Source: Streptomyces coeruleorubidus (GTDB lineage Bacteria; Actinomycetota; Actinomycetes; Streptomycetales; Streptomycetaceae). Taken from it: a DNA stretch of 64,000 nt. This document shows, piece by piece, positions 1 through 64,000 of this stretch. Every line of letters begins with the position of its first letter. Within the stretch, counting starts at the first letter, position 1. The stretch lies in assembly GCF_028885415.1 (NCBI RefSeq), contig NZ_CP118527.1, positions 7,626,001-7,690,000 of the forward strand, in the 5' to 3' direction. The notes below the pieces were generated by a model. The model was not told the origin of the DNA. It did not search any database and saw only the letters and a program-made list of their open reading frames with translations. Both the position numbers and the translations under genes were made by a program.

Positions 1-2
1 CC

Positions 3-1679
<1,677 letters not shown>

Positions 1680-1748
1680 TCCATCTGATCCTTCTGAATC
1701 TCCTGGTCCTCCTTCTGTGAGGACGCTGAACGGGCAGCTCACGAACGG

Positions 1749-1790
1749 GCGGGCCGGCCGGTGCGGATGGGGCACCGGTCGGCCCGTCTT
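1749..1790 (+). terminator. Intrinsic-terminator-like hairpin after the S8 protease
   Basis: GGGCCGGCCGGTGC (1751-1764) pairs with GCACCGGTCGGCCC (1772-1785), with one G-T pair in 14 and a 7-base loop. A short CTTT tail follows. It sits 70 bases after the protease stop, which suits a rho-independent terminator of Streptomyces type with a weak U tract. Confidence 0.7.
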
Positions 1791-1818
1791 TACGTCCGGC
1801 CGCACAACCCCCACAGTT

Positions 1819-1840
1819 AGATACCGAACGCGCTGTTTTC
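1819..1840 (+). promoter_or_regulatory. Candidate CprB/ArpA-type autoregulatory operator
   Basis: AGATACCGAACG followed by CGCTGTTTTC resembles the 22-bp binding consensus I recall for gamma-butyrolactone receptors of the CprB/ArpA group (ACATACGGGACG/CCCCGTTTAT), with about 16 of 22 positions identical. It lies about 150 bases upstream of the receptor-like gene at 1989. This suggests autorepression, which is common in the family. The rest of 1791-1988 is non-coding promoter DNA. Confidence 0.5.
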
Positions 1841-1988
1841 TTTCACCAGTTGCGATTGTTTTGCCGGATGTGCACCCGCACTCCGGCACACTGGTGTGGT
1901 GGAGGCCGTCTGAGGGTGAGTTATCGTGTACGGGGGGTAAAAACAAACGGCATGACCCGTTCATTTCTGTCCCGGGAGAGTTCAGTCG

Positions 1989-2636
1989 ATGGCGAGGCAG
2001 TTGCGAGCCGAGCAGACCCGCTCGACGATCATCACGGCCGCCGCTGACCTGTTCGACCGTCGCGGCTACGAATCGACCAGTCTCAGCGACATCGTGGAGC
2101 ACGCTCAGGTCACCAAGGGCGCCCTGTACTTCCACTTCGCGGCGAAGGAGGACCTCGCCCACGCGATCCTCGAACTCCAGTCGCACACCGCTCGCCGGCT
2201 GGCGACGGAGACCGACCATCGCGGCCACACATCCCTGGAGGCGCTGATGCGCCTCACGTTCGGCATCACCCGCATGTCCGTCGAGGACCCGGTCCTCAGG
2301 GCCGGCCTGCGGCTCGCCACCGGTGGGATCCGGCCCCGTCCGCCGCTGAGCCATCCGTTCACGGAGTGGCTGGACATCGTCACGGCCCGGCTCGTCGGCG
2401 CGGTCAAGGAGTCCGACGTCCACCCGGACATCGATATCGATGTCGTGGCCCACTCCCTGGTCTGTTTCTTCGTCGGCACCCGGGTCGTGGGCCGCTCCCG
2501 CGAGCCCGTCACACGCCAGCCCCGCCGGACGGCCGAGATGTGGAACATACTCATCCGCGGCCTGGTCCCGGTGACCCGCCGCGCCCGCTACCTGAGCCTC
2601 GCGGCCCGCCTGGAACGCGAACTGGCACCGGTCTGA
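1989..2636 (+). CDS. cprB: TetR-family gamma-butyrolactone-receptor homologue (CprB-like)
   Basis: A 215-residue regulator with an N-terminal TetR helix-turn-helix (about 10-55; recognition segment VTKGALYFHF). The C-terminal domain is typical of ArpA/ScbR/CprB receptors: RAGLRLATGG, PLSHPFTEW with Trp127 at the ligand-pocket position known from CprB, and the end motif RGLVPVTRRARY. From memory it is very close to S. coelicolor CprB along its whole length, including the N-terminus MARQLRAEQTR. Such proteins repress secondary-metabolism and development genes and release DNA on binding a gamma-butyrolactone or a related signal; CprB's own ligand is not settled. No butyrolactone synthase (afsA type) is in the window. 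GGGAGAG precedes the ATG. Confidence 0.9.
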   Translation: MARQLRAEQTRSTIITAAADLFDRRGYESTSLSDIVEHAQVTKGALYFHFAAKEDLAHAILELQSHTARRLATETDHRGHTSLEALMRLTFGITRMSVEDPVLRAGLRLATGGIRPRPPLSHPFTEWLDIVTARLVGAVKESDVHPDIDIDVVAHSLVCFFVGTRVVGRSREPVTRQPRRTAEMWNILIRGLVPVTRRARYLSLAARLERELAPV

Positions 2637-2725
2637 CGCTCTCGGGCGGGACGATCCGCCCCGGGTGCGCCGGTGCTCCGACCAGGCCGGCCGGGACCTG
2701 GTGCCCGCGCGCTACGGTGAGCCGC

Positions 2726-3910
2726 ATGCCCGACACCCCATCCGCACCCGTGCTCCTCGGCGACCAGCCGGGCTCCTTCCCCCACAGCGTGCTCGCCGAG
2801 CGGCACCCGGCCATCATCCGGCAGGTGCGCGAGGCCTTCCCGTACGAACCCGGGCAGCACCGCGCGCTCGACGAACTGCTGGCGAACTGCACCAAGGGCG
2901 AGATCGAACCGCTCCCCGCCGACGCGCACGACCGCGACCTCTGGGAGACCTGGGGGCTGCGCGAGTACGCCGGCCGGTCCTGGTTCGACGTGCCGTGGCT
3001 CTGGTCCGAGAGCTGGTTCTACCGCCGGCTGCTCCAGGCCGTCGGCTACTTCGGCCCCGGCCCCTGGCAGGGCATCGACCCCTTCCGCCCCTCCAAACTG
3101 GCCGAACTCGACTCCCCTGAGACCGACGAGGAACTGGCCGCGCTCGACGACCTCGCAGGCCTGCCCGCCGGCGAACAGGCACAGGCCCTGCTGCACGGCT
3201 CCCTCTGGGGCAACCGCGCCGACCTCGGCTTCCGTCTCTCCGCCGAGGGCGCACGGGCCGCCGACGCCGCCCCCGGACTGGTCGCCGACGACAGCGACCG
3301 CCTGTGGGCCCTGCTCGGCGACTCCGGCACGGGCACCCTGTGCCTGGTCGCCGACAACGCGGGCCGCGAACTCGTCCCCGACCTGCTCCTCATCGCCCAT
3401 CTCCTGGCCCACGGGCGCATCGGACGGGCCGTCCTGCACGTCAAGCCCTACCCGTACTACGTCTCCGACGCCACCACCGCCGACGTCGTCGACGCGCTGC
3501 GCCGCCTGACCGGTGCCGGGGGAACGGCCGCCGGGTACGGACAGCGTCTGTGGTCCGCCCTGGCCGACGGCCGCCTCACCCTCCGCGCCCATCCCTTCTC
3601 CTGCGCCCCGCTGCCGTACGAGCAGATGCCCGCCGACCTGCGCGCCGACTTCGCCTCGGCCACGCTCACCGTCGTCAAGGGAGACCTCAACTACCGCCGC
3701 CTGGTGGGCGACCGGCTCTGGGCCCCGACCACGCCGTTCCGGGACGTCACCGCGTACTTCCCCGGCCCGGTCGCCGCCCTGCGCACCCTGAAGTCCGACG
3801 TGATCACCGGCCTCGACGCCCGCACCGAGGCCGAACTGGTCGCGGCGGAGGACCAGCGCTGGCGCACCAGCGGCACGCACGCGCTGATCCAGATGAGCAC
3901 CTCCGGGTAG
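2726..3910 (+). CDS. DUF89 / ARMT1-like damage-control phosphatase family protein
   Basis: A 394-residue protein matching the DUF89 family across its length. Marker segments are an N-terminal helical part (HRALDELLANC), the WSESWFYRRLL stretch, the Asp/Asn metal-site region VADNAGRELVPDLLL, and KGDLNYRRLVGD. Known family members are metal-dependent phosphatases acting on damaged or misphosphorylated metabolites (sugar phosphates, nucleotides, cofactors). The substrate of this bacterial branch is unknown. The ATG at 2726 starts the conserved region; the frame is open upstream, but only over the regulator gene. The downstream gene converges from 3912 with almost no gap. Confidence 0.8.
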   Translation: MPDTPSAPVLLGDQPGSFPHSVLAERHPAIIRQVREAFPYEPGQHRALDELLANCTKGEIEPLPADAHDRDLWETWGLREYAGRSWFDVPWLWSESWFYRRLLQAVGYFGPGPWQGIDPFRPSKLAELDSPETDEELAALDDLAGLPAGEQAQALLHGSLWGNRADLGFRLSAEGARAADAAPGLVADDSDRLWALLGDSGTGTLCLVADNAGRELVPDLLLIAHLLAHGRIGRAVLHVKPYPYYVSDATTADVVDALRRLTGAGGTAAGYGQRLWSALADGRLTLRAHPFSCAPLPYEQMPADLRADFASATLTVVKGDLNYRRLVGDRLWAPTTPFRDVTAYFPGPVAALRTLKSDVITGLDARTEAELVAAEDQRWRTSGTHALIQMSTSG

Positions 3911-3911
3911 G

Positions 3912-5150
3912 TCAGCTCACCTTCACGTCCTGCCACACCAGCCGGTGGTCCGACGTCGGAACCGTCGAGCCGTCCCCCACCAGCCGGTACAACGGGTCGC
4001 CGGGCGTCGGCCAGAACACGCCGTTCGCGCCCGGTGTCAGGCCCCGGGACGGGATGACGTGGTCGACGCGCAGGTTGCCGGGTGCGGTGTCGCCGAAGTC
4101 GGCGGTGTCGTACGCCGGGTCACCGATGTGCGAGGCGTTCGCGCCGCCCTGGAGCCGGGCCGCCGCCACCCCGCCCCTGCTCGCCGGCGGTGTTGCAGGC
4201 GGGTTCACCGCCGGGTGCTCCAACAGCTGCCGTACGGCGTGGTCGTAGCTGTCGCCGTCGTACGGATCGGCGTTGAGGTCTCCCGCGATCACGAACCGCG
4301 CCCCGGGCCGCAGTCCGCCGCGCCGGCCCCGGTCGTCGTACAGGTACGCGCCGCGCCGGCGTGCGCCGATGTAGTCGGCCCACAGGCGTATCTCGTCGTG
4401 GTTGCGCCGGCCGTTGCGGTCCTCGGGGCCGTCGAAGGTGGGCGGGGTCGGGTGCGACACCAGGAAGTGCACGGTGTCCCGGCCGATCCGCACGGGCACG
4501 TCCCAGTGGCTCTTGGAGGACAGCCGCAGGATCGCCCGGGCCTCGTCGCTGTAGTAGCCCTCCGGCATGACGTTGCCCGGCATGTCCTTCCACAGGAAGT
4601 GCTGGAAGGTGCGTACCGCGCGCGTGTCGATCGGGTACTTGGACAGCACGACCATGCCGTACTGGCCGGGGAACCAGCCGTACCCGTAGGCGTCCTGCCC
4701 GTAGGCGTCCGAACCGGGCGTCGTGACGGCCCCGTTCTTCCCGTCCAGGTCCACTCCCGTGGCGACGCCCGTGTTCACGGGCCCGGTGAAGCGGTACGGA
4801 TAGCGGACCGGGCGGGCGCCGCGCTGCCCCACCGCCAGGTAGTTGCGCAGGAACAGGCGGACCGCCGCTGCCTCGTCGTCGTAGTCGAACTCGTTGATCA
4901 GCAGCACGTCCGGGTCGACCCGCTGGATCGTCTCGGCGGCGTTGCGCGCCTGGGCGTTGTCCGGGGTGGACAGGTCCCGGACGAGGGCGCCCTGCGCGGA
5001 GCGGTTCAGGGAGGCGTTGAACGTGGCGAACCGCACGGTGCGCCCGTGCCGTTCGGACGCCGAGGCGTTCAGGGCGGTCGCACCGGCCAGCGCCGCCCCC
5101 GCGAGCGAGGTGAGCGCGGCCCGGCGCGGCAGGACTCGGGGCTGCTTCAT
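3912..5150 (-). CDS. Secreted endonuclease/exonuclease/phosphatase (EEP) family protein
   Basis: 412 residues. The N-terminus has basic residues (PRVLPRRA) and a hydrophobic Ala-rich segment ending in an AxA-like site (NASASE), consistent with Sec or Tat export. The mature part has EEP marks: FATFNASLNR, INEFDYDD with a catalytic Glu, ARFVIAGDLNADP and a final TSDHRLVW. The fold cuts phosphodiester or phosphomonoester bonds in nucleic acids, lipids or small molecules. The long insertions between motifs resemble the secreted phytase/nuclease-like branch of actinomycetes, and the substrate cannot be read from sequence. The ATG at 5150 is preceded by GGAG at good spacing; the frame extends upstream without an RBS. 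It is divergent from geoA. Confidence 0.85.
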   Translation of the reverse strand: MKQPRVLPRRAALTSLAGAALAGATALNASASERHGRTVRFATFNASLNRSAQGALVRDLSTPDNAQARNAAETIQRVDPDVLLINEFDYDDEAAAVRLFLRNYLAVGQRGARPVRYPYRFTGPVNTGVATGVDLDGKNGAVTTPGSDAYGQDAYGYGWFPGQYGMVVLSKYPIDTRAVRTFQHFLWKDMPGNVMPEGYYSDEARAILRLSSKSHWDVPVRIGRDTVHFLVSHPTPPTFDGPEDRNGRRNHDEIRLWADYIGARRRGAYLYDDRGRRGGLRPGARFVIAGDLNADPYDGDSYDHAVRQLLEHPAVNPPATPPASRGGVAAARLQGGANASHIGDPAYDTADFGDTAPGNLRVDHVIPSRGLTPGANGVFWPTPGDPLYRLVGDGSTVPTSDHRLVWQDVKVS

Positions 5151-5321
5151 GGTGGACTCCGGTGAACGAGAGGGACGTGAACTGCCAGGGTGCGGACGTA
5201 AGTCTGCGCGCGTAGAGATGAACGCCACAAGGTCCGGCGAGAACTCCCGCATTCATTCCCGATTCACGCGATGGTGTGATCATGTCCGGTCCCGCGGATG
5301 CCGCCGCGAGGCGCCGGGTAG

Positions 5322-7493
<2,172 letters not shown>

Positions 7494-7539
7494 GGCGGCA
7501 CTTTCCGGCCAGATCCGCCTGGAACGGGACATCGAGGAA

Positions 7540-7560
7540 CTCCCGGCAGTGCGCCGGGGG
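7540..7560 (+). terminator. Short hairpin 47 bases after geoA
   Basis: CTCCCGGC (7540-7547) pairs with GCCGGGGG (7553-7560), with one or two G-T pairs and a 5-base loop. It could end the geoA transcript. There is no U tract. Confidence 0.45.
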
Positions 7561-7636
7561 TCTACCTGAATGAGGGGAACAGGCGACGCGCCACACGGGG
7601 TTACCACCGCTCTTGTCGGGCAGGGTGCCCGGTCCT

Positions 7637-7840
7637 TCAGGGCCGGGGTGAATGCCGGCTGTCGCGCAGTGGGGCAGAGGTAGCCGAATCGCTTTCAAGG
7701 CGATTCGGCACCCCACCCGACTCAACAGCACGTCGTACAAGGTGCAGCAACTCGGAGTTGACGGAGCGCTCTTCGGACGCGGCAAGGTCCTTGAGCTTGG
7801 CGTATAGGTCATCAGGGATACGGAAATTGAAGATTGCCAT
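7637..7840 (-). CDS. Arc/MetJ-type ribbon-helix-helix DNA-binding protein
   Basis: 67 residues. The first ~45 are a clear Arc-like RHH unit: a beta strand (AIFNFRIPDD), then two helices (LYAKLKDLAASEER, SVNSELLHLVRRAVES). The tail is basic and low in complexity. RHH proteins bind operator DNA as dimers of dimers. It is divergent from tnpB, with a perfect palindrome between the start codons, so it may repress itself and tnpB. It might also be seen as an antitoxin of a broken toxin-antitoxin pair, but no toxin gene is adjacent. Confidence 0.75.
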   Translation of the reverse strand: MAIFNFRIPDDLYAKLKDLAASEERSVNSELLHLVRRAVESGGVPNRLESDSATSAPLRDSRHSPRP

Positions 7841-7841
7841 G

Positions 7842-7856
7842 GGGTTACGATAACCC
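7842..7856. promoter_or_regulatory. Perfect palindrome between the divergent RHH and tnpB genes
   Basis: GGGTTA-CGA-TAACCC lies 1 base upstream of the RHH start and 12 bases upstream of the tnpB start. Position and symmetry suggest an operator for the RHH protein. Confidence 0.5.
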
Positions 7857-7868
7857 TAGAATGGGGTC

Positions 7869-9158
7869 ATGGCCAGATTTCGGATGTACCCAACGAGCGA
7901 GCAGCAGGAGCAGATGCTCTTGCACTGCGCGCACGCCCGGTACGTCTGGAATCTTGCCGTTGAGCAGCACGCACACTGGAAGCCCGGACGGAAGTCCGCA
8001 CCGGGGTTCGCGGAACAGTGCCGTCAGCTCACCGAGGCCCGGCGGGAAAATGAATGGCTCGCTGCCGGGAACGCGGACGTGCAGCAGCAAGCCCTGAAAG
8101 ACTTCGCCAAGGCCAAGAACGCCCGCTTCAGCTCTGGGTTCGGGGAGCCGACCTGGCGCAAGAAGTACGTGCACGAGGGCTTCCGCGTCATCGGTAACGA
8201 CCGCGTACCCGAGCACAACGCGGACGGCACGACGAAGCTGAATCCGAAGACCGGCAAGCAGGTCATGGGCCGCTCGGTGGTGGTGCACAAGCTCAACCGG
8301 CGCTGGGCTCAGGTCAGGGTGCCCGGCTGCGGCTGGGTGCGCTTCCGCCTCACCCGCGCCGAGCCGCCCGACGCGAAGACGTTCCGGGTCACCTTCCGCA
8401 GCGGTCAATGGCACATCGCCTTCGCCGTCATCCCGGAGCCGATCGAGAAGCCGGGAACGGGCGAGATCATCGGTATTGACCGGGGCGTGGCCATCACCGC
8501 CGCCCTGTCGGACGGGCGGAAGCTGAACTGCCCGCAGCTCACGGTCAAGGAGCGCGCTCAGATCCGCAAGCACCAGCGCCGAGCGGCCCGGGCACCGAAG
8601 GGCAGCGACCGCAAGACCGTCGAGTATGCCAAGGTCGCCCGGCTCAAGGCACGTGAGGCGAATCGGCGCAAGGGCTGGTGTGAGAAGACCAGCACCATGC
8701 TCGCCAGGTCGTACGACCTGATCCGGTTCGAGAAGCTGAACATCAGGAGTATGACCCGCTCGGCAAAGGGAACCGTTGATCAGCCCGGCGCGAACGTCCG
8801 GCAGAAAGCCGGGCTGAATCGTGGCATCCTCGCCCAGGGCTGGGGACTCCTGCGACAGCGCACTGAACACAAGGCCCCCGACCGGGTCGTGGATGTTCCC
8901 TCCCCCTACACGAGTCCGCGGTGCAGTGCCTGCGGATGGATCGAGAAGAAGTCGCGCAAGAACCAAGCCGACTTCGAGTGCGTATCCTGCGGCTTCACCT
9001 GTAACGCAGATGAGAACGCAGCAAACAACGTCGCGGCAGGACAGGGCGGGATCCCCCGCCCCCGGCGCTCAGCCGGTGCCGGAGGGGTGACAACGGCCAC
9101 CAGCCGTTCGAGTGCCCGTGAACCTCAACCCGCCTGGGTTGGAATCCCCCTCTTTTAA
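7869..9158 (+). CDS. tnpB: TnpB, RNA-guided nuclease of an IS200/IS605-type element
   Basis: 429 residues. The N-terminal helix-turn-helix-like domain (RMYPTSEQQEQMLLHCAHAR, YVWNLAVEQH) is followed by the WED/REC-like part. The split RuvC has its three acidic residues: Asp in IGIDRGVA, Glu in RFEKLNIRSM and Asp in NADENAANN. A zinc finger (CSACG, CVSCGF) sits before the last. Known TnpB proteins use an RNA from the 3' end of the gene to cut DNA next to the element's target motif, which favours element retention. The catalytic residues look intact. The ~35-residue tail after NNVAAG is probably not folded protein, since its DNA doubles as RNA scaffold. ATG follows the RHH gene divergently. Confidence 0.93.
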   Translation: MARFRMYPTSEQQEQMLLHCAHARYVWNLAVEQHAHWKPGRKSAPGFAEQCRQLTEARRENEWLAAGNADVQQQALKDFAKAKNARFSSGFGEPTWRKKYVHEGFRVIGNDRVPEHNADGTTKLNPKTGKQVMGRSVVVHKLNRRWAQVRVPGCGWVRFRLTRAEPPDAKTFRVTFRSGQWHIAFAVIPEPIEKPGTGEIIGIDRGVAITAALSDGRKLNCPQLTVKERAQIRKHQRRAARAPKGSDRKTVEYAKVARLKAREANRRKGWCEKTSTMLARSYDLIRFEKLNIRSMTRSAKGTVDQPGANVRQKAGLNRGILAQGWGLLRQRTEHKAPDRVVDVPSPYTSPRCSACGWIEKKSRKNQADFECVSCGFTCNADENAANNVAAGQGGIPRPRRSAGAGGVTTATSRSSAREPQPAWVGIPLF

Positions 9159-9175
9159 GAAGGGGAGGATGTCAA
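9060..9175 (+). ncRNA. Candidate omega RNA (reRNA) scaffold at the tnpB 3' end
   Basis: The 3' end of tnpB and the right end hold two hairpins: CAACCC-GCCT-GGGTTG (9126-9141) and the CCCCTCTT/AAGAAGGGG hairpin (9147-9165), ending in GGATGTCAA. This matches the layout of known TnpB guide RNAs, whose guide is the flanking DNA after the right end. The guide would begin TGCCATCTGCTGG at 9176. The 5' end of the RNA cannot be seen. Confidence 0.55.
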
Positions 9176-9296
9176 TGCCATCTGCTGGAGCAAGGACATT
9201 GGCATGACGCGGCCCTTCGTCGTGATGCCTCCGCAGGTGCTGAAGTTCGACCACGGCGGTGCCCACGGCGGCCACGGTGAGGGCCACACGGGCTGA
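9176..9296 (+). pseudogene. 3' part of a small reading frame split by the tnpB element (5' part 7570-7604)
   Basis: Bases 9176-9296 read [39 protein letters not shown], then stop. Codon third positions are GC-rich from GCC onward, as in real Streptomyces genes. If the element at 7605-9175 is removed, the frame joins exactly to ATG at 7570 (MRGTGDAPHGV...) and gives 51 codons. The first 12 codons have poor third-position GC and overlap no good RBS. The right fragment may therefore be the tail of a longer gene whose front was lost. The His-rich end could bind metal. The function is unknown and I do not recognise the family. Confidence 0.35.
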
Positions 9297-9439
9297 TCGG
9301 CCCCACGACCACGGCTCGCACCGATGTCGGATCAGTCTCACTCGTTCGTGGCTCATCGCGCGCCGGAGCGCCGGGTAGAGCACCAGCCGTGATCCTTCCG
9401 TATCCGACGGAGGCGATCCGCACCATCCGGAGGCGAGCC

Positions 9440-10000
9440 ATGGAACAGACCGCGCTGCGACCCAAGCCGATGCCGGGTCAGGAGCCCGACGGGGCGGTGT
9501 CGGCGACGGGGTCCGGCCCTTCACGGCCCCGCCTGCGCGCCGCCCGGCGCCGCGGGAGGCGGCTGCTCAACGTGCTGTTCGCCGGGTTCGTCGGCGCGGT
9601 CCTGGTCCTGTCCGGGATCAGCCTCGGGGCGATGGCCGCCACGGTGATCGGCAAGGACGGAGTCATCGATCCGCGCGGGCGGCACACGCCGTCGCCGCCC
9701 AGCCCCTCGCCGTCCGCCGCCGTGTCCGCGCCAGCCGCCGTGACCCTCGGCGTGCAGGTCATGGACGCCGGGAAGCCGGGGGCCCTGGTCGTCGGGCTCC
9801 AGGTTCCCGGGCCGGCCCAGGAGGCGGGCCTGGTGCGCGGGGACCTGCTCCTCGTCTTCGGCAAGACCCGTATCGACACGGCCGCCGACCTGGCCAGGGC
9901 CGTCGCCCGTGCCCGCCCGGGCGCCAAGGTGAAACTGACGGTGCGGCACCGCAGCGGCGGCTACCAGCAGCTGACGGTCGTACCGGCTGTCGTCACGTGA
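9440..10000 (+). CDS. Membrane-anchored PDZ-domain protein
   Basis: 186 residues. After ~45 basic residues comes one transmembrane helix (about 48-70, VLFAGFVGAVLVLSGISLGA), then a Pro/Ser-rich linker and a C-terminal PDZ domain (about 105-185: VQVMDAGKPGALV, GLVRGDLLLVFGKTRID, PGAKVKLTVRHRSG). There is no protease domain, unlike HtrA. It may act as an extracytoplasmic adaptor or peptide-binding sensor. ATG at 9440 is preceded by GGAGG at 10 bases; a longer frame upstream has no RBS. Its stop codon lies in a tandem repeat shared with the convergent gene. Confidence 0.8.
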   Translation: MEQTALRPKPMPGQEPDGAVSATGSGPSRPRLRAARRRGRRLLNVLFAGFVGAVLVLSGISLGAMAATVIGKDGVIDPRGRHTPSPPSPSPSAAVSAPAAVTLGVQVMDAGKPGALVVGLQVPGPAQEAGLVRGDLLLVFGKTRIDTAADLARAVARARPGAKVKLTVRHRSGGYQQLTVVPAVVT

Positions 10001-10054
10001 ACCACGTCGTCCCGTGAACCATGTCGTCACATGACCACGTCGTCACGTGACCAC
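9989..10054. repeat. Four tandem 16-17-bp repeats spanning two convergent stop codons
   Basis: Units read GTCGTCACGTGAACCAC (9989-10005), GTCGTCCCGTGAACCAT (10006-10022), GTCGTCACATGACCAC (10023-10038) and GTCGTCACGTGACCAC (10039-10054). Two units hold the CACGTG palindrome. Both convergent genes stop inside this array (plus stop at 9998-10000, minus stop at 10043-10045). Confidence 0.9.
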
Positions 10055-10798
10055 CCGGAAGTGGGTCGTCAGCCGCCCCGTGTCGTCCAGGACGTGGAAG
10101 GCGACCCCGGGCGGCGCGTCCCGGTCGGCGACCTGCTCGCCCTCCCAGGGCAGCCGCAGCGTCCACGTCACACCGGGGCCGACCACCAGCGGCCGCCCCG
10201 CGAACGAGGTCGCGGCGGGGGTGTGCGCGTGGCCGGTGATCAGCCCGGCGATCTCGGGCCGGCGGTCCAGCAGGCCGGACAGCCGGCCGGACTCCCGCAA
10301 CTGGCAGGAGTCGGGCAGCGGGTGGTGCAGCGCCACCGGCGGGTGGTGGAAGGCGAGCAGGGCCGGAAGGCCGCCGTCGAGTTCGTCGAGGGTCGTCTCG
10401 ATCCAGTCGTAGGTCTCCTCGTCCAGCTCCCCGGCGTCGCTGCCGGGGATGCTGGAGTCGCACATCAGCACGGCACCGTCGTCGAAGACCTGCACGCTGT
10501 TGACGGGCCCCTGCGCCGCCGGGAGGCCCAGCAGCGCCTTGCGGTAGGGCGCGCGGCTGTCGTGGTTGCCCGGGCAGGTCAGTACGGGGAACGGGGCCTC
10601 GCCGTCGCGCAGCCCCAGGATGCGGGCGGCCTCTTCGTACTCCGGCTCCGTGCCGTGGTCCGCGATGTCCCCGGTCACCAGCAACGCGTCCACGTTCCCC
10701 GGCCACTGCCACAGCCGGTCGCGCACCCGCTCGGCGCGCTCCGTCGCCCGCGCGCTCCCGTCCAGATGCAGATCGCTGATGTGTGCCAGTACGAGCAC
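10043..10798 (-). CDS. Calcineurin-like metallophosphoesterase (CpdA/GpdQ-like)
   Basis: 251 residues with all five motifs of the dinuclear metallophosphoesterase fold: AHISDLHLDG, LLVTGDIADHG, LTCPGNHDSR, LLAFHHPPV and GLITGHAHTP. The order and spacing fit the class III cyclic-nucleotide / glycerophosphodiester phosphodiesterases of the CpdA and GpdQ type. A cytosolic enzyme splitting a small phosphodiester such as cAMP is likely, but the substrate cannot be fixed. ATG at 10798 lies in the divergent region with the M24 gene, which is AT-rich for this genome (around 10825-10900). The C-terminus ends in the tandem repeat. Confidence 0.85.
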   Translation of the reverse strand: MLVLAHISDLHLDGSARATERAERVRDRLWQWPGNVDALLVTGDIADHGTEPEYEEAARILGLRDGEAPFPVLTCPGNHDSRAPYRKALLGLPAAQGPVNSVQVFDDGAVLMCDSSIPGSDAGELDEETYDWIETTLDELDGGLPALLAFHHPPVALHHPLPDSCQLRESGRLSGLLDRRPEIAGLITGHAHTPAATSFAGRPLVVGPGVTWTLRLPWEGEQVADRDAPPGVAFHVLDDTGRLTTHFRVVT

Positions 10799-10983
10799 GG
10801 TCGTACGCCCCCTCGATCGAACGGCTAATGGATGCCGAGCATCTAAGCATTACATCTAACGTATGGACAATCCTCTGCCATTAATGACGATGCTCGTGGG
10901 AAGTGCGCAGACGGCTCGCGCTGCCCCCTCCGGCCGGGCAGGATGCTGCCCGTAGCCCCTTCGTCCGTCCCTGGGAGGCCCGG

Positions 10984-12111
10984 ATGACCGGAAGCACGGC
11001 CGCGTCCTTCACCGCCGACGATTACGGGGCCCGTATGGAGCGCGCCGCGCGGACGGCCGCCGAGGCCGGTCTCGCGGGCCTGCTGGTGGCCCCTGGACCG
11101 GACCTGGTGTGGCTCACCGGCTACGCGCCCCCGGCGGTCACCGAACGGCTCACCCTGCTGGTCCTCGCCGCCGGACAGGACCCCGTCCTCGTCGTCCCCG
11201 CGCTGGAGGCCCCGGACGCGCAGAAGGCGGCCGGCGCGCCCGCCCTGACCCTGCGCGACTGGACCGATGGCAAGGACCCCTACGCCGCCACCGCCGCCCT
11301 GCTCGACGCCTCGGGCCGGTTCGGCATCAGCGACAACGCCTGGGCCCTGCACCTGCTGGCGTTGCAGCAGGCGGTGCCCGGCAGCTCCTACACCTCGCTC
11401 ACCGAGGCCCTGCCGATGCTGCGCGCCGTCAAGGACGCGGCGGAGCTGGAGCTCATGACGGCCGCGGGAGCCGCCGCCGACGCGACGTTCGAGGAGATCC
11501 GGAACGTCCCCTTCGCCGGCCGCCGGGAATCGGAGGTGGCCGCCGACCTCGACCGGCTCCTGCGCCGGCACGGGCACGAGACGGTCGACTTCACCATCGT
11601 CGCCTCCGGCCCGAACGGCGCCAATCCGCACCACGAGGCGGGCGACCGCGTCATCGAAAGCGGCGACATGGTCGTCCTCGACTTCGGCGGCCTGAAGGAC
11701 GGCTACGGCTCCGACACCTCCCGCACGGTCCACGTCGGCGAACCCACCGACGCCGAACGCCGCGTGCACGACATCGTGCGCGAGGCCCAGGAGGCGGGGT
11801 TCCGCGCCGTGCGGCCGGGCGCCGCCTGCCAGGATGTCGACCGGGCCGCCCGCGCGGTCATCGCCGACGCCGGCTACGGCGAGTACTTCATCCACCGCAC
11901 CGGACACGGCATCGGCGTCACCACCCACGAACCGCCGTACATGATCGAGGGCGAGGAGCGGCCCCTCGTGCCCGGCATGTGCTTCTCCGTGGAACCCGGC
12001 ATCTATCTGCCCGGCCGGTTCGGCGTGCGCATCGAGGACATCGTGACCGTCACCGAGGACGGCGGACGGCGGCTGAACACCACCTCCCGCGAGCTGGTCA
12101 TAGTGGAGTGA
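10984..12111 (+). CDS. M24-family Xaa-Pro peptidase
   Basis: 375 residues. The N-terminal creatinase-like domain (about 1-150) and C-terminal pita-bread domain carry all five metal ligands: Asp233 and Asp244 in VVLDFGGLKDGYGSDTSRT, His308 in RTGHGIG, Glu337 in FSVEPGIY and Glu351 in VRIEDIV. It should be an active dimetal aminopeptidase for Xaa-Pro peptides, probably cytosolic, without a signal peptide. ATG at 10984 follows GGGAGG. The next gene starts 9 bases after the stop, so the two are likely cotranscribed. Confidence 0.9.
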   Translation: MTGSTAASFTADDYGARMERAARTAAEAGLAGLLVAPGPDLVWLTGYAPPAVTERLTLLVLAAGQDPVLVVPALEAPDAQKAAGAPALTLRDWTDGKDPYAATAALLDASGRFGISDNAWALHLLALQQAVPGSSYTSLTEALPMLRAVKDAAELELMTAAGAAADATFEEIRNVPFAGRRESEVAADLDRLLRRHGHETVDFTIVASGPNGANPHHEAGDRVIESGDMVVLDFGGLKDGYGSDTSRTVHVGEPTDAERRVHDIVREAQEAGFRAVRPGAACQDVDRAARAVIADAGYGEYFIHRTGHGIGVTTHEPPYMIEGEERPLVPGMCFSVEPGIYLPGRFGVRIEDIVTVTEDGGRRLNTTSRELVIVE

Positions 12112-12119
12112 CGCCACCG

Positions 12120-13139
12120 ATGTCCCCCACACGCCTCCCGAACGGCAACGGCGCGACCATGACCCAGGCACCGACACCCACCGCGGACACCGTCCGCCGA
12201 CTGGTCCGTTCCCTGCTCAAAGACGGCAAGGACGGCAAGGGCGGCAGGGACGGCCGGGGCGGCGAGGAGACCGCGCAGGGCAGCGGCCCCGACGTCCGGC
12301 CGGCCACCGAGGGCGCCGAACCCGCCACCTGGTGGGTCGGCACCCGCCACGTGCTGCGCCTCGCCCCCGACCGCGAGGCCACCGTGCGCCAGCGCCGCGA
12401 ACTGCGCCTGCGCGACCTCGTCCGCCCGCACGTCCCGGTGACGGTGCCGGTCAGCGTGGCGCACGGCGAATGGGCGCCCGGACTGACCTACACGCTGGAC
12501 ACCAAGGTGCCCGGCGGCTCGGGCGAGGAACACGACGTGTCCGCCGTCGGAGAGGCCGACCTCGCCGGACTGCTCACGGGGCTGCGCGAGGTGCCCGTCC
12601 GGCAGGCCGAGACCCTCGGCGTGCCGCGTGCCGCGCCGCGCTCCCTGGAGGGGCTGCGCCGCGCCGCCGTACGCGCCGCCGAACGCCTCGCCGGCGCCGA
12701 CGAGTTCGACGCCGCCCGCCTGAACCAGCTCACGGCGGCCGCCGCGGCCCAGCTCGCCGCCCAGTCCGGTTCGGCGGTCCTCACCCACCACGCGCTCACG
12801 GGCGGCCATCTCGTCGTCAGCGCCGACGGACGGGTGCGCGGCGTCCTCGGCTGGGCCGACGGGGTCGTCGGCGATCCGGCCGAGGACATCGCGGGCCTCG
12901 CGCTCGCCGTCGGCTCACCCGCCGCCGTACGCGCCGCCACCCTCGCCGGCTACGGCGCCCGCCCCTGCCTGCGCGGCCTGTGGCTGGCCCGCTGCGACAC
13001 GGTCGTCCACCTCGCCGGGGCCCTCACGAGCCGGGACGCGGGCCGGCTCACCCTGCTGCGCACCCAGGTGCGCCGGGCCTGGGAACCGATCCTGCTGGAA
13101 CGGGTGACGGACCTGCGGGACACGGACGACGCCCTCTAG
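12120..13139 (+). CDS. APH-fold phosphotransferase-like protein lacking catalytic aspartates
   Basis: 339 residues. Residues ~20-70 contain a Lys/Gly/Asp-rich linker. The middle part (VLRLAPDREATVRQRRELRLRDLV) resembles the aminoglycoside-phosphotransferase N-lobe. At the catalytic loop, where the family has HGDLxxGN, this protein reads HHALTGGH (223-230). At the metal-binding DW it reads GWAD (244-247), followed by the conserved GDPAEDIAGLA. Both magnesium/catalytic Asp positions are lost, so it is probably a pseudokinase or a ligand-binding relic. It lies 8 bases after the M24 peptidase gene. GGAG 11 bases upstream supports ATG 12120; ATG 12159 is an alternative. Confidence 0.7.
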   Translation: MSPTRLPNGNGATMTQAPTPTADTVRRLVRSLLKDGKDGKGGRDGRGGEETAQGSGPDVRPATEGAEPATWWVGTRHVLRLAPDREATVRQRRELRLRDLVRPHVPVTVPVSVAHGEWAPGLTYTLDTKVPGGSGEEHDVSAVGEADLAGLLTGLREVPVRQAETLGVPRAAPRSLEGLRRAAVRAAERLAGADEFDAARLNQLTAAAAAQLAAQSGSAVLTHHALTGGHLVVSADGRVRGVLGWADGVVGDPAEDIAGLALAVGSPAAVRAATLAGYGARPCLRGLWLARCDTVVHLAGALTSRDAGRLTLLRTQVRRAWEPILLERVTDLRDTDDAL

Positions 13140-13145
13140 CGGACC

Positions 13146-14891
13146 TCACTCCTGCAACAGCACCACACCCGACTCCCCGGGCACGTGCACCACCCCGTCG
13201 GCCCCGGGCGTCTCCACCGGCTCCCACGCGGCCAGCACGCGCGCGTGCGGGACGCCGAGCGACAGGGCGGCCGGCTCCCGCGCCAGGTTCACGGCCACGA
13301 GGACATCCCCGCGCCGGAAGGCGATCCAGCGGCGCTCCTCGTCGTAGGCGACCTTGGTGTCGGCGAGGTCGGGATCGGTCAGGTCGGGCTGCTCGTGGCG
13401 CAGGGCGAGGAGCCGCCGGTACCAGGCCAGCACGCGCGCGTGGGGCTCGCGTTCCGGCTCGGACCAGTCGAGGCAGGAGCGGTCCCGGGTCGCCGGGTCC
13501 TGCGGGTCGGGCACGTCCTCCTCCTTCCAGCCGTGCGCGGCGAACTCCCGCCGCCTGCCCCGCCGTACCGCGTCCGCCAGCTCCGGGTCGGTGTGGTCGG
13601 TGAAGAACTGCCAGGGCGTGCCCGCCGCCCACTCCTCGCCCATGAAGAGCATCGGCGTGAAGGGGGCCGTCAGGGTCAGCGTGGCCGCACAGGCCAGCAG
13701 TCCGGGGGAGGTCAGGGCCGAAAGGCGGTCCCCCTGGGCGCGGTTGCCCACCTGGTCGTGGGTCTGGCTGTAGCCGAGCAGCCGGTGCCCGGCGACCCGC
13801 GTACGGTCCAGGGGGCGCCCGTGGCGCCGTCCCCGGAAGCTGGAGTACGTCCCGTCGTGGAAGTAGCCGCCGGTGAGGGTCTTGGCGAGCCCGGCGAGGG
13901 GAGCGCGCGCGAAGTCGGCGTAGTAGCCCTGCGACTCGCCGGCCAGCGTGGTGTGCAGGGCGTGGTGGAAGTCGTCGTTCCACTGCGCGTGCAGCCCGAG
14001 GCCGCCCTCGTCCCGGGAGGTGATGAGCCGCGGGTCGTTCAGGTCCGACTCGGCGACCAGGAACAGCGGCCGGTCCACCTCGGCGGCCAGGGCGTCCACG
14101 GCCGTCGACAGCTCCTCCAGGAAGTGGAACGCGCGCGTGTCCACCAGGGCGTGCACCGCGTCCAGGCGCAGCCCGTCGATCCGGTAGTCGCGCAGCCACG
14201 CCAGCGCGCTGCCGATGAGAAACGCGCGCACCTCGTCCGAGCCGGGCGCGTCCAGATTGACCGCGGCGCCCCAGGGCGTGTGATGCGTGTCCGTGAGATA
14301 CGGCCCGAAGACGGGCAGGTAGTTCCCGGACGGGCCGAAGTGGTTGTGCACCACGTCGAGCACCACGCCCAGGCCGAGTTCGTGGGCCCGGTCGACGAAG
14401 CGTTTCAGCGCATCGGGCCCGCCGTACGGCTCGTGCACGGCCCACAGCGAGACGCCCTCGTACCCCCAGCCGTGCGTGCCCGGGAAGGGGCACAGCGGCA
14501 TCAGCTGCACGTGTGTGACGCCCAGTTCGGCGAGATGGCCGAGCCGCTCGGCGGCCGCGTCCAGGGTGCCCTCGCGGGTGTACGTCCCGACGTGCATCTC
14601 GTACAGCACCGCGCCGGGCAGCGGCCGCCCCCGCCACTGGGCGCGCCACTCGTACCGCTCGTGGTCGACGACCGCGCTCAGCCCGTCCGGGCCGTCCGGC
14701 TGCCGGCGCGAGCGCGGATCGGGCCGTACGGGGCCGTCGTCCAGCGCGAAGCCGTACCGGGACCCCTCGCGCGCGTCCGCCTCGCCCCGCCACCATCCCG
14801 CCCGCTGCGGATCGCGCTCCAACGCGCGGGTGACGCCGTCGCACTGGAGCGTCACACGGCCTGCCTGCGGTGCCCACACCTCGAACTGCAC
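13146..14891 (-). CDS. treZ: Malto-oligosyltrehalose trehalohydrolase
   Basis: 581 residues. A short N-terminal beta domain (FEVWAPQAGRVTL) precedes a GH13 barrel with the nucleophile in DGLRLDAVHAL, the acid/base Glu in FLVAESDLNDPRL and the transition-state Asp in SQTHDQVGNR. The segments LMPLCPFPGTHGWGYEG and LDVVHNHFGPSGNYL are typical of TreZ. It hydrolyses maltooligosyl-trehalose, made by TreY, to free trehalose plus a shortened maltodextrin. Its partner treY lies 8 kb away on the same strand. It is convergent with the APH-like gene and divergent from the FHA gene. Confidence 0.95.
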   Translation of the reverse strand: MQFEVWAPQAGRVTLQCDGVTRALERDPQRAGWWRGEADAREGSRYGFALDDGPVRPDPRSRRQPDGPDGLSAVVDHERYEWRAQWRGRPLPGAVLYEMHVGTYTREGTLDAAAERLGHLAELGVTHVQLMPLCPFPGTHGWGYEGVSLWAVHEPYGGPDALKRFVDRAHELGLGVVLDVVHNHFGPSGNYLPVFGPYLTDTHHTPWGAAVNLDAPGSDEVRAFLIGSALAWLRDYRIDGLRLDAVHALVDTRAFHFLEELSTAVDALAAEVDRPLFLVAESDLNDPRLITSRDEGGLGLHAQWNDDFHHALHTTLAGESQGYYADFARAPLAGLAKTLTGGYFHDGTYSSFRGRRHGRPLDRTRVAGHRLLGYSQTHDQVGNRAQGDRLSALTSPGLLACAATLTLTAPFTPMLFMGEEWAAGTPWQFFTDHTDPELADAVRRGRRREFAAHGWKEEDVPDPQDPATRDRSCLDWSEPEREPHARVLAWYRRLLALRHEQPDLTDPDLADTKVAYDEERRWIAFRRGDVLVAVNLAREPAALSLGVPHARVLAAWEPVETPGADGVVHVPGESGVVLLQE

Positions 14892-15064
14892 GGACGGTTC
14901 CCCTTCGTCTGCTCACCGTGATGTAGCCCGTCCATGGTGCGTCAAACGCGATCAATCCGCTGGTGCATCCATCCATTTGCGGCGGGTGTCGCCGGCTCCG
15001 CGCGCGTGGCGGCCGTTTTCCCGTTTTCTGGACAGCCCGGCCGCGCTGCCCGACAATCACGAGC

Positions 15065-15616
15065 GTGACGTCGTCTTTCGAGTTCAACACGTACCCGGCG
15101 CGGCTCTCCGACGTGGAGCGCGACAGGGCGCTGAAGGTGCTCCGTGACGGCGTCGCCATGGGCCGCCTGTCCCACGACACGTTCATCCGCCGCATGGAAC
15201 TGGCGCTCGCCGCCCGCCGCCCGGACGAGCTCGCCGTGCTCACCGCCGACCTGCCCACGGAGAGCCGCTTCTCCCGCCTGGTGTTCGGCACCGTCGAGGC
15301 GGTCTCCGGATTCACCGTACGGCTGCGCAGGGCCTGGCAGGCCGAGAAGCTGCCCAAGCTGCTGCTGCCCCACCCGGCGAACGGCCATCCGCTGCGCATA
15401 GGCCGCGACCCCGCCAGCGGACTGCGCCTGAACCACGAGACGGTCTCCCGCGTCCACGCCGAACTCCGCCACCAGGGCGGCATGTGGGTCCTGCGCGACC
15501 TCGGCTCCACCAACGGCACGACGGTGAACGGCCGGCGCGTGGTCGGCGCGGCCGTCGTCCGCGAGGGCGACCAGGTGGGCTTCGGGCGGATGATGTTCCG
15601 GCTGGCGGCCGGCTGA
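15065..15616 (+). CDS. DUF1707 plus FHA domain protein
   Basis: 183 residues. The N-terminus (about 10-62) is a DUF1707/SHOCT-like module: RLSDVERDRALKVLRDG, GRLSHDTFIRRMELALAA. After a basic linker the C-terminal FHA domain (about 100-180) keeps the phosphothreonine-binding residues: IGRDPASGL, ETVSRVHAELR, LRDLGSTNGTTVNG. It should bind phosphothreonine peptides made by Ser/Thr kinases of the PknB type. No kinase is nearby. The start chosen is GTG 15065, where the conserved module begins. Confidence 0.88.
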   Translation: MTSSFEFNTYPARLSDVERDRALKVLRDGVAMGRLSHDTFIRRMELALAARRPDELAVLTADLPTESRFSRLVFGTVEAVSGFTVRLRRAWQAEKLPKLLLPHPANGHPLRIGRDPASGLRLNHETVSRVHAELRHQGGMWVLRDLGSTNGTTVNGRRVVGAAVVREGDQVGFGRMMFRLAAG

Positions 15617-15681
15617 CCGGGATCCGGCGCGCGGCCGGCTGACCGGAAACCGAGCCATACCTTAGCTCTGGCCTTGGATTT

Positions 15682-15786
15682 ACCAGCTGTCGATCCCTGG
15701 GGAGTGGCTCAAAACCCATTGCTCTCCGCGGTGTTGACGTACCCCCGAAGTCGTGACTGACTGTGCGTACGCCATGTACAGCTGGT
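15682..15786. repeat. 9-bp inverted repeat flanking the M14 carboxypeptidase promoter
   Basis: ACCAGCTGT (15682-15690) and its exact complement ACAGCTGGT (15778-15786) lie 87 bases apart; each arm also holds the CAGCTG palindrome. TTGACG at 15734-15739 between them could be a -35 box. Two distant operator halves for looping are possible. Confidence 0.4.
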
Positions 15787-15811
15787 GAAGCGACGGCACC
15801 GCATTGGGGAG

Positions 15812-17170
15812 GTGTGCTTGCCGCCCCTCCCGCGCTACCCGACCGTCGACGAACTGGGCGCCCGGGCCGCCGCCTTCGTCGCCCGCCACCCGCGTAAGGC
15901 CCGGCTGCGCCGGATCGGCACGTCCCGCGCGGGCACGCCCATATGGCTGCTCTCCGTCGGCCACGGCAGCCGTCAGGCCCTCGTCGTCGCCGGTCCGCAC
16001 GCCAACGAACCCGTGGGCGGCGCCACCGTGCTGCGCCTGGCCGAGCGGGCGCTGGCCGACCCGCGGCTCACCGAGGGAGCCGACGCCACCTGGAACCTGC
16101 TGCTGTGTCTCGACCCGGACGGCCTGCGCCGCAACGAGGGCTGGCTGACCGGCCCGTACGCCCTCGGCCAGTACTTCCGGAACTTCTTCCGGCCCGGTTT
16201 CCTGGAACAGCCCGAATGGCTGCCCGACGGCGCGGCCGGCGCCGCCCTGCCGGAGACCCGCGCCCTGCTCGACGTCCAGGACGAACTGCGGCCGTTCCTG
16301 CAGTGCTCCCTGCACGGCGTCGACGTCGGCGGCGGCTTCGTCGAGCTCACCCGTGACCTGCCCGGCCTCGCCCAGCGTCTCGCCCATATCGCCGCCCGGC
16401 TCGGCATCCCCCGCGAACTCGGCGCCTACGACGCCCTGTACTGGCCCGACCTCGGGCCCGCCGTCTACCGGATCCCGCCGCCGCGCCGGGCCGACCTGGC
16501 CGCGGCCATAACGGAGGCCGCCGTCGAGTCGACGTGGTTCCACCCGCACCGGCACGGCACCGTCACCGCGGTCGTCGAGGCGCCCATGTGGGGCGTGGCG
16601 GCCGTGGCGGACGGCTCCCCGCCCGCCGACCGGGACGCGGTGCTGCGGGCCGTGAGCCGCACCCTGCGTCACGACACGGGGCTCCTGCGGCACCTCCTGG
16701 CCCGCGTCCGGCCGCACCTCGCCGCGGTCCCCGACGCGGCGCGCCTGCTCGCCCCGGTCGACGACTATTTACTGGTCTGCCCCGGCCTCGCCGACGCCTG
16801 GGACCCCGACACCGGCGACGGCGCGGCCCACCCCCTTCCGGACCTGAGCACCGCCCACCTCGCCGCCCTGCGCATCTCCGGGCGACGGCTGGCCCTGCGC
16901 ACCGCCGGGCTCCTGCACCAGCTCGTGCGGGCCGCCGGCCACGACCCGGCCGGGGCGCTGCCGGAACTGGACCGGCTGATCGACGAATGGTGCGCCGACT
17001 ACCGCGACGGCTGCGGGGCGCGCTGGATCCCGGTGGCACGCCAGGCGGAGTACCAGGCACGCGTCGTGCTCGCCGCCTTCGAACTGGCCGGGCGGCACAC
17101 GCGCGCGTGCTCCCGCTCGGGCGAGCCGGGGTGGGAGTCAGGGGCGGCCGTGCCGATGCAGCGGGAGTGA
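15812..17170 (+). CDS. M14-family zinc carboxypeptidase (paralogue 1), TTA codon
   Basis: 452 residues. Zinc ligands His and Glu are in VAGPHANEPVGG, and the third ligand is the His in CSLHGVDVGG. A long C-terminal helical domain follows. No signal peptide is seen. It is a paralogue of the convergent M14 gene at 17259-18509, with the same layout throughout. The start is uncertain: GTG 15812 makes the N-terminus match its paralogue (12 residues to RYPTV in both). TTG 15818 has the better-spaced GGGGAGG, and GTG 15785 is also in frame. The Leu in DDYLLV is encoded by TTA (16769-16771), which makes translation depend on the rare bldA tRNA and points to late, developmental expression. Confidence 0.85.
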   Translation: MCLPPLPRYPTVDELGARAAAFVARHPRKARLRRIGTSRAGTPIWLLSVGHGSRQALVVAGPHANEPVGGATVLRLAERALADPRLTEGADATWNLLLCLDPDGLRRNEGWLTGPYALGQYFRNFFRPGFLEQPEWLPDGAAGAALPETRALLDVQDELRPFLQCSLHGVDVGGGFVELTRDLPGLAQRLAHIAARLGIPRELGAYDALYWPDLGPAVYRIPPPRRADLAAAITEAAVESTWFHPHRHGTVTAVVEAPMWGVAAVADGSPPADRDAVLRAVSRTLRHDTGLLRHLLARVRPHLAAVPDAARLLAPVDDYLLVCPGLADAWDPDTGDGAAHPLPDLSTAHLAALRISGRRLALRTAGLLHQLVRAAGHDPAGALPELDRLIDEWCADYRDGCGARWIPVARQAEYQARVVLAAFELAGRHTRACSRSGEPGWESGAAVPMQRE

Positions 17171-17258
17171 CGCACCGCTCTCGGCGCGGACGGGGCCGGT
17201 GTCCGCCGGCGTCGGCTCGGCCCGGCCGGCCACGGGGGATCTGTGACGCCGCAGGGGT

Positions 17259-18509
17259 CTACGACGCCCCCTCGCGCGCGTGCAGCGCCGCGGCGACCAC
17301 CGTGCGGGACTGGTGCTCGACCTGGTGCTCCAACGGCACCCAGCGGGCGCGGAAACGTTCCGCGAAAGCGCCGCTCCAGGTCGCCACGAGCTCCTCCAAC
17401 TGCTCGGCCGCCCGGTCGTCGGTCCCGCGCAGCACCCGCCGCAGCATCGCCGCCGCCCGCAGCGGCACGCGGCGCGCGAACGCGTCCACACTGCCGACGT
17501 ACGCCCGGGTGCGGTCGGCGGGCGGCGTGCGCACCAGGTCGTCGGCCAGCCCCGGCACCAGCTCCAGCCCCCACCGCGCGGCCCGCAGCAACGGCCCGTC
17601 CAGATCCGCGAGCCGGGGCAGCGCGCCGTCGAGCACCCGCGTCACCTCCAGCGCGTCCCGTTCCAGTCGGCGCGCGAGCCGCCCGATCGCCGCCGCCGGA
17701 GCCGGATGCGGAGCCGGGTCGTCCACCAGGTCGCTCGCCCACATCGGCACCTCGACCACCGCGGTCAGACCGCCGTACCGGTGGGCGTGGTACCAGGTGC
17801 TGTGCCGCGCGTCGTCCGGCAGGCTCGGATACGCGGGCCCTGCCTCCGGCGCGGGCATGACGTGCACTCCCGGTCCGGAGGCGGGCCAGCCCGCGGCGTC
17901 CGAGGCGCCGGTCTCCACCGGGATGTGCAGCTCGGCCGCGGACTTGGCGAACGGCTCGGCCAGCCCGGGCACGTCCTTCGTCAACTGCACCCAGCTGCCG
18001 CCCAGGTCCGTGCCGTGCAGGGTCACCTGGAGGTAGGGGCGCAGCTCGTCGATGACGCCGGTCAGGGCCCGGGTCTCGGGCGGCAGCCGGTCGGGCGGCA
18101 GCACGGAGGGCGCCCACTCCGGCTGCTCCGGGCCCGCGGGACGGAAGAAGCCGAGGTGGTAGTCGAACAGGCTGCGCGGCGCCGGAGTCACGTGCAGGCT
18201 CGCCCCGTCGGGGTCCGCGCACAGCAGGAAGTGCCAGGAGATGCCGTCGCGCAACTCCCGCTCCTCCAGCACCCGTCGGGCGAGCGCGAGCAGCGTGCAG
18301 GAGCCGGTCGGCTCGTTGGCGTGGGCGCCGGCGACCACCAGCACGGCGCGGCGGGCGCGGCCCACCGACAGCAGGTGCAAAGGTCTGCCCGCGCGCGAGA
18401 CACCCACCTGCCGCAGGGTGCACATCCCGGGCCGGTGAGCGGTCAACGCCCGGGCGGCTAAGACCTGTTCGGCCACCGTCGGGTAGCGCAGCTCCGGCAG
18501 GACACTCAC
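17259..18509 (-). CDS. M14-family zinc carboxypeptidase (paralogue 2), TTA codon
   Basis: 416 residues, paralogous to the convergent M14 gene. Zinc site: VAGAHANEPTGS supplies His and Glu, and LQVTLHGTDLGG supplies the second His. The C-terminal helical domain ends in ARWVPLEHQVEHQSRTVV, matching ARWIPVARQAEYQARVV of its partner. GTG 18509 is chosen because it aligns with the partner's N-terminus. Codon 17 (Leu, in EQVLAAR) is TTA at 18461-18459, so this gene too should depend on bldA. Cytosolic M14 enzymes of this type remove C-terminal residues from peptides. The substrate is unknown. Confidence 0.85.
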   Translation of the reverse strand: MSVLPELRYPTVAEQVLAARALTAHRPGMCTLRQVGVSRAGRPLHLLSVGRARRAVLVVAGAHANEPTGSCTLLALARRVLEERELRDGISWHFLLCADPDGASLHVTPAPRSLFDYHLGFFRPAGPEQPEWAPSVLPPDRLPPETRALTGVIDELRPYLQVTLHGTDLGGSWVQLTKDVPGLAEPFAKSAAELHIPVETGASDAAGWPASGPGVHVMPAPEAGPAYPSLPDDARHSTWYHAHRYGGLTAVVEVPMWASDLVDDPAPHPAPAAAIGRLARRLERDALEVTRVLDGALPRLADLDGPLLRAARWGLELVPGLADDLVRTPPADRTRAYVGSVDAFARRVPLRAAAMLRRVLRGTDDRAAEQLEELVATWSGAFAERFRARWVPLEHQVEHQSRTVVAAALHAREGAS

Positions 18510-18602
18510 CCCCGTCACATCCGCCCGAGTTCGCAATCGCAGTACCCCACGGCCATGGTGCGGTGTCAAGGGCACGACGGGGGGGTGCCTCTATGTCCTT
18601 CG

Positions 18603-19805
18603 TCAAGCGAGGCGTGGGGTTCTGGGTTCGTAGAAGGTGCCGTCGCGGAGCATCGCGAACAGCACGTTAATCCGTTGCCGGGCGAGCCGGAGGAGGGCCT
18701 GTGTGTGGGTCTTTCCTCTGGTCCGGCACTTGTCGTAGTAGGTGCGGGAGGCGGGATCGTGCAGGGCGGCGAACGCGGACAGGAACATCGCCCGTTTGAG
18801 CTGCCGGTTGCCGCCCCGTGGGGCGTGCTCGCCGTGGATCGAGGTGCCCGACGACTTCGTGGTCGGGGCGAGGCCGGCGTAGGAGGCCAGGTGCGCGGCG
18901 GTGGGAAAGCTGGTGCCGTCGCCGACGGTGACCAGCAGCGTGGCGGCGGTCCTGACGCCGACGCCGGGCAGCGACGTCAGGACCTTTGAAAGAGGGTGGT
19001 CCTCCAGCAGGGCTGCGATCTGGGCTTCCGTCGCCCGTCGCTGTTCATGGACGGCGCTGAGCGAGCGGGCCAGCGACGGGATCACGATGTCGAGCGTGCC
19101 GGTGCCCGGAACGACGACGGTCTGCTCGTCGAGGGCCTCGAAGATGTCGTCGATCAGCCGCTTCGCCATCCGGGGAGCCTTGGGCCGGATCACCTCAACG
19201 AGCCTGCGGCGGCCGGCTTTTCGCAGCGCGGCCGGAGATCCGTAGCGTTCCAGCAGCCAGGTGACGGCCTGATGGTCGAGCCGGGGGCCGAGGACGCGCT
19301 CCAGGCTGGGGTGGAACTGGGTGAGCAGGCCGCGGATGCGGTTGCTGGTGCGGGTGGCCTCAGCCGCGAGGTCCTGGTCGAAGCCGACCAGAACTGTCAG
19401 CTCGGCGGTGATCTCGTCGCTGACCTCCAGCGAGCGCAGGGTGTGTGGCATCGTGCGGGCCGCGTCGGCGATGACCGCGGCGTCCTTCGCGTCGGTCTTC
19501 GCCTCGCCGGGGTAGAGATCGGCTATCCGGCGCATGGCGAGTCCGGGCAGGTAGGCGACCTTGCAGCCCGCGTCGCGGGCGACCGTCAGGGGCAGGGCGC
19601 CGATCGAGGCGGGCTGGTCCACGATCACCAGGACGGTGCCGAACTTGGTCTTCAGCTTGGTGAAGACGTCCCGCAACTTCGGTTCGGTATTGGGCAGCTG
19701 CTTGTCGAAGACCTTCTTGCCGGTCGGGGTGAGGCCGTGCCCGTGGTGGGCGCTCTTGCCGACGTCCAGGCCGAGGAAGACGCCTATCTCGTCGCTGTCG
19801 TTCAA
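18603..19805 (-). CDS. IS110-family transposase (DEDD recombinase)
   Basis: 400 residues, the usual family length. The N-terminal RuvC-like DEDD domain starts at GVFLGLDVGKSAHH and includes VIVDQPAS and EAKTDAKDAAVIADAA. The C-terminal transposase_20 domain has TSLPGVGVRTAATLL, AHLASYAGLAPTTKSSG and GGNRQLKRAMF with the conserved serine region. The start is TTG 19805, preceded by GGGAGGA at 5 bases; upstream codons are non-coding leader. It catalyses RNA-guided recombination between element ends and target, together with a bridge RNA. The frame is intact, so the copy may be active. Confidence 0.92.
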   Translation of the reverse strand: MNDSDEIGVFLGLDVGKSAHHGHGLTPTGKKVFDKQLPNTEPKLRDVFTKLKTKFGTVLVIVDQPASIGALPLTVARDAGCKVAYLPGLAMRRIADLYPGEAKTDAKDAAVIADAARTMPHTLRSLEVSDEITAELTVLVGFDQDLAAEATRTSNRIRGLLTQFHPSLERVLGPRLDHQAVTWLLERYGSPAALRKAGRRRLVEVIRPKAPRMAKRLIDDIFEALDEQTVVVPGTGTLDIVIPSLARSLSAVHEQRRATEAQIAALLEDHPLSKVLTSLPGVGVRTAATLLVTVGDGTSFPTAAHLASYAGLAPTTKSSGTSIHGEHAPRGGNRQLKRAMFLSAFAALHDPASRTYYDKCRTRGKTHTQALLRLARQRINVLFAMLRDGTFYEPRTPRLA

Positions 19806-19879
19806 GCCGTCCTCCCGAACGGGTTGGTGCGGTACTGGCCCGGGCGTTGGCGTCGTGCGCGCATCCACGTTATGCAGAC

Positions 19880-20060
19880 CTGCCGCCTGCGAAGGGCCGG
19901 GCATTGCGCCCGGCCGGGCGGTAGTCGGACCTCTCATCAGCGTCTCCCACGGCGCCTCTCGGGCCCGGTGGCACCACCCCCCAGGTCATCCGTTCGACAG
20001 GGGGGACCAGCCATACCGGGCCCGGAGGCCAGTGGCCCTCTTGCAGGACCGCGAAGAACA
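19880..20060 (-). ncRNA. Candidate IS110 bridge RNA region
   Basis: The leader upstream of the transposase holds two strong structures. GGCCGGGC/GCCCGGCC (19895-19902 with 19908-19915) is a perfect 8-bp stem. CGGGCCCGGT/ACCGGGCCCG (19960-19969 with 20015-20024) is a perfect 10-bp stem. It encloses an inner CCCCCC/GGGGGG stem (19977-19982 with 20000-20005) with an internal loop between. Stems with internal loops are how known IS110 bridge RNAs present target and donor guides. Which loop does what is not determined. Confidence 0.5.
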
Positions 20061-20168
20061 TAACGGGGGGAGGCTCCAGGGGGGCCCGGGAGCATGGCCG
20101 GCCGGTGCGCGGCAGGCGCCCTGACGGTGTGTTGCCACCGTCGCGGGCGTGGCGTCACCGGGGCAGTG

Positions 20169-21644
20169 TCACTGCTGGTGCAGCCCGCGTCCGGCCAGGG
20201 TCAGGAACGCCTCGCCGACCGCCTCCGACAGGGTCGGGTGCGGGTGGACGTGCCGGGCCACGTCGGACGGCTCCGCGTCCCAGCCGACGATCAGCTGGCT
20301 CTCGGCGATCATCTCCGACACGTGCGGGCCCACCAGGTGCACGCCCAGCACGCGTCCGCCGCCGGCCTCGGTGACGACCTTCACCATGCCGCCCTGTCCG
20401 TGCACCATGCCCTTCGCGACGGCGGTCAGCGGCATGCTGTTGGTCTCCACCTCGTGCCCACGCGCGCGTGCCTCGGCCTCGCTCAGACCGACGGCGGCGG
20501 TCTGCGGCGACGAGTACGTGACCCGGGGCACGGCCGCGTAGTCCACGGGCGCGGACGGCACGCCCGCCAGCGTCTCGGCCACCAACAGCCCTTCCGCGAA
20601 CGAGGCGTGGGCCAGTCCGAGCGACGGCGGTGGCAGCAGGTCGCCCACGACGTGGATGCCGGGCACGGCCGTCTCCAGCCGGTCCCAGTCGGCCGGTACG
20701 ACGAAACCGCGCTCGTCCGTGGTGAGGCCCGCGGCGGCGACGTCCAGGCCGTCGGTGACCGGGGCCCGTCCGACCGCCACCAGCAGCCGTTCGGCCTCGA
20801 CCGTGAGGGTCTCGCCCCGGGCGGTACGCACGCGTGCCCGTACCCCGTCGTCGAGGACCTCGGCGTCCAGGAGCCGGGCGCCGGCCCTCACGTCGATGCC
20901 GCGCTTCTTCAGACCGCGGGTCAGATGCCGGCTCACCTCGGCGTCCTCCAGCGGCACGATCCGGTCGGCGGCCTCCACCAGGGTGACGTCGGCGCCCAGG
21001 GAGCGGTGGAAGGAGGCGTACTCCACGCCGATCGCACCGCCTCCGAGCACGAGCACGGACGCCGGGAGCCCGGGAGCGAAGAGGGCGTCGTCGCTCGTCA
21101 CCACGCGCCGTCCGTCCGGTGCGAGCCCCGGGAGTGTGCGTGGCCGTGAGCCGGTCGCGAGCACGAGCCCACGGCGTGCGGAGAGGTCGTACACCCCGGG
21201 TTCGCCGTGCACGCCGGGTTCGCCGTGCCGGCCGGGTTCGCCGTGCCGGCCGGGTTCGCCGTGCACGCCCTCCACCCGCACGGAGCGCGGCCCCGTCAGC
21301 CGCGCGCTGCCCCTCACCACCCGCACGCCCGCGTGGGCGAGATGGGCCTCCACGCCCCTGTGGTTGCGGGCCACGATGTCGTCGCGCGTGGCCACCAGGG
21401 CCGGCCAGTCGACGGTGTCCAGCGTCGCCTTCACGCCCCAGCGCTCGCGTGCCTCGGCGATGCCGTCGACGAGTTCGGCCGCGTGCAGCATCGCCTTGCT
21501 CGGGATGCAGCCGCGGTGCAGACAGGTCCCGCCGACCTTGTCCCGCTCGACGAGCACGACGTCCAGACCGAGGGCCGCGGCGCGCAGGGCGGTGCTGTAA
21601 CCGCCCGTGCCGCCGCCGATGACGATGACGTCCGGTGTGTTCAT
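20169..21644 (-). CDS. lpdA: Dihydrolipoyl dehydrogenase
   Basis: 491 residues. FAD-binding VIVIGGGTGGYSTALRAA at the N-terminus, redox disulfide in GGTCLHRGCIPSK, NAD-binding VLVLGGGAIGVEYAS, a second FAD motif IHVVGDLL, and the C-terminal dimer-interface active base in HPHPTLSEA. It reoxidises lipoamide of 2-oxoacid dehydrogenase or glycine-cleavage complexes, passing electrons to NAD. No E1/E2 genes are near, so it serves complexes encoded elsewhere. It carries an in-frame array of four HGEPG hexapeptides (about residues 127-150), an insertion not typical of the family. ATG 21644 is divergent from a LysR gene, which may control it. Confidence 0.93.
   Translation of the reverse strand: MNTPDVIVIGGGTGGYSTALRAAALGLDVVLVERDKVGGTCLHRGCIPSKAMLHAAELVDGIAEARERWGVKATLDTVDWPALVATRDDIVARNHRGVEAHLAHAGVRVVRGSARLTGPRSVRVEGVHGEPGRHGEPGRHGEPGVHGEPGVYDLSARRGLVLATGSRPRTLPGLAPDGRRVVTSDDALFAPGLPASVLVLGGGAIGVEYASFHRSLGADVTLVEAADRIVPLEDAEVSRHLTRGLKKRGIDVRAGARLLDAEVLDDGVRARVRTARGETLTVEAERLLVAVGRAPVTDGLDVAAAGLTTDERGFVVPADWDRLETAVPGIHVVGDLLPPPSLGLAHASFAEGLLVAETLAGVPSAPVDYAAVPRVTYSSPQTAAVGLSEAEARARGHEVETNSMPLTAVAKGMVHGQGGMVKVVTEAGGGRVLGVHLVGPHVSEMIAESQLIVGWDAEPSDVARHVHPHPTLSEAVGEAFLTLAGRGLHQQ
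21196..21267. repeat. 18-bp tandem repeat inside lpdA
   Basis: CCGGG recurs at 21196, 21214, 21232 and 21250, an exact 18-bp period. Units encode [V/R]HGEPG in the lpdA frame. It is a likely slippage-prone length polymorphism. Confidence 0.9.
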
Positions 21645-21664
21645 GACCTCAGCCTCCGCCGGGC

Positions 21665-21688
21665 CATTGCCATGAGTCCAAGGCAATG
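21665..21688. promoter_or_regulatory. Perfect palindrome between lpdA and the LysR gene
   Basis: CATTGCC (21665-21671) and GGCAATG (21682-21688) are perfect complements spaced by 10 bases in the 87-base divergent gap. This fits a LysR recognition site for the adjacent regulator. Confidence 0.6.
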
Positions 21689-21731
21689 TTCTTGTGGAAT
21701 CGATGCAGGGCGTTTATGGGAGGGGCCGTCC

Positions 21732-22682
21732 ATGAGCCTGCGGCAGATGGAGTACTTCCTGACGGTCGTCGAGGAGGCGTCCTTCACCCGCGCGGCCGAG
21801 CTCCTGCACGTCTCGCAGCCCGCGCTGTCCCACCAGATCAAGGCCCTGGAACGGTCGGTCGGCGGCGCGCTGCTGGAGCGCATGCCGCGCGGCGTGCGCC
21901 TGACCCCGATGGGACGCGCCTTCCGGCCGCACGCCGAACTCGCCGTGCGCAGCGCCGCGCAGGCCCGCCGCGCGGCCCGCGCCGCAGCCGGTGCCGAGGG
22001 CGGTGAACTGCACATCGCCGCCGTCCACTCCGTCGCGGTCGGTGTCCTCCCGGACGTCTTCGCCCGCTGGCGCGCCGCCCATCCGCGCGTGCTGCTGCAC
22101 CTCCACGAGTACGCTTCCTCGCCGGCTCTGGAGGAACAGGTCGAGCGGGGCGCGGCCGACCTCGCCGTCGGCCCCGCACCCGCCGACTGGCCGGGGACCG
22201 TCGTGCCGGTCGGCGAGGAGGACATCGTCCTCGTGGTGCCCTTCGACGACCGTTTCGCCGGCCGTACGACGGTGACGCTGCCCGAACTCGCCGACCGCCC
22301 CTGGGTGCGCTGCGCCATGGAACCCGTCGTCCGGGGCGAACCTTTCCTCGACTGGGTCTGCGGCCGTGCCGGATTCACCCCGCGCACCGCCGTGTGCACC
22401 GAGCACAGCTCCACGGCGGTACGGATGGCCGCCGCCGGGGTGGGCGTCTGCGCCGTGCCCTCGCACCTCGTGCGCGACGCGGTCGGCGACGGCTGCGTCG
22501 TCCTCACCCCCGACCCAGCCTGGAAGCGCACCCTGACGGTCTTCTCCCGACTGCCACCGACCGGGGCGGCCGAGGCCTTCGTGAACCTGCTGCAGTCGGC
22601 CTGGCCCCACCAGCGCGTCGCTCCCGCCGCACCGCTGCGCGCGTACGAGGACTGTCCTGAGGCCGGACCCGCGGTCGCCTGA
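21732..22682 (+). CDS. LysR-family transcriptional regulator
   Basis: 316 residues. The N-terminal winged helix-turn-helix (about 1-60) has the classic EYFLTVVEEASFTRAAELL and SQPALSHQIKALERSVGG. The C-terminal co-inducer-binding domain starts near EGGELHIAAVHS. ATG 21732 follows GGAGGGGCC. Divergent from lpdA across a palindrome-bearing gap, it is the likely regulator of lpdA or itself. The effector is unknown. Confidence 0.92.
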   Translation: MSLRQMEYFLTVVEEASFTRAAELLHVSQPALSHQIKALERSVGGALLERMPRGVRLTPMGRAFRPHAELAVRSAAQARRAARAAAGAEGGELHIAAVHSVAVGVLPDVFARWRAAHPRVLLHLHEYASSPALEEQVERGAADLAVGPAPADWPGTVVPVGEEDIVLVVPFDDRFAGRTTVTLPELADRPWVRCAMEPVVRGEPFLDWVCGRAGFTPRTAVCTEHSSTAVRMAAAGVGVCAVPSHLVRDAVGDGCVVLTPDPAWKRTLTVFSRLPPTGAAEAFVNLLQSAWPHQRVAPAAPLRAYEDCPEAGPAVA

Positions 22683-23177
22683 GCAGGGCAGGGGAGGGGT
22701 GGGTGGTGGGGTGCCACGCGCTGCCACGCGCGGACCACGCGTGCGTGACGCCGCGACGCCCGGGGCCGCCCCGGCGCCAGCCACGCGCGGGCGCCGCGCT
22801 GCGGTGCCCCGCACGCGCTCGCGGTGCCGCCCTCCCACGCGTCGCATGCCGGCGGCCCCGGCGCCACGCTATGCGCGAGGGCCGCGCTGCTGTGTCCCGC
22901 ACGTGCTTCCGGAGCTGAGCCGGGTCCGGCGGCGGGTCGCCCTGGCGCGGATCGACGCCGGGGATGCGCGTGCCGCGCTGCCGTGCCCTGTGTGCTTGCC
23001 GCGCCCCGCACGCCCGCTGTGCCGCCCTCCCGTGCCTCGCATGCTCGCTCAGCGTGCCGCGCTGCCGCGTGCGTCGCACGCCCGCTTGCCCTGCCGCGCC
23101 GCGTGCCCCGCACGCCCGCTTGCCCTGCCGCGCCGCGTGCCCCGCACGCCCGCTTGCCCGCCGCAATAAGCCCCGCC
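22683..23177. repeat. Gene-free, low-complexity GC repeat region
   Basis: No gene is supported in these 495 bases between the LysR gene and treY. The DNA is built from degenerate words such as CCGCGCTGCC, CGTGCCCCGCACG and CGCGGTGCC. At 23075-23160 there is a near-exact 34-bp tandem repeat (starts at 23075, 23109 and 23143; 2.5 copies). Open frames here are Arg/Pro/Ala-rich artefacts. It may act as a transcription barrier or be a replication-slippage product. Confidence 0.7.
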
Positions 23178-25547
23178 TCAGTCGCCCACCCGCTCCAGCA
23201 ACGCCACCGGCACCCGCGCGAACAGTTCCTCCACGCGCGCGTGCCCTGTGAACTCCCGCCCGGGTTCCAGCACATCCGCCCAGCGCCCCGGCGGCAGCGG
23301 CAGCCGGGTGTCCTGCCAGCCGCCCGCCTCCGCGAGCCGGAGGGACAGGCGGGTGACGGCCGTCAGTGCCTCGCCGGAGCGGACGAACGCCAGGCAATGC
23401 TGTGCCGCCGGTCCCTCGGCCGGCAGCGGCATGTACGTCGCCGTGTCGCCGAAGGCGTCGGGGCGTCGCGCCCGCAGGCCGAGAGCCGCCCGCGTCATCG
23501 CCACCTTCGCTCCGGACGTCACGTCTGACTCCTCGGGCGGGAAGCTCACCGCCCGCCGGTTGTCGGGGTCGACCAGCGCCCGGTACTCGGCCTCCGTGCC
23601 CTGGTAGACGTCCGGCACGCCCGGCATCGTCAGCTGGACCAGGGCCGTGCCCAGCACGTTCGCCCGGATGTGCGGCTCGAGAGAGTCCCGGAACGCGGCG
23701 ACCCGCTCACTCGGCGCCCCGCACGGCCCGGCCGCCACGAACCGCGCCACCGCCTCCTCGTACGGCGGCTCCTGCTCGGTCCAGCTGGTGAACAGGCCCG
23801 CCTCGCGTACGTGCTTCAGCAGCGCCCCCTGCACCCGCTCGGGGGCCCCCGACGCCGGGCCGAGCCCGAACACCGTCTGCCAGGCTGCCCAGGCCAGTTG
23901 CGCGTCCGGCACGCCCTCGCCGGTGCGTGTCACCTCGGCGAGGACGTCCGCCCAGCGGTCCGGGCACTCGGTGAGCACGTGCAGCGCCGCCCGGACGTCG
24001 GCACTGCGCTTGGTGTCGTGCGTCGAGGCGACCGTCCCGCTCACCGGCCAGTCGCGCTGCACGCGCGCGCAGTACGCGTGGAACTCCTCCGGCGACAGCG
24101 CGGGACGGCCGGGGTTCCCGCCCACCTCGGTCGCCGACAGCAGCGGCACGTAGCGGTAGAACGCCGTGTCCTCCACGGACTTCGCCCGCAACGCCGACGA
24201 GGTCTGCGCGAACCGCGTTCGGAACTCCACCTGCGCGGGCCCGTCGCCGTAGCGCCCCAGCACGAGGTCCCGTACGACGTCCACCGCACCGGCCTCCTCG
24301 GGCACGGTGAAGGCGAGCCGGGCCTCGGCGGCGGCCTCCTCGGTGACCACGGACGCCGCGTCGACGGACTCGTACGGCCGGTAGACCTCCATCCGCACCA
24401 GCAGCTCCTGGAGCGCGGTGCGCAGCGCCCAGGGCGCGCGGTCGCGCAGCGCCGGCTCCGGCGAGGTCGCGCACAGCCGGGCCGCCACCCGCACCAGCCG
24501 GTCGGTCTCGGTGGCCAGCTCGTGCGTGAGGACCTTGTACGCCGCCCGCCGCACCGTCGCCTCCCACTGCCCGCCCCGGTCCGTCTGGGGGGCCGCGAAC
24601 CGCCGGTACTGACCCAGGAGGTCCCCGAACCCGGCGGGGTCCGTGAAGACCCCGTCCACGTGCCGCAGGGCGTCGTAGCCGGTGGTGCCCGCGACGGGCC
24701 AGGCGGCAGGCAGGTGCTCACCGTCGGCGAGGATCTTCTCCACGACCGTCCAGCGGCCGCCGGTCGCCTCGTGCAGCCGCCGGAGGTAGTCGTCGGGGTC
24801 GGCGAGCCCGTCGGGATGGTCGACGCGCAGCCCGTCGATCACGCCCTCGTGGAGCAGCTCGAGGATCTTGTCGTGGGTGGCCTCGAACACCTCGGGGTCC
24901 TCCACCCGCACCCCGATGAGTTCCGAGATGCTGAAGAACCGCCGGTAGTTGAGCTCGGTCCGGGCCAGCCGCCACCACACCGGGCGGTACCACTGCGCGT
25001 CCAGCAGGTGCGGCAGAGGCAGGTCCTCGGTGCCCTCGCGCAGCGGGAACGCATGGTCGTAGTAGCGCAGGACGTCACCGTCGACGCGCAGCTCCCCGAG
25101 CACCTCGCCCAGCGGCCCGCCGAGCACCGGCAGCAGCACCTGGCCGTCCTGGGCCTCCCAGTCGATGTCGAACCAGCGCGCGTACGGCGACTTCGGGCCC
25201 TCGCGGAGCACCTCCCACAGGGTTCGGTTGTGGCGCGGGGCCATGGCCATGTGGTTCGGGACGATGTCCACCACCAGGCCGAGCCCGTGCTCGCGCGCCG
25301 TGCGCGCCAGCGCCCGCAGTCCCTCCTCGCCGCCCAGTTCCTCGCGCACGCGCGCGTGGTCGACGACGTCGTAGCCGTGCATCGAGCCCGGCACGGCCTC
25401 CAGGACGGGGGACAGATGCAGGTGCGAGACGCCGAGCGAGGCCAGATACGGCACGACGGCCGCCGCGGCCCCGAACGGGAACTCGGGCTGCAGCTGCAGC
25501 CGGTACGTGGCCGCGGGCACCACCGGGTCAGGTCGCTCAGGTGTCAT
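23178..25547 (-). CDS. treY: Malto-oligosyltrehalose synthase
   Basis: 789 residues, the family's normal length. The GH13-type barrel starts at once (ATYRLQLQPEFPFG) with VDIVPNHMA, nucleophile in GLRVDHPDGL, acid/base Glu in VVEKILADGE and the stabilising Asp in ASTHDTKRSADVR. It isomerises the reducing-end alpha-1,4 bond of maltodextrins to alpha,alpha-1,1, the first step of the TreY-TreZ trehalose route. It is 107 bases downstream of glgX in the same direction and probably in one operon. TreZ is separate at 13146. Confidence 0.95.
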   Translation of the reverse strand: MTPERPDPVVPAATYRLQLQPEFPFGAAAAVVPYLASLGVSHLHLSPVLEAVPGSMHGYDVVDHARVREELGGEEGLRALARTAREHGLGLVVDIVPNHMAMAPRHNRTLWEVLREGPKSPYARWFDIDWEAQDGQVLLPVLGGPLGEVLGELRVDGDVLRYYDHAFPLREGTEDLPLPHLLDAQWYRPVWWRLARTELNYRRFFSISELIGVRVEDPEVFEATHDKILELLHEGVIDGLRVDHPDGLADPDDYLRRLHEATGGRWTVVEKILADGEHLPAAWPVAGTTGYDALRHVDGVFTDPAGFGDLLGQYRRFAAPQTDRGGQWEATVRRAAYKVLTHELATETDRLVRVAARLCATSPEPALRDRAPWALRTALQELLVRMEVYRPYESVDAASVVTEEAAAEARLAFTVPEEAGAVDVVRDLVLGRYGDGPAQVEFRTRFAQTSSALRAKSVEDTAFYRYVPLLSATEVGGNPGRPALSPEEFHAYCARVQRDWPVSGTVASTHDTKRSADVRAALHVLTECPDRWADVLAEVTRTGEGVPDAQLAWAAWQTVFGLGPASGAPERVQGALLKHVREAGLFTSWTEQEPPYEEAVARFVAAGPCGAPSERVAAFRDSLEPHIRANVLGTALVQLTMPGVPDVYQGTEAEYRALVDPDNRRAVSFPPEESDVTSGAKVAMTRAALGLRARRPDAFGDTATYMPLPAEGPAAQHCLAFVRSGEALTAVTRLSLRLAEAGGWQDTRLPLPPGRWADVLEPGREFTGHARVEELFARVPVALLERVGD

Positions 25548-25654
25548 GCAGACCTACGTACCCGCCCTGCGGCCGTTCGTGTCATCGCCCGCGCCAGGTG
25601 CGCCGCGCGTCGCCCGGACGAGTGGCTCTTTCCGGGCGACGCACGGGTCGGCGG

Positions 25655-27787
<2,133 letters not shown>

Positions 27788-28412
27788 GGATACGACTCTT
27801 TCAGGTGAGCGGCGCCGGTGGGGACGCCTTGGTCCCGAGTCTCCCCGAAAGTGAGGGAACCTCCTATGACTTATGTCCCTCTTACCGAGTGACCAGTGCA
27901 TACGCGTTATGCCGAACCAGTGGGGCAAGTGATACTCCCGGGGCGTTTGGGGGAGTAGGGGAAAGATATGACACGGGGACCCGGTTGCAGCCCGTCCGGC
28001 AGGGGGCCGGTCCGGGCCGGGGCCGGGCGCCCGGGGACGTAGCGGAGGCGCCGGCCGAAGCGGCGAAGGATACGGGCCGTGATCCGCCGGCCGGCGACGA
28101 GACGGAGCGGGGCGGGAAGATCGCCCTGAGCCGGCAGCCGTTCCAGGCGGCGAGGACGCCGACGGGGAGCGCGGCCCGCAGCGCCTTGCCGAACCCGGGC
28201 CCGGCGAGGTCGGCGCCCCGGCGCGCCGAATCGCCCCGCGCGACGTCACCGCTATGAATCAGCTCACTCCGGCTGAGCCCGGACGGCAGAACCGGCACTG
28301 GCCGCCGCACGGTTGAGAACTACCCTGCCCATCCGGCTGCACCGCCGACCGCTCCCGGAGTACCCTTCCTTGATCGTTGGGTGGGGCCTGACGCCGCGGA
28401 GCAGGCGGGAAC
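27788..28412. other. Long intergenic region between glgX and the SAV2148-type gene
   Basis: 625 bases between divergent genes. The part next to glgX (27850-27970) is less GC-rich and probably holds its promoter. At 27990-28250 both strands show open frames with high third-position GC (for example a minus-strand frame reading GFGKALRAALPVGVLAAWNG), so a small unrecognised gene or decayed remnant is possible. No RBS or known domain supports one. Nothing else is evident. Confidence 0.5.
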
Positions 28413-29705
28413 GTGACGCCAGGCCCCTCGGGAGTGCTCGGGGGAGCGGAAGGCGGTGCGCGGGTGGGCTCGGGAGGGCTGGAGCTGCCCCCTGGTGACG
28501 AGGGTCACGAGGGGAACTCCACAGACGTCCCGACCGGTGCCGTGTCCCTGGCACGGCCGATGGACGCGACGGGCTCGATCGGTCCGGAACTGGACTGGGA
28601 CGCCGACGCCTGGCGCGAGGTGCGCACCCGCGCCCAGCGGGCCGGCCGGGCCTACATCTGGCTGAACCTCGTCGAGCAGCGGCTGCGCGCGGTCGTCGCC
28701 GCCGTCCTGCGGCCCGTCTACGAACCCGTCCACGGCGACGACTGGGTGGTGGCCGCCGCCGGACCCGCCGGGCAGGAGTGGGTGCAGCGCGCGGTCGCCG
28801 TACGCGAGGTCAGCCGCCGCAAGGGCTACCTCCTCGACCCGGCCGACGACAACGTCCTGTCCTTCCTCACCCTGCCCCAGCTGCGCGAGTTGATGGTGCA
28901 GCACTGGCCCTGCTTCGAGCCCTATTTCGACGACCGCCGGGACGTCGAGCTCGCCCTGGACGAGCTGGAGGTCACCCGGAACGTCGTCTCCCGCAACCGG
29001 GCCCTGTCCGAGGCCGTCCTGAACCAGGCCGAGCGCGCCTCCGCCCGGCTGCTGGAAATACTCGGCGCGGGCGGTGACGTGCCCTCCGCGCGCCGGCTGC
29101 CCATCGACGCGGTCGAGGACCTGGTCGGCGACCGGTACGCCGACGTGGTCGCCGTCCACCCGGACAGGGTGCGGCTGATGCGCCAGTTCCCCGCCGAGGA
29201 CATCTTCGGCGGCGCCCGCCGCCTCGACGCCATCGGCATCGGCCTCAACCTGCTCGTGCAGAACTTCTCCGGCCGCCGCCTGGTCCGGCTGGCCGAGTCC
29301 GGCTGCCGGGTGCGGCTGCTGTTCCTGAACCCGGCCTCCAGCGCGGTCAAGCGGCGCGAGCGTGAACTGGGCATCAAGCGCGGCGAGCTCAGCCGGGCCG
29401 TCGAGATGAACATCCTGCACATGCGCCGGGTACGGGCCCGGCTGCGCGACCCCGGGGCCTTCGAGATCCAGGTCTTCGACGAGACGCCCCGCTTCACGGC
29501 GTACCTGGTCGACGGCGACGGTGCGGACGGCATCGCGGTCGTGCAGAACTATCTGCGCCGGACCCGTGGCATGGAGGCGCCGGTGTTCGTGCTGCGCAAC
29601 AGCGGCAAGGTGGTCAAGTCGGGCGAGATCGATGAAAGCGGCCTCTTCCCCACCTATCGCGAGGAGTTCGAGGTGATGTGGGCGGATTCGCGGCCGGTGT
29701 CGTGA
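28413..29705 (+). CDS. SAV2148-family HEPN-like protein
   Basis: 430 residues, recognised as the actinomycete SAV2148 family. After a ~55-residue acidic/Gly-rich N-terminus comes a helical HEPN-like part: WLNLVEQRLRAVVAAVL, NVLSFLTLPQLRELMVQHW, FEPYFDDRRDVELALDELEVTRN. In Swt1-type HEPN domains a RNxxxH motif follows; here it reads RNVVSRNRALSE (R189 to R194), so the usual His is Arg. Another Rx5H (R158-H164) exists in the preceding helix. The C-terminal half (from VHPDRVRLMRQFPAEDIF) looks like a second alpha/beta domain involving RRLVRLAESGCRVRLLFLNP. Function unknown; possible RNA-linked role. GTG 28413 is the likely start but lacks a strong RBS. Confidence 0.75.
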   Translation: MTPGPSGVLGGAEGGARVGSGGLELPPGDEGHEGNSTDVPTGAVSLARPMDATGSIGPELDWDADAWREVRTRAQRAGRAYIWLNLVEQRLRAVVAAVLRPVYEPVHGDDWVVAAAGPAGQEWVQRAVAVREVSRRKGYLLDPADDNVLSFLTLPQLRELMVQHWPCFEPYFDDRRDVELALDELEVTRNVVSRNRALSEAVLNQAERASARLLEILGAGGDVPSARRLPIDAVEDLVGDRYADVVAVHPDRVRLMRQFPAEDIFGGARRLDAIGIGLNLLVQNFSGRRLVRLAESGCRVRLLFLNPASSAVKRRERELGIKRGELSRAVEMNILHMRRVRARLRDPGAFEIQVFDETPRFTAYLVDGDGADGIAVVQNYLRRTRGMEAPVFVLRNSGKVVKSGEIDESGLFPTYREEFEVMWADSRPVS

Positions 29706-29869
29706 ACCGTGCCCCGCCATGTAGTGGTTGCGGTGGTTGTGTTGGTCTGGTTGGGGTGGTTTGCCCGGCTGCCGCAGACGGCTGAGCGGAATGCGGTCCT
29801 CTGATTGTCAGTGGTGCATGGGAAGGTGAAGACCACTGGGGGAACGCACCATAGAAGGGGGGGCCGCCC

Positions 29870-30586
29870 ATGGGCTGGCACCGGGAGCTGCTGATCGGCT
29901 TCGACCTGGAGACGACGGGCACGGATCCGCGCGAGGCGCGCATCGTCACGGGAGCCGTGATCGAGGTCAGGGGCGGGGAGCCGATGGGGCGCCGGGAGTG
30001 GCTGGCCGACCCGGGGGTGCCGATCCCCGAGGACGCGGTGGCGGTGCACGGCATCAGCAACGAGCGGGCGGCAGCCGAGGGCAGACCGGCCGACCAGGTG
30101 GCGGACGCCCTCGCCGACGTCCTCACCTCCTACTGGAAGACGGGCGTGCCGGTCGTCGCCTACAACGCCGCCTTCGACCTGACCCTGCTCTCCGCCGAGC
30201 TGCGCCGCTATCGACTGCCGTCCCTGCGCGACCGCCTGGGCGGCGTGGACCCCGCGCCGGTCATCGACCCGTACACCATCGACCGCTGGGTCGACCGCTA
30301 CCGCCGCGGCAAACGCAACCTCGAAGCGGTCTGCGCCGAGTACGGCGTGGTCCTGGACTCCGCCCACGACGCCATGGCCGACGCCCTCGCAGCGGCCCGC
30401 CTGGCCGGCGCGATAGCCACCCGCCACCCCAAGATCGCGTCCCTCGGCCCGGCGGACCTCCACCGCCGCCAGATCGAGTGGTACGCGCAGTGGGCGGCGG
30501 ATTTCCAGAGCTTCCTGCGCGGCAAGGGCGACGCTACGGCCTTGGTGGACGGGGCGTGGCCGTTGCGGGAGTTGGCGGACGCGTAA
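29870..30586 (+). CDS. DnaQ-like DEDDh 3'-5' exonuclease
   Basis: 238 residues. Motifs: Exo I IGFDLETTGTDP (Asp11, Glu13), Exo II VVAYNAAFDLTLL, and Exo III with HDAMADALAA (catalytic His and Asp). All four acidic residues and the His are present. The C-terminal ~45 residues (IEWYAQWAADFQSFLRGKG) are typical of small Streptomyces proofreading-like exonucleases. It probably trims DNA or RNA 3' ends. GGGGGG precedes the ATG. It lies 164 bases after the HEPN-like gene in the same direction. Confidence 0.92.
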   Translation: MGWHRELLIGFDLETTGTDPREARIVTGAVIEVRGGEPMGRREWLADPGVPIPEDAVAVHGISNERAAAEGRPADQVADALADVLTSYWKTGVPVVAYNAAFDLTLLSAELRRYRLPSLRDRLGGVDPAPVIDPYTIDRWVDRYRRGKRNLEAVCAEYGVVLDSAHDAMADALAAARLAGAIATRHPKIASLGPADLHRRQIEWYAQWAADFQSFLRGKGDATALVDGAWPLRELADA

Positions 30587-30622
30587 GCCGCGCCCGCCCG
30601 CCAGAAGGCCCGCTCCCCTCCG

Positions 30623-31144
30623 TCACACCGGTGCGGGCGCCGCGATGCGTTCGATGCGGGGCTTGGCCAGCCGCTCGTAGTCGGCGCCCGAGATGAGGAG
30701 CGAGCGGTCGAGCCGGGCCGCGTTGAAGTACAGCTCCGGCCGGGTCACGACGTCCGGGTCGGCGACCAGTTCGAGATCGGGGTCGAAGCTGAACGGCAGG
30801 ACCGTGCCGGGCACGGCGCGGGCCAGCCGCTCGGCGGTCTCGGGATCGCTGAAGCCCACGTAGCGGGCTGCGAACAACGCCTTGACGGCGTCCAGGTCCA
30901 ACCGCCGGTCCCCGGGGACGACCGCAAGGACGTGCCGTGTGGTGCGGCGGTCCACCTTGACCCGCAGCACGATGCACTTCGCGGCCTCGCAGGCCGGATG
31001 CCCGCGCAACGCGCACACGGCTTCGGTGGCGCCTTCGGGCTCGTGGTCGATGAGGCGGTAGTCGACGGAGGCCGAGTCGAGCAGGGAGATCAGGTGGTCG
31101 TAGGTGTCGTGCCGGCCGGAGTCGTCGTGGGTGCGGTCGGGCAT
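30623..31144 (-). CDS. YbaK/ProX-type aminoacyl-tRNA deacylase
   Basis: 173 residues covering one YbaK/EbsC domain: YRLIDHEPEGAT, HPACEAAKCIVLRVK with the conserved Lys, HVLAVVPGDRRLDLDAVKALF, and GFSDPETAERL. Family members hydrolyse mischarged aminoacyl-tRNAs in trans. The first ~20 residues are poorly conserved and overlap the end of the upstream DMT transporter gene by 55 bases. The two are therefore probably translationally coupled, or a later start is used. Confidence 0.85.
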   Translation of the reverse strand: MPDRTHDDSGRHDTYDHLISLLDSASVDYRLIDHEPEGATEAVCALRGHPACEAAKCIVLRVKVDRRTTRHVLAVVPGDRRLDLDAVKALFAARYVGFSDPETAERLARAVPGTVLPFSFDPDLELVADPDVVTRPELYFNAARLDRSLLISGADYERLAKPRIERIAAPAPV

Positions 31145-32097
31145 GCGGAGTCCTTGTCGAGGGAGTGGGACGGGGGAGGCAGGCTACCGGGGGTGTCGCG
31201 GTGCGCCCGTTCCACCGCCTGCCCCCAGTACGTACCGGCCACCATCAGGGCCGCCCCGAGGCCGGTGAGGGGCGTGAGGTGTTCGCCGCCGAGGGCTGTG
31301 CCCACCGCGACGGCCCACACCGGCTCGGTGCCCAGCAGCAGGCTGGCCCGGCTGGCGGAGGTGCGCTGCACGGCCCAGGTCTGGGCCAGGAAGGCGAACA
31401 CACTGCAGAACAGGGCCAGATAGACCAGCTGGGCCCAGGTCGCCGGGTCCGTGCGGACCAGCGCCGGCAGGCCCGGGGCGGCGACCGGCAGGAACAGGGC
31501 CGTGCCGACGAGGGTCTGCACCGTCGTCAGATGCAGGGGCCGGATCGCCCGCCCGGTGGTGAAGCGGCCGACCAGCGCGACATGCACGGCCCGGATCACC
31601 GCGGCGCCGAGCATCAGCAGGTCGCCGAGGCGTGGCGCGTGGAAGCCGTTGCCGGACATCAGCAGCCCGACGGCCAGGACGCACACGCCGGTCGCGGCGA
31701 AGAAGGAAAGAGGCAGCGCGCCGCGGCGAGTGCCGCGGTCGAGGAGCGGGGTGAGGACGATGGTCAGACTGATGATGAGCCCGGCGTTGGCGGCGCTGGT
31801 GTGCGCGACGCCGTAGGTCTCCACGACCAGGACCGCGGCCTGGGTCAGCCCCAGAGGCACACCGGCCCGCAGTTCGTCACGCGTCCACCGGCGCGACCCG
31901 CGCCGTCGCGCGGCGACGACGCCGAGACAGGCGAGCGCGGAGAGGGCGTAGCGGGCGAACAGCACCAGCAGGACGGGGAGCGCGGCAGTGGCCGTCTGGG
32001 CGGACAGATAACTGGAACCCCAGACGAGCGCGACAAGGAGGAGTACCGCATCGGTACGGCGGACGTCGGACACCCGCCCACGGTGCACCGAAGGCAT
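31090..32097 (-). CDS. EamA/DMT-family transporter
   Basis: About 335 residues with ten predicted transmembrane helices in two EamA repeats (first: LLLVALVWGSSYLSAQ; second: LGDLLMLGAAVIRAVHVAL). SRASLLLGTEPVWAVAVGTALGGE is the conserved segment near helix 9. The hydrophilic C-terminal tail overlaps the YbaK gene. Such proteins export metabolites or amino acids. GTG 32073 (VSDVRRTDA) is an alternative start to ATG 32097. It is divergent from a LysR gene across a 68-base gap, so that regulator probably controls it. Confidence 0.88.
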   Translation of the reverse strand: MPSVHRGRVSDVRRTDAVLLLVALVWGSSYLSAQTATAALPVLLVLFARYALSALACLGVVAARRRGSRRWTRDELRAGVPLGLTQAAVLVVETYGVAHTSAANAGLIISLTIVLTPLLDRGTRRGALPLSFFAATGVCVLAVGLLMSGNGFHAPRLGDLLMLGAAVIRAVHVALVGRFTTGRAIRPLHLTTVQTLVGTALFLPVAAPGLPALVRTDPATWAQLVYLALFCSVFAFLAQTWAVQRTSASRASLLLGTEPVWAVAVGTALGGEHLTPLTGLGAALMVAGTYWGQAVERAHRDTPGSLPPPSHSLDKDSACPTAPTTTPAGTTPTTT

Positions 32098-32119
32098 CCA
32101 TGAAGCCCAGTACCAGTCT

Positions 32120-32136
32120 CTAAAACGATCATTTAG
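32120..32136. promoter_or_regulatory. Candidate LysR site between DMT and LysR genes
   Basis: CTAAA-N7-TTTAG is symmetric and AT-rich in a GC-rich genome, and lies midway in the divergent gap. It fits the T-N11-A plan of LysR boxes. Confidence 0.5.
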
Positions 32137-32165
32137 CAGCCCTACATCGTCCCTACACTGAGGCG

Positions 32166-33071
32166 ATGGACGAACGTCAGCTGCGGATCCTGCGGGAGCT
32201 CGGCGAATTGGGCAGCGTCACGGCGGTCGCCGAGGCGCTGCTGGTGACGCCGTCGGCGATCTCCCAGCAGCTACGGCTGCTGCAGCGCGCGATCCCCGTG
32301 CCGCTCACCGAGCGCCAGGGGCGACGGCTGGTGCTCACCGACGCCGGGCAGGCGCTGGCGGGTGCGGCCGTGGAGGTGGAGACGGCGCTGGCACGCGCAC
32401 GGCACACCGTCGAGGAGTTCGTCGGACGGCCTGACGGCGAGGTGTCGGTGGCGGCGTTCCACAGCGCGGGCGCCGCGTTCTTCCCGCCACTGCTGCGCGC
32501 GCTGGCCGGCCCGGGCAAGCCGGTGCCGAGGCTGGCCGACGAGGACGTACCGCAGGAGGACTTCCCCCGGCTCACCCGGGAGTACGACATCGTCCTGGCC
32601 CACCGTCTGGACCACGCCCCGCCCTGGCCGGACACGGTGGCCACGACGACGCTGCTGCGCGAGCCGCTGGACGTGGCCATGCCCGCCGACCACCCCCTGG
32701 CCGCCAAGCGCCGCGTCACCCCGCGCGACGTGGCCGACGAGCCGTGGATCACCGTGCACGAGGGATTCCCGGTCCTGGCGACGATCGAGGCCATCGCCGC
32801 CGCGGCGGGCCGCAGGCTCCATCTCGCCCATCGCATCAACGAGTTCTCGGTGGTCGCCGAGGCCGTGGCCGCCGGGGGCGGCATCGCCCTGATGCCGCGC
32901 TGGACCACACGCCCGCATCCGGCGCTCGTGCTCCGGCCGCTCAGCGGAGCGCAGGCGCGACGCCACATCGACGCCCTGTACCGCCCCGAGCGCACGGCCC
33001 GCACAGCGGTCCGCACGGTCCTCGCGGAGCTACGCCGAGCGGCCCAGAGCATCCAGGTCAGAGGTTCTTAG
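32166..33071 (+). CDS. LysR-family transcriptional regulator
   Basis: 301 residues. The N-terminal helix-turn-helix (RILRELGELGSVTAVAEALL, TPSAISQQLRLLQRAI) is followed by a periplasmic-binding-like effector domain from about residue 90 (DGEVSVAAFHSAGAAFFP). It is divergent from the DMT exporter and likely regulates it. The effector is unknown. Confidence 0.92.
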   Translation: MDERQLRILRELGELGSVTAVAEALLVTPSAISQQLRLLQRAIPVPLTERQGRRLVLTDAGQALAGAAVEVETALARARHTVEEFVGRPDGEVSVAAFHSAGAAFFPPLLRALAGPGKPVPRLADEDVPQEDFPRLTREYDIVLAHRLDHAPPWPDTVATTTLLREPLDVAMPADHPLAAKRRVTPRDVADEPWITVHEGFPVLATIEAIAAAAGRRLHLAHRINEFSVVAEAVAAGGGIALMPRWTTRPHPALVLRPLSGAQARRHIDALYRPERTARTAVRTVLAELRRAAQSIQVRGS

Positions 33072-33075
33072 GCGC

Positions 33076-33939
33076 TCAAAACGGATACCACCGCACGGCC
33101 TCGTCCCCCTCCCGGAGTGATGCCACCCGCCGCTCGAACTCGGCCAAGGCCTTCGGATTGCTCGCCGCATGCTGAGCCACCCACGCACAACTGGCCGTCT
33201 CCCGGGCGCCACGCAATACCGAACACCCCTCCCACTCCCGCACATCCCACCCATACGCCTCGGTGAAGGAGTCGTACGCCTCGTCGGGGAGCCCGTAGCG
33301 GTCGTGGGAAAGGGCCATCACCACCAGGTCATGCTCGCGCAGGTCCGCGGAGACCGTCTCCAGGTCGACCAGTACCGGCCCCTCCGGCCCCACATGCACA
33401 TTGCGCGGCAGCGCGTCCCCATGGATCGGCCCCGGCGGCAGATGCGGCGTCAGCGCCGCCGCCTCCGCGGCGAAACCGTCCCGCCGCTCCCGCAGATACG
33501 CCGCGTCATCGGGATCGATCGCGTCCCCCGCGAGCCGCAGCCAGCGTTCCACACCGCCCAGCAGATCGCGGGGCGGCAGAGCGAAGGAGGGCGCGGGCAG
33601 GGCGTGCACGACCCGTAGCAGTTCGGCCAAATCCCGCGGCTCGGGGGGCCGTACGGCCTCGGGCAGCCGGTGCCACACCGTCACCGGGTGCCCGTCGACC
33701 AGCAGGGGCTCGGGCTCGGCCGCCCGTACCGCCGGTACACCCGCCTCGGCGAGCCACAGCGCGATGTCCAGTTCGCGCCGCGCCCGGTCGAGGAGCTCGG
33801 CGTCGCGGCCCACCTTGACGACCAGGTCACCGGCGGCGAACACCGCGTTCTCGCCCAACGCGAGCAGCCGTGCCTCGCGGGCCGCGCCGGGCAGCACCCC
33901 CGCCGCGGCCAGTACGTCCCGAGCCCGTGCCTCGTCCAT
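33076..33939 (-). CDS. APH-fold phosphotransferase with intact catalytic loop
   Basis: 287 residues. N-lobe: LLALGENAVFAAGDLVVKVGR with the ATP-binding Lys. Catalytic loop: GPIHGDALPRNVHV, the canonical HGDxxxxN. Metal-binding Asp in VLVDLETVSADLREHDLV. It should be an active small-molecule kinase of the aminoglycoside/choline/homoserine kinase type. The substrate is unknown and resistance is not implied. Convergent with the LysR gene, 4 bases apart. ATG 33939 starts the conserved part; the upstream in-frame extension is Arg/Gly-rich. Confidence 0.85.
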   Translation of the reverse strand: MDEARARDVLAAAGVLPGAAREARLLALGENAVFAAGDLVVKVGRDAELLDRARRELDIALWLAEAGVPAVRAAEPEPLLVDGHPVTVWHRLPEAVRPPEPRDLAELLRVVHALPAPSFALPPRDLLGGVERWLRLAGDAIDPDDAAYLRERRDGFAAEAAALTPHLPPGPIHGDALPRNVHVGPEGPVLVDLETVSADLREHDLVVMALSHDRYGLPDEAYDSFTEAYGWDVREWEGCSVLRGARETASCAWVAQHAASNPKALAEFERRVASLREGDEAVRWYPF

Positions 33940-34118
33940 CGTCCGCCTCCGTCGTCCACGTCGTCCGCCGTCGTCCACGTCTGCCGCCGTCGGGTTCCGG
34001 CCATCCGCCGGTCAGTGTCGCATCGGCACAGGTCGGGCGGCGTGCGCGGTGCCTTGACGAGGCAGACCGCCTTCACGAGCATGACGTGGCCGGCCGAGCC
34101 GTCAAAGGGGCTGATTCC

Positions 34119-35063
34119 GTGACATTGGTGACCGAGGCTTCGCCACCGAGGAGACCGGCAGGCCGGGGGCCCGGCGGGGCCCGGCCCCGGCGGGTCGTCG
34201 ACCACGGCGCCTGGTTCCTGGTGCTGCCCGCCCTGATCCCCATCCTCGTCCTCAGCGTCGGGCCGCTGCTGTACGGGATCCTGCTGGCCTTCACCGACGC
34301 CCAGTCGGGCCGCACCGAGCCCACCGAGTGGATCGGCGCCCTCAACTTCCGGGACCTGCTGCACGACACGCTGTTCTGGGAGTCGTTCCGGATCGGGCTG
34401 GTGTGGGCGGTCGGCGTGACCGTGCCGCAGTTCCTGCTGGCGCTGGGCCTCGCCCTGCTGCTCAACCAGGACCTGCGGCTGCGCTGGCTGGCCCGCGCCC
34501 TGGCGATCATCCCCTGGGCGATGCCCGAGGTCGTCGTCGGCATCATGTGGCGACTCGTCTACAACCCGGACGCGGGCATCCTCAACGAGACCCTGCGCGA
34601 CGTCGGCCTGGGCGGCGGCCGCGACTGGCTGAGCGGGCTGGCCACCGCGCTGCCCGCCGTGATCGTCGTCGGCGTCTGGGCGGGCATGCCCCAGACGACG
34701 GTCGCGCTGCTCGCCGGACTCCAGAACACCCCGCGCGAACTCCACGAGGCGGCGGCGGTCGACGGCGCGAGCGCCTGGCGCCGCTTCCGCACGGTCACCT
34801 GGCCCGCCCTCAGGCCCATCGCCCTGGCCATCACCGCACTCAACCTGATCTGGAACTTCAACTCCTTCGCCCTGGTCTACGTCCTCACCAGCGGCGGCCC
34901 GGGCGGCCGGACCCGCCTGCCCATGCTCTTCGCCTACGAAGAGGCCTTCCGCTACGGGCAGTTCGGTTACGCGGCGGCGATGGGCTGCGTGATGGTGGCC
35001 GTGATCTCGATCGCCCTGGCCGTCTTCCTCGCCGGCCGCCTCAGGGGAGGTGACGACGCGTGA
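34119..35063 (+). CDS. Carbohydrate ABC transporter permease (MalF type)
   Basis: 314 residues, six transmembrane helices. The EAA loop that docks the ATPase is ELHEAAAVDGASAWRRFRTVTWP. GTG 34119 follows AAGGGG; GTG 34128 is also possible. It overlaps the second permease gene by 4 bases. Gene order MalF-MalG-binding protein with no ATPase gene nearby suggests a shared ATPase such as MsiK, as in many Streptomyces sugar importers. The substrate is not evident. Confidence 0.9.
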   Translation: MTLVTEASPPRRPAGRGPGGARPRRVVDHGAWFLVLPALIPILVLSVGPLLYGILLAFTDAQSGRTEPTEWIGALNFRDLLHDTLFWESFRIGLVWAVGVTVPQFLLALGLALLLNQDLRLRWLARALAIIPWAMPEVVVGIMWRLVYNPDAGILNETLRDVGLGGGRDWLSGLATALPAVIVVGVWAGMPQTTVALLAGLQNTPRELHEAAAVDGASAWRRFRTVTWPALRPIALAITALNLIWNFNSFALVYVLTSGGPGGRTRLPMLFAYEEAFRYGQFGYAAAMGCVMVAVISIALAVFLAGRLRGGDDA

Positions 35064-35893
35064 GGACCAGCCGCCCGGCCCGCGTCGGCCAGTACACCGC
35101 GCTGCTCGCGTATCTCGCCTTCCTCGCCCTCCCGTTCCTCTGGCTGGTCTCCACCGCGTTCAAGCCGCCGCGCGAGCTGGGCAGCCTCCACCCGACCTGG
35201 ATTCCGAACGACCCCACCCTCGCCAACTTCCGGCAGGCCTTCGACGAACAGCCGCTGCTGCACGCCGCCCTCAACTCCCTGCTCGCCGCGCTCGCAGCGG
35301 CCGTCGTCGCCGTGCTGATCGCGACACCGATGGCCTACGTCGTCGCCCGGCGCCGCACCCGGCTCACCAAGGCGGTAACGGGCTGGGTGGTGGTCAGCCA
35401 GGCGTTCCCGTTCGTGCTGCTGATCATCCCGCTGTTCCTCGTACTGAAGGACCTCCGCATGATCAACTCCGTGCCGGGGCTGGTGCTGGTGTACGTGGTG
35501 TGGGCGCTGCCGTTCGCGCTGTGGATGCTCGCCGGGTACGTGCGGGCCGTACCGCCCGAGCTGGAGGAGGCCGCCGCGGTCGACGGGGCGGGACGAGTGC
35601 GGACGCTGGTGTCGGTGACGGCGCCGCTGCTCGCGCCGGGCATCGTGGCGACCGCGCTGTTCGCGTTCATCACCGCGTGGAACGAGTTCTTCTTCGCGCT
35701 CGTGCTGCTCAAGACCCCTCAGAAGCAGACCCTTCCGGTGGTGCTCACCCATTTCATCGGCGCCGAGGGCGTCGCCGACCTCGGCCCGCTCGCGGCGGCC
35801 GCGTTCCTCGCGACGCTGCCCTCGCTGGTCGTCTTCGCGATCATCCAGCGGCGGATCACGGGCGGCATGCTCACCGGGGCGGTGAAGAGCTGA
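35060..35893 (+). CDS. Carbohydrate ABC transporter permease (MalG type)
   Basis: 277 residues, six transmembrane helices. EAA loop ELEEAAAVDGAGRVRTLVSVTAP, then the conserved AWNEFFFALVLL. GTG 35060 overlaps the previous stop (GTGA), and the next gene starts inside this gene's stop (TGATG), so the three are coupled. It forms the channel with the MalF-type partner. Confidence 0.92.
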   Translation: MRTSRPARVGQYTALLAYLAFLALPFLWLVSTAFKPPRELGSLHPTWIPNDPTLANFRQAFDEQPLLHAALNSLLAALAAAVVAVLIATPMAYVVARRRTRLTKAVTGWVVVSQAFPFVLLIIPLFLVLKDLRMINSVPGLVLVYVVWALPFALWMLAGYVRAVPPELEEAAAVDGAGRVRTLVSVTAPLLAPGIVATALFAFITAWNEFFFALVLLKTPQKQTLPVVLTHFIGAEGVADLGPLAAAAFLATLPSLVVFAIIQRRITGGMLTGAVKS

Positions 35894-37167
35894 TGCGCGC
35901 ACGCCTGCTGGCCCTCGTCCTCCTGCTGCTGCTCGCCGGCTGCTCTTCCGGCGGCACCCGCGACGACGGCCGCGTCACCCTGCGCTTCCAGTCCCTGGCC
36001 TGGCAGAAGGAGTCGGTCGAGGCCAACAAGGACCTGGTGAAGGAGTGGAACGCCACCCACCCGGACGTCCGGGTCGAGTACGTCCAGGGCAGCTGGGACA
36101 GCGTCCACGACCAGCTCCTCACCGCCTTCGAGGGCGGCGAGGCACCCGACATCATCCACGACGCCTCCGACGACCTCGCAGACTTCGCCTACGGCGGCTA
36201 CCTCGCCGACCTCACCGGTCTGCTGCCCGCCCGGCTGAAGTCGGACATCCCGCAGCGCAGTTGGGAGACGACCACCTTCGGGGGCGGCATCTACGGCGTG
36301 CCGTTCCTCCAGGAGCCGCGCGTGCTGATCGCCAACGCGACATGGCTCAGGCGGTCCGGCGTACGGATCCCGACCCCCGAGAAGCCGTGGAGCTGGCCCG
36401 AGTTCCGCCGGATCACCGAACAGCTCAGCGGCCGGGGGAAGTACGGCATCGCCTGGCCCCTGAAGGAACCGGTCTCCGCCACGCTCAACCTCTCCCTGTC
36501 GGCGGGCGGACAGCTCTTCCACCGCGGGGCCGACGGCAAGGTGACGGTCCGGTTCGAGGCGGCCGACCAGGTGGTGCCGCGCACCATCCACGCCCAGGCC
36601 GGCACCGACCGCAGCGCCTCGCCCACGACCCTGGGCAGCGGCGGCTCCGACACCCTGCCCGGCTTCTTCGGCGGCAGATACGCGATGGTCCCGCTCGGCT
36701 TCTCCTACCGCCAGCAGATCGTGCAGCAGGCCCCGAAGGGCTTCGCATGGCAGGTGCTGCCCGCCCCGGCCGGCGCCGGGGGACTCACCCAGGGCGTCAG
36801 CCCGCAGACCCTCTCCGTCGCCGAGGACTCCCCGCACAAGAAGGAGGCAGCCGCCTTCATCGACTTCTTGCTGAGGCCGGAGAACATGGTCCGCCTCGCC
36901 CTCGGCGACTGGATGCTGCCGACCGGCACCCGGGCGCTGAACGACCCGGCCCTGCGCACACCCGAGCACGGCTGGGCCACGGGCACGGCGCTCGCCGCCC
37001 ATCTGCGCCCGGCGCCCGCACAGACCGTACGGGGCTACCCCGAGTGGAAGGACAAGGTGGCGACCCCGGCCCTCCAGGAGTACTACAGCGGGGCGATCGG
37101 CATCCGCGAGCTGCGCCAACGCCTGGAGGAGGACGGCAACCTGGTGCTGGCGCGCTACCAGCGCTGA
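35893..37167 (+). CDS. Sugar ABC transporter solute-binding lipoprotein
   Basis: 424 residues. A signal peptide with lipobox LLLAGCSS puts the lipidated Cys near residue 17. The mature part is a family-1 solute-binding fold: VRVEYVQGSWDSVHDQLLTA, GGEAPDIIHDAS, IYGVPFLQEPRVLIAN, and the C-terminal hinge region. It captures a sugar outside the membrane for the two permeases. The ligand is not predictable here. Coupled to the upstream permease by TGATG. Confidence 0.92.
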   Translation: MRARLLALVLLLLLAGCSSGGTRDDGRVTLRFQSLAWQKESVEANKDLVKEWNATHPDVRVEYVQGSWDSVHDQLLTAFEGGEAPDIIHDASDDLADFAYGGYLADLTGLLPARLKSDIPQRSWETTTFGGGIYGVPFLQEPRVLIANATWLRRSGVRIPTPEKPWSWPEFRRITEQLSGRGKYGIAWPLKEPVSATLNLSLSAGGQLFHRGADGKVTVRFEAADQVVPRTIHAQAGTDRSASPTTLGSGGSDTLPGFFGGRYAMVPLGFSYRQQIVQQAPKGFAWQVLPAPAGAGGLTQGVSPQTLSVAEDSPHKKEAAAFIDFLLRPENMVRLALGDWMLPTGTRALNDPALRTPEHGWATGTALAAHLRPAPAQTVRGYPEWKDKVATPALQEYYSGAIGIRELRQRLEEDGNLVLARYQR

Positions 37168-37184
37168 GCCCCGGCGAAATTCCG

Positions 37185-37431
37185 TTGTGCGTCGTCACCG
37201 GCAGCGCCTAGCGTGCTGCCCGTGGGAATCAACGCGATCTACATCTCCGGTCACGGCCGGGGCTGCGCACACGCCGCACGCGTGCGCCGCGGCCCCGGAG
37301 CCCTGACCGGCCCGGGGAGCCACGCCCGCTGAGCCTCTGAGCCCGGCGTCTCACGTCTCCTCTCTCCTCTGTCTTCCGGTCGGGGCCTTCGGCTGCCCTC
37401 ACACCCTCACGGAAGACAAGGACCGCAGGCC
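37185..37431 (+). promoter_or_regulatory. Promoter and attenuation leader of the erm gene
   Basis: TTGTGC (37185-37190), 18 bases, TAGCGT (37209-37214) form a plausible promoter 8 bases before the leader-peptide GTG, so that message may be leaderless. Downstream, GTCTTCCG (37371-37378) pairs perfectly with CGGAAGAC (37410-37417). The right arm abuts the erm Shine-Dalgarno AAGGA (37417-37421), so this hairpin can hide the erm start. CCCCGG/CCGGGG around 37290-37318 inside the leader gene offers a competing structure. Confidence 0.6.
37222..37332 (+). CDS. Erm-type leader peptide
   Basis: A 36-codon frame starting GTG, reading MGINAIYISGHGRG and continuing through a basic stretch to SHAR. The start resembles the ErmC leader (MGIFSIFVIS), in which a macrolide-bound ribosome stalls in the IFVI stretch. 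Here IYIS sits at the same place. It ends 99 bases before erm, and the intervening RNA can sequester the erm ribosome site. The inferred role is drug-dependent stalling that exposes the erm start. Confidence 0.65.
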   Translation: MGINAIYISGHGRGCAHAARVRRGPGALTGPGSHAR

Positions 37432-38211
37432 ATGGCCCGCCCCACCGCTACCTCCCGCGCGCTCTCGCAGAACTTCCTCGCCGACCGCACCACCGCCGAA
37501 CGCTTCGCCCGGCTCGCCGCCCCGCAGGCCCGGCCGATCCCGCTGCTGCTCGAAGTCGGCGCGGGCAAGGGCGCGTTGACCACCCCGCTGGCGCGACGCT
37601 GCCGGGAGCTGCACGCGTACGAGATCGACCCGCGGCTCGTGCCCGTCCTGCGCAGCCGCTTCTCCGGCACCCCGCACGTGCGTGTCGTCGGCGGGGACTT
37701 CCTGGCCGCACACCCGCCGCGCACACCCTTCTCCGTCGCCGGGAACGTGCCGTTCTCCCGCACCGCGGCCGTCGTCGACTGGTGCCTGCGCGCTCCCGCC
37801 CTCACCGACGCCACGCTGCTCACCCAGCTCGAGTACGCCCGCAAACGCACCGGCGACTACGGCAGCTGGACGCTGCTGACGGTCCGGACCTGGCCCCGCT
37901 ACGAGTGGCGGCTGCTGGGCCGCGTCGGCAGGCGCAGCTTCCGTCCCGTGCCGCGCGTGGACGCCGGGGTGCTGCGTATGGAACGGCGCGAGGCCCCGCT
38001 GCTCGACGCCGCCGGGTACCGGAGCTGGCGCCATCTGGTCGAGCTGGGCTTCTCCGGAGTCGGCGGCTCACTGCACGCGTCGCTGCGGCGGGCCCACCCC
38101 AGGCGGCGGGTGGACGCCGCGTTCCGGGCTGCGCGCCTGGACTCGGGTGTGCTGGTGGGCGAGGTGGCGCCCGAGCGGTGGCTGCGCCTGCACGAGGAGC
38201 TGACCTGCTGA
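37432..38211 (+). CDS. erm(O): Erm-family 23S rRNA adenine-N6 methyltransferase
   Basis: 259 residues. SAM-binding motif [16 protein letters not shown], acidic loop YEIDPRL, motif [10 protein letters not shown], and catalytic [15 protein letters not shown] (the NxPF type). The N-terminal [14 protein letters not shown] is the usual Erm opening. It methylates A2058 of 23S rRNA and gives macrolide/lincosamide resistance. In S. lividans the homologous lrm gene is directly followed by mgt, as here. The leader peptide and hairpin upstream suggest induction by macrolides. Confidence 0.92.
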
Positions 38212-38223
38212 AACCCAAAAGAG

Positions 38224-38251
38224 TTGCACGAGACGTCTCGTCTCGCATACG
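38224..38251 (+). promoter_or_regulatory. Candidate mgt promoter with TetR-like operator
   Basis: ACGAGAC/GTCTCGT (38228-38241) is a perfect 14-bp palindrome in the 49-base gap before mgt. TTGCAC (38224-38229) and CATACG (38246-38251) with a 16-base spacer could be -35 and -10 boxes overlapped by it. It resembles operators bound by TetR-family repressors. Confidence 0.5.
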
Positions 38252-38260
38252 GTCGGGCGC

Positions 38261-39463
38261 ATGACCAGTCGCGTTCATATCGCCATGTTCTCCATCGCTG
38301 CCCACGGCCACGTGAACCCGAGTCTGGAGGTGATCCGCGAGCTCGTGGCGCGCGGCCACCGCGTGACGTACGCGATCCCGCCGGCCCTAGCGGAGAAGGT
38401 CGCGGACACCGGTGCCGAGGTGAAGCCGTGGCACTCGACGCTGCCCTCGCCCGACGACGACCCGGAGGCCTGGGGGAGCACACTGCTGGACAACGTGGAA
38501 CCGTTCCTCGACGACGCGATCCAGGCCCTCCCGCAGCTGATCGAGGCGTACGAGGGCGACGAGCCGGACCTCGTGCTGTACGACATCAGCTCGTACCCGG
38601 CCCGCGTGCTCGCGCACCGCTGGGGTGTCCCGGCGGTCTCCCTGTCGCCGAACATCGTCGCCTGGGAGGGGTACATGGAGGAGGTCTGGGAGCCGATGTG
38701 GGCGGAGCCCAGGCAGACCGAGCGAGGCCGCGCCTACTACGCCCGCTTCCAGGCCTGGCTGGAGGAGAACGGGATCACCTGGCACCCCGACCGGTTCGCG
38801 GCCGATCCCGCTCGCTCCGTCGTCCTGATCCCCAGGGCGCTCCAGCCGAACGCGGACCGGGTCGACGAGACCGTGCACACCTTCGTCGGCGCCTGCCAGG
38901 GCGACCGCACCGCCGAGGGTGACTGGCAGCGCCCGGCAGGGGCCGAGAAGGTCGCGCTCGTCTCGCTCGGGTCCGCCTTCACCAAGCAGCCCCGCTTCTA
39001 CCGCGAGTGCGTCAGGGCGTTCGGCGACCTGCCCGGCTGGCACCTGGTGCTCCAGGTCGGCAAGCACGTCGATCCCGCCGAGCTCGGGGAGATCCCCGCG
39101 AACGTCGAGGTGCGCTCCTGGGTGCCGCAGCTGGCGATCCTGAAGCAGGCCGACCTGTTCGTCACGCACGCCGGCGCGGGCGGCAGTCAGGAGGGCCTGG
39201 TCACGGCCACGCCGATGATCGCCGTACCGCAGGCGGTGGACCAGTTCGGCAACGCCGACATGCTCCAGGGCCTCGGCGCCGCCCGGCACCTTCCCATGGA
39301 GGAGGTGACCGCCGAGGCCCTGCGCGAGGCGGCCCTCGCCCTCGTCGGCGACCCGGAGGTCGCCCGCCGCCTGAAGGAGATCCAGGCGGAGACGGCCCGG
39401 GAGAGCGGCACCCGGCGCGCGGCCGACCTCATCGAGGCCGAACTGCCCGCTCGCCAGGGATAG
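38261..39463 (+). CDS. mgt: Macrolide glycosyltransferase (GT1, MGT family)
   Basis: 400 residues of GT-B fold. N-domain: [20 protein letters not shown] with the catalytic His in AAHGH. C-domain: nucleotide-sugar signature [19 protein letters not shown] followed by [12 protein letters not shown]. Length and both motifs match the macrolide-inactivating enzymes of S. lividans (Mgt) and S. antibioticus (OleD/OleI). They glucosylate the 2'-OH of desosamine-type sugars using UDP-glucose. It follows erm(O), giving target protection and drug inactivation side by side. No macrolide biosynthesis genes are in the window. Confidence 0.95.
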
Positions 39464-39490
39464 TCGGGGCGGCCGTCACCCGCCGGTCCG

Positions 39491-39665
39491 TCATACCGCG
39501 ACGGCCTGGCGGGTGAGGGTCATGCGGGCGTGGCCGAGCGCGGCGTCCATGCGCGCCGCCTGCCCCTGGGTGAACATCTCGCTCTCCTCGGCTGTGTGGA
39601 TCCTGGGCAGGAGGTTGTGCCCCGCCGTGACCGGTGAGTAATTTACGGGGCTCGGGCAGCCGCCC
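39491..39665 (-). pseudogene. C-terminal relic of an M43-like zinc metalloprotease
   Basis: The minus strand reads GCPSPVNYSPVTAGHNLL, PRIHTAEESEMFTQGQAARM, DAALGHARMTLTRQAVAV, then stop. GHN...MFTxGQxxRMDAAL is the usual end of secreted M43/pappalysin-like metalloproteases, where the Cys and Met-turn segment precedes FTxGQ. The HExxH part is absent, because upstream lie a hairpin and another gene. It is therefore a degenerate 3' fragment, probably left by deletion. Confidence 0.5.
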
Positions 39666-39668
39666 ACC

Positions 39669-39703
39669 GGCCGTCGTGCCCACCCCCACGGGGCACGACG
39701 GCC
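39669..39703. terminator. Strong 13-bp hairpin before the DUF1697 gene
   Basis: GGCCGTCGTGCCC (39669-39681) pairs perfectly with GGGCACGACGGCC (39691-39703), 9-base loop. It is well placed to isolate mgt from the next gene. No U tract. Confidence 0.65.
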
Positions 39704-39719
39704 GCCTTAGGGTGTGCGG

Positions 39720-40265
39720 ATGACGACGTATGCGGCACTGTTGCGCGGAATCAACGTGGGCGGCAGCAGAAAGGTCCCGATGGCGGAGCTGCGCACCCTC
39801 CTGGCAGGCCTCGGCTACGAGGACGTACGGACGTACCTCCAGAGCGGCCAGGCCGTGTTCGCCTCCGGCCACGGCGACGAGGAGTCGCTGGCCGCCGAGA
39901 TCACGCACGCCATCGAGAAGCACTTCGGTTTCGGCGTCGACGCGATCGTGCGCGACCACGCCTATCTGAAGGCGATCGTCGACGCCTGCCCGTTCCCGGC
40001 CGCCGACCTGGAGCCCAAGCAACTCCACGTCACCTACTTCTCCGCCCCCGTGTCCCCCGAGCGCTTCGCGGAGATCGACGAATCCGCCTACCTCCCCGAG
40101 GAGTTCCGCCTCGGCGACCGCGCCCTGTACCTGTACGCCCCGAACGGCCTGGGCCGCTCCAAGCTGGCCGAACACCTCGCGAAGCCGCGCATCAACAAGG
40201 GGATCATCGCCACGACCCGCAACTGGAACACCGTCGTCAAGCTGATGGAGCTGACGGATGCCTGA
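39720..40265 (+). CDS. DUF1697 family protein
   Basis: 181 residues covering the whole DUF1697 domain: YAALLRGINVGGSRKVPMAEL, TYLQSGQAVF, CPFPAADLEPKQLHVTYF, and the end RNWNTVVKLMEL. The family is widespread and small, with no proven activity. ATG 39720 is chosen over GTG 39714. The next gene begins inside its 3' end. Confidence 0.88.
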   Translation: MTTYAALLRGINVGGSRKVPMAELRTLLAGLGYEDVRTYLQSGQAVFASGHGDEESLAAEITHAIEKHFGFGVDAIVRDHAYLKAIVDACPFPAADLEPKQLHVTYFSAPVSPERFAEIDESAYLPEEFRLGDRALYLYAPNGLGRSKLAEHLAKPRINKGIIATTRNWNTVVKLMELTDA

Positions 40266-40632
40266 ACACGACCCGGCCGTCGAGGCCGCCATCGACGGCG
40301 AGCTGGCGCTGCTCGACCCGGACGTGCGCCGCTCGCCCGAGCGGGTCGTGGCGCTGCTGCACCCCGACTTCCACGAGTTCGGCGCCTCCGGGCGGCACTG
40401 GAGCCGGGCCGCCATCATCGCCGCCCTGGCCGAGACCACCGACCTCGAGACCGCGCCTGTCGTCACCTCCCGGGTGCACGGCGTACAGCTGGCCCCCGAC
40501 CTCGTCCACCTCACCTTCGACACCGAGCACGACGGCAGACGCGCGCACCGGAGTTCGCTGTGGCGGCGGACGGAGGACGGGTGGCTGCTCTACTTCCACC
40601 AGGCCACGCCGTTCAGCGAGCGGCGAGAGTGA
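40258..40632 (+). CDS. DUF4440 / NTF2-like small protein
   Basis: 124 residues of one NTF2-like cone: an N-terminal helix (AIDGELALLDPDVR), the DUF4440 mark LLHPDFHEFGASGRHW, and the closing strand WRRTEDGWLLYFHQATPF. These proteins often bind or isomerise small molecules; the role here is unknown. The ATG overlaps the previous gene's end by 8 bases, so they are coupled. The 3' end overlaps the convergent transglutaminase gene by 20 bases. Confidence 0.85.
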   Translation: MPEHDPAVEAAIDGELALLDPDVRRSPERVVALLHPDFHEFGASGRHWSRAAIIAALAETTDLETAPVVTSRVHGVQLAPDLVHLTFDTEHDGRRAHRSSLWRRTEDGWLLYFHQATPFSERRE

Positions 40633-41455
40633 CCTTCCGGTCGCCGAGGTAGGTCGTGTACGACGTGATCTCGGCCGGGACGGCCAGTGGCGGGTCCTCG
40701 CAGGGCCGGGCCGGGCCGTCCTGGGAGCCGGCCGCGTCGGCCGCCGCCAGTTCGTGCTCGGTGAGCGGCACGCGGCCGAGGAACTGCGGACCCCAGCCGT
40801 CCCAGGGGAGCAGCTCGACGCCGTTGACGGCGGCCAGGTCGCGCACCACGTTGCCCCACACGAACCACAGCCCCCGCAGCCGGTCGACGCCGCTGAGCCC
40901 GAAGTCCATCGGGTCCGCCCGCCCCTCGCGGCAGGCCCGCCAGGCCTGCCCGGCCACGAGGAAGCGGTCCCTCGGCACGTCCACGGGGTCGAACGGCACG
41001 TCGTACCCGTGGTGGACCTGAGCGTCGGCCAGGCGCCATCGCCCCTGCGGCGTGCGGTACTCGGTCACCCAGTGGTCCTCGTGGAATCCGTCGACGAGGT
41101 ACGTCGCGAAGCCGCAGCGCAGCCGCGCGGGCGTCCCCGTCGCACGCAACAGCGAGCACAGCAGCAGCGAGAAGTCCCGGCACGTGCCCACGAACCGCTC
41201 CTTCGGCGCCCGCCGTTCGGTGAGCGGGGCGTCACCGCGCTCCCGCAGGATCCTCAGGATCTCCGTGACATAGCGCGACTCGGCGTCGTGGTGCAGCCGC
41301 GCCTCGGGAACGGAGTATCCGAACAGCTCTCCCTCACCTCGATGGAGGATCACGTTCCGTACCAGACCGGCGAGTTCCCCCGGGTCACGCGGCAGACCGC
41401 TCGTGTCCAGGTCACCGGGATCGCTGTACGGCGTCTGCCTCAGGTAGTCGTCCAT
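40613..41455 (-). CDS. Transglutaminase-like cysteine peptidase-fold protein
   Basis: 280 residues. The triad of the transglutaminase-like superfamily is visible: Cys in KERFVGTCRDFSLLL, His in FHEDHWVTEY, Asp in WRLADAQVHHG. No signal peptide or membrane segment. The bacterial cytosolic branch is usually thought to be protease- or amidase-like; no substrate is known. It is convergent and overlapping with the DUF4440 gene. Confidence 0.87.
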   Translation of the reverse strand: MDDYLRQTPYSDPGDLDTSGLPRDPGELAGLVRNVILHRGEGELFGYSVPEARLHHDAESRYVTEILRILRERGDAPLTERRAPKERFVGTCRDFSLLLCSLLRATGTPARLRCGFATYLVDGFHEDHWVTEYRTPQGRWRLADAQVHHGYDVPFDPVDVPRDRFLVAGQAWRACREGRADPMDFGLSGVDRLRGLWFVWGNVVRDLAAVNGVELLPWDGWGPQFLGRVPLTEHELAAADAAGSQDGPARPCEDPPLAVPAEITSYTTYLGDRKVTLAAR

Positions 41456-41554
41456 GCCCCGGACCCTCGCCCCTGCCCCAGGGGCAAGGTCAACGACACC
41501 GGACGTTTGGCCGAATCACCCCCACACGAACCGGGGCCTTGGCACGGTAGGACC

Positions 41555-41851
41555 ATGACGAGCACCGATGACCAGGCGACTCCATCCGGTCGTACGACGG
41601 CCGTCCAGGCCATGCGCGGCGCGGCGGCGCAGCTTGCCGAACTGCTCGGCACGGCCCCCGACTCCGTCACCGCCGTCCGCCCGACCCCCGACGGCTGGAC
41701 GGCCGACGTCGAGGTCGTGGAGCTGGAGCGGGTCCCCGACACCATGACCATCATGGCGACCTACCAGGTCACCCTCGACCTGGAGGGCCGGCTCCTGGGC
41801 TACGAACGGGTGCGCCGGTACGCCCGCGGCCAGCTGGATCGAGGGCGGTAG
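41555..41851 (+). CDS. gvpO: Gas vesicle protein GvpO
   Basis: 98 residues with the GvpO core: SVTAVRPTPDGWTADVEVVE, LERVPDTMTIMATYQVTLD, GYERVRRYARGQ. GvpO is a soluble accessory/regulatory protein needed for vesicle formation in haloarchaea. It heads the cluster O-A-F-G-J-L. ATG 41555 has GTAGGACC upstream. The 127 bases to gvpA hold no gene. Confidence 0.92.
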   Translation: MTSTDDQATPSGRTTAVQAMRGAAAQLAELLGTAPDSVTAVRPTPDGWTADVEVVELERVPDTMTIMATYQVTLDLEGRLLGYERVRRYARGQLDRGR

Positions 41852-41978
41852 CACTCGACCCGCGCTCCTGTCGACTTCCCTCCGCGGGACCCGTTTTCGG
41901 TGTGTGCGTGAACGCGCCCGCCGCCACTGCCGTACCTACGGGCGGCACGAGAACGAGTCTCGCGAGAGGAATCGCACC

Positions 41979-42374
41979 GTGACCGTCATGACACAGACCG
42001 GCGGGATGCAACCCGCCGCCACCTCCAGCGGGTCGGGAACCGGCGGCCTCTTCGACATCCTCGAACTGATCCTGGACCGCGGGCTCGTGATCGACGTGTT
42101 CGTCCGTGTCTCCCTGGTCGGCATCGAGATCCTGAAGATCGACATACGCATCGTCATCGCGAGCGTCGACACCTACCTCCGCTTCGCCGAGGCCTGCAAC
42201 CGCCTCGACCTGGAGGCCGGCCGCAAGGCCCCCGACAAGCTCACCGACATCGTCGGCAACCTCGTCGAGAGCGGCGCCCGGGGCAAGACCAGCGGCGCGA
42301 TCGGCGGCGCCATCGACGCGATCGGCGACATCTTCGACCGCGACGACAAGGACGCCAAGGAGGAAGAGCGGTGA
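41979..42374 (+). CDS. gvpA: Major gas vesicle shell protein GvpA
   Basis: 131 residues. The GvpA core (about 20-80: LFDILELILDRGLVIDVFVR, SLVGIEILKIDIRIVIASVD) is the amphipathic helix-strand-strand-helix that builds the gas-permeable wall. The tail (about 85-131) is a charged Gly/Asp/Lys extension usual in actinomycete GvpA. GTG 41979 follows GAGAGGA at 8 bases. ATG 41988 is in frame too. It overlaps gvpF by 4 bases. Confidence 0.92.
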   Translation: MTVMTQTGGMQPAATSSGSGTGGLFDILELILDRGLVIDVFVRVSLVGIEILKIDIRIVIASVDTYLRFAEACNRLDLEAGRKAPDKLTDIVGNLVESGARGKTSGAIGGAIDAIGDIFDRDDKDAKEEER

Positions 42375-43090
42375 GCGGCGTCTACGTCTACGCCGTCACC
42401 CGCTCCGACCACCCCCTGCGGCTCGACGGCCTGCGCACCGTCGGTGGAACCGACGACCCCCCGCGCGTCGTCGTCCACGGCCCGCTCGCCGCCGTGGTCA
42501 GCCCCGCACCCCCCGACCTGCGTCCCAAACGGCGCGACCTCGCCGCCCACCAGGAACTCCAGGAACGGCTCATGGCCGACGGGTCGGTCCTGCCCATGAG
42601 ATTCGGACTGCTCGCCCCCGACGACACCGCCGTCAGGACGGCGTTGGAGGAGCGCGGCCAGGACTACGCCCGACGGCTCGGCGAACTGCACGGCACCGCC
42701 GAGTTCAACCTCAAGGCCGCCCGCGACCAGGACGACCTGCTGCGCGAGGTGCTCGACGAGTCCGAGGAGGCCCGCCGGCTCAACCGGCGCACCCGTGACG
42801 GCACCGGCGGCTACGAGGACCGCCTCGCCCTCGGCGAGCTGGTGGCCCGGCAGGTCGACGCCCGGCAGCGGCGGCAGGCCGACGAGATCGTCGGGCGGCT
42901 GTCCGGACTGGCCAGGTCCAGTGTCGTGGCGGACCCGTCCAAGGACGACTTCCTCAACGTGTCGTTCCTCGTCGAACACGCCCGCGCCGAGGAGTTCACC
43001 ACGGCCGGCCGGCGCCTGGCCCAGGACTACGGCGACGCCTACGACTTCCGGCTGCGCGGCCCACTGCCCCCCTACAGCTTCGCCGCCTGA
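42371..43090 (+). CDS. gvpF: Gas vesicle protein GvpF
   Basis: 239 residues of the GvpF/GvpL family: N-terminal VYVYAVTRS, AHQELQERLMADGSVLPMRFG, and the terminal PPYSFA. It is thought to chaperone GvpA or cap growing vesicles. GTG 42371 overlaps the gvpA stop (GTGA), showing translational coupling. Confidence 0.92.
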   Translation: MSGVYVYAVTRSDHPLRLDGLRTVGGTDDPPRVVVHGPLAAVVSPAPPDLRPKRRDLAAHQELQERLMADGSVLPMRFGLLAPDDTAVRTALEERGQDYARRLGELHGTAEFNLKAARDQDDLLREVLDESEEARRLNRRTRDGTGGYEDRLALGELVARQVDARQRRQADEIVGRLSGLARSSVVADPSKDDFLNVSFLVEHARAEEFTTAGRRLAQDYGDAYDFRLRGPLPPYSFAA

Positions 43091-43092
43091 CC

Positions 43093-43335
43093 ATGGGCCT
43101 GCTCACCGGCATCCTCACCCTCCCGCTCGCGCCCCTGCGCACCACCCTCTGGGCCGCCGAGCAGCTACAGGCAGCCGCCGAGGCGCAGTACTACGACCCG
43201 GCCCCCGTCCGGCAGGCCCTCGTCGACCTGGAACGGGCCCTGCTGGAGGGACGCATCGACGAGGAGGAGTACGACCGCCGCGAGGACGAACTGCTGGACC
43301 GACTCGACGAGATCAACGCCCGGAGACGAGCCTGA
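43093..43335 (+). CDS. gvpG: Gas vesicle protein GvpG
   Basis: 80 residues: hydrophobic start MGLLTGILTLPLAPLRT followed by a charged coiled-coil helix (VDLERALLEGRIDEEEYDRR, EDELLDRLDEIN). This is the standard GvpG form. It starts 2 bases after gvpF. Confidence 0.92.
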   Translation: MGLLTGILTLPLAPLRTTLWAAEQLQAAAEAQYYDPAPVRQALVDLERALLEGRIDEEEYDRREDELLDRLDEINARRRA

Positions 43336-43340
43336 CGACC

Positions 43341-43703
43341 ATGACCCATCCGGCAGCAGGCGGACTCACCGGACCGCCCCGCCTTCCCTCCCCCTACGAC
43401 CACGGGCCCGGCGCCCAGAGCGCCAACCTCGCCGACATCCTCGAACGCGTCCTCGACAAGGGCGTGGTCATCGCCGGCGACATCCGGATCAACCTGCTCG
43501 ACATCGAACTGCTCACCATCAAGCTGCGCCTGCTCGTCGCCTCGGTCGACAAGGCGAAGGAGATGGGCATCGACTGGTGGGAACACGATCCCTCCCTCTC
43601 CTCCCGGGCCGCCCGCCCCGAGCGGTCCCTGGCCGACGAGAACGCACGACTGCGCGCCGAGATCGCCGCCCTCAAAGCGGCCGACAGGAGACCGGAGCCA
43701 TGA
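43341..43703 (+). CDS. gvpJ: Gas vesicle minor protein GvpJ (GvpA-related)
   Basis: 120 residues. The core NLADILERVLDKGVVIAGDI, NLLDIELLTIKLRLLVASVD is GvpA-like. The tail KEMGIDWWEHDPSLSSRA and a final short coiled coil (LADENARLRAEIAALKA) match actinomycete GvpJ. GvpS is the alternative, but position and tail favour J. It overlaps gvpL by 4 bases. Confidence 0.85.
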   Translation: MTHPAAGGLTGPPRLPSPYDHGPGAQSANLADILERVLDKGVVIAGDIRINLLDIELLTIKLRLLVASVDKAKEMGIDWWEHDPSLSSRAARPERSLADENARLRAEIAALKAADRRPEP

Positions 43704-44536
43704 GCGACCCGAGCCTCGTCTACGCCTACGCCGTCCTGCGCCGCACCCCCGAGGCCGCCGCGGCGGTGTCGGACCTGCGCGGGGTAGCCGCCGACCCGAT
43801 ACACCTGGTGGAACCCACGGACCCCACCTCCCAGCTGGCCTTCGCCGTCGGCCACGTCCCGGCCGCCGACTACGACGAGGCACCCCTCAAGGCCCACCTC
43901 GACGACCTGGACTGGCTGGAGTCCACGGTCCGGTCCCACCACGCCGTGGTCGGCGCGCTCGTCGCCTGCGGCGCCCCCGTCCTGCCCCTGCGCCTGGCCA
44001 CCGTCTATCCCGACGAGGACCACGCCCGGCAGGCCCTCGACACCCGCCGCGCGTACTTCCTGTCCCTCCTGGACCGCCTCACCGGCCACGTCGAACTCGG
44101 CGTCAGGATCTACGCCACACCCGACATCACCCCACCCGAGCCGGACACCGAAGCCGGACCGGAAACACCCACCGGCCTCGGTGCCGGCCGCGCCTACCTG
44201 TCGATCCGCCGCCGCAGACAACGCAGAAACGAGGAAGCCTGGCGCACGGTCGTCCAGGCCGCCGCACACCTCACCCGGACGGCCGGCACCCTCGCCGTCG
44301 ACCGCGTCGCACACACCCCGCAACGCGGCAGCCTCGCGGGCCCGGCCCCCGGCACCAACGTCGGCAACGACGCGTACCTCGTCCGCGCCGACCGCGTCGA
44401 CGCCTTCCGCACCGGCGTACTGGCGGCCGCCGAGGGCATCCCCGGCCTCCGCGTCGAAGTCACCGGCCCCTGGGCCCCCTACTCCTTCGCACTCCGGCCG
44501 GAGCCGGTCATGGGCCCGTCGGAGACCCTGCTCTGA
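43700..44536 (+). CDS. gvpL: Gas vesicle protein GvpL
   Basis: 278 residues, GvpF/L family: VYAYAVLRRTPE, SHHAVVGALVACGAPVLPLRL, RRAYFLSLLDRLTGHVELGV, ending WAPYSFAL. ATG 43700 overlaps the gvpJ stop (ATGA). This is the last gvp gene: the MFS gene follows in 51 bases and neither gvpS nor gvpK is found. Confidence 0.92.
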   Translation: MSDPSLVYAYAVLRRTPEAAAAVSDLRGVAADPIHLVEPTDPTSQLAFAVGHVPAADYDEAPLKAHLDDLDWLESTVRSHHAVVGALVACGAPVLPLRLATVYPDEDHARQALDTRRAYFLSLLDRLTGHVELGVRIYATPDITPPEPDTEAGPETPTGLGAGRAYLSIRRRRQRRNEEAWRTVVQAAAHLTRTAGTLAVDRVAHTPQRGSLAGPAPGTNVGNDAYLVRADRVDAFRTGVLAAAEGIPGLRVEVTGPWAPYSFALRPEPVMGPSETLL

Positions 44537-44587
44537 CGGCCACACCCGGGCCGGCTCCCTCTTGGGAACGGCCACGAAGTCCACGGC

Positions 44588-45901
44588 ATGATGCCTCGGA
44601 TGGACCCGACGAACGGCATATCGGACCGGCCCCGAACAGGCTGGGGAGTTTTCACCCGCCGGGATTTCCGCCTGCTCTGGGTGGGCGAGACGGTGAGTGG
44701 GTTGGGCAACAGCATCACCGTGGTGGCGTTGCCACTGATCGCGGTCGTGGTGCTGGACGCCAACTCCACCGCTGTCGGCCTGATCGCCGCAGCGGTGTGG
44801 CTGCCCTGGCTGGTGGTGGGTTTGCCCGTAGGCGCGTGGGCGGACCGAACGCGCAAACGCCCACTGATGATCGCGTGCGATCTGGTCTCCGCCGCGACGC
44901 TGGTGAGCATTCCACTGGCGGCGTCGCTCGACGCGCTCACCTTCCCCCACATGGTCGCAGCCGCATTGATATGCGGCACCGCGGCGGTGTGCTTCAACAC
45001 CGCCTACCACTCGTACATCCGGATCGTGCTCGACGGACGCGACCTCCTGGAAGGCAACGCCAAGCTGCAGGGCAGCGAGGCCGCCACCCAGGTCGCCGGG
45101 CCGGGGGCGGCGGGGCTGCTCGCCCAGGCGTTCGGCGCGGTCACCGCGCTCGTCGCCGATGCGGTGACGTTCCTGGTCTCCGCGGTCTGCCTGAAGCGGA
45201 TCAGGGTGGTCGAGCCGGACCGCTCTCCCGACGAGGCACGCGCCCCTCTCCGCCAACAGATCATGGAAGGGCTCCGCTTCGTGGGCCGGGACCGGTACCT
45301 GCGGCCGATGGTCACCTGGGGCGCCCTGATCAACATGGCGTTGATGGGCTACCAGGCGGTCCAAGTCGTGTTCCTGGTCCGCACCGTCGGACTGAACCCG
45401 GCCATGGTCGGGCTGCTGCTGACCAGCAGCAGTACGGGCGGCATCGTCGGCGCACTGGTGGCCACGAGGGTCAGCCGGCGGTTCGGCACCGCGCGCGGGC
45501 TGCTCCTCCTGCAGGTGGTCACCGCGCCGTTCGCGCTGCTGTTGCCCATGACCACGGCGGGGCCGGGGCTGCTGCTGTTCGCCATGGGCGCCTTCCTCGT
45601 CGGCACAGGCATCTCCGTGGCCAACATCGTGGTCGGCAGCTTCCGGCAGACCTACTGCCCGCCGCACATGCTCGGCCGGGTCGTGGCGACGGCCATGATG
45701 ATCAACCACAGCACCATCCCGCTCGGATCCCTGCTCGGCGGAGTGCTCGGCGACGCGGTCGGCTACCGGCCGGCCATGTGGATCATGACGGGTATCGTCG
45801 CGCCCTCCTGGCTCATCCTCGTCATGAGCCCGATGCGCCGCGAACACGACCTTCCCCGGACCCACGAACCGGAACACCGGGGCCCAGGCCGGAGCAGCTG
45901 A
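44588..45901 (+). CDS. MFS exporter (MFS_3 / EntS-like)
   Basis: 437 residues, twelve predicted membrane segments. The loop 2-3 mark is GLPVGAWADRTRKRPLMIACD, and GSEAATQVAGPGAAGLLAQAFG is typical of the MFS_3 exporters of siderophores and drugs. Third-position GC is a little lower than in the neighbours (runs such as TTGGGC, TTGATATGC, GTAGGC), which hints at later acquisition. It is not a gvp gene. Substrate unknown. Confidence 0.88.
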   Translation: MMPRMDPTNGISDRPRTGWGVFTRRDFRLLWVGETVSGLGNSITVVALPLIAVVVLDANSTAVGLIAAAVWLPWLVVGLPVGAWADRTRKRPLMIACDLVSAATLVSIPLAASLDALTFPHMVAAALICGTAAVCFNTAYHSYIRIVLDGRDLLEGNAKLQGSEAATQVAGPGAAGLLAQAFGAVTALVADAVTFLVSAVCLKRIRVVEPDRSPDEARAPLRQQIMEGLRFVGRDRYLRPMVTWGALINMALMGYQAVQVVFLVRTVGLNPAMVGLLLTSSSTGGIVGALVATRVSRRFGTARGLLLLQVVTAPFALLLPMTTAGPGLLLFAMGAFLVGTGISVANIVVGSFRQTYCPPHMLGRVVATAMMINHSTIPLGSLLGGVLGDAVGYRPAMWIMTGIVAPSWLILVMSPMRREHDLPRTHEPEHRGPGRSS

Positions 45902-45952
45902 GGTGGACGATCACGGCGAGTATGGCCCTCCGGCAAAACGGAGCCCGTGCGT

Positions 45953-46693
45953 TCAGGCGCTCACAGCCGCCAACGCCGGCACCCGAGCCGCCTCGTACCG
46001 CTCCAGCACGACCCGGGCCACCTCCGGCGCCGGCCCCAGTACATCCGCCAGGACGTCCGCCTCCGCCGCGCCCCGGGCGATGCGGTCCGGGAGGAAGCCG
46101 GGGGCGAGGACGTAGGGGGCGACCGCCACCCGGGAGCAGCCGAGGGAGCGGAGCTCCCGGACGGCGTCCTGCGTGCGGGGGAGGGATGCGGAGGCGAACG
46201 CAGGTCGCACGGCGCACCAACCGGTGTGCCGCCACTCCCGCGCGATTTCTGCGATCACTGCGATCGCCTCCGGGTCGGTGGACCCCGCCGAGGCCAGCAC
46301 GACCCCGGTCGAGGGCTTGTCGGCGGGGGACAGGCCCGCCTCGTACAGGCGTCGCTCCAGGGCGGACAGCAACAGGGGGGAGGGGCCAAGGACTTCCGCC
46401 TGGCGGATACGGAGCTGCGGGGGAGCGTCCGCGAGGACCGCCGGGATGTCCGCCTTCGCGTGGAAGGCCCGGGTCAGCAGGAGGGGGAGGGCCACGACGT
46501 CACGGACGCCCTGGACCGCCAGGGACTCCAGCACCCCCTGCACCGAGGGCACGTTGAAGTCCAGGAAGCCCGTCTCCACGCGTACGTCGGGGCGCAGGGA
46601 GCGGACCCGGCGTACCAGGGCGTGCACCGTCGCGGCGTGCCGCGGATCGCGGCTGCCGTGGGCGATGACGAGGAGAACAGGCTTGTTGGTCAT
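45953..46693 (-). CDS. Sirohydrochlorin chelatase (CbiX/SirB-like)
   Basis: 246 residues with two CbiX halves. The first has LLVIAHGSRDPRHAATVHAL with the metal-binding His. The second has SRVAVAPYVLAPGFLPDRIA. GFLDFNVPSVQGVLESL is a further family mark. It inserts Fe (or Co) into sirohydrochlorin, giving siroheme for the sulfite reductase of this cluster. It starts 6 bases after ssuC, so it is the last gene of that operon. Confidence 0.88.
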   Translation of the reverse strand: MTNKPVLLVIAHGSRDPRHAATVHALVRRVRSLRPDVRVETGFLDFNVPSVQGVLESLAVQGVRDVVALPLLLTRAFHAKADIPAVLADAPPQLRIRQAEVLGPSPLLLSALERRLYEAGLSPADKPSTGVVLASAGSTDPEAIAVIAEIAREWRHTGWCAVRPAFASASLPRTQDAVRELRSLGCSRVAVAPYVLAPGFLPDRIARGAAEADVLADVLGPAPEVARVVLERYEAARVPALAAVSA

Positions 46694-46699
46694 GGGACT

Positions 46700-47596
46700 T
46701 CAGCTCTTCACCAGCAGGCCGCGGTTGCGCAGCACCCACCGCTCCAGCGGGCTGAAGATGAGCAGGTCGATGGCGATGCCGACGATGAGGATGAGGAGGA
46801 TCGCTTCGAAGACCATGGCCATGTCGCTGGCGTTGCGGCCGTTTTCCAGGAGCTGGCCGAGGCCGACGCCGAGGTCGGGGAAGGAGGCGATGATCTCGGC
46901 GGCCATCAGGGAGCGCCAGGAGAAGGCCCAGCCCTGCTTCAGACCGGCGACGTAGCCGGGCAGGGCGGCCGGGAGGACGATGTGCCAGGTGTGCTTCAGG
47001 CCGGTCGCGCCGAGGGTGCGGCCCGCGCGGAGGAAGAGCGGCGACACCTGGTCGACGCCCGAGACCAGGCCGTTGGCGATGGACGGCACCGCGCCGAGCA
47101 GGATCACCGCGTACATCATCGAGTTGTTCAGGCCCAGCCAGATGACCGCCGGGGGGACCCAGGCGACCGAGGGCAGGGACTGCAGGCCGGACAGGATCGG
47201 GCCGAGGGCCGCGCGGATGAATTTCACGCGGGCCACGAGCAGGCCCAGGGGGGTGCCGATGATCAGCGCGAAGCAGAAGCCGAGCAGGCCGCGCGAGACG
47301 CTGGTCCAGATGTAGCCGAGCAGTTCGCCCTGGAGCCATGCGGTGTGGACGACGTCCCACACCGCCGACGGCGCGGGCAGCTTCGTGGGGTCGTCGACGA
47401 TCTTGAAGGAGACCAGGGCCTGCCAGGCGGCCAGGACGAGGGCGACGGCGAGGACGGGCGGCAGGATCTTCTCGGTGAAGGTCTGCCGGAACGGCTTGCG
47501 GCCGGTCTGCACCGTCTCCAGCGCGTCGAGGCCGGCCTCCAGTCCGGCGAGATCGCTGCCGTCCTTGGCGACGGTCGTCGAATCAGTGCTGGCCAT
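46700..47596 (-). CDS. ssuC: Sulfonate/taurine-type ABC transporter permease
   Basis: 298 residues, six transmembrane helices after a ~45-residue soluble N-terminus. BPD_transp motif RAGRTLGATGLKHTWHIVLPAALPG matches SsuC/TauC. It overlaps the ATPase gene by 14 bases. Together with SsuA and SsuB it likely brings in aliphatic sulfonates or a related sulfur source. Confidence 0.9.
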   Translation of the reverse strand: MASTDSTTVAKDGSDLAGLEAGLDALETVQTGRKPFRQTFTEKILPPVLAVALVLAAWQALVSFKIVDDPTKLPAPSAVWDVVHTAWLQGELLGYIWTSVSRGLLGFCFALIIGTPLGLLVARVKFIRAALGPILSGLQSLPSVAWVPPAVIWLGLNNSMMYAVILLGAVPSIANGLVSGVDQVSPLFLRAGRTLGATGLKHTWHIVLPAALPGYVAGLKQGWAFSWRSLMAAEIIASFPDLGVGLGQLLENGRNASDMAMVFEAILLILIVGIAIDLLIFSPLERWVLRNRGLLVKS

Positions 47597-48371
47597 GACG
47601 GCGGATCTCCCCACGCAGTTCTTCGGTGATCTCGACGGACAGCTCCGCCACGGCGGTGTCCTCGATGCGGCGCGGGTGCTCGATGTCCACGCTCCACTCG
47701 CGGGCGATGCGACCCGGGCGGGAGGACAGCAGCACCACACGCTGGGCGAGGCGGACGGCCTCGCGCACGTTGTGCGTGACGAACAGGACGGACAACTGCG
47801 TCTCGCGCCAGATACGGGTCAGCTCGTCGTGCAGCACATCGCGGGTGATGGCGTCGAGCGCGGCGAACGGCTCGTCCATCAGCAGCAGCTTGCTCTCCTG
47901 CGCGAGCGCACGCGCCATCGCCACGCGCTGGCGCATCCCGCCGGACAGTTCGTGCACGCGCTTGCGGTGGGCGCCCTTGAGGCGGACGAGTTCGAGCAGT
48001 TCCTCGGCCCGCTCCCGGCGCTCCGCCTTCGGCACGCCCCGGAGCTTCAGGGCGAGTTCGATGTTCTTGCCCGCACTCAGCCACGGGAAGAGCGCGTGCT
48101 CCTGGAACATCAGCGCCGGGCGGCCGTCGGTGGTGATGTCGCCGGCCGAGGGCCGGTCCAGGCCGGCCACCAGGTTGAGCAGGGTGGACTTGCCGCAGCC
48201 CGAGGCCCCCAGGAGGGTGACGAACTCGCCGGGGGCGACATCGAGGGTGATGTCGTCCAGGACGAGCTGCTGCCCGGCGGGGCCCGGGAACGACTTCGAG
48301 ACGTGGGCGATCCGGGCGGCGTGGGTGGCCGTCTCGGTGCCGTCGGCGGCCTTGGCGAGGGTCGTGGCCAT
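47583..48371 (-). CDS. ssuB: Sulfonate/taurine-type ABC transporter ATPase
   Basis: 262 residues with Walker A GASGCGKST, Q-loop MFQEHALFPW, signature LSGGMRQR, Walker B LLLMDEPFAALD and the H-loop VTHNV. ATG 48371 has AGGAGG at 8 bases; an upstream in-frame GTG overlaps that RBS. It powers uptake through SsuC. Confidence 0.93.
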   Translation of the reverse strand: MATTLAKAADGTETATHAARIAHVSKSFPGPAGQQLVLDDITLDVAPGEFVTLLGASGCGKSTLLNLVAGLDRPSAGDITTDGRPALMFQEHALFPWLSAGKNIELALKLRGVPKAERRERAEELLELVRLKGAHRKRVHELSGGMRQRVAMARALAQESKLLLMDEPFAALDAITRDVLHDELTRIWRETQLSVLFVTHNVREAVRLAQRVVLLSSRPGRIAREWSVDIEHPRRIEDTAVAELSVEITEELRGEIRRHGQH

Positions 48372-48407
48372 GGTCGTCACCTCCTGGGAACGGGTCGGGA
48401 TGCGGGC

Positions 48408-49511
48408 TTAACTGACGCCGAGACCGGCGTCGTCGACCGTGGGCTCGCCCTCGGCCTTGAGGACCTTGTTCAGCGGCGCGAGGTCGTAGATGCCCTTCAG
48501 ATCCGGCTTCTCCAGCAGCCCGGCCTTCACGGCGTGCTCCGCCTCGGTGTTGAGGGTGGAGGCCAGCGGGTCGTCGGTGAACTGGATCGACTTCCACGCC
48601 GGGTCCAGCACATCGGCGGGCAGCGCCTTGCCGGAAGAGTCCGCCAGCTGCTCGTTCGCTGCCGCCTTCGCCTCATCGGGGTGGGCGTTGATCCACTTGT
48701 TGGTCTCGACCGAGCCCTTGAGCACGGCCTCGACGACCTTCGGGTGCTTCTTCAGGAAGTCCTGGCGCACGATGATGTTCGTGATCACGAACTTCTTGTC
48801 CGGCCACAGCGACGCCTCGTCGAGGAGCACCTTGCCGCCCTCGGCGACCAGCTTCGACGCGGTCGGCTCCGGCACCCAGGCACCGTCGATCGAGCCGGAC
48901 TTGTAGGCGTCCGGGGTGACCTTGTTGTCGCTGCGGACGACCGTGACGTCACCCTTGCCGCTCTGCGGGTCGATCTTCCAGCCCTGGTCGGCGGCCCAGT
49001 TGAGGAACGCCACGTCCTGGGTGTTGCCGAGCTGCGGGGTCGCGATCCGCTTGCCCTTGACGTCCTTCAGCGACTTGATCTTGTCCGGGTTGACCACCAG
49101 CTTCACACCGCCGGACGCCGAACCACCGATGATGCGCAGGTTCTTGCCGTCGGACTTGACGTAGCCGTTGATCGCCGGGGAGGGGCCGATCCAGCCGATG
49201 TCGATGGAGCCGGAGTTGAGGGCCTCGATCTCGGAGGGCCCCGCGTTGAAGATCGCGGGCTCGACCCTGGTGGCGCCGAGGGCCTTCTGGAAGAAGCCCT
49301 TCCGCATGCCCACGAGCGCGGTGCCGTGGGTCAGGTTGTCGAAGTAACCGATCTTGACGGTGTCGAGACCCTCGATCTTCTTCGCCCCGGCGGCGATCTT
49401 CGCCGCGCCGTCGTCCTTGGGCTGGGAGCCGTAGCCGCACGCGGCCAGCGTGAGCAGGGGCAGCGCGGCCAGCACCGCGAAGGATCGGCGCAGAACGGAT
49501 GATGCAGGCAC
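48408..49511 (-). CDS. ssuA: Sulfonate/taurine-type ABC transporter binding lipoprotein
   Basis: 367 residues. Signal peptide with lipobox TLAACGYG. Mature NMT1/SsuA fold: VKIGYFDNLTHGTALVGMRK, EIEALNSGSIDIGWIGPSPA, GSASGGVKLVV. The start is GTG 49511. It heads the ssu genes, 216 bases after cysN; that gap holds no supported gene. Confidence 0.92.
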   Translation of the reverse strand: MPASSVLRRSFAVLAALPLLTLAACGYGSQPKDDGAAKIAAGAKKIEGLDTVKIGYFDNLTHGTALVGMRKGFFQKALGATRVEPAIFNAGPSEIEALNSGSIDIGWIGPSPAINGYVKSDGKNLRIIGGSASGGVKLVVNPDKIKSLKDVKGKRIATPQLGNTQDVAFLNWAADQGWKIDPQSGKGDVTVVRSDNKVTPDAYKSGSIDGAWVPEPTASKLVAEGGKVLLDEASLWPDKKFVITNIIVRQDFLKKHPKVVEAVLKGSVETNKWINAHPDEAKAAANEQLADSSGKALPADVLDPAWKSIQFTDDPLASTLNTEAEHAVKAGLLEKPDLKGIYDLAPLNKVLKAEGEPTVDDAGLGVS

Positions 49512-49727
49512 GGGAGGGTCCTCTCGGAGGCCCGGCGGTCACGTCTCTCAGGTCGTGGCCGGGACGGCAGGTTTTCGTCTACGGCGGTGGGGGGTGCGGG
49601 CGCGCGAGCGGTGCGCGTACGTCAGCGCACACATCGCGCCACTCCGCCCTGCCCGCTGCCGAGAGCACCGCTGCCGACGCGGCCGCCCTCCTTCGCGAAC
49701 ATCGAGTAGAAGTCGGGGGAGTTCATG

Positions 49728-51062
49728 TCAGAAGTCCCACCCGTCGTCCTCGGACTCGTCCTTGACCGGCTCGGGGGCGGCGAAGGACTCGCCGACCATG
49801 CCCGCGGTCAGTGTCGTGCCGTCATTGGGGTCGATCAGGATGAACGAGCCGGTGCGCCGCGAGTCCGCGTAGGAGTCGACCGGCAGCGGCTCGGCGGTAC
49901 GGATCTTCACCCGGCCGATGTCGTTGGCGGCGAGCTGTCCCGGGTGCGGGTGCAGGGACAGGTCGTCCAGCGTGAGACGGGAGGGGATGTCCTTCACGAT
50001 CGCCTTGACCGTGCGCGTGCCGTGCTTGAGCAGCACCCGGTGGCCGACGGTCAGCGGGGCGTCGGCGACGTGGCAGACGGTGGCTTCGATGTCCTGGGTG
50101 GTCGGGGGCGCGTCCTTGGTCGGCACGATCAGGTCGCCGCGCGAGATGTCGATGTCGTCCTCCAGCAGGAGGGTCACCGACTGCGTCGTCCACGCCACGT
50201 CGACCGGCTCGCCCAGCAGGTCGATGCCGGAGATCTTCGAGGTGCGGCCCGACGGCAGCACCGTGACCTCCTCGCCGACGTGGAAGGAACCGGCCGCGAT
50301 CTGCCCTGCGTAGCCCCGGTAGTCGGGGTGGTCGGCGCTCTGCGGCCGGATCACGTACTGCACGGGCAGCCGGGCGTGGCAGTGGCTCAGGTCGTGCGCG
50401 ACCGGGACCGTCTCCAGGTGCTCCAGCACGGTCGGGCCGCCGTACCAGTCCATGTTCGCGGACGCGTCAACGACGTTGTCGCCGACCAGGGCGGAGATCG
50501 GGATCGCGGTGACCTCGGGGACGCCCAGCTCGGTCGCGTACGCCGTGAACTCCTCGGCGATCGCGGCGAACACCTTCTCGTCGTAGCCGACGAGGTCCAT
50601 CTTGTTCACGGCGAGGACCGCGTGCGGGACGCGCAGCAGGGCGGCGATCGCGGCGTGCCGGCGGGTCTGCTCGACCACCCCGTTGCGGGCGTCGACCAGG
50701 ATCACCGTCAGCTCGGCCGTCGAGGCACCGGTGACCATGTTCCGCGTGTACTGCACGTGGCCGGGGGTGTCGGCCAGGATGAACCGGCGCCGGGGCGTGG
50801 CGAAGTAGCGGTAGGCCACGTCGATGGTGATGCCCTGCTCGCGCTCGGCCCGCAACCCGTCCGTCAGCAGCGCCAGGTCCGGCGCCTCCTGCCCCCGGCT
50901 GGCCGACGCCCGCTCCACCGCCTCCAGCTGATCGGTCAGAACCGACTTGGAGTCGTGCAGCAGCCGGCCCACCAGGGTGGACTTGCCGTCGTCGACGGAA
51001 CCGGCGGTGGCGAACCGCAGCAGCGTGGTGGCCGAGAGCTCCTCGGTCGTGATCGTGCTCAT
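49728..51062 (-). CDS. cysN: Sulfate adenylyltransferase subunit 1 (GTPase)
   Basis: 444 residues. Elongation-factor-like GTPase with G1 GSVDDGKST, G3 DTPGHVQYTRN and G4 NKMDLVGYD, then two beta-barrel domains. It couples GTP hydrolysis to APS synthesis by CysD. There is no fused CysC kinase, which is a separate gene here. It begins 2 bases after cysD. Confidence 0.96.
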   Translation of the reverse strand: MSTITTEELSATTLLRFATAGSVDDGKSTLVGRLLHDSKSVLTDQLEAVERASASRGQEAPDLALLTDGLRAEREQGITIDVAYRYFATPRRRFILADTPGHVQYTRNMVTGASTAELTVILVDARNGVVEQTRRHAAIAALLRVPHAVLAVNKMDLVGYDEKVFAAIAEEFTAYATELGVPEVTAIPISALVGDNVVDASANMDWYGGPTVLEHLETVPVAHDLSHCHARLPVQYVIRPQSADHPDYRGYAGQIAAGSFHVGEEVTVLPSGRTSKISGIDLLGEPVDVAWTTQSVTLLLEDDIDISRGDLIVPTKDAPPTTQDIEATVCHVADAPLTVGHRVLLKHGTRTVKAIVKDIPSRLTLDDLSLHPHPGQLAANDIGRVKIRTAEPLPVDSYADSRRTGSFILIDPNDGTTLTAGMVGESFAAPEPVKDESEDDGWDF

Positions 51063-51064
51063 CT

Positions 51065-52000
51065 CTAGAAGTACCCCTCGCGCTTGCGGTCTTCCATCGC
51101 GGCCTCGGACATCTTGTCGTCGGCGCGGGTGGCGCCGCGCTCCGTCAGCCGGGAAGCGGCGATCTCCACGATCACCTTCTCGATCGTATCGGCCTCGGAG
51201 TCGACCGCGCCGGTGCAGGACATGTCCCCCACCGTGCGGTAGCGCACCAGGCGCTTCTCCACCGTCTCGCCGTCCTTCGGCCCGCCCCAGTCACCGGCCG
51301 TCAGCCACATACCGCTGCGCTTGAACACCTCGCGCTCGTGCGCGTAGTAGATCTCCGGCAGTTCGATGCCCTCGCGGGCGATGTACTGCCACACGTCCAG
51401 CTCGGTCCAGTTCGACAGCGGGAACACGCGCACGTGCTCGCCCGGGGCGTGCCGGCCGTTGTAGAGGTTCCACAGCTCGGGGCGCTGCCGGCGCGGATCC
51501 CACTGCGAGAACTCGTCCCGCAGCGAGAACACCCGCTCCTTGGCCCGGGCCTTCTCCTCGTCCCGCCGGCCGCCGCCGAAGACCGCGTCGAAACGCTCCT
51601 GCTGGATCTTCTCCGTCAGCGGCACCGTCTGCAGCGGGTTGCGCGTACCGTCCGGGCGCTCCTTGAGGACACCCCGGTCGATGTAGTCCTGCACCGAGGC
51701 GACATGGAGCCGCAGCCCGTGCCGGGCCACCGTGCGGTCTCGGTAGTCGATGACCTCGGGGAAGTTGTGCCCGGTGTCCACATGCAGCAGCGAGAACGGC
51801 ACCGACGCCGGCCGGAACGCCTTCAACGCCAGATGCAGCATGACGATCGAGTCCTTGCCACCGGAGAACAGAATCACCGGCCGCTCGAACTCACCCGCCA
51901 CCTCACGGAAGATGTGCACCGCCTCGGACTCGAGGGCGTCGAGGTGGGAGAGCGCGTACGGGCTGTCGGTCTCCTCGGAAACCGTCGCGGCGGTCGTCAT
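51065..52000 (-). CDS. cysD: Sulfate adenylyltransferase subunit 2
   Basis: 311 residues. ATP-PPi-type motif PVILFSGGKDSIVMLHLA, then LHVDTGHNFPEVIDYRD, DAVFGGGRRDEEKARAKER and the C-terminal TGAVDSEADTIEKVI. It makes APS from ATP and sulfate. ATG 52000 overlaps the cysC stop by 4 bases. Confidence 0.97.
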   Translation of the reverse strand: MTTAATVSEETDSPYALSHLDALESEAVHIFREVAGEFERPVILFSGGKDSIVMLHLALKAFRPASVPFSLLHVDTGHNFPEVIDYRDRTVARHGLRLHVASVQDYIDRGVLKERPDGTRNPLQTVPLTEKIQQERFDAVFGGGRRDEEKARAKERVFSLRDEFSQWDPRRQRPELWNLYNGRHAPGEHVRVFPLSNWTELDVWQYIAREGIELPEIYYAHEREVFKRSGMWLTAGDWGGPKDGETVEKRLVRYRTVGDMSCTGAVDSEADTIEKVIVEIAASRLTERGATRADDKMSEAAMEDRKREGYF

Positions 52001-52581
52001 GCCAGTCCCCTTTCGCTGAGCAGGGCGTACACGGACGCCGCGGACTCCTGCACGGTCTGGTTCTGCGACTCGATGCGCAGATCGGGCGACTCGGGCGCCT
52101 CGTACGGGTCGTCGACCCCGGTGAGCCCCGTGAGCTCGCCCGCGGCCTGCTTGGCGTACAGGCCCTTCACGTCCCGCTCGCTGCACACCTCGACCGGGGT
52201 CGCCACGTGGATCTCCACGTACGCGGTGCCGTTCGCCTGGTGCCGCTTGCGCACCGCCTCGCGGCTGTCCTGGTACGGCGCGATCACCGGGACGAGGGCG
52301 AGCACGCCGTTGCGGGCGAGCAGTTCGGCGACGAAGCCGATGCGCTGCACGTTGGTGTGCCGGTCCTCGCGGCTGAAGCCGAGGCCCGCCGAGAGGAACT
52401 CGCGGATCTCGTCGCCGTCGAGCACCTCGACGCGGTGGCCCTCGGCGCGCAGCCGGCCGGCCAGCTCGTGGGCGATGGTGGTCTTGCCGGCACTCGGCAG
52501 ACCCGTGAGCCAGACGGTGGCTCCGGTCGTCACGTCGGTCTCCTGAATCGTCTGAGTCGTCTGAGTCTGAGGCGGCGTCAT
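51997..52581 (-). CDS. cysC: Adenylylsulfate kinase
   Basis: 194 residues. P-loop WLTGLPSAGKTTIA, LDGDEIREFLSAGLGFSREDR and YVEIHVATPVEVCSERDVKGLY. It phosphorylates APS to PAPS. Since the CysH here has APS-reductase features, PAPS may serve mainly sulfation. ATG 52581 overlaps the cysH stop (ATGA). A GTG at 52533 is in frame but less likely. Confidence 0.94.
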   Translation of the reverse strand: MTPPQTQTTQTIQETDVTTGATVWLTGLPSAGKTTIAHELAGRLRAEGHRVEVLDGDEIREFLSAGLGFSREDRHTNVQRIGFVAELLARNGVLALVPVIAPYQDSREAVRKRHQANGTAYVEIHVATPVEVCSERDVKGLYAKQAAGELTGLTGVDDPYEAPESPDLRIESQNQTVQESAASVYALLSERGLA

Positions 52582-53288
52582 CCGTGCAGCCCGCACTCGG
52601 TCTTGCTGCGGCCCGCCCAGCGGCCGGCGCGCGCGTCCTCGCCCTGAAGGACCCGGCGGGTGCAGGGGGCGCAGCCGACGGAGGCGTAGCCGTCCATCAG
52701 CAGCGGGTTCGTCAGGACGCCGTGTTCGGTGACGTACGCGTCCACGTCGTCCTGGCTCCAGCGGGCGATCGGGGAGATCTTGACCTTCTGGCGCTTGTCG
52801 TCCCAGCCGACCACCGGGGTGTTCGCCCGGGTCGGGGACTCGTCGCGGCGCAGACCGGTCGCCCAGGCCTGGTAGTCCTTCAGGCCTCGCTCCAGAGGCT
52901 CGACCTTGCGCATGGCGCAGCACAGGTCGGGGTTGCGGTCGTGCAGCCTGGGCCCGAACTCCGCGTCCTGCTCGGCGACCGTCTGGCGCGGCGTGAGCGT
53001 GATGACGTTGACGTCCATCACGGCGTCGACCGCGTCACGGGTGCCGATGGTCTCCTCGAAGTGGTAGCCGGTGTCGAGGAAGACGACGTCGACGCCGGGC
53101 ATCGCGCGGGAGGCCAGGTGGGCGACGACCGCGTCCTCCATCGAGGAGGTCACGCAGAAGCGCTTGCCGAAGGTCTCGGCCGCCCACTGGAGGATCTCCA
53201 GCGCGGAGGCGTCCTCCAGGTCGCGGCCCGCCTGTTCGGCGAGCGCCTTGAGATCCTCGGTCGTGCGCTGGTCCTGAACCGTGGTCAT
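52578..53288 (-). CDS. cysH: Adenylyl-sulfate reductase (thioredoxin type)
   Basis: 236 residues. FCVTSSMEDAVVAHL, VVFLDTGYHFEET, and the Cys pairs DLCCAMRKVEPL and GCAPCTRR that hold a 4Fe-4S cluster in assimilatory APS reductases. The nucleophilic Cys is in TECGLHG at the end. It reduces APS to sulfite. Coupled to its neighbours by 4-base overlaps. Confidence 0.95.
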   Translation of the reverse strand: MTTVQDQRTTEDLKALAEQAGRDLEDASALEILQWAAETFGKRFCVTSSMEDAVVAHLASRAMPGVDVVFLDTGYHFEETIGTRDAVDAVMDVNVITLTPRQTVAEQDAEFGPRLHDRNPDLCCAMRKVEPLERGLKDYQAWATGLRRDESPTRANTPVVGWDDKRQKVKISPIARWSQDDVDAYVTEHGVLTNPLLMDGYASVGCAPCTRRVLQGEDARAGRWAGRSKTECGLHG

Positions 53289-53464
53289 ATCTTCGCCCCT
53301 CCGGGGTCGGATCGCTTCAGCCCCTGGGCCAGCAGCCCGAGGAACTTCAGCTGAAAGGCTCGGCTGCACGCCGCGCATTCCCACGCGCCGTGGCCCTCCT
53401 CGTTCGGACGCAGGTCCTCGTCGCCGCAGTAGGGGCAGTAGAACGGGGCCGCACGTTCGCTCAT
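53285..53464 (-). CDS. Small zinc-ribbon protein of the sulfate-assimilation operon
   Basis: 59 residues with two CxxC knuckles (FYCPYCGDED and WECAACSRAF) forming one zinc ribbon, then LKFLGLLAQGL. It overlaps sir upstream and cysH downstream by 4 bases each (ATGA), so it is made with them. It may donate electrons or metal, or stabilise Sir or CysH; no function is proven. Confidence 0.85.
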   Translation of the reverse strand: MSERAAPFYCPYCGDEDLRPNEEGHGAWECAACSRAFQLKFLGLLAQGLKRSDPGGAKI

Positions 53465-55158
53465 GAGAGGGCCTCCTCGCTGGCCCGGGCCGCCCAGGCG
53501 GCGAACCGCTCGCCGTCCTCGCGCTCCGCCTGGAACCGCTTCAGGACGCGCTCGACGTAGTCGGGCAGCTCCTCGGAGGTGACCTTCAGGCCGCGCACCT
53601 TGCGGCCGAAGCCGGCCTCCAGGCCGAGCGCGCCGCCCAGGTGCACCTGGTAGCCCTCGACCTGCTCGCCCTTGTCGTTGACGACCAGCTGGCCCTTGAG
53701 ACCGATGTCCGCCACCTGGATACGGGCGCAGGCGTTCGGGCAGCCGTTGAGGTTGATGGTGATCGGCTCGTCGAAGTCCGGCATACGGCGCTCCAGCTCG
53801 TCGATGAGCTGCGAGCCGCGCTGCTTGGTCTCGACGATGGCCAGCTTGCAGAACTCGATGCCGGTGCAGGCCATGGTGCCGCGCCGGAACGAGGACGGCC
53901 GGGCGGTCAGGTCGAGCGCCTCCAGGCCCTCGACGAGCGACTCGACCTTGTCCTCCTCGACATCGAGGACGATCATCTTCTGCTCGACGGTGGTGCGCAC
54001 CCGGCCGGAGCCGTGGGCCTGAGCGAGGTCGGCGATCTTCGTGAGCGTCGCGCCGTCGACGCGTCCCACGCGCGGGGCGAAGCCGACGTAGAAACGGCCG
54101 TCCTTCTGCCGGTGCACGCCGATGTGGTCGCGCCACTGCTGGACCGGCTGCTCGGGAGCGGGGCCGTCGACCAGCTGGCGCCCCAGGTATTCGTCCTCCA
54201 GCACCTGCCGGAACTTCTCCGCACCCCAGTCGGCGACCAGGAACTTGAGGCGGGCGCGCGTACGCAGACGCCGGTAGCCGTAGTCGCGGAAGATGCCGAT
54301 CACGCCCGCCCAGACGTCCGGGACCTCCGTCAGCGGCACCCAGGCGCCGAGCCGGACGCCGATCTTCGGGTTGGTGGACAGACCGCCGCCGACCCACAGG
54401 TCGAAGCCCGGGCCGTGCTCGGGGTGGTGCACACCGACGAACGCGACGTCGTTGATCTCGTGCGCCACGTCGAGCAGCGGCGATCCGGAGATCGCCGTCT
54501 TGAACTTGCGCGGCAGGTTGGAGAACTCCTTGCTGCCGATGTACCGACGGTGGATCTCGTCGATGGCGGAGCTGCCGTCGATGATCTCGTCCTCGGCGAT
54601 GCCCGCGACCGGCGAGCCGATGACCACGCGGGGCGTGTCACCGCAGGCCTCGGTGGTGGACAGGCCGACCGCCTCCAGTCGGTTCCAGATCTCGGGCACG
54701 TCCTCGATCCGGATCCAGTGGTACTGGACGTTCTGCCGGTCCGTGATGTCGGCGGTGCCGCGGGCGAACTCCTGCGAGATCTCGCCGATCACCCGCAGCT
54801 GCTGCGTGGTGAGACGGCCGCCGTCGATGCGGACGCGCAGCATGAAGTACTCGTCGTCCAGCTCCTCCGGCTCCAGGACCGCCGTCTTGCCGCCGTCGAT
54901 CCCGGGGCGGCGCTGGGTGTACAGGCCCCACCAGCGCATCCGGCCGCGCAGGTCGTTCGGGTCGATCGAGTCGAAGCCCCGCTTGGAGTAGATCGTCTCA
55001 ATGCGTGTCCGCACATTGAGACCGTCGTCGTCCTTCTTGAACTGCTCGTTGCCGTTGAGCGGGGTGTGGTGCCCCGCGGCCCACTGACCCTCACCGCGGT
55101 GACGGCTCACCTTGCGGCGGGGAGTCGCGGCGGCAGGCTTCTGCGGGGTGGCGGCCAT
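53461..55158 (-). CDS. sir: Ferredoxin-dependent sulfite (nitrite/sulfite) reductase
   Basis: 565 residues. Duplicated nitrite/sulfite-reductase halves; siroheme/4Fe-4S ligands in GTMACTGIEFCKLAI and NLNGCPNACARIQ. The N-terminal ~60 residues are basic and Ala-rich. It reduces sulfite to sulfide with ferredoxin. It is the first structural gene of the operon, with a leader peptide 128 bases upstream. Nitrite reductase is the alternative, but the neighbours make sulfite the substrate. Confidence 0.94.
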   Translation of the reverse strand: MAATPQKPAAATPRRKVSRHRGEGQWAAGHHTPLNGNEQFKKDDDGLNVRTRIETIYSKRGFDSIDPNDLRGRMRWWGLYTQRRPGIDGGKTAVLEPEELDDEYFMLRVRIDGGRLTTQQLRVIGEISQEFARGTADITDRQNVQYHWIRIEDVPEIWNRLEAVGLSTTEACGDTPRVVIGSPVAGIAEDEIIDGSSAIDEIHRRYIGSKEFSNLPRKFKTAISGSPLLDVAHEINDVAFVGVHHPEHGPGFDLWVGGGLSTNPKIGVRLGAWVPLTEVPDVWAGVIGIFRDYGYRRLRTRARLKFLVADWGAEKFRQVLEDEYLGRQLVDGPAPEQPVQQWRDHIGVHRQKDGRFYVGFAPRVGRVDGATLTKIADLAQAHGSGRVRTTVEQKMIVLDVEEDKVESLVEGLEALDLTARPSSFRRGTMACTGIEFCKLAIVETKQRGSQLIDELERRMPDFDEPITINLNGCPNACARIQVADIGLKGQLVVNDKGEQVEGYQVHLGGALGLEAGFGRKVRGLKVTSEELPDYVERVLKRFQAEREDGERFAAWAARASEEALS

Positions 55159-55285
55159 GGTTGATACGTCCTTCGGGACAGGCGGGAAAGCGGCTCTGAC
55201 CTGCGCGCGGGCGCATGGGCATACGTGCGCGTCTTTGCGCAGGGATGAGACGAGAAAGGGGGGTTGTCGGGCTGCGTGAGTGCTC

Positions 55286-55369
55286 TCAGCGCGCCGGACA
55301 GATGGAGCTGGACATGCGGCCGAGGTCGACGTGGCGTCGACTCACCAAGGCAATCCCAGTTCCAGGCAT
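55286..55369 (-). CDS. Leader peptide of the sulfate-assimilation operon
   Basis: 27 residues opening MPGTGIALVSRRHVDLGRM and ending SSSICPAR. The RRHVDLGRM...SxIC core is the Streptomyces 'putative leader peptide' pattern found before sulfur-metabolism operons. It lies 128 bases before sir on the same strand. A single Cys codon near the end suggests cysteine-dependent attenuation, which is an inference. The rest of the 337-base gap up to 55495 shows nothing else convincing. Confidence 0.75.
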   Translation of the reverse strand: MPGTGIALVSRRHVDLGRMSSSICPAR

Positions 55370-55495
55370 GACGGAAGCGTGGCACGGCGATCTGGACACA
55401 GTCCAGCTTCGTCCAAGATTCGGACACTTACGTCTCGAAATGCAAGACACGAGTGTCCTTGGTCACATAGGCCCGTCCCGGGGTGTCCGACCAGG

Positions 55496-56068
55496 TCAGA
55501 CGGGGAACGCCCCAGGCCACGGCCCCGGAGCGGTGACCTCCGGTTCCTCCTCGACCTTGGTGTCGAACAGCTTGAAGCCCCGGCGCTGGTAGTTGTCCAT
55601 CGCGCGCTCGCCGTCCTTGCTGCACGTGTGCAGCCAGACCCGCTTCGTCGGGCTCAGTCCCGCCCAGCGGTCCGCGAGGTCCCAGGCCCGGGCCGTGCCG
55701 TACGACAGCAGGTGCCCGCCGATGCGCCGGCCGCGGAAAGCGGGGAGCAGGCCGAAGTAGAGGATCTCCACGACCGCGTCGTCCTGCGCCTCCAGCTCCA
55801 CGTACCCCGCGGGCGTGCCCCGGTCGTACGCCACCCACGTCTCCACACCGGGCCGCTCCAGGTGCTCCAGCCACCGCGCGTACGACCAGCTCAGCCGGTC
55901 CGTCCAGTCGATGTCGCCGCCGACCGAGGCGTAAAGGTACCGGCTGAACTCGGGCGAGGGCACCTCGGAGCGGACGATCCGGACGTCCCCGTCCGGCGCG
56001 GCGGCCGGCAGCAGGTCGGTCGGGGCGGTCTGCTCCAGGGACCAGGTGGTCACGGCGATGGTGGTCAT
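55496..56068 (-). CDS. GNAT-family N-acetyltransferase
   Basis: 190 residues. Acetyl-CoA loop EILYFGLLPAFRGRRIGGHLL (RGRRIG is the Q/RxxGxG/A variant). Other marks: AGYVELEAQDDAVV before it and YQRRGFKLFDTK after it. Substrate unknown. It is close to the sulfate-assimilation leader but has its own start at 56068. Confidence 0.87.
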   Translation of the reverse strand: MTTIAVTTWSLEQTAPTDLLPAAAPDGDVRIVRSEVPSPEFSRYLYASVGGDIDWTDRLSWSYARWLEHLERPGVETWVAYDRGTPAGYVELEAQDDAVVEILYFGLLPAFRGRRIGGHLLSYGTARAWDLADRWAGLSPTKRVWLHTCSKDGERAMDNYQRRGFKLFDTKVEEEPEVTAPGPWPGAFPV

Positions 56069-56112
56069 GCGGGCCAGAAAATCATCTGACCCACTGGTCT
56101 GTCGATCGTGGC

Positions 56113-57441
56113 CTACCGGTCGGTCGATCGGCCCAGCGCCCTGTCCACCGACGCCAGCGGCAGCGCGAACAGCATCCGGCCCGACTGGGACCAGAGCTCG
56201 CCGGTCTCCTCCCAGTAGGACAGGGAACCCGACAGGCCGCTCCAGCAGTGACGCGTCTCGTCCCTCGCGCACTCCGCCGCCCGCGCGCCCTCCACGTCCT
56301 GGCGCCACAGCGTCCCGTGCCCGCCGCGCGTGCCCGCCGCGCGGTCCAGGTACCAGCCCGAGCGGTACGACAGCACGCCCCGCACATCGGTCGTCTTCGT
56401 CTCGTACGCCTCGACCGGGTCCGCGTGCCGTGAGGAGTTGGTGGCGAGCAGGCCGGAACGGGCCGGGTCCCGGCTCAGCGCGTAGCGCCACAGCCGGGTG
56501 CGCCGGTCGCCGTCCGCCGGTACCCACTCGCTCGCCACCAGACTGTCGGGGGCGGTGCTGCGGTCGAGGGAGACCGCGGCCGGGTGCGGCACGTCGTCCC
56601 CGCCGGGCAGGGCGTAGGAGGCGACCGCGGGCAGCACGTACCGGGAGCCGTACGCCGACCAGCCGCCCCGCACCCGGCCGACCGCGTCGGAGTCGACCGT
56701 GGCGCGCTGGATGCGGTCCATGTCGTAGACATACAGCGCGTTCCGGTCGCCCTCGCGGGTCGTCACCAGCAGCTTGTCCTGGTACCAGACCATGCCGGAC
56801 AGCGGGGAGACCAGCCCTCGGTAGTCCCGACCGCCGTCCACCGGGACGGCCAGCAGCGCCCAGGTGTAGCGGAGCCGGCCGGGGTCGTCGGCGTCGACGA
56901 AGGCGACCTTGGCCAGACCCTGCTCGAGGGCCGGGCCGTCCATGGAGCCGCCCTCGGCGCCGCCGCGGGTCCAGCCGGAGAGGATCACGCGGTTCCGGCT
57001 CCAACGGCCGTCGTCGTCCGCGTCGCCCGAGGTGGTGACCGCGCCGGACCGCCAGCCCCGGGTGTCGGCGCCGCCGAAGCAGTACGCACGCGTGGCCGCC
57101 GGCTCGACCGGCAGGGTGTGCTTCTCGGCGGCCGGGCAGTCGGCCGCGTTCCGCAGCGTGCGGTCGGCGCTGTCCAGCACCGTGCCGACACCGACCGGCC
57201 GGCCCATCGTCGAGGCGAGCCGGTCGAGCCACCGCCCCGGCACCCGGTGCTCGGCCAGCGGCAGCCGCCCGGCCTCGGCGGACACGGAGATCGGCTTCAG
57301 AGCCCCGGGCGCGTCGGCGACTGTGGCCTGCGAGGCGCTGATCAGGGTGGCGGCGGCGGTGAGTGCGAGAGCCGTCCCGGCCAGGGCCCCACGCAGCGCC
57401 CTGCCCCGCCTGCGCCGCCGGTGTCTGCCGCGATGCTTCAT
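56113..57441 (-). CDS. Secreted protein of unknown function
   Basis: 442 residues. Very basic N-terminus (HRGRHRRRRRGR) and hydrophobic ALAGTALALTAAATLISASQA form a signal peptide or anchor. The mature part has repeated strand-turn segments around Trp and Asp (VSPLSGMVWYQDKLLVTTRE, NALYVYDMDRIQRATV, RTRLWRYALSRD), suggesting a beta-propeller-like fold. No known family was recognised. Typical of Streptomyces cell-surface proteins. Confidence 0.7.
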   Translation of the reverse strand: MKHRGRHRRRRRGRALRGALAGTALALTAAATLISASQATVADAPGALKPISVSAEAGRLPLAEHRVPGRWLDRLASTMGRPVGVGTVLDSADRTLRNAADCPAAEKHTLPVEPAATRAYCFGGADTRGWRSGAVTTSGDADDDGRWSRNRVILSGWTRGGAEGGSMDGPALEQGLAKVAFVDADDPGRLRYTWALLAVPVDGGRDYRGLVSPLSGMVWYQDKLLVTTREGDRNALYVYDMDRIQRATVDSDAVGRVRGGWSAYGSRYVLPAVASYALPGGDDVPHPAAVSLDRSTAPDSLVASEWVPADGDRRTRLWRYALSRDPARSGLLATNSSRHADPVEAYETKTTDVRGVLSYRSGWYLDRAAGTRGGHGTLWRQDVEGARAAECARDETRHCWSGLSGSLSYWEETGELWSQSGRMLFALPLASVDRALGRSTDR

Positions 57442-57614
57442 AACGTCCTCCCGAGGCGGGCCAACTGCGCCTTGCGGTCCGTACGTTGACGGAGGAACAG
57501 GTGGGGTGGCCCGTAGGGGATGCTACGGCAGGTGGGCGGGGTGGGGGGCGAAGACCCTGCAAATATGCGCAAGATGCACCCCTGGGGACGGGCGGACGGC
57601 ACGTCCCGTGAACC

Positions 57615-58892
57615 TCAGGGGGCCGGTGCAACGGCGCGCAGCCGCTCCACCGCCGGTGCCGTCGAGTGCGGCAGCACGTCGTGCGGGTCGTCCGGGAGGA
57701 GCACCTCGACCTCGGCGTCCTCGGCGAAGCGGTACGGCCGGTGCTCCAGGAACGCGCCGAGGTAGCGCCGGATCCGCGACATCTCGGCGCGTACCGTCAC
57801 CGTGCGGGCCGGGTCGCCGAACACGTCGCCGGCCAGGTCAGAGGCGCTGCGGCCGGTGCGGTGGACGGCGAGGAGGTACAGCAACTCGGCGTGCCGGGGA
57901 CTCAGTTCGCGGGTCCAGGAGCCCGCGCCGCCGGATACCGCCACCGTCCATCTGCGGGCCTGTCTCAGGTCCAGCACGATTCCGGCCGCCTCGCGCGGCA
58001 CCGGCTCGTCGGCGGCCGCCCGCAGCAGCCAGCCCCCGGCCAGCGGCTCCACCGAGCACAGTCCGAGCGCCGGCACCCACCTCGGGCCCGGCGACAGGGA
58101 CTTGGGCAGCGCCACGCGCCGCGTGTACGGCACCCCGCCGACCGCCGCGGTCCAGCCGTCCCGGTCGACGACCAGGGCACGCCCGCCGAGCCGGGCCAGC
58201 ACCGGCGCCGCCACCGCCCGCAGCCGCTCCAGCGACTCCAGGTGCCTCTCCCGCAGCCGGGCCTCGGCGAGTTTCGCCACCGAGTCGACCCAGGCGAGCG
58301 TGGCCGGATGCATCGTCTCCAGCGGCCCGCTCACGTCCACCACGCCGAGCAGTCGGCCGTCCCGTGGATCCGTCAGCGGAGCGCCGGCGCACGTCCAGCC
58401 GGCGTGGGAGCGCACGAAGTGCTCGGAGGCGAAGACCTGTACGGGCCGGCGCACCACCGCCGGGGTACCCAGACCGTTCGTGCCGACGACGTCCTCACGC
58501 CAGTCCGCGCCGAGTTCGAAGCCGAGCCCGTCGGCCTTGCGCAGCACCGGCGCGCTGCCCTCCCGCCACAGCACCCGGCCCTCCTCGTCGGCGACCACCA
58601 TGATGTGGTGGGCGACGTCCGCGAACCTCAGCAGCCCCTCCCGCAGCACCGGCAGCACATGGCGCAGCGCCGACGCCTCGCGCCGCCGCTGCACCTCCTC
58701 GCGGGACAGCAGATCCGCCCGGAAGTCGTGGTCCGGATCGACACCGCTGCGCAGCATGCGCTCCCAGGACTGCTCGATCACCCGGCGCGGCGGCACGGGC
58801 GCGCGCTGCCCGGACAACCGGGCGGAACGGACCTCGCTGAGCACCCGGGCCGCGCGCGTGGTGTCCACGGCGGCGAGCTGCGTGACGTCCAT
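57615..58892 (-). CDS. GAF-domain transcriptional regulator
   Basis: 425 residues. The N-terminal part resembles the AcoR-type sensor region (VIEQSWERMLRSGVDP, HIMVVADEEGRVLWREGS), then a GAF domain (GTNGLGTPAVVRRPVQVFASEHFV, GVVDVSGPLETMHPATL). The C-terminus is a winged/DNA-binding helical domain (LSPRHAELLYLLAVHRTGRS, VRAEMSRIRRYLG) and not a sigma-54 AAA+ domain. It probably senses a small molecule. Target unknown. ATG 58892 is the conservative start; ATG 58934 is possible. Confidence 0.8.
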   Translation of the reverse strand: MDVTQLAAVDTTRAARVLSEVRSARLSGQRAPVPPRRVIEQSWERMLRSGVDPDHDFRADLLSREEVQRRREASALRHVLPVLREGLLRFADVAHHIMVVADEEGRVLWREGSAPVLRKADGLGFELGADWREDVVGTNGLGTPAVVRRPVQVFASEHFVRSHAGWTCAGAPLTDPRDGRLLGVVDVSGPLETMHPATLAWVDSVAKLAEARLRERHLESLERLRAVAAPVLARLGGRALVVDRDGWTAAVGGVPYTRRVALPKSLSPGPRWVPALGLCSVEPLAGGWLLRAAADEPVPREAAGIVLDLRQARRWTVAVSGGAGSWTRELSPRHAELLYLLAVHRTGRSASDLAGDVFGDPARTVTVRAEMSRIRRYLGAFLEHRPYRFAEDAEVEVLLPDDPHDVLPHSTAPAVERLRAVAPAP

Positions 58893-59139
58893 CGGCGTGG
58901 GCCCCCTGGAGTCTCTTCTGACCGTCCGTCTCATAGTGCCGCCTGCCCCCGAGCGGACGCGTACAGTCCGCACACAGTCAGCAGCAAGTTGCAACCCCTT
59001 GCAACCCTGGTGGACAGCCCGGCCGTGTCCGAAACTTGAGCGACGCCGTCCCGAGCGGCGTTCGGTGGCTCGAACGGGCCAGTGCGGCGGGGGTGGTGCC
59101 GTGTCGGCGCAGCACCACCCCCGCTCTCGGGTGCCCGGG

Positions 59140-60774
59140 TCAGGTCACCGGCCGGGCCCGCTCCACCACCGACGCCAGATCGAGACTGTGCGGGAGCGTC
59201 CCGAACGCCGCGCCCCCGTCGCCGCCCAGCCGCGCCGCGCAGAACGCGTCGGCGACCTGCGGCGGCGCGAACCGGACGAGCAGCGACCCCTGGAGCACCA
59301 GCGCCAGCCGCTCCGCCAGCCGCCGCGCCCGCCCTTCCACACCCTCCAGATCGGCGAGTTCGGTCAGCAGGTTCTTGATGGCCCCGTCGAGCCGGTGATC
59401 GGCGCCGCGCGCCTGCCCGACCTCCCGCAGATACGCGTCGAACGCCCCCGGCTCCCGCTGCAACGCCCGCAGCACGTCGAGGGCCTGGACGTTGCCCGCG
59501 CCCTCCCAGATGGAGTTCAGCGGCGACTCGCGCACCAGCCGGGGCATCCCGGACTCCTCGACGTAGCCGTTGCCGCCCAGGCACTCGGCCGCCTCCACCG
59601 CCACCGGCGGGCACCGCTTGGTCACCCAGTACTTGGCCGCCGGCACCGCGATCCGCAGCAGCGCCCGCTCCTGCTCGCCGCCGTCGTCGCAGGCCGCCGC
59701 GAGCCTCAGCGCCAGCGTCGTCGCCGCCTCCGACTCGATGGCGAGATCGGCGAGGACGTTGCGCATCAGCGGCTTGTCGACGAGCTTCCCCCCGAACGCC
59801 TCCCGGTACGTGCAGTGGTGCACCGCCTGCGCCACGGCCTGCCGCATCAGCCCCGCCGAGCCCAGCACACAGTCGAGCCGGGTCGCCGCCACCATCTCGA
59901 TGATGGTGCGCACCCCGCGCCCCTCCTCGCCGACCCGGCGCGCCCAGGTCCCGTCGAACTCGACCTCGGCCGAGGCGTTCGACCGGTTGCCGAGCTTGTC
60001 CTTGAGCCGCTGGAGCAGGAACACGTTGCGCGTGCCGTCCGCCAGCACCCGCGGCACCAGGAAACAGGTGAGGCCGCCCGGCGCCTGCGCCAGCACCAGG
60101 AAACCGTCGGACATCGGCGCCGAGCAGAACCACTTGTGCCCGGTCAGTTCGTACGTCCCGTCCTCCGCGAGCGGCCGCGCGGACGTCGTGCCCGCCCGTA
60201 CGTCGCTGCCGCCCTGCTTCTCCGTCATGCCCATCCCGAACAGCGCCCCCGCCTTGAGGTGCGCGGGCCTGAGCTCACGGTCGTAGACCATGGACGTCAG
60301 CCGCGGCTCCCACTCGGCGGCCAGGTCCGGGTCCGTGCGCAGGGCGGGCACCGCCGCGTGCGTCATCGACAGCGGGCAGCCGTTGCCGGCCTCGACCTGC
60401 GTCCACACCAGGAAGGCGGCGGCCCGCCGCAGATGCCCGGCAGGCCGGTCCCAGGCCGCGGTCAGACCGGCCGAGACGCCCTTGCCGAGCAGCCGGTGCC
60501 AGGACGGATGGAACTCGACCTCGTCGATCCGGTGCCCGTACCGGTCGTGGGTGCGCAGCCGGGGTGGGTTCTCGTTGGCCTGCGCCCCCCACTCCTGCAC
60601 CTGGGCCGAGCCGGCGGTCCGCCCGAGCGCCGACAGCTCGCCGAGCACCTCGTCGCGCAGGCCGGGATCGAGATGCCGTTCGACCGCCGCCGTGAGGGCC
60701 CGGTCGGCCGAGAAGACGTCGTACCCGACCAGCGGCGGGACCTGGTTGTTCACGGAGTGGGTGCTGCCAGCCAT
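59140..60774 (-). CDS. AidB-like acyl-CoA dehydrogenase family protein
   Basis: 544 residues, longer than ordinary acyl-CoA dehydrogenases and of the AidB length. GMGMTEKQGGSDVR, TGHKWFCSAPMSDGFLVLAQ and ECLGGNGYVEESGMPRLVRE, ending in NSIWEGAGNVQALDVLRAL, are typical of AidB. E. coli AidB is an FAD protein of the alkylation response that binds DNA. Whether this one acts on acyl-CoA or DNA damage is open. Divergent from the BrkB gene. Confidence 0.88.
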   Translation of the reverse strand: MAGSTHSVNNQVPPLVGYDVFSADRALTAAVERHLDPGLRDEVLGELSALGRTAGSAQVQEWGAQANENPPRLRTHDRYGHRIDEVEFHPSWHRLLGKGVSAGLTAAWDRPAGHLRRAAAFLVWTQVEAGNGCPLSMTHAAVPALRTDPDLAAEWEPRLTSMVYDRELRPAHLKAGALFGMGMTEKQGGSDVRAGTTSARPLAEDGTYELTGHKWFCSAPMSDGFLVLAQAPGGLTCFLVPRVLADGTRNVFLLQRLKDKLGNRSNASAEVEFDGTWARRVGEEGRGVRTIIEMVAATRLDCVLGSAGLMRQAVAQAVHHCTYREAFGGKLVDKPLMRNVLADLAIESEAATTLALRLAAACDDGGEQERALLRIAVPAAKYWVTKRCPPVAVEAAECLGGNGYVEESGMPRLVRESPLNSIWEGAGNVQALDVLRALQREPGAFDAYLREVGQARGADHRLDGAIKNLLTELADLEGVEGRARRLAERLALVLQGSLLVRFAPPQVADAFCAARLGGDGGAAFGTLPHSLDLASVVERARPVT

Positions 60775-60882
60775 GCTGCGAAAGTACCCCGGGGCGGCAC
60801 CTTGGTCACCAAGGGGCGGGGTCCGGGCGCCGGAGACCACCTGTGGGTGAGTGCGGTCGGGCGCGACGGATACCGTTAGGGG

Positions 60883-62049
60883 GTGCAGCCAGCAAGTGAA
60901 ACCCCCGACACACCCTCCGGGCGCCTCCACCGGGCGCGTGCTCTCTACCGGAACGTCTCCAAGCGCAGGACCGCCTGGCTGTTGCTCAAGGACACCGTCA
61001 ACTCGTGCATCGAGTACCGGATCCTGGGGCTGGCGGCGGAGGCGGCGTTCTTCACGCTGCTGTCGGTGCCGCCGTTGCTGCTGAGCATGATCGGACTGCT
61101 CGGCTACGTCGACGCCTGGACCGGCGCCGACACCATCGAGAGCCTCCAGGCCAACATCCTGGAGGCCGCCCGCACGGTGCTGTCCGACCGTGGCGTCAGG
61201 CAGATCGCCGAGCCGATCCTGCACGACGTGATGAAGGGCGGCCGGCCCGACATCATCTCCATCGGTTTCCTGTTCGCCCTGTGGTCCGGCTCCCGCGCCG
61301 TGAACGTCTTCATCGACACCATCACCGTCATGTACGGCCTCGACGGCGTCCGGGGCATCGTCAAGACCCGCCTGATGGCCTTCGTGCTGTTCATCGTCGC
61401 CCTGCTGATCGGCTCGATCGCGCTGCCGCTGATGGTGGCCGGGCCGGACGCGGTGGTGCGGATCGTGCCGTGGTCGACGACGGTCGTCCAGGTCCTGTAC
61501 TGGCCGGTCGTCATCCTCCTGTCGATCGCCTTCCTGACCACGCTCTACCACGTGTCCGTCCCCGTCCGCTCCCCCTGGATCGAGGACGTGCCCGGTGCGC
61601 TCGTCGCCCTCGGCATGTGGGTCCTCGGCAGCTTCCTGCTGCGGATCTACCTGACCAGCACGGTCGAGGGCCCGACGATCTACGGCTCCCTGGCCGCGCC
61701 CGTCGCCGTGCTGCTGTGGATCGGTGTGGCCGCGTTCGCCGTGCTCGTCGGGGCCGCGGTCAACGCCGCCATCGACCGGGTCTGGCCGGCCGCCGCCACG
61801 GCCGCGGCCCGCGAGGCCAACGAGCGGCTGCGGCAGGCGCAGGTCGCCGAGTACGTGGCCCGCGCCGCCGCCGCGGGCGGCTCCGACCCCGACATGCCCT
61901 CCGAGTTCCCGGAACGCTGGTCCCGCTTCCTTCCCCCGGAGGACGTCACGGCCCGGCTGCGCACGCACGCGAAGCCCACCCACGCGAAGAGCACCGGCAA
62001 CGCCGGGGGCCAGGCCAACCGGGATGCTCCGCCGCCGTCCGAGAAGTGA
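60883..62049 (+). CDS. YihY/BrkB-family membrane protein
   Basis: 388 residues with about six transmembrane helices: AAEAAFFTLLSVPPLLLSM, ISIGFLFALWSGSRAVNVFI, MAFVLFIVALLIGSIALPLM. These match the YihY/BrkB (old RNase BN) family. The C-terminal ~90 residues are soluble and charged. The function is unproven in this family. GTG 60883 follows AGGGGG. Confidence 0.88.
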   Translation: MQPASETPDTPSGRLHRARALYRNVSKRRTAWLLLKDTVNSCIEYRILGLAAEAAFFTLLSVPPLLLSMIGLLGYVDAWTGADTIESLQANILEAARTVLSDRGVRQIAEPILHDVMKGGRPDIISIGFLFALWSGSRAVNVFIDTITVMYGLDGVRGIVKTRLMAFVLFIVALLIGSIALPLMVAGPDAVVRIVPWSTTVVQVLYWPVVILLSIAFLTTLYHVSVPVRSPWIEDVPGALVALGMWVLGSFLLRIYLTSTVEGPTIYGSLAAPVAVLLWIGVAAFAVLVGAAVNAAIDRVWPAAATAAAREANERLRQAQVAEYVARAAAAGGSDPDMPSEFPERWSRFLPPEDVTARLRTHAKPTHAKSTGNAGGQANRDAPPPSEK

Positions 62050-62138
62050 CGGGCGCGCGGTCGCCGCGCCGGCCGGGGCCGCGGTCGGCGCATCGCCGCC
62101 GGGCCCTGCCCGGCCGCGGCCTCGCCCCGCGCCGTTCG

Positions 62139-62460
62139 TTGGCGGGCGGCCCGCCGTCTTCGCTCCTGCCGGGTTCCGGCCTGGTCGGGGCCTGTGCTGC
62201 CTGCCGGCAGGCGATGCGACGTCACTCACCTTCCGGGCCCTGGCCTGACCGCGGCCCGCCGTCTTCGCTCCTGCCGGGGTCCGGCCTGGCCGGGGCCTGC
62301 GCCGCCCGTCGGCAGGCGACGCACCGTCACCCACCTTCCGGATGTCCCGGCCTGGCCGTGGCCCGCGCCGCCCGTCGGCAGGCGACGCACCGTCACCCGC
62401 CCTCCGGGTGTCCCGGCCTGGCCGTGGCCCGCGCCGGTCGCCGGCAGGCGGCCGTCGGCG
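62139..62460. repeat. Imperfect tandem repeat region after the BrkB gene
   Basis: No gene is supported between 62050 and 62460. GGCAGGCG with flanks recurs at 62206, 62311, 62377 and 62443: first spacing 105 bases, then two exact 66-base spacings. Each unit reads roughly CCGGCCTGGCCGxGGCCxGC, GCCGCCCGTCGGCAGGCGAC, GCACCGTCACCC, CTCCGG. The longer first unit adds CGCCGTCTTCGCTCCTGCC. The GC-rich arms can fold into many hairpins. Confidence 0.8.
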
Positions 62461-63306
62461 TCACACCTTCCAGGTCCCGGCCGCCGTCTCCTCCCGTACG
62501 AAGTCCGTGAAGTCCCGGGGAGCGCGGCCCAAGACCTCCCGTACGCCGTCCGAGAGGTGTGCGTTGCGGCCGTCGAGGAGGGTGTCGAAGATTTCGGTCA
62601 GGGCCGTGACCTCCTGCGGCGGTACGCCGAAGCCGAGCAGCGCCTCGCCGTAGTCCCGTGTCGACACGGCCCGGTAGGTGAGCGGGCGGCCCGTCGCTTC
62701 GGCGATCTCCGCGACCGCCTCGCCGAAGGTCAGCAGGCGCGGCCCGGAGAGGGTGAGTGTCCGGCCCACGTACCGGTCGCCCGCCGTCAGCGCGGCCACC
62801 ACCACGTCCGCGATGTCCCGCACGTCGAGGAACGGCTCCCGCACTTCGCCGGCCGGGAACACCAGCTCCCCGCGCTCCCGCAACTCCGCCACCAGCGGCC
62901 CCTCGCTGAAGTTCTGCGCGAACCACGCGGCCCGTACGACCGTCCAGTCCGCCCCCGAGGCGTGCAGCGCCTCCTCGGTGGGCAGGGCCTGCTCCTCGCC
63001 GCGCCCGGACAGCAGCACCAGCCGCCGCACCCCGAGCCCGACCGCCTCCCGCGCGAGGTCCCCCACCGCCTCGGCGGCGCCCGGCGCGCCGACGTCCGAG
63101 GGGTAGGCGAGGTAGGCCGCGTCGGCGCCGCGCAAGGTGTCCGCCCAGGTCGAGCGGTCCCACCAGTCGAAACCGGTCGACCGCGACGCCGCCCGTACCG
63201 TGAGCCCGGCGGCCTCCGCCGCCCGGGCCACCCGGCTCCCCGTACGGCCCGAGGCACCCGTCACCACAACCGTCATGCCCTGCGTGTTCCGTGTCGTGTT
63301 CGTCAT
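62461..63306 (-). CDS. NmrA/NAD(P)H-binding SDR-type oxidoreductase or sensor
   Basis: 281 residues. Rossmann motif VVVTGASGRTGSRVARAA at the N-terminus, GVRRLVLLSGRGEE in the middle, and EPFLDVRDIADVVVAAL typical of the NmrA-like atypical SDR group. The usual YxxxK is not clear, so NAD(P) sensing is as likely as catalysis. Divergent from an AraC-type regulator over 81 bases, which probably controls it. Confidence 0.85.
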   Translation of the reverse strand: MTNTTRNTQGMTVVVTGASGRTGSRVARAAEAAGLTVRAASRSTGFDWWDRSTWADTLRGADAAYLAYPSDVGAPGAAEAVGDLAREAVGLGVRRLVLLSGRGEEQALPTEEALHASGADWTVVRAAWFAQNFSEGPLVAELRERGELVFPAGEVREPFLDVRDIADVVVAALTAGDRYVGRTLTLSGPRLLTFGEAVAEIAEATGRPLTYRAVSTRDYGEALLGFGVPPQEVTALTEIFDTLLDGRNAHLSDGVREVLGRAPRDFTDFVREETAAGTWKV

Positions 63307-63387
63307 GCCGTCGAGTCAACTGCCGTACACCGCCCGGAACCATCGCTGAACGGCTCATTCTCATACGACCGCGTCTACGCTGGCACC

Positions 63388-64000
63388 ATGGACGCACTCG
63401 CCGGGTTGCTGGAGGGCCCCCGCGCGCGGGGCGCGTTCATGACCAGGGCGTGTTTCGACCCGCCGTGGGCGGTGCGCGTGGAGGACCGGGCGCCGCTCAC
63501 CGTGATGCTCGTCGCGCGCGGCGAGGCCTGGGTCCTGCCCGACCGGGGCGAGCGGACACGGCTGCGGGCCGGGGACCTCGCCATCGCCCGCGGCCCGGAC
63601 TCGTACACCTGCGCAGACGACCCGGGTACGCCACCGCAGGCGCTGATCCTGCCGCGTCAGGAGTGCCGCTACCCCGACGGACGTCCCCTCAACGGCTCCA
63701 TGGACCTGGGCGTGCGCACCTGGGGCGACCGGCTCGATGGTGCCACGGTGATGCTGATCGGCACGTACCCAGTGCAGGGCGAGATCAGCGGCCGGCTGCT
63801 GGACGCGCTGCCGCCGCTGCTCACCCTCACGTCCGACGTGTGGGACTGCCCGCTCACGCCGTACGTCTCCGAGGAGATCGTCCGGGACGAGCCGGGCCAG
63901 GAGGTCGTCCTGGACCGTCTGCTGGATCTGCTGGTCATCGCCGCGCTGCGCGCGTGGTTCGCCCGCCCAGAGGCGGAGGCGCCCGCCTGGTACCGGGCCC
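63388..64000 (+). CDS. AraC-type regulator with N-terminal cupin domain, 3'-truncated
   Basis: About 204 residues are visible before the window ends, and the frame is still open. The N-terminal cupin-type AraC ligand-binding domain is clear: RACFDPPWAVRVEDRAPLTV, LVARGEAWVLPDRGE, LRAGDLAIARGPDSY. The DNA-binding helix-turn-helix pair would lie beyond 64000. ATG 63388 is divergent from the NmrA-like gene, a common pairing in Streptomyces. Confidence 0.85.
   Translation, partial: MDALAGLLEGPRARGAFMTRACFDPPWAVRVEDRAPLTVMLVARGEAWVLPDRGERTRLRAGDLAIARGPDSYTCADDPGTPPQALILPRQECRYPDGRPLNGSMDLGVRTWGDRLDGATVMLIGTYPVQGEISGRLLDALPPLLTLTSDVWDCPLTPYVSEEIVRDEPGQEVVLDRLLDLLVIAALRAWFARPEAEAPAWYRA

Follow-up and report, generated by a model that had tools for sequence, protein, structure and literature searches.

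TTA codons (UUA in the messenger) are read by the bldA tRNA, tRNA-Leu(UAA), the charged form of which accumulates late in growth. Few TTA codons appear in the published lists of widely conserved ones, in the sections available, and each of them points to a gene whose expression late in growth may be of use to streptomycetes. In the pair SCO6638/SCO6637, as described in the available part of PMC2000904, the TTA-containing gene ends in a stop codon that shares nucleotides with the start of the gene behind it, and both products are reduced in a bldA mutant. The gene sti (SCO0762) encodes an inhibitor of the SSI family, and sti1 is bldA-dependent through AdpA (available parts of PMC2936110 and PMC2000904). 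The locus analysed here, in a window of 64,000 nucleotides (the whole stretch of Streptomyces DNA under study), holds two genes, A and B; in most relatives, A is followed by a third one, C, of the SSI family.

The comparative data come from a genus sample of 295 genomes, in 185 of which A or a relative was matched. The 100 best A-like loci were taken and two of them (L130 and L131, less than 58% identity to A) were left out, giving 99 sequences, i.e. 98 loci and the window. To these were added the best 80 of 261 loci with Streptomyces in their titles, a part of the collection that leans to near relatives. Merging of identical genes reduced A from 179 to 160 and B from 141 to 125 sequences, and the loci of an order-wide sample were kept out of the counts. 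The tree was obtained by a quick search, with 39 of its 157 inner branches open, and the contrasts involving B were made without the loci L129, L043 and L153.

The M14 gene pair in the window

The first-pass annotation had described A and B as convergent paralogous M14 carboxypeptidase genes with one TTA codon each, a description borne out by the Pfam matches, the sequence identity and the frame of both codons (Table 1). The two proteins score above the cut-off of 21.6 bits for Peptidase_M14, the match spanning just 86-87 residues in the N-terminal part of each. In A, the residues H63-A-N-E66 form what we take to be the HxxE zinc motif of M14 metallocarboxypeptidases, and H63 and E66 do not vary in an alignment of 31 A and B proteins. 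In the same alignment H168 and E256 are also invariant; they are presumably the histidine acting as third zinc ligand and the catalytic glutamate of M14, which is plausible by position. The structure model has a mean pLDDT of 70.7, and a carboxypeptidase fold was found.

Table 1. Features of the A-B locus, with positions counted in the window
Feature	Position	Strand	Remarks
Promoter-like block of A, TTGACG ... GTGACTGACTGTGCGTAC	15734..15768	+	high conservation in an alignment of 158 upstream regions
Shine-Dalgarno-like GGGGAGG of A	15806..15812	+	GGAGG near start in relatives
Gene A, M14 metallocarboxypeptidase-like	15818..17170	+	PF00246 41.3 bits; probable TTG start 15818; alternative GTG 15812
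TAT (Tyr) codon directly before the TTA of A	16766..16768	+	co-retained with TTA
TTA (Leu) of A, residue 320 (numbered from GTG 15812)	16769..16771	+	same column in 89/160
A-B gap, C absent here	17171..17258	.	most relatives carry SSI-type inhibitor gene C
Gene B, convergent with A and its M14 paralogue	17259..18509	-	PF00246 48.4 bits; 41% identity to A over 432 columns
TTA of B, residue 17	18459..18461	-	1/125 distinct B sequences, window strain alone
Promoter-like TTGACA - 17 nt - GGTACT of B, intact	18541..18569	-	conserved in 123 aligned relatives
IS110-family insertion (transposase 18603-19937)	18584..20065	-	NF033542 236.2 bits
Conserved GC-rich element	20066..20098	-	abuts the promoter-like site of B in relatives; alignment

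The probable start codon of A is CTG in 157 of the 160 distinct sequences, TTG in two (the window included) and CAT in one, with GGAGG at most 14 nt before it in 158 of 160. Upstream of this codon, 44 of the 160 A genes hold no in-frame ATG, GTG or TTG before a stop, and in the window translation from TTG 15818 is more likely than from GTG 15812. The conserved block further upstream is a putative promoter of A. No signal peptide was seen in A by eye. Near the gene pair, neither ARAGORN (7 loci) nor Rfam at its gathering score (7 loci) gave a tRNA or structured RNA.

The statement that in-frame TTA occurs in the window only in these two genes is correct as regards its probable genes. Open reading frames of at least 60 aa contain 25 in-frame TTA triplets in the window, seven of them, those of A and B included, in frames with a GC3 of at least 0.8. 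The triplet at 5201 is located upstream of the likely start (5150) of the gene at 3912-5252, the one at 21714 precedes the LysR start (21732), and those at 8197, 19870 and 26859 are in frames antisense to longer genes with Pfam domains. The remaining 18 are in frames of atypical GC3, three of which (1717-2244, 27757-28254 and 55215-55589) were searched against Pfam and gave no match. A mean of 177 TTA-containing frames per genome, over 213 Streptomyces genomes, is given in section 17 of PMC10327506; scaled to 64 kb of the 9.41 Mb genome, it predicts about 1.2 of them per window, so that the presence of two TTA genes is unremarkable as a count. What would speak for selection is conservation, and in the sequence comparisons it is present for A only.

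Conservation of the TTA codons in A and B

The TTA codon of A is found at the identical codon in 56 of the 99 sequences of the genus sample, the others having CTG (20), CTC (14) or further codons (9). With the best 80 of 261 loci added, it is present in 89 of 160 distinct genes and absent from 71, which carry CTG (32), CTC (26), CTA (3), GTC (3), GCA (2), GTA (2) and, in single cases, GTT, ATA and TTG. Among the 9,956 leucine codons of the 160 A genes there is one further TTA. The codon is scattered over the tree, with 18 parsimony changes on 160 tips, the ninth fewest of 69 columns (range 12-43, median 26). If a gain is charged more than a loss, TTA comes out as the ancestral state, lost 22-25 times and gained 0-1 times; if both cost the same, there are 7 losses and 11 gains. 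A two-state rate model gives it the third lowest estimated loss rate among 26 rare-codon columns of this gene, below 23 of the 25 others. This low loss rate favours a selective keeping of the codon without an absolute need for it, and the comparison suggests that the TTA of A is probably selected, though often absent.

The codon directly before it is TAT in 82 of the 89 rows with TTA and in 7 of the 71 other rows, and the linkage is also seen in 14 independent contrasts (9.2 in the same way, 0.6 opposite and 4.2 without difference; median p 0.012). TAT and TTA being kept together and changing in a linked manner are what would be expected if the AT-rich hexamer TATTTA were conserved, as an mRNA processing or DNA-binding site, with TTA as a passenger and bldA irrelevant. 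We regard this as unlikely, since TTA stands without TAT in 7 of the 89 rows, by the estimated rates it is lost more slowly than TAT (1.30 against 3.25), no canonical promoter hexamers were seen by eye around the site, and the linked change may also reflect one recombination event.

In contrast, the TTA codon of B is found in one of 75 sequences in the genus sample, the residues most often present in this column being Ser (32), Leu (13), Ala (11) and Arg (10), and with one occurrence among 125 distinct B genes there is no sign of selection on it. The first-pass annotation had read the independent positions of TTA in two adjacent paralogues as selected developmental control of the pair, and had pointed to conservation in orthologues as one means of checking it. 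Looked at in this way, selected TTA control is supported for A and not for B, and the TTA of B being unconserved, the two positions give no evidence of joint control.

A role of B as the partner of A through TTA was considered and rejected. The TTA of A is unrelated to the presence of any TTA in B (Fisher p 0.79, 125 distinct pairs), it is not tied to an adjacent B (5 independent contrasts, 0.3 in the same way and 1.1 opposite), and it is present in 8 of 38 loci without B. TTA at any place in B occurs in 16 of the 125 distinct A-B pairs, and 8 of these B genes have it at one other leucine codon. Column 85 of the B alignment, a leucine, is unusually rich in TTG, one step from TTA (TTG 86, CTG 29 and TTA 8 of 125). 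In B, GTG at residue 1 and CTG at residue 4, either of which may be the start codon, are both invariant (125/125).

The TTGACA/GGTACT site upstream of B, intact in the window, could be its own promoter. An IS110 copy lies 74 bp upstream of the start codon of B, at a place that is uninterrupted in 9 of 9 relatives compared, and it is inserted between this site and the GC-rich element, the separation of which now amounts to 1.48 kb. Since the upstream element has been displaced by IS110, the regulation of B may be disturbed in this strain regardless of its TTA. B would be a separately promoted M14 paralogue and its TTA a recent private change. Another gene of the window that resembles those of mobile elements, at 7869-9158 (+), is IS605 OrfB/TnpB-like (Cas12f1-like_TNB 52.4 bits, OrfB_IS605 52.0 bits).

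A neutral leftover is our preferred reading for the TTA of B, in agreement with its single occurrence. The extension of this reading to both codons, neither having regulatory meaning, could call in addition on the near-expected number of TTA genes in 64 kb, on the absence of the TTA of A from 71 of 160 genes and on the poor conservation of most TTA codons stated in section 17 of PMC10327506. It is very improbable in our view, as it leaves unexplained the 89 of 160 genes that have TTA at one codon, in A genes otherwise holding one TTA. Two paralogues that lie side by side can hold TTA codons of opposite history, and a conservation check is therefore needed before a TTA is read as control.

Gene C and the 3' end of A

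C is located right after A in 123 of the 160 loci and is absent from the window and its clade. Its start codon (ATG or GTG) lies on the stop codon of A in 118 of the 123 loci and further on in the other five. An alternative start, an in-frame xTG at -36, exists in 121 of the 123 (GTG 61, CTG 53, ATG 6 and TTG 1). The three C proteins tested all match PF00720 (SSI) over the cut-off, with E values of 2.2e-23 to 1.6e-24. The products are mostly of 135-152 aa with four to six cysteines, the residue at what we take to be the P1 site is Met in 110 of 123, and their N-termini appear hydrophobic and signal-like in the translations inspected by eye; C may be secreted. None of the 123 C genes has a TTA of its own.

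An SSI hit at the A locus was recovered in all 16 C-bearing genomes tested, 15 of which contain a stronger one elsewhere. Two SSI matches, one of them strong and the other weak, are present in the genome of the window strain, neither being beside A, and the same pattern was seen in the four clade-mates tested. A search of 25 A-B gaps without C gave no remnants of it at E 0.01. The operon partner of A, in relatives where the two would be cotranscribed, is probably this SSI-type inhibitor gene rather than B, and the window probably holds the decayed form of a bldA-gated M14-SSI operon.

A dependence of the TTA of A on C was also considered. In raw counts, TTA is present in 79 of 123 loci with C and in 10 of 37 without; the independent contrasts do not support the association, as 7 contrasts on the tree give 0.6 in the same way and 0.8 opposite. 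With gains costlier, 5 losses of TTA fall on a branch length of 0.82 without C, versus 17-20 on 8.6-8.8 with it; on these few events, the loss of TTA per unit of branch length looks higher where C is missing.

A nucleotide element in the 3' end of A is distributed much as C is. The block CGTTCGGGTGA, small variation allowed, is present in 121 of the 123 C-bearing loci and in none of the 37 others; it lies 53 nt before the C start in 120 loci and 46 nt before it in one, and was not found in two. Together with TGCCGATGCA, it is near-invariant nucleotide by nucleotide in 118 loci (e.g. L105 and L037), near the C start, and it is kept in all five loci where the frame of A ends at this block. The rare codons with a slower loss than TTA, CGT 435 and GGT 437, are both near the 3' end of A and occur in 109 and 116 of the 123 rows with C, respectively, and in 1 and 3 of the 37 without. 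For the link of the codons of this element with C, 7 contrasts give 4.8 in the same way and none opposite (median p 0.06; few events). As the CGTTCGGGTGA block is confined to C loci and is kept even where the frame of A ends, the 3' end of A carries a signal linked to C. A coupling hairpin at the C start, with a consensus CGUUC-GAAUG pairing in 113-115 of 115 rows, was rejected: its columns are nearly all invariant, and the pairing of single sequences (mean probability 0.034 versus 0.008 in shuffled ones) is above the control in only 48 of 121.

An internal promoter of C in this element could free C from the UUA. More generally, a promoter or a ribosome-binding signal within the 3' end of A could drive the expression of C independently of the UUA, so that TTA would matter to A alone. 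The two near-invariant blocks, the first at a fixed distance from the C start, are in agreement with such a signal, but the 26 nt between them are unfit for a sigma-70-type promoter, and the C starts placed on the stop codon of A in 118 of 123 loci correspond to a layout common in coupled genes. We hold this explanation to be rather unlikely, less so than that of the TATTTA hexamer.

The explanation that we favour overall, and consider on balance probable, is that the UUA of A is a retained bldA switch, that C is gated in relatives and that the TTA of B is private. A would be a cytoplasmic enzyme of the M14 carboxypeptidase type, its UUA an old bldA switch, often lost and selectively retained. 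From known bldA biology, A would be completed only late in growth, once there is enough charged tRNA-Leu(UAA). Stalling of a ribosome at this UUA, codon 320, about 400 nt before C, would keep it from the C start, and C would be withheld too, through lost coupling or polarity; the pair SCO6638/SCO6637 is a precedent for such behaviour. In the lineage of the window, where C is gone, A alone would be gated, and the switch would be either a relic or kept for the sake of A itself. Against this explanation stand the absence of TTA from 71 of the 160 genes, its parsimony changes being no better than ninth fewest among the 69 columns, the lack of association of TTA and C on the tree, the few events behind the link of the 3' element with C, the chance that this element is an internal promoter of C, and the folding result at the C start. 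Its boldest form, that the overlapping gene for an extra SSI-type inhibitor is gated in cis by the UUA of the intracellular M14 enzyme, which would provide a second, direct bldA route over extracellular proteolysis, is put forward tentatively, as a possibility with the odds somewhat against it. If it were true, enzyme and inhibitor would appear together with tRNA-Leu(UAA), and species without the inhibitor would be free to lose the switch.

Comparison with known systems

Both conserved TTA codons and operons headed by a TTA gene have been described before; the M14-SSI case is a further one, absent from both published lists in the parts available. Neither a carboxypeptidase nor an SSI gene is found in Table 2 of PMC4255298, several rows of which have no or unknown function, or among the 11 conserved TTA codons of section 17 of PMC10327506, where a hypothetical protein has its TTA at nt 49-51, which is not the place of that of A. 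In the literature searched, subscription papers aside, no title or abstract start mentions an M14-SSI operon or the TTA of A.

With adpA (bldH), A shares one rare UUA at an identical place across species, as described in the available parts of PMC2936110 and PMC4255298 (section 11). The two differ in that adpA encodes a regulator and has TTA in all 14 genomes of the table of PMC4255298, in the part available, whereas A has it in 89 of 160 genes and encodes an M14-type enzyme. The A-C pair has the same overlap layout as SCO6638/SCO6637 in the available part of PMC2000904, the likeness being one of layout, without sequence comparison. Finally, C resembles sti in belonging to the SSI Pfam family, but in 15 of 16 C-bearing genomes tested it comes in addition to a stronger SSI hit, called sti-like by score alone, and its link to bldA would be in cis, whereas sti1, in the parts of the papers available, depends on bldA through AdpA. 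The M14-SSI pair would put a protease inhibitor under direct control of the bldA switch, in addition to the known route through AdpA and sti.
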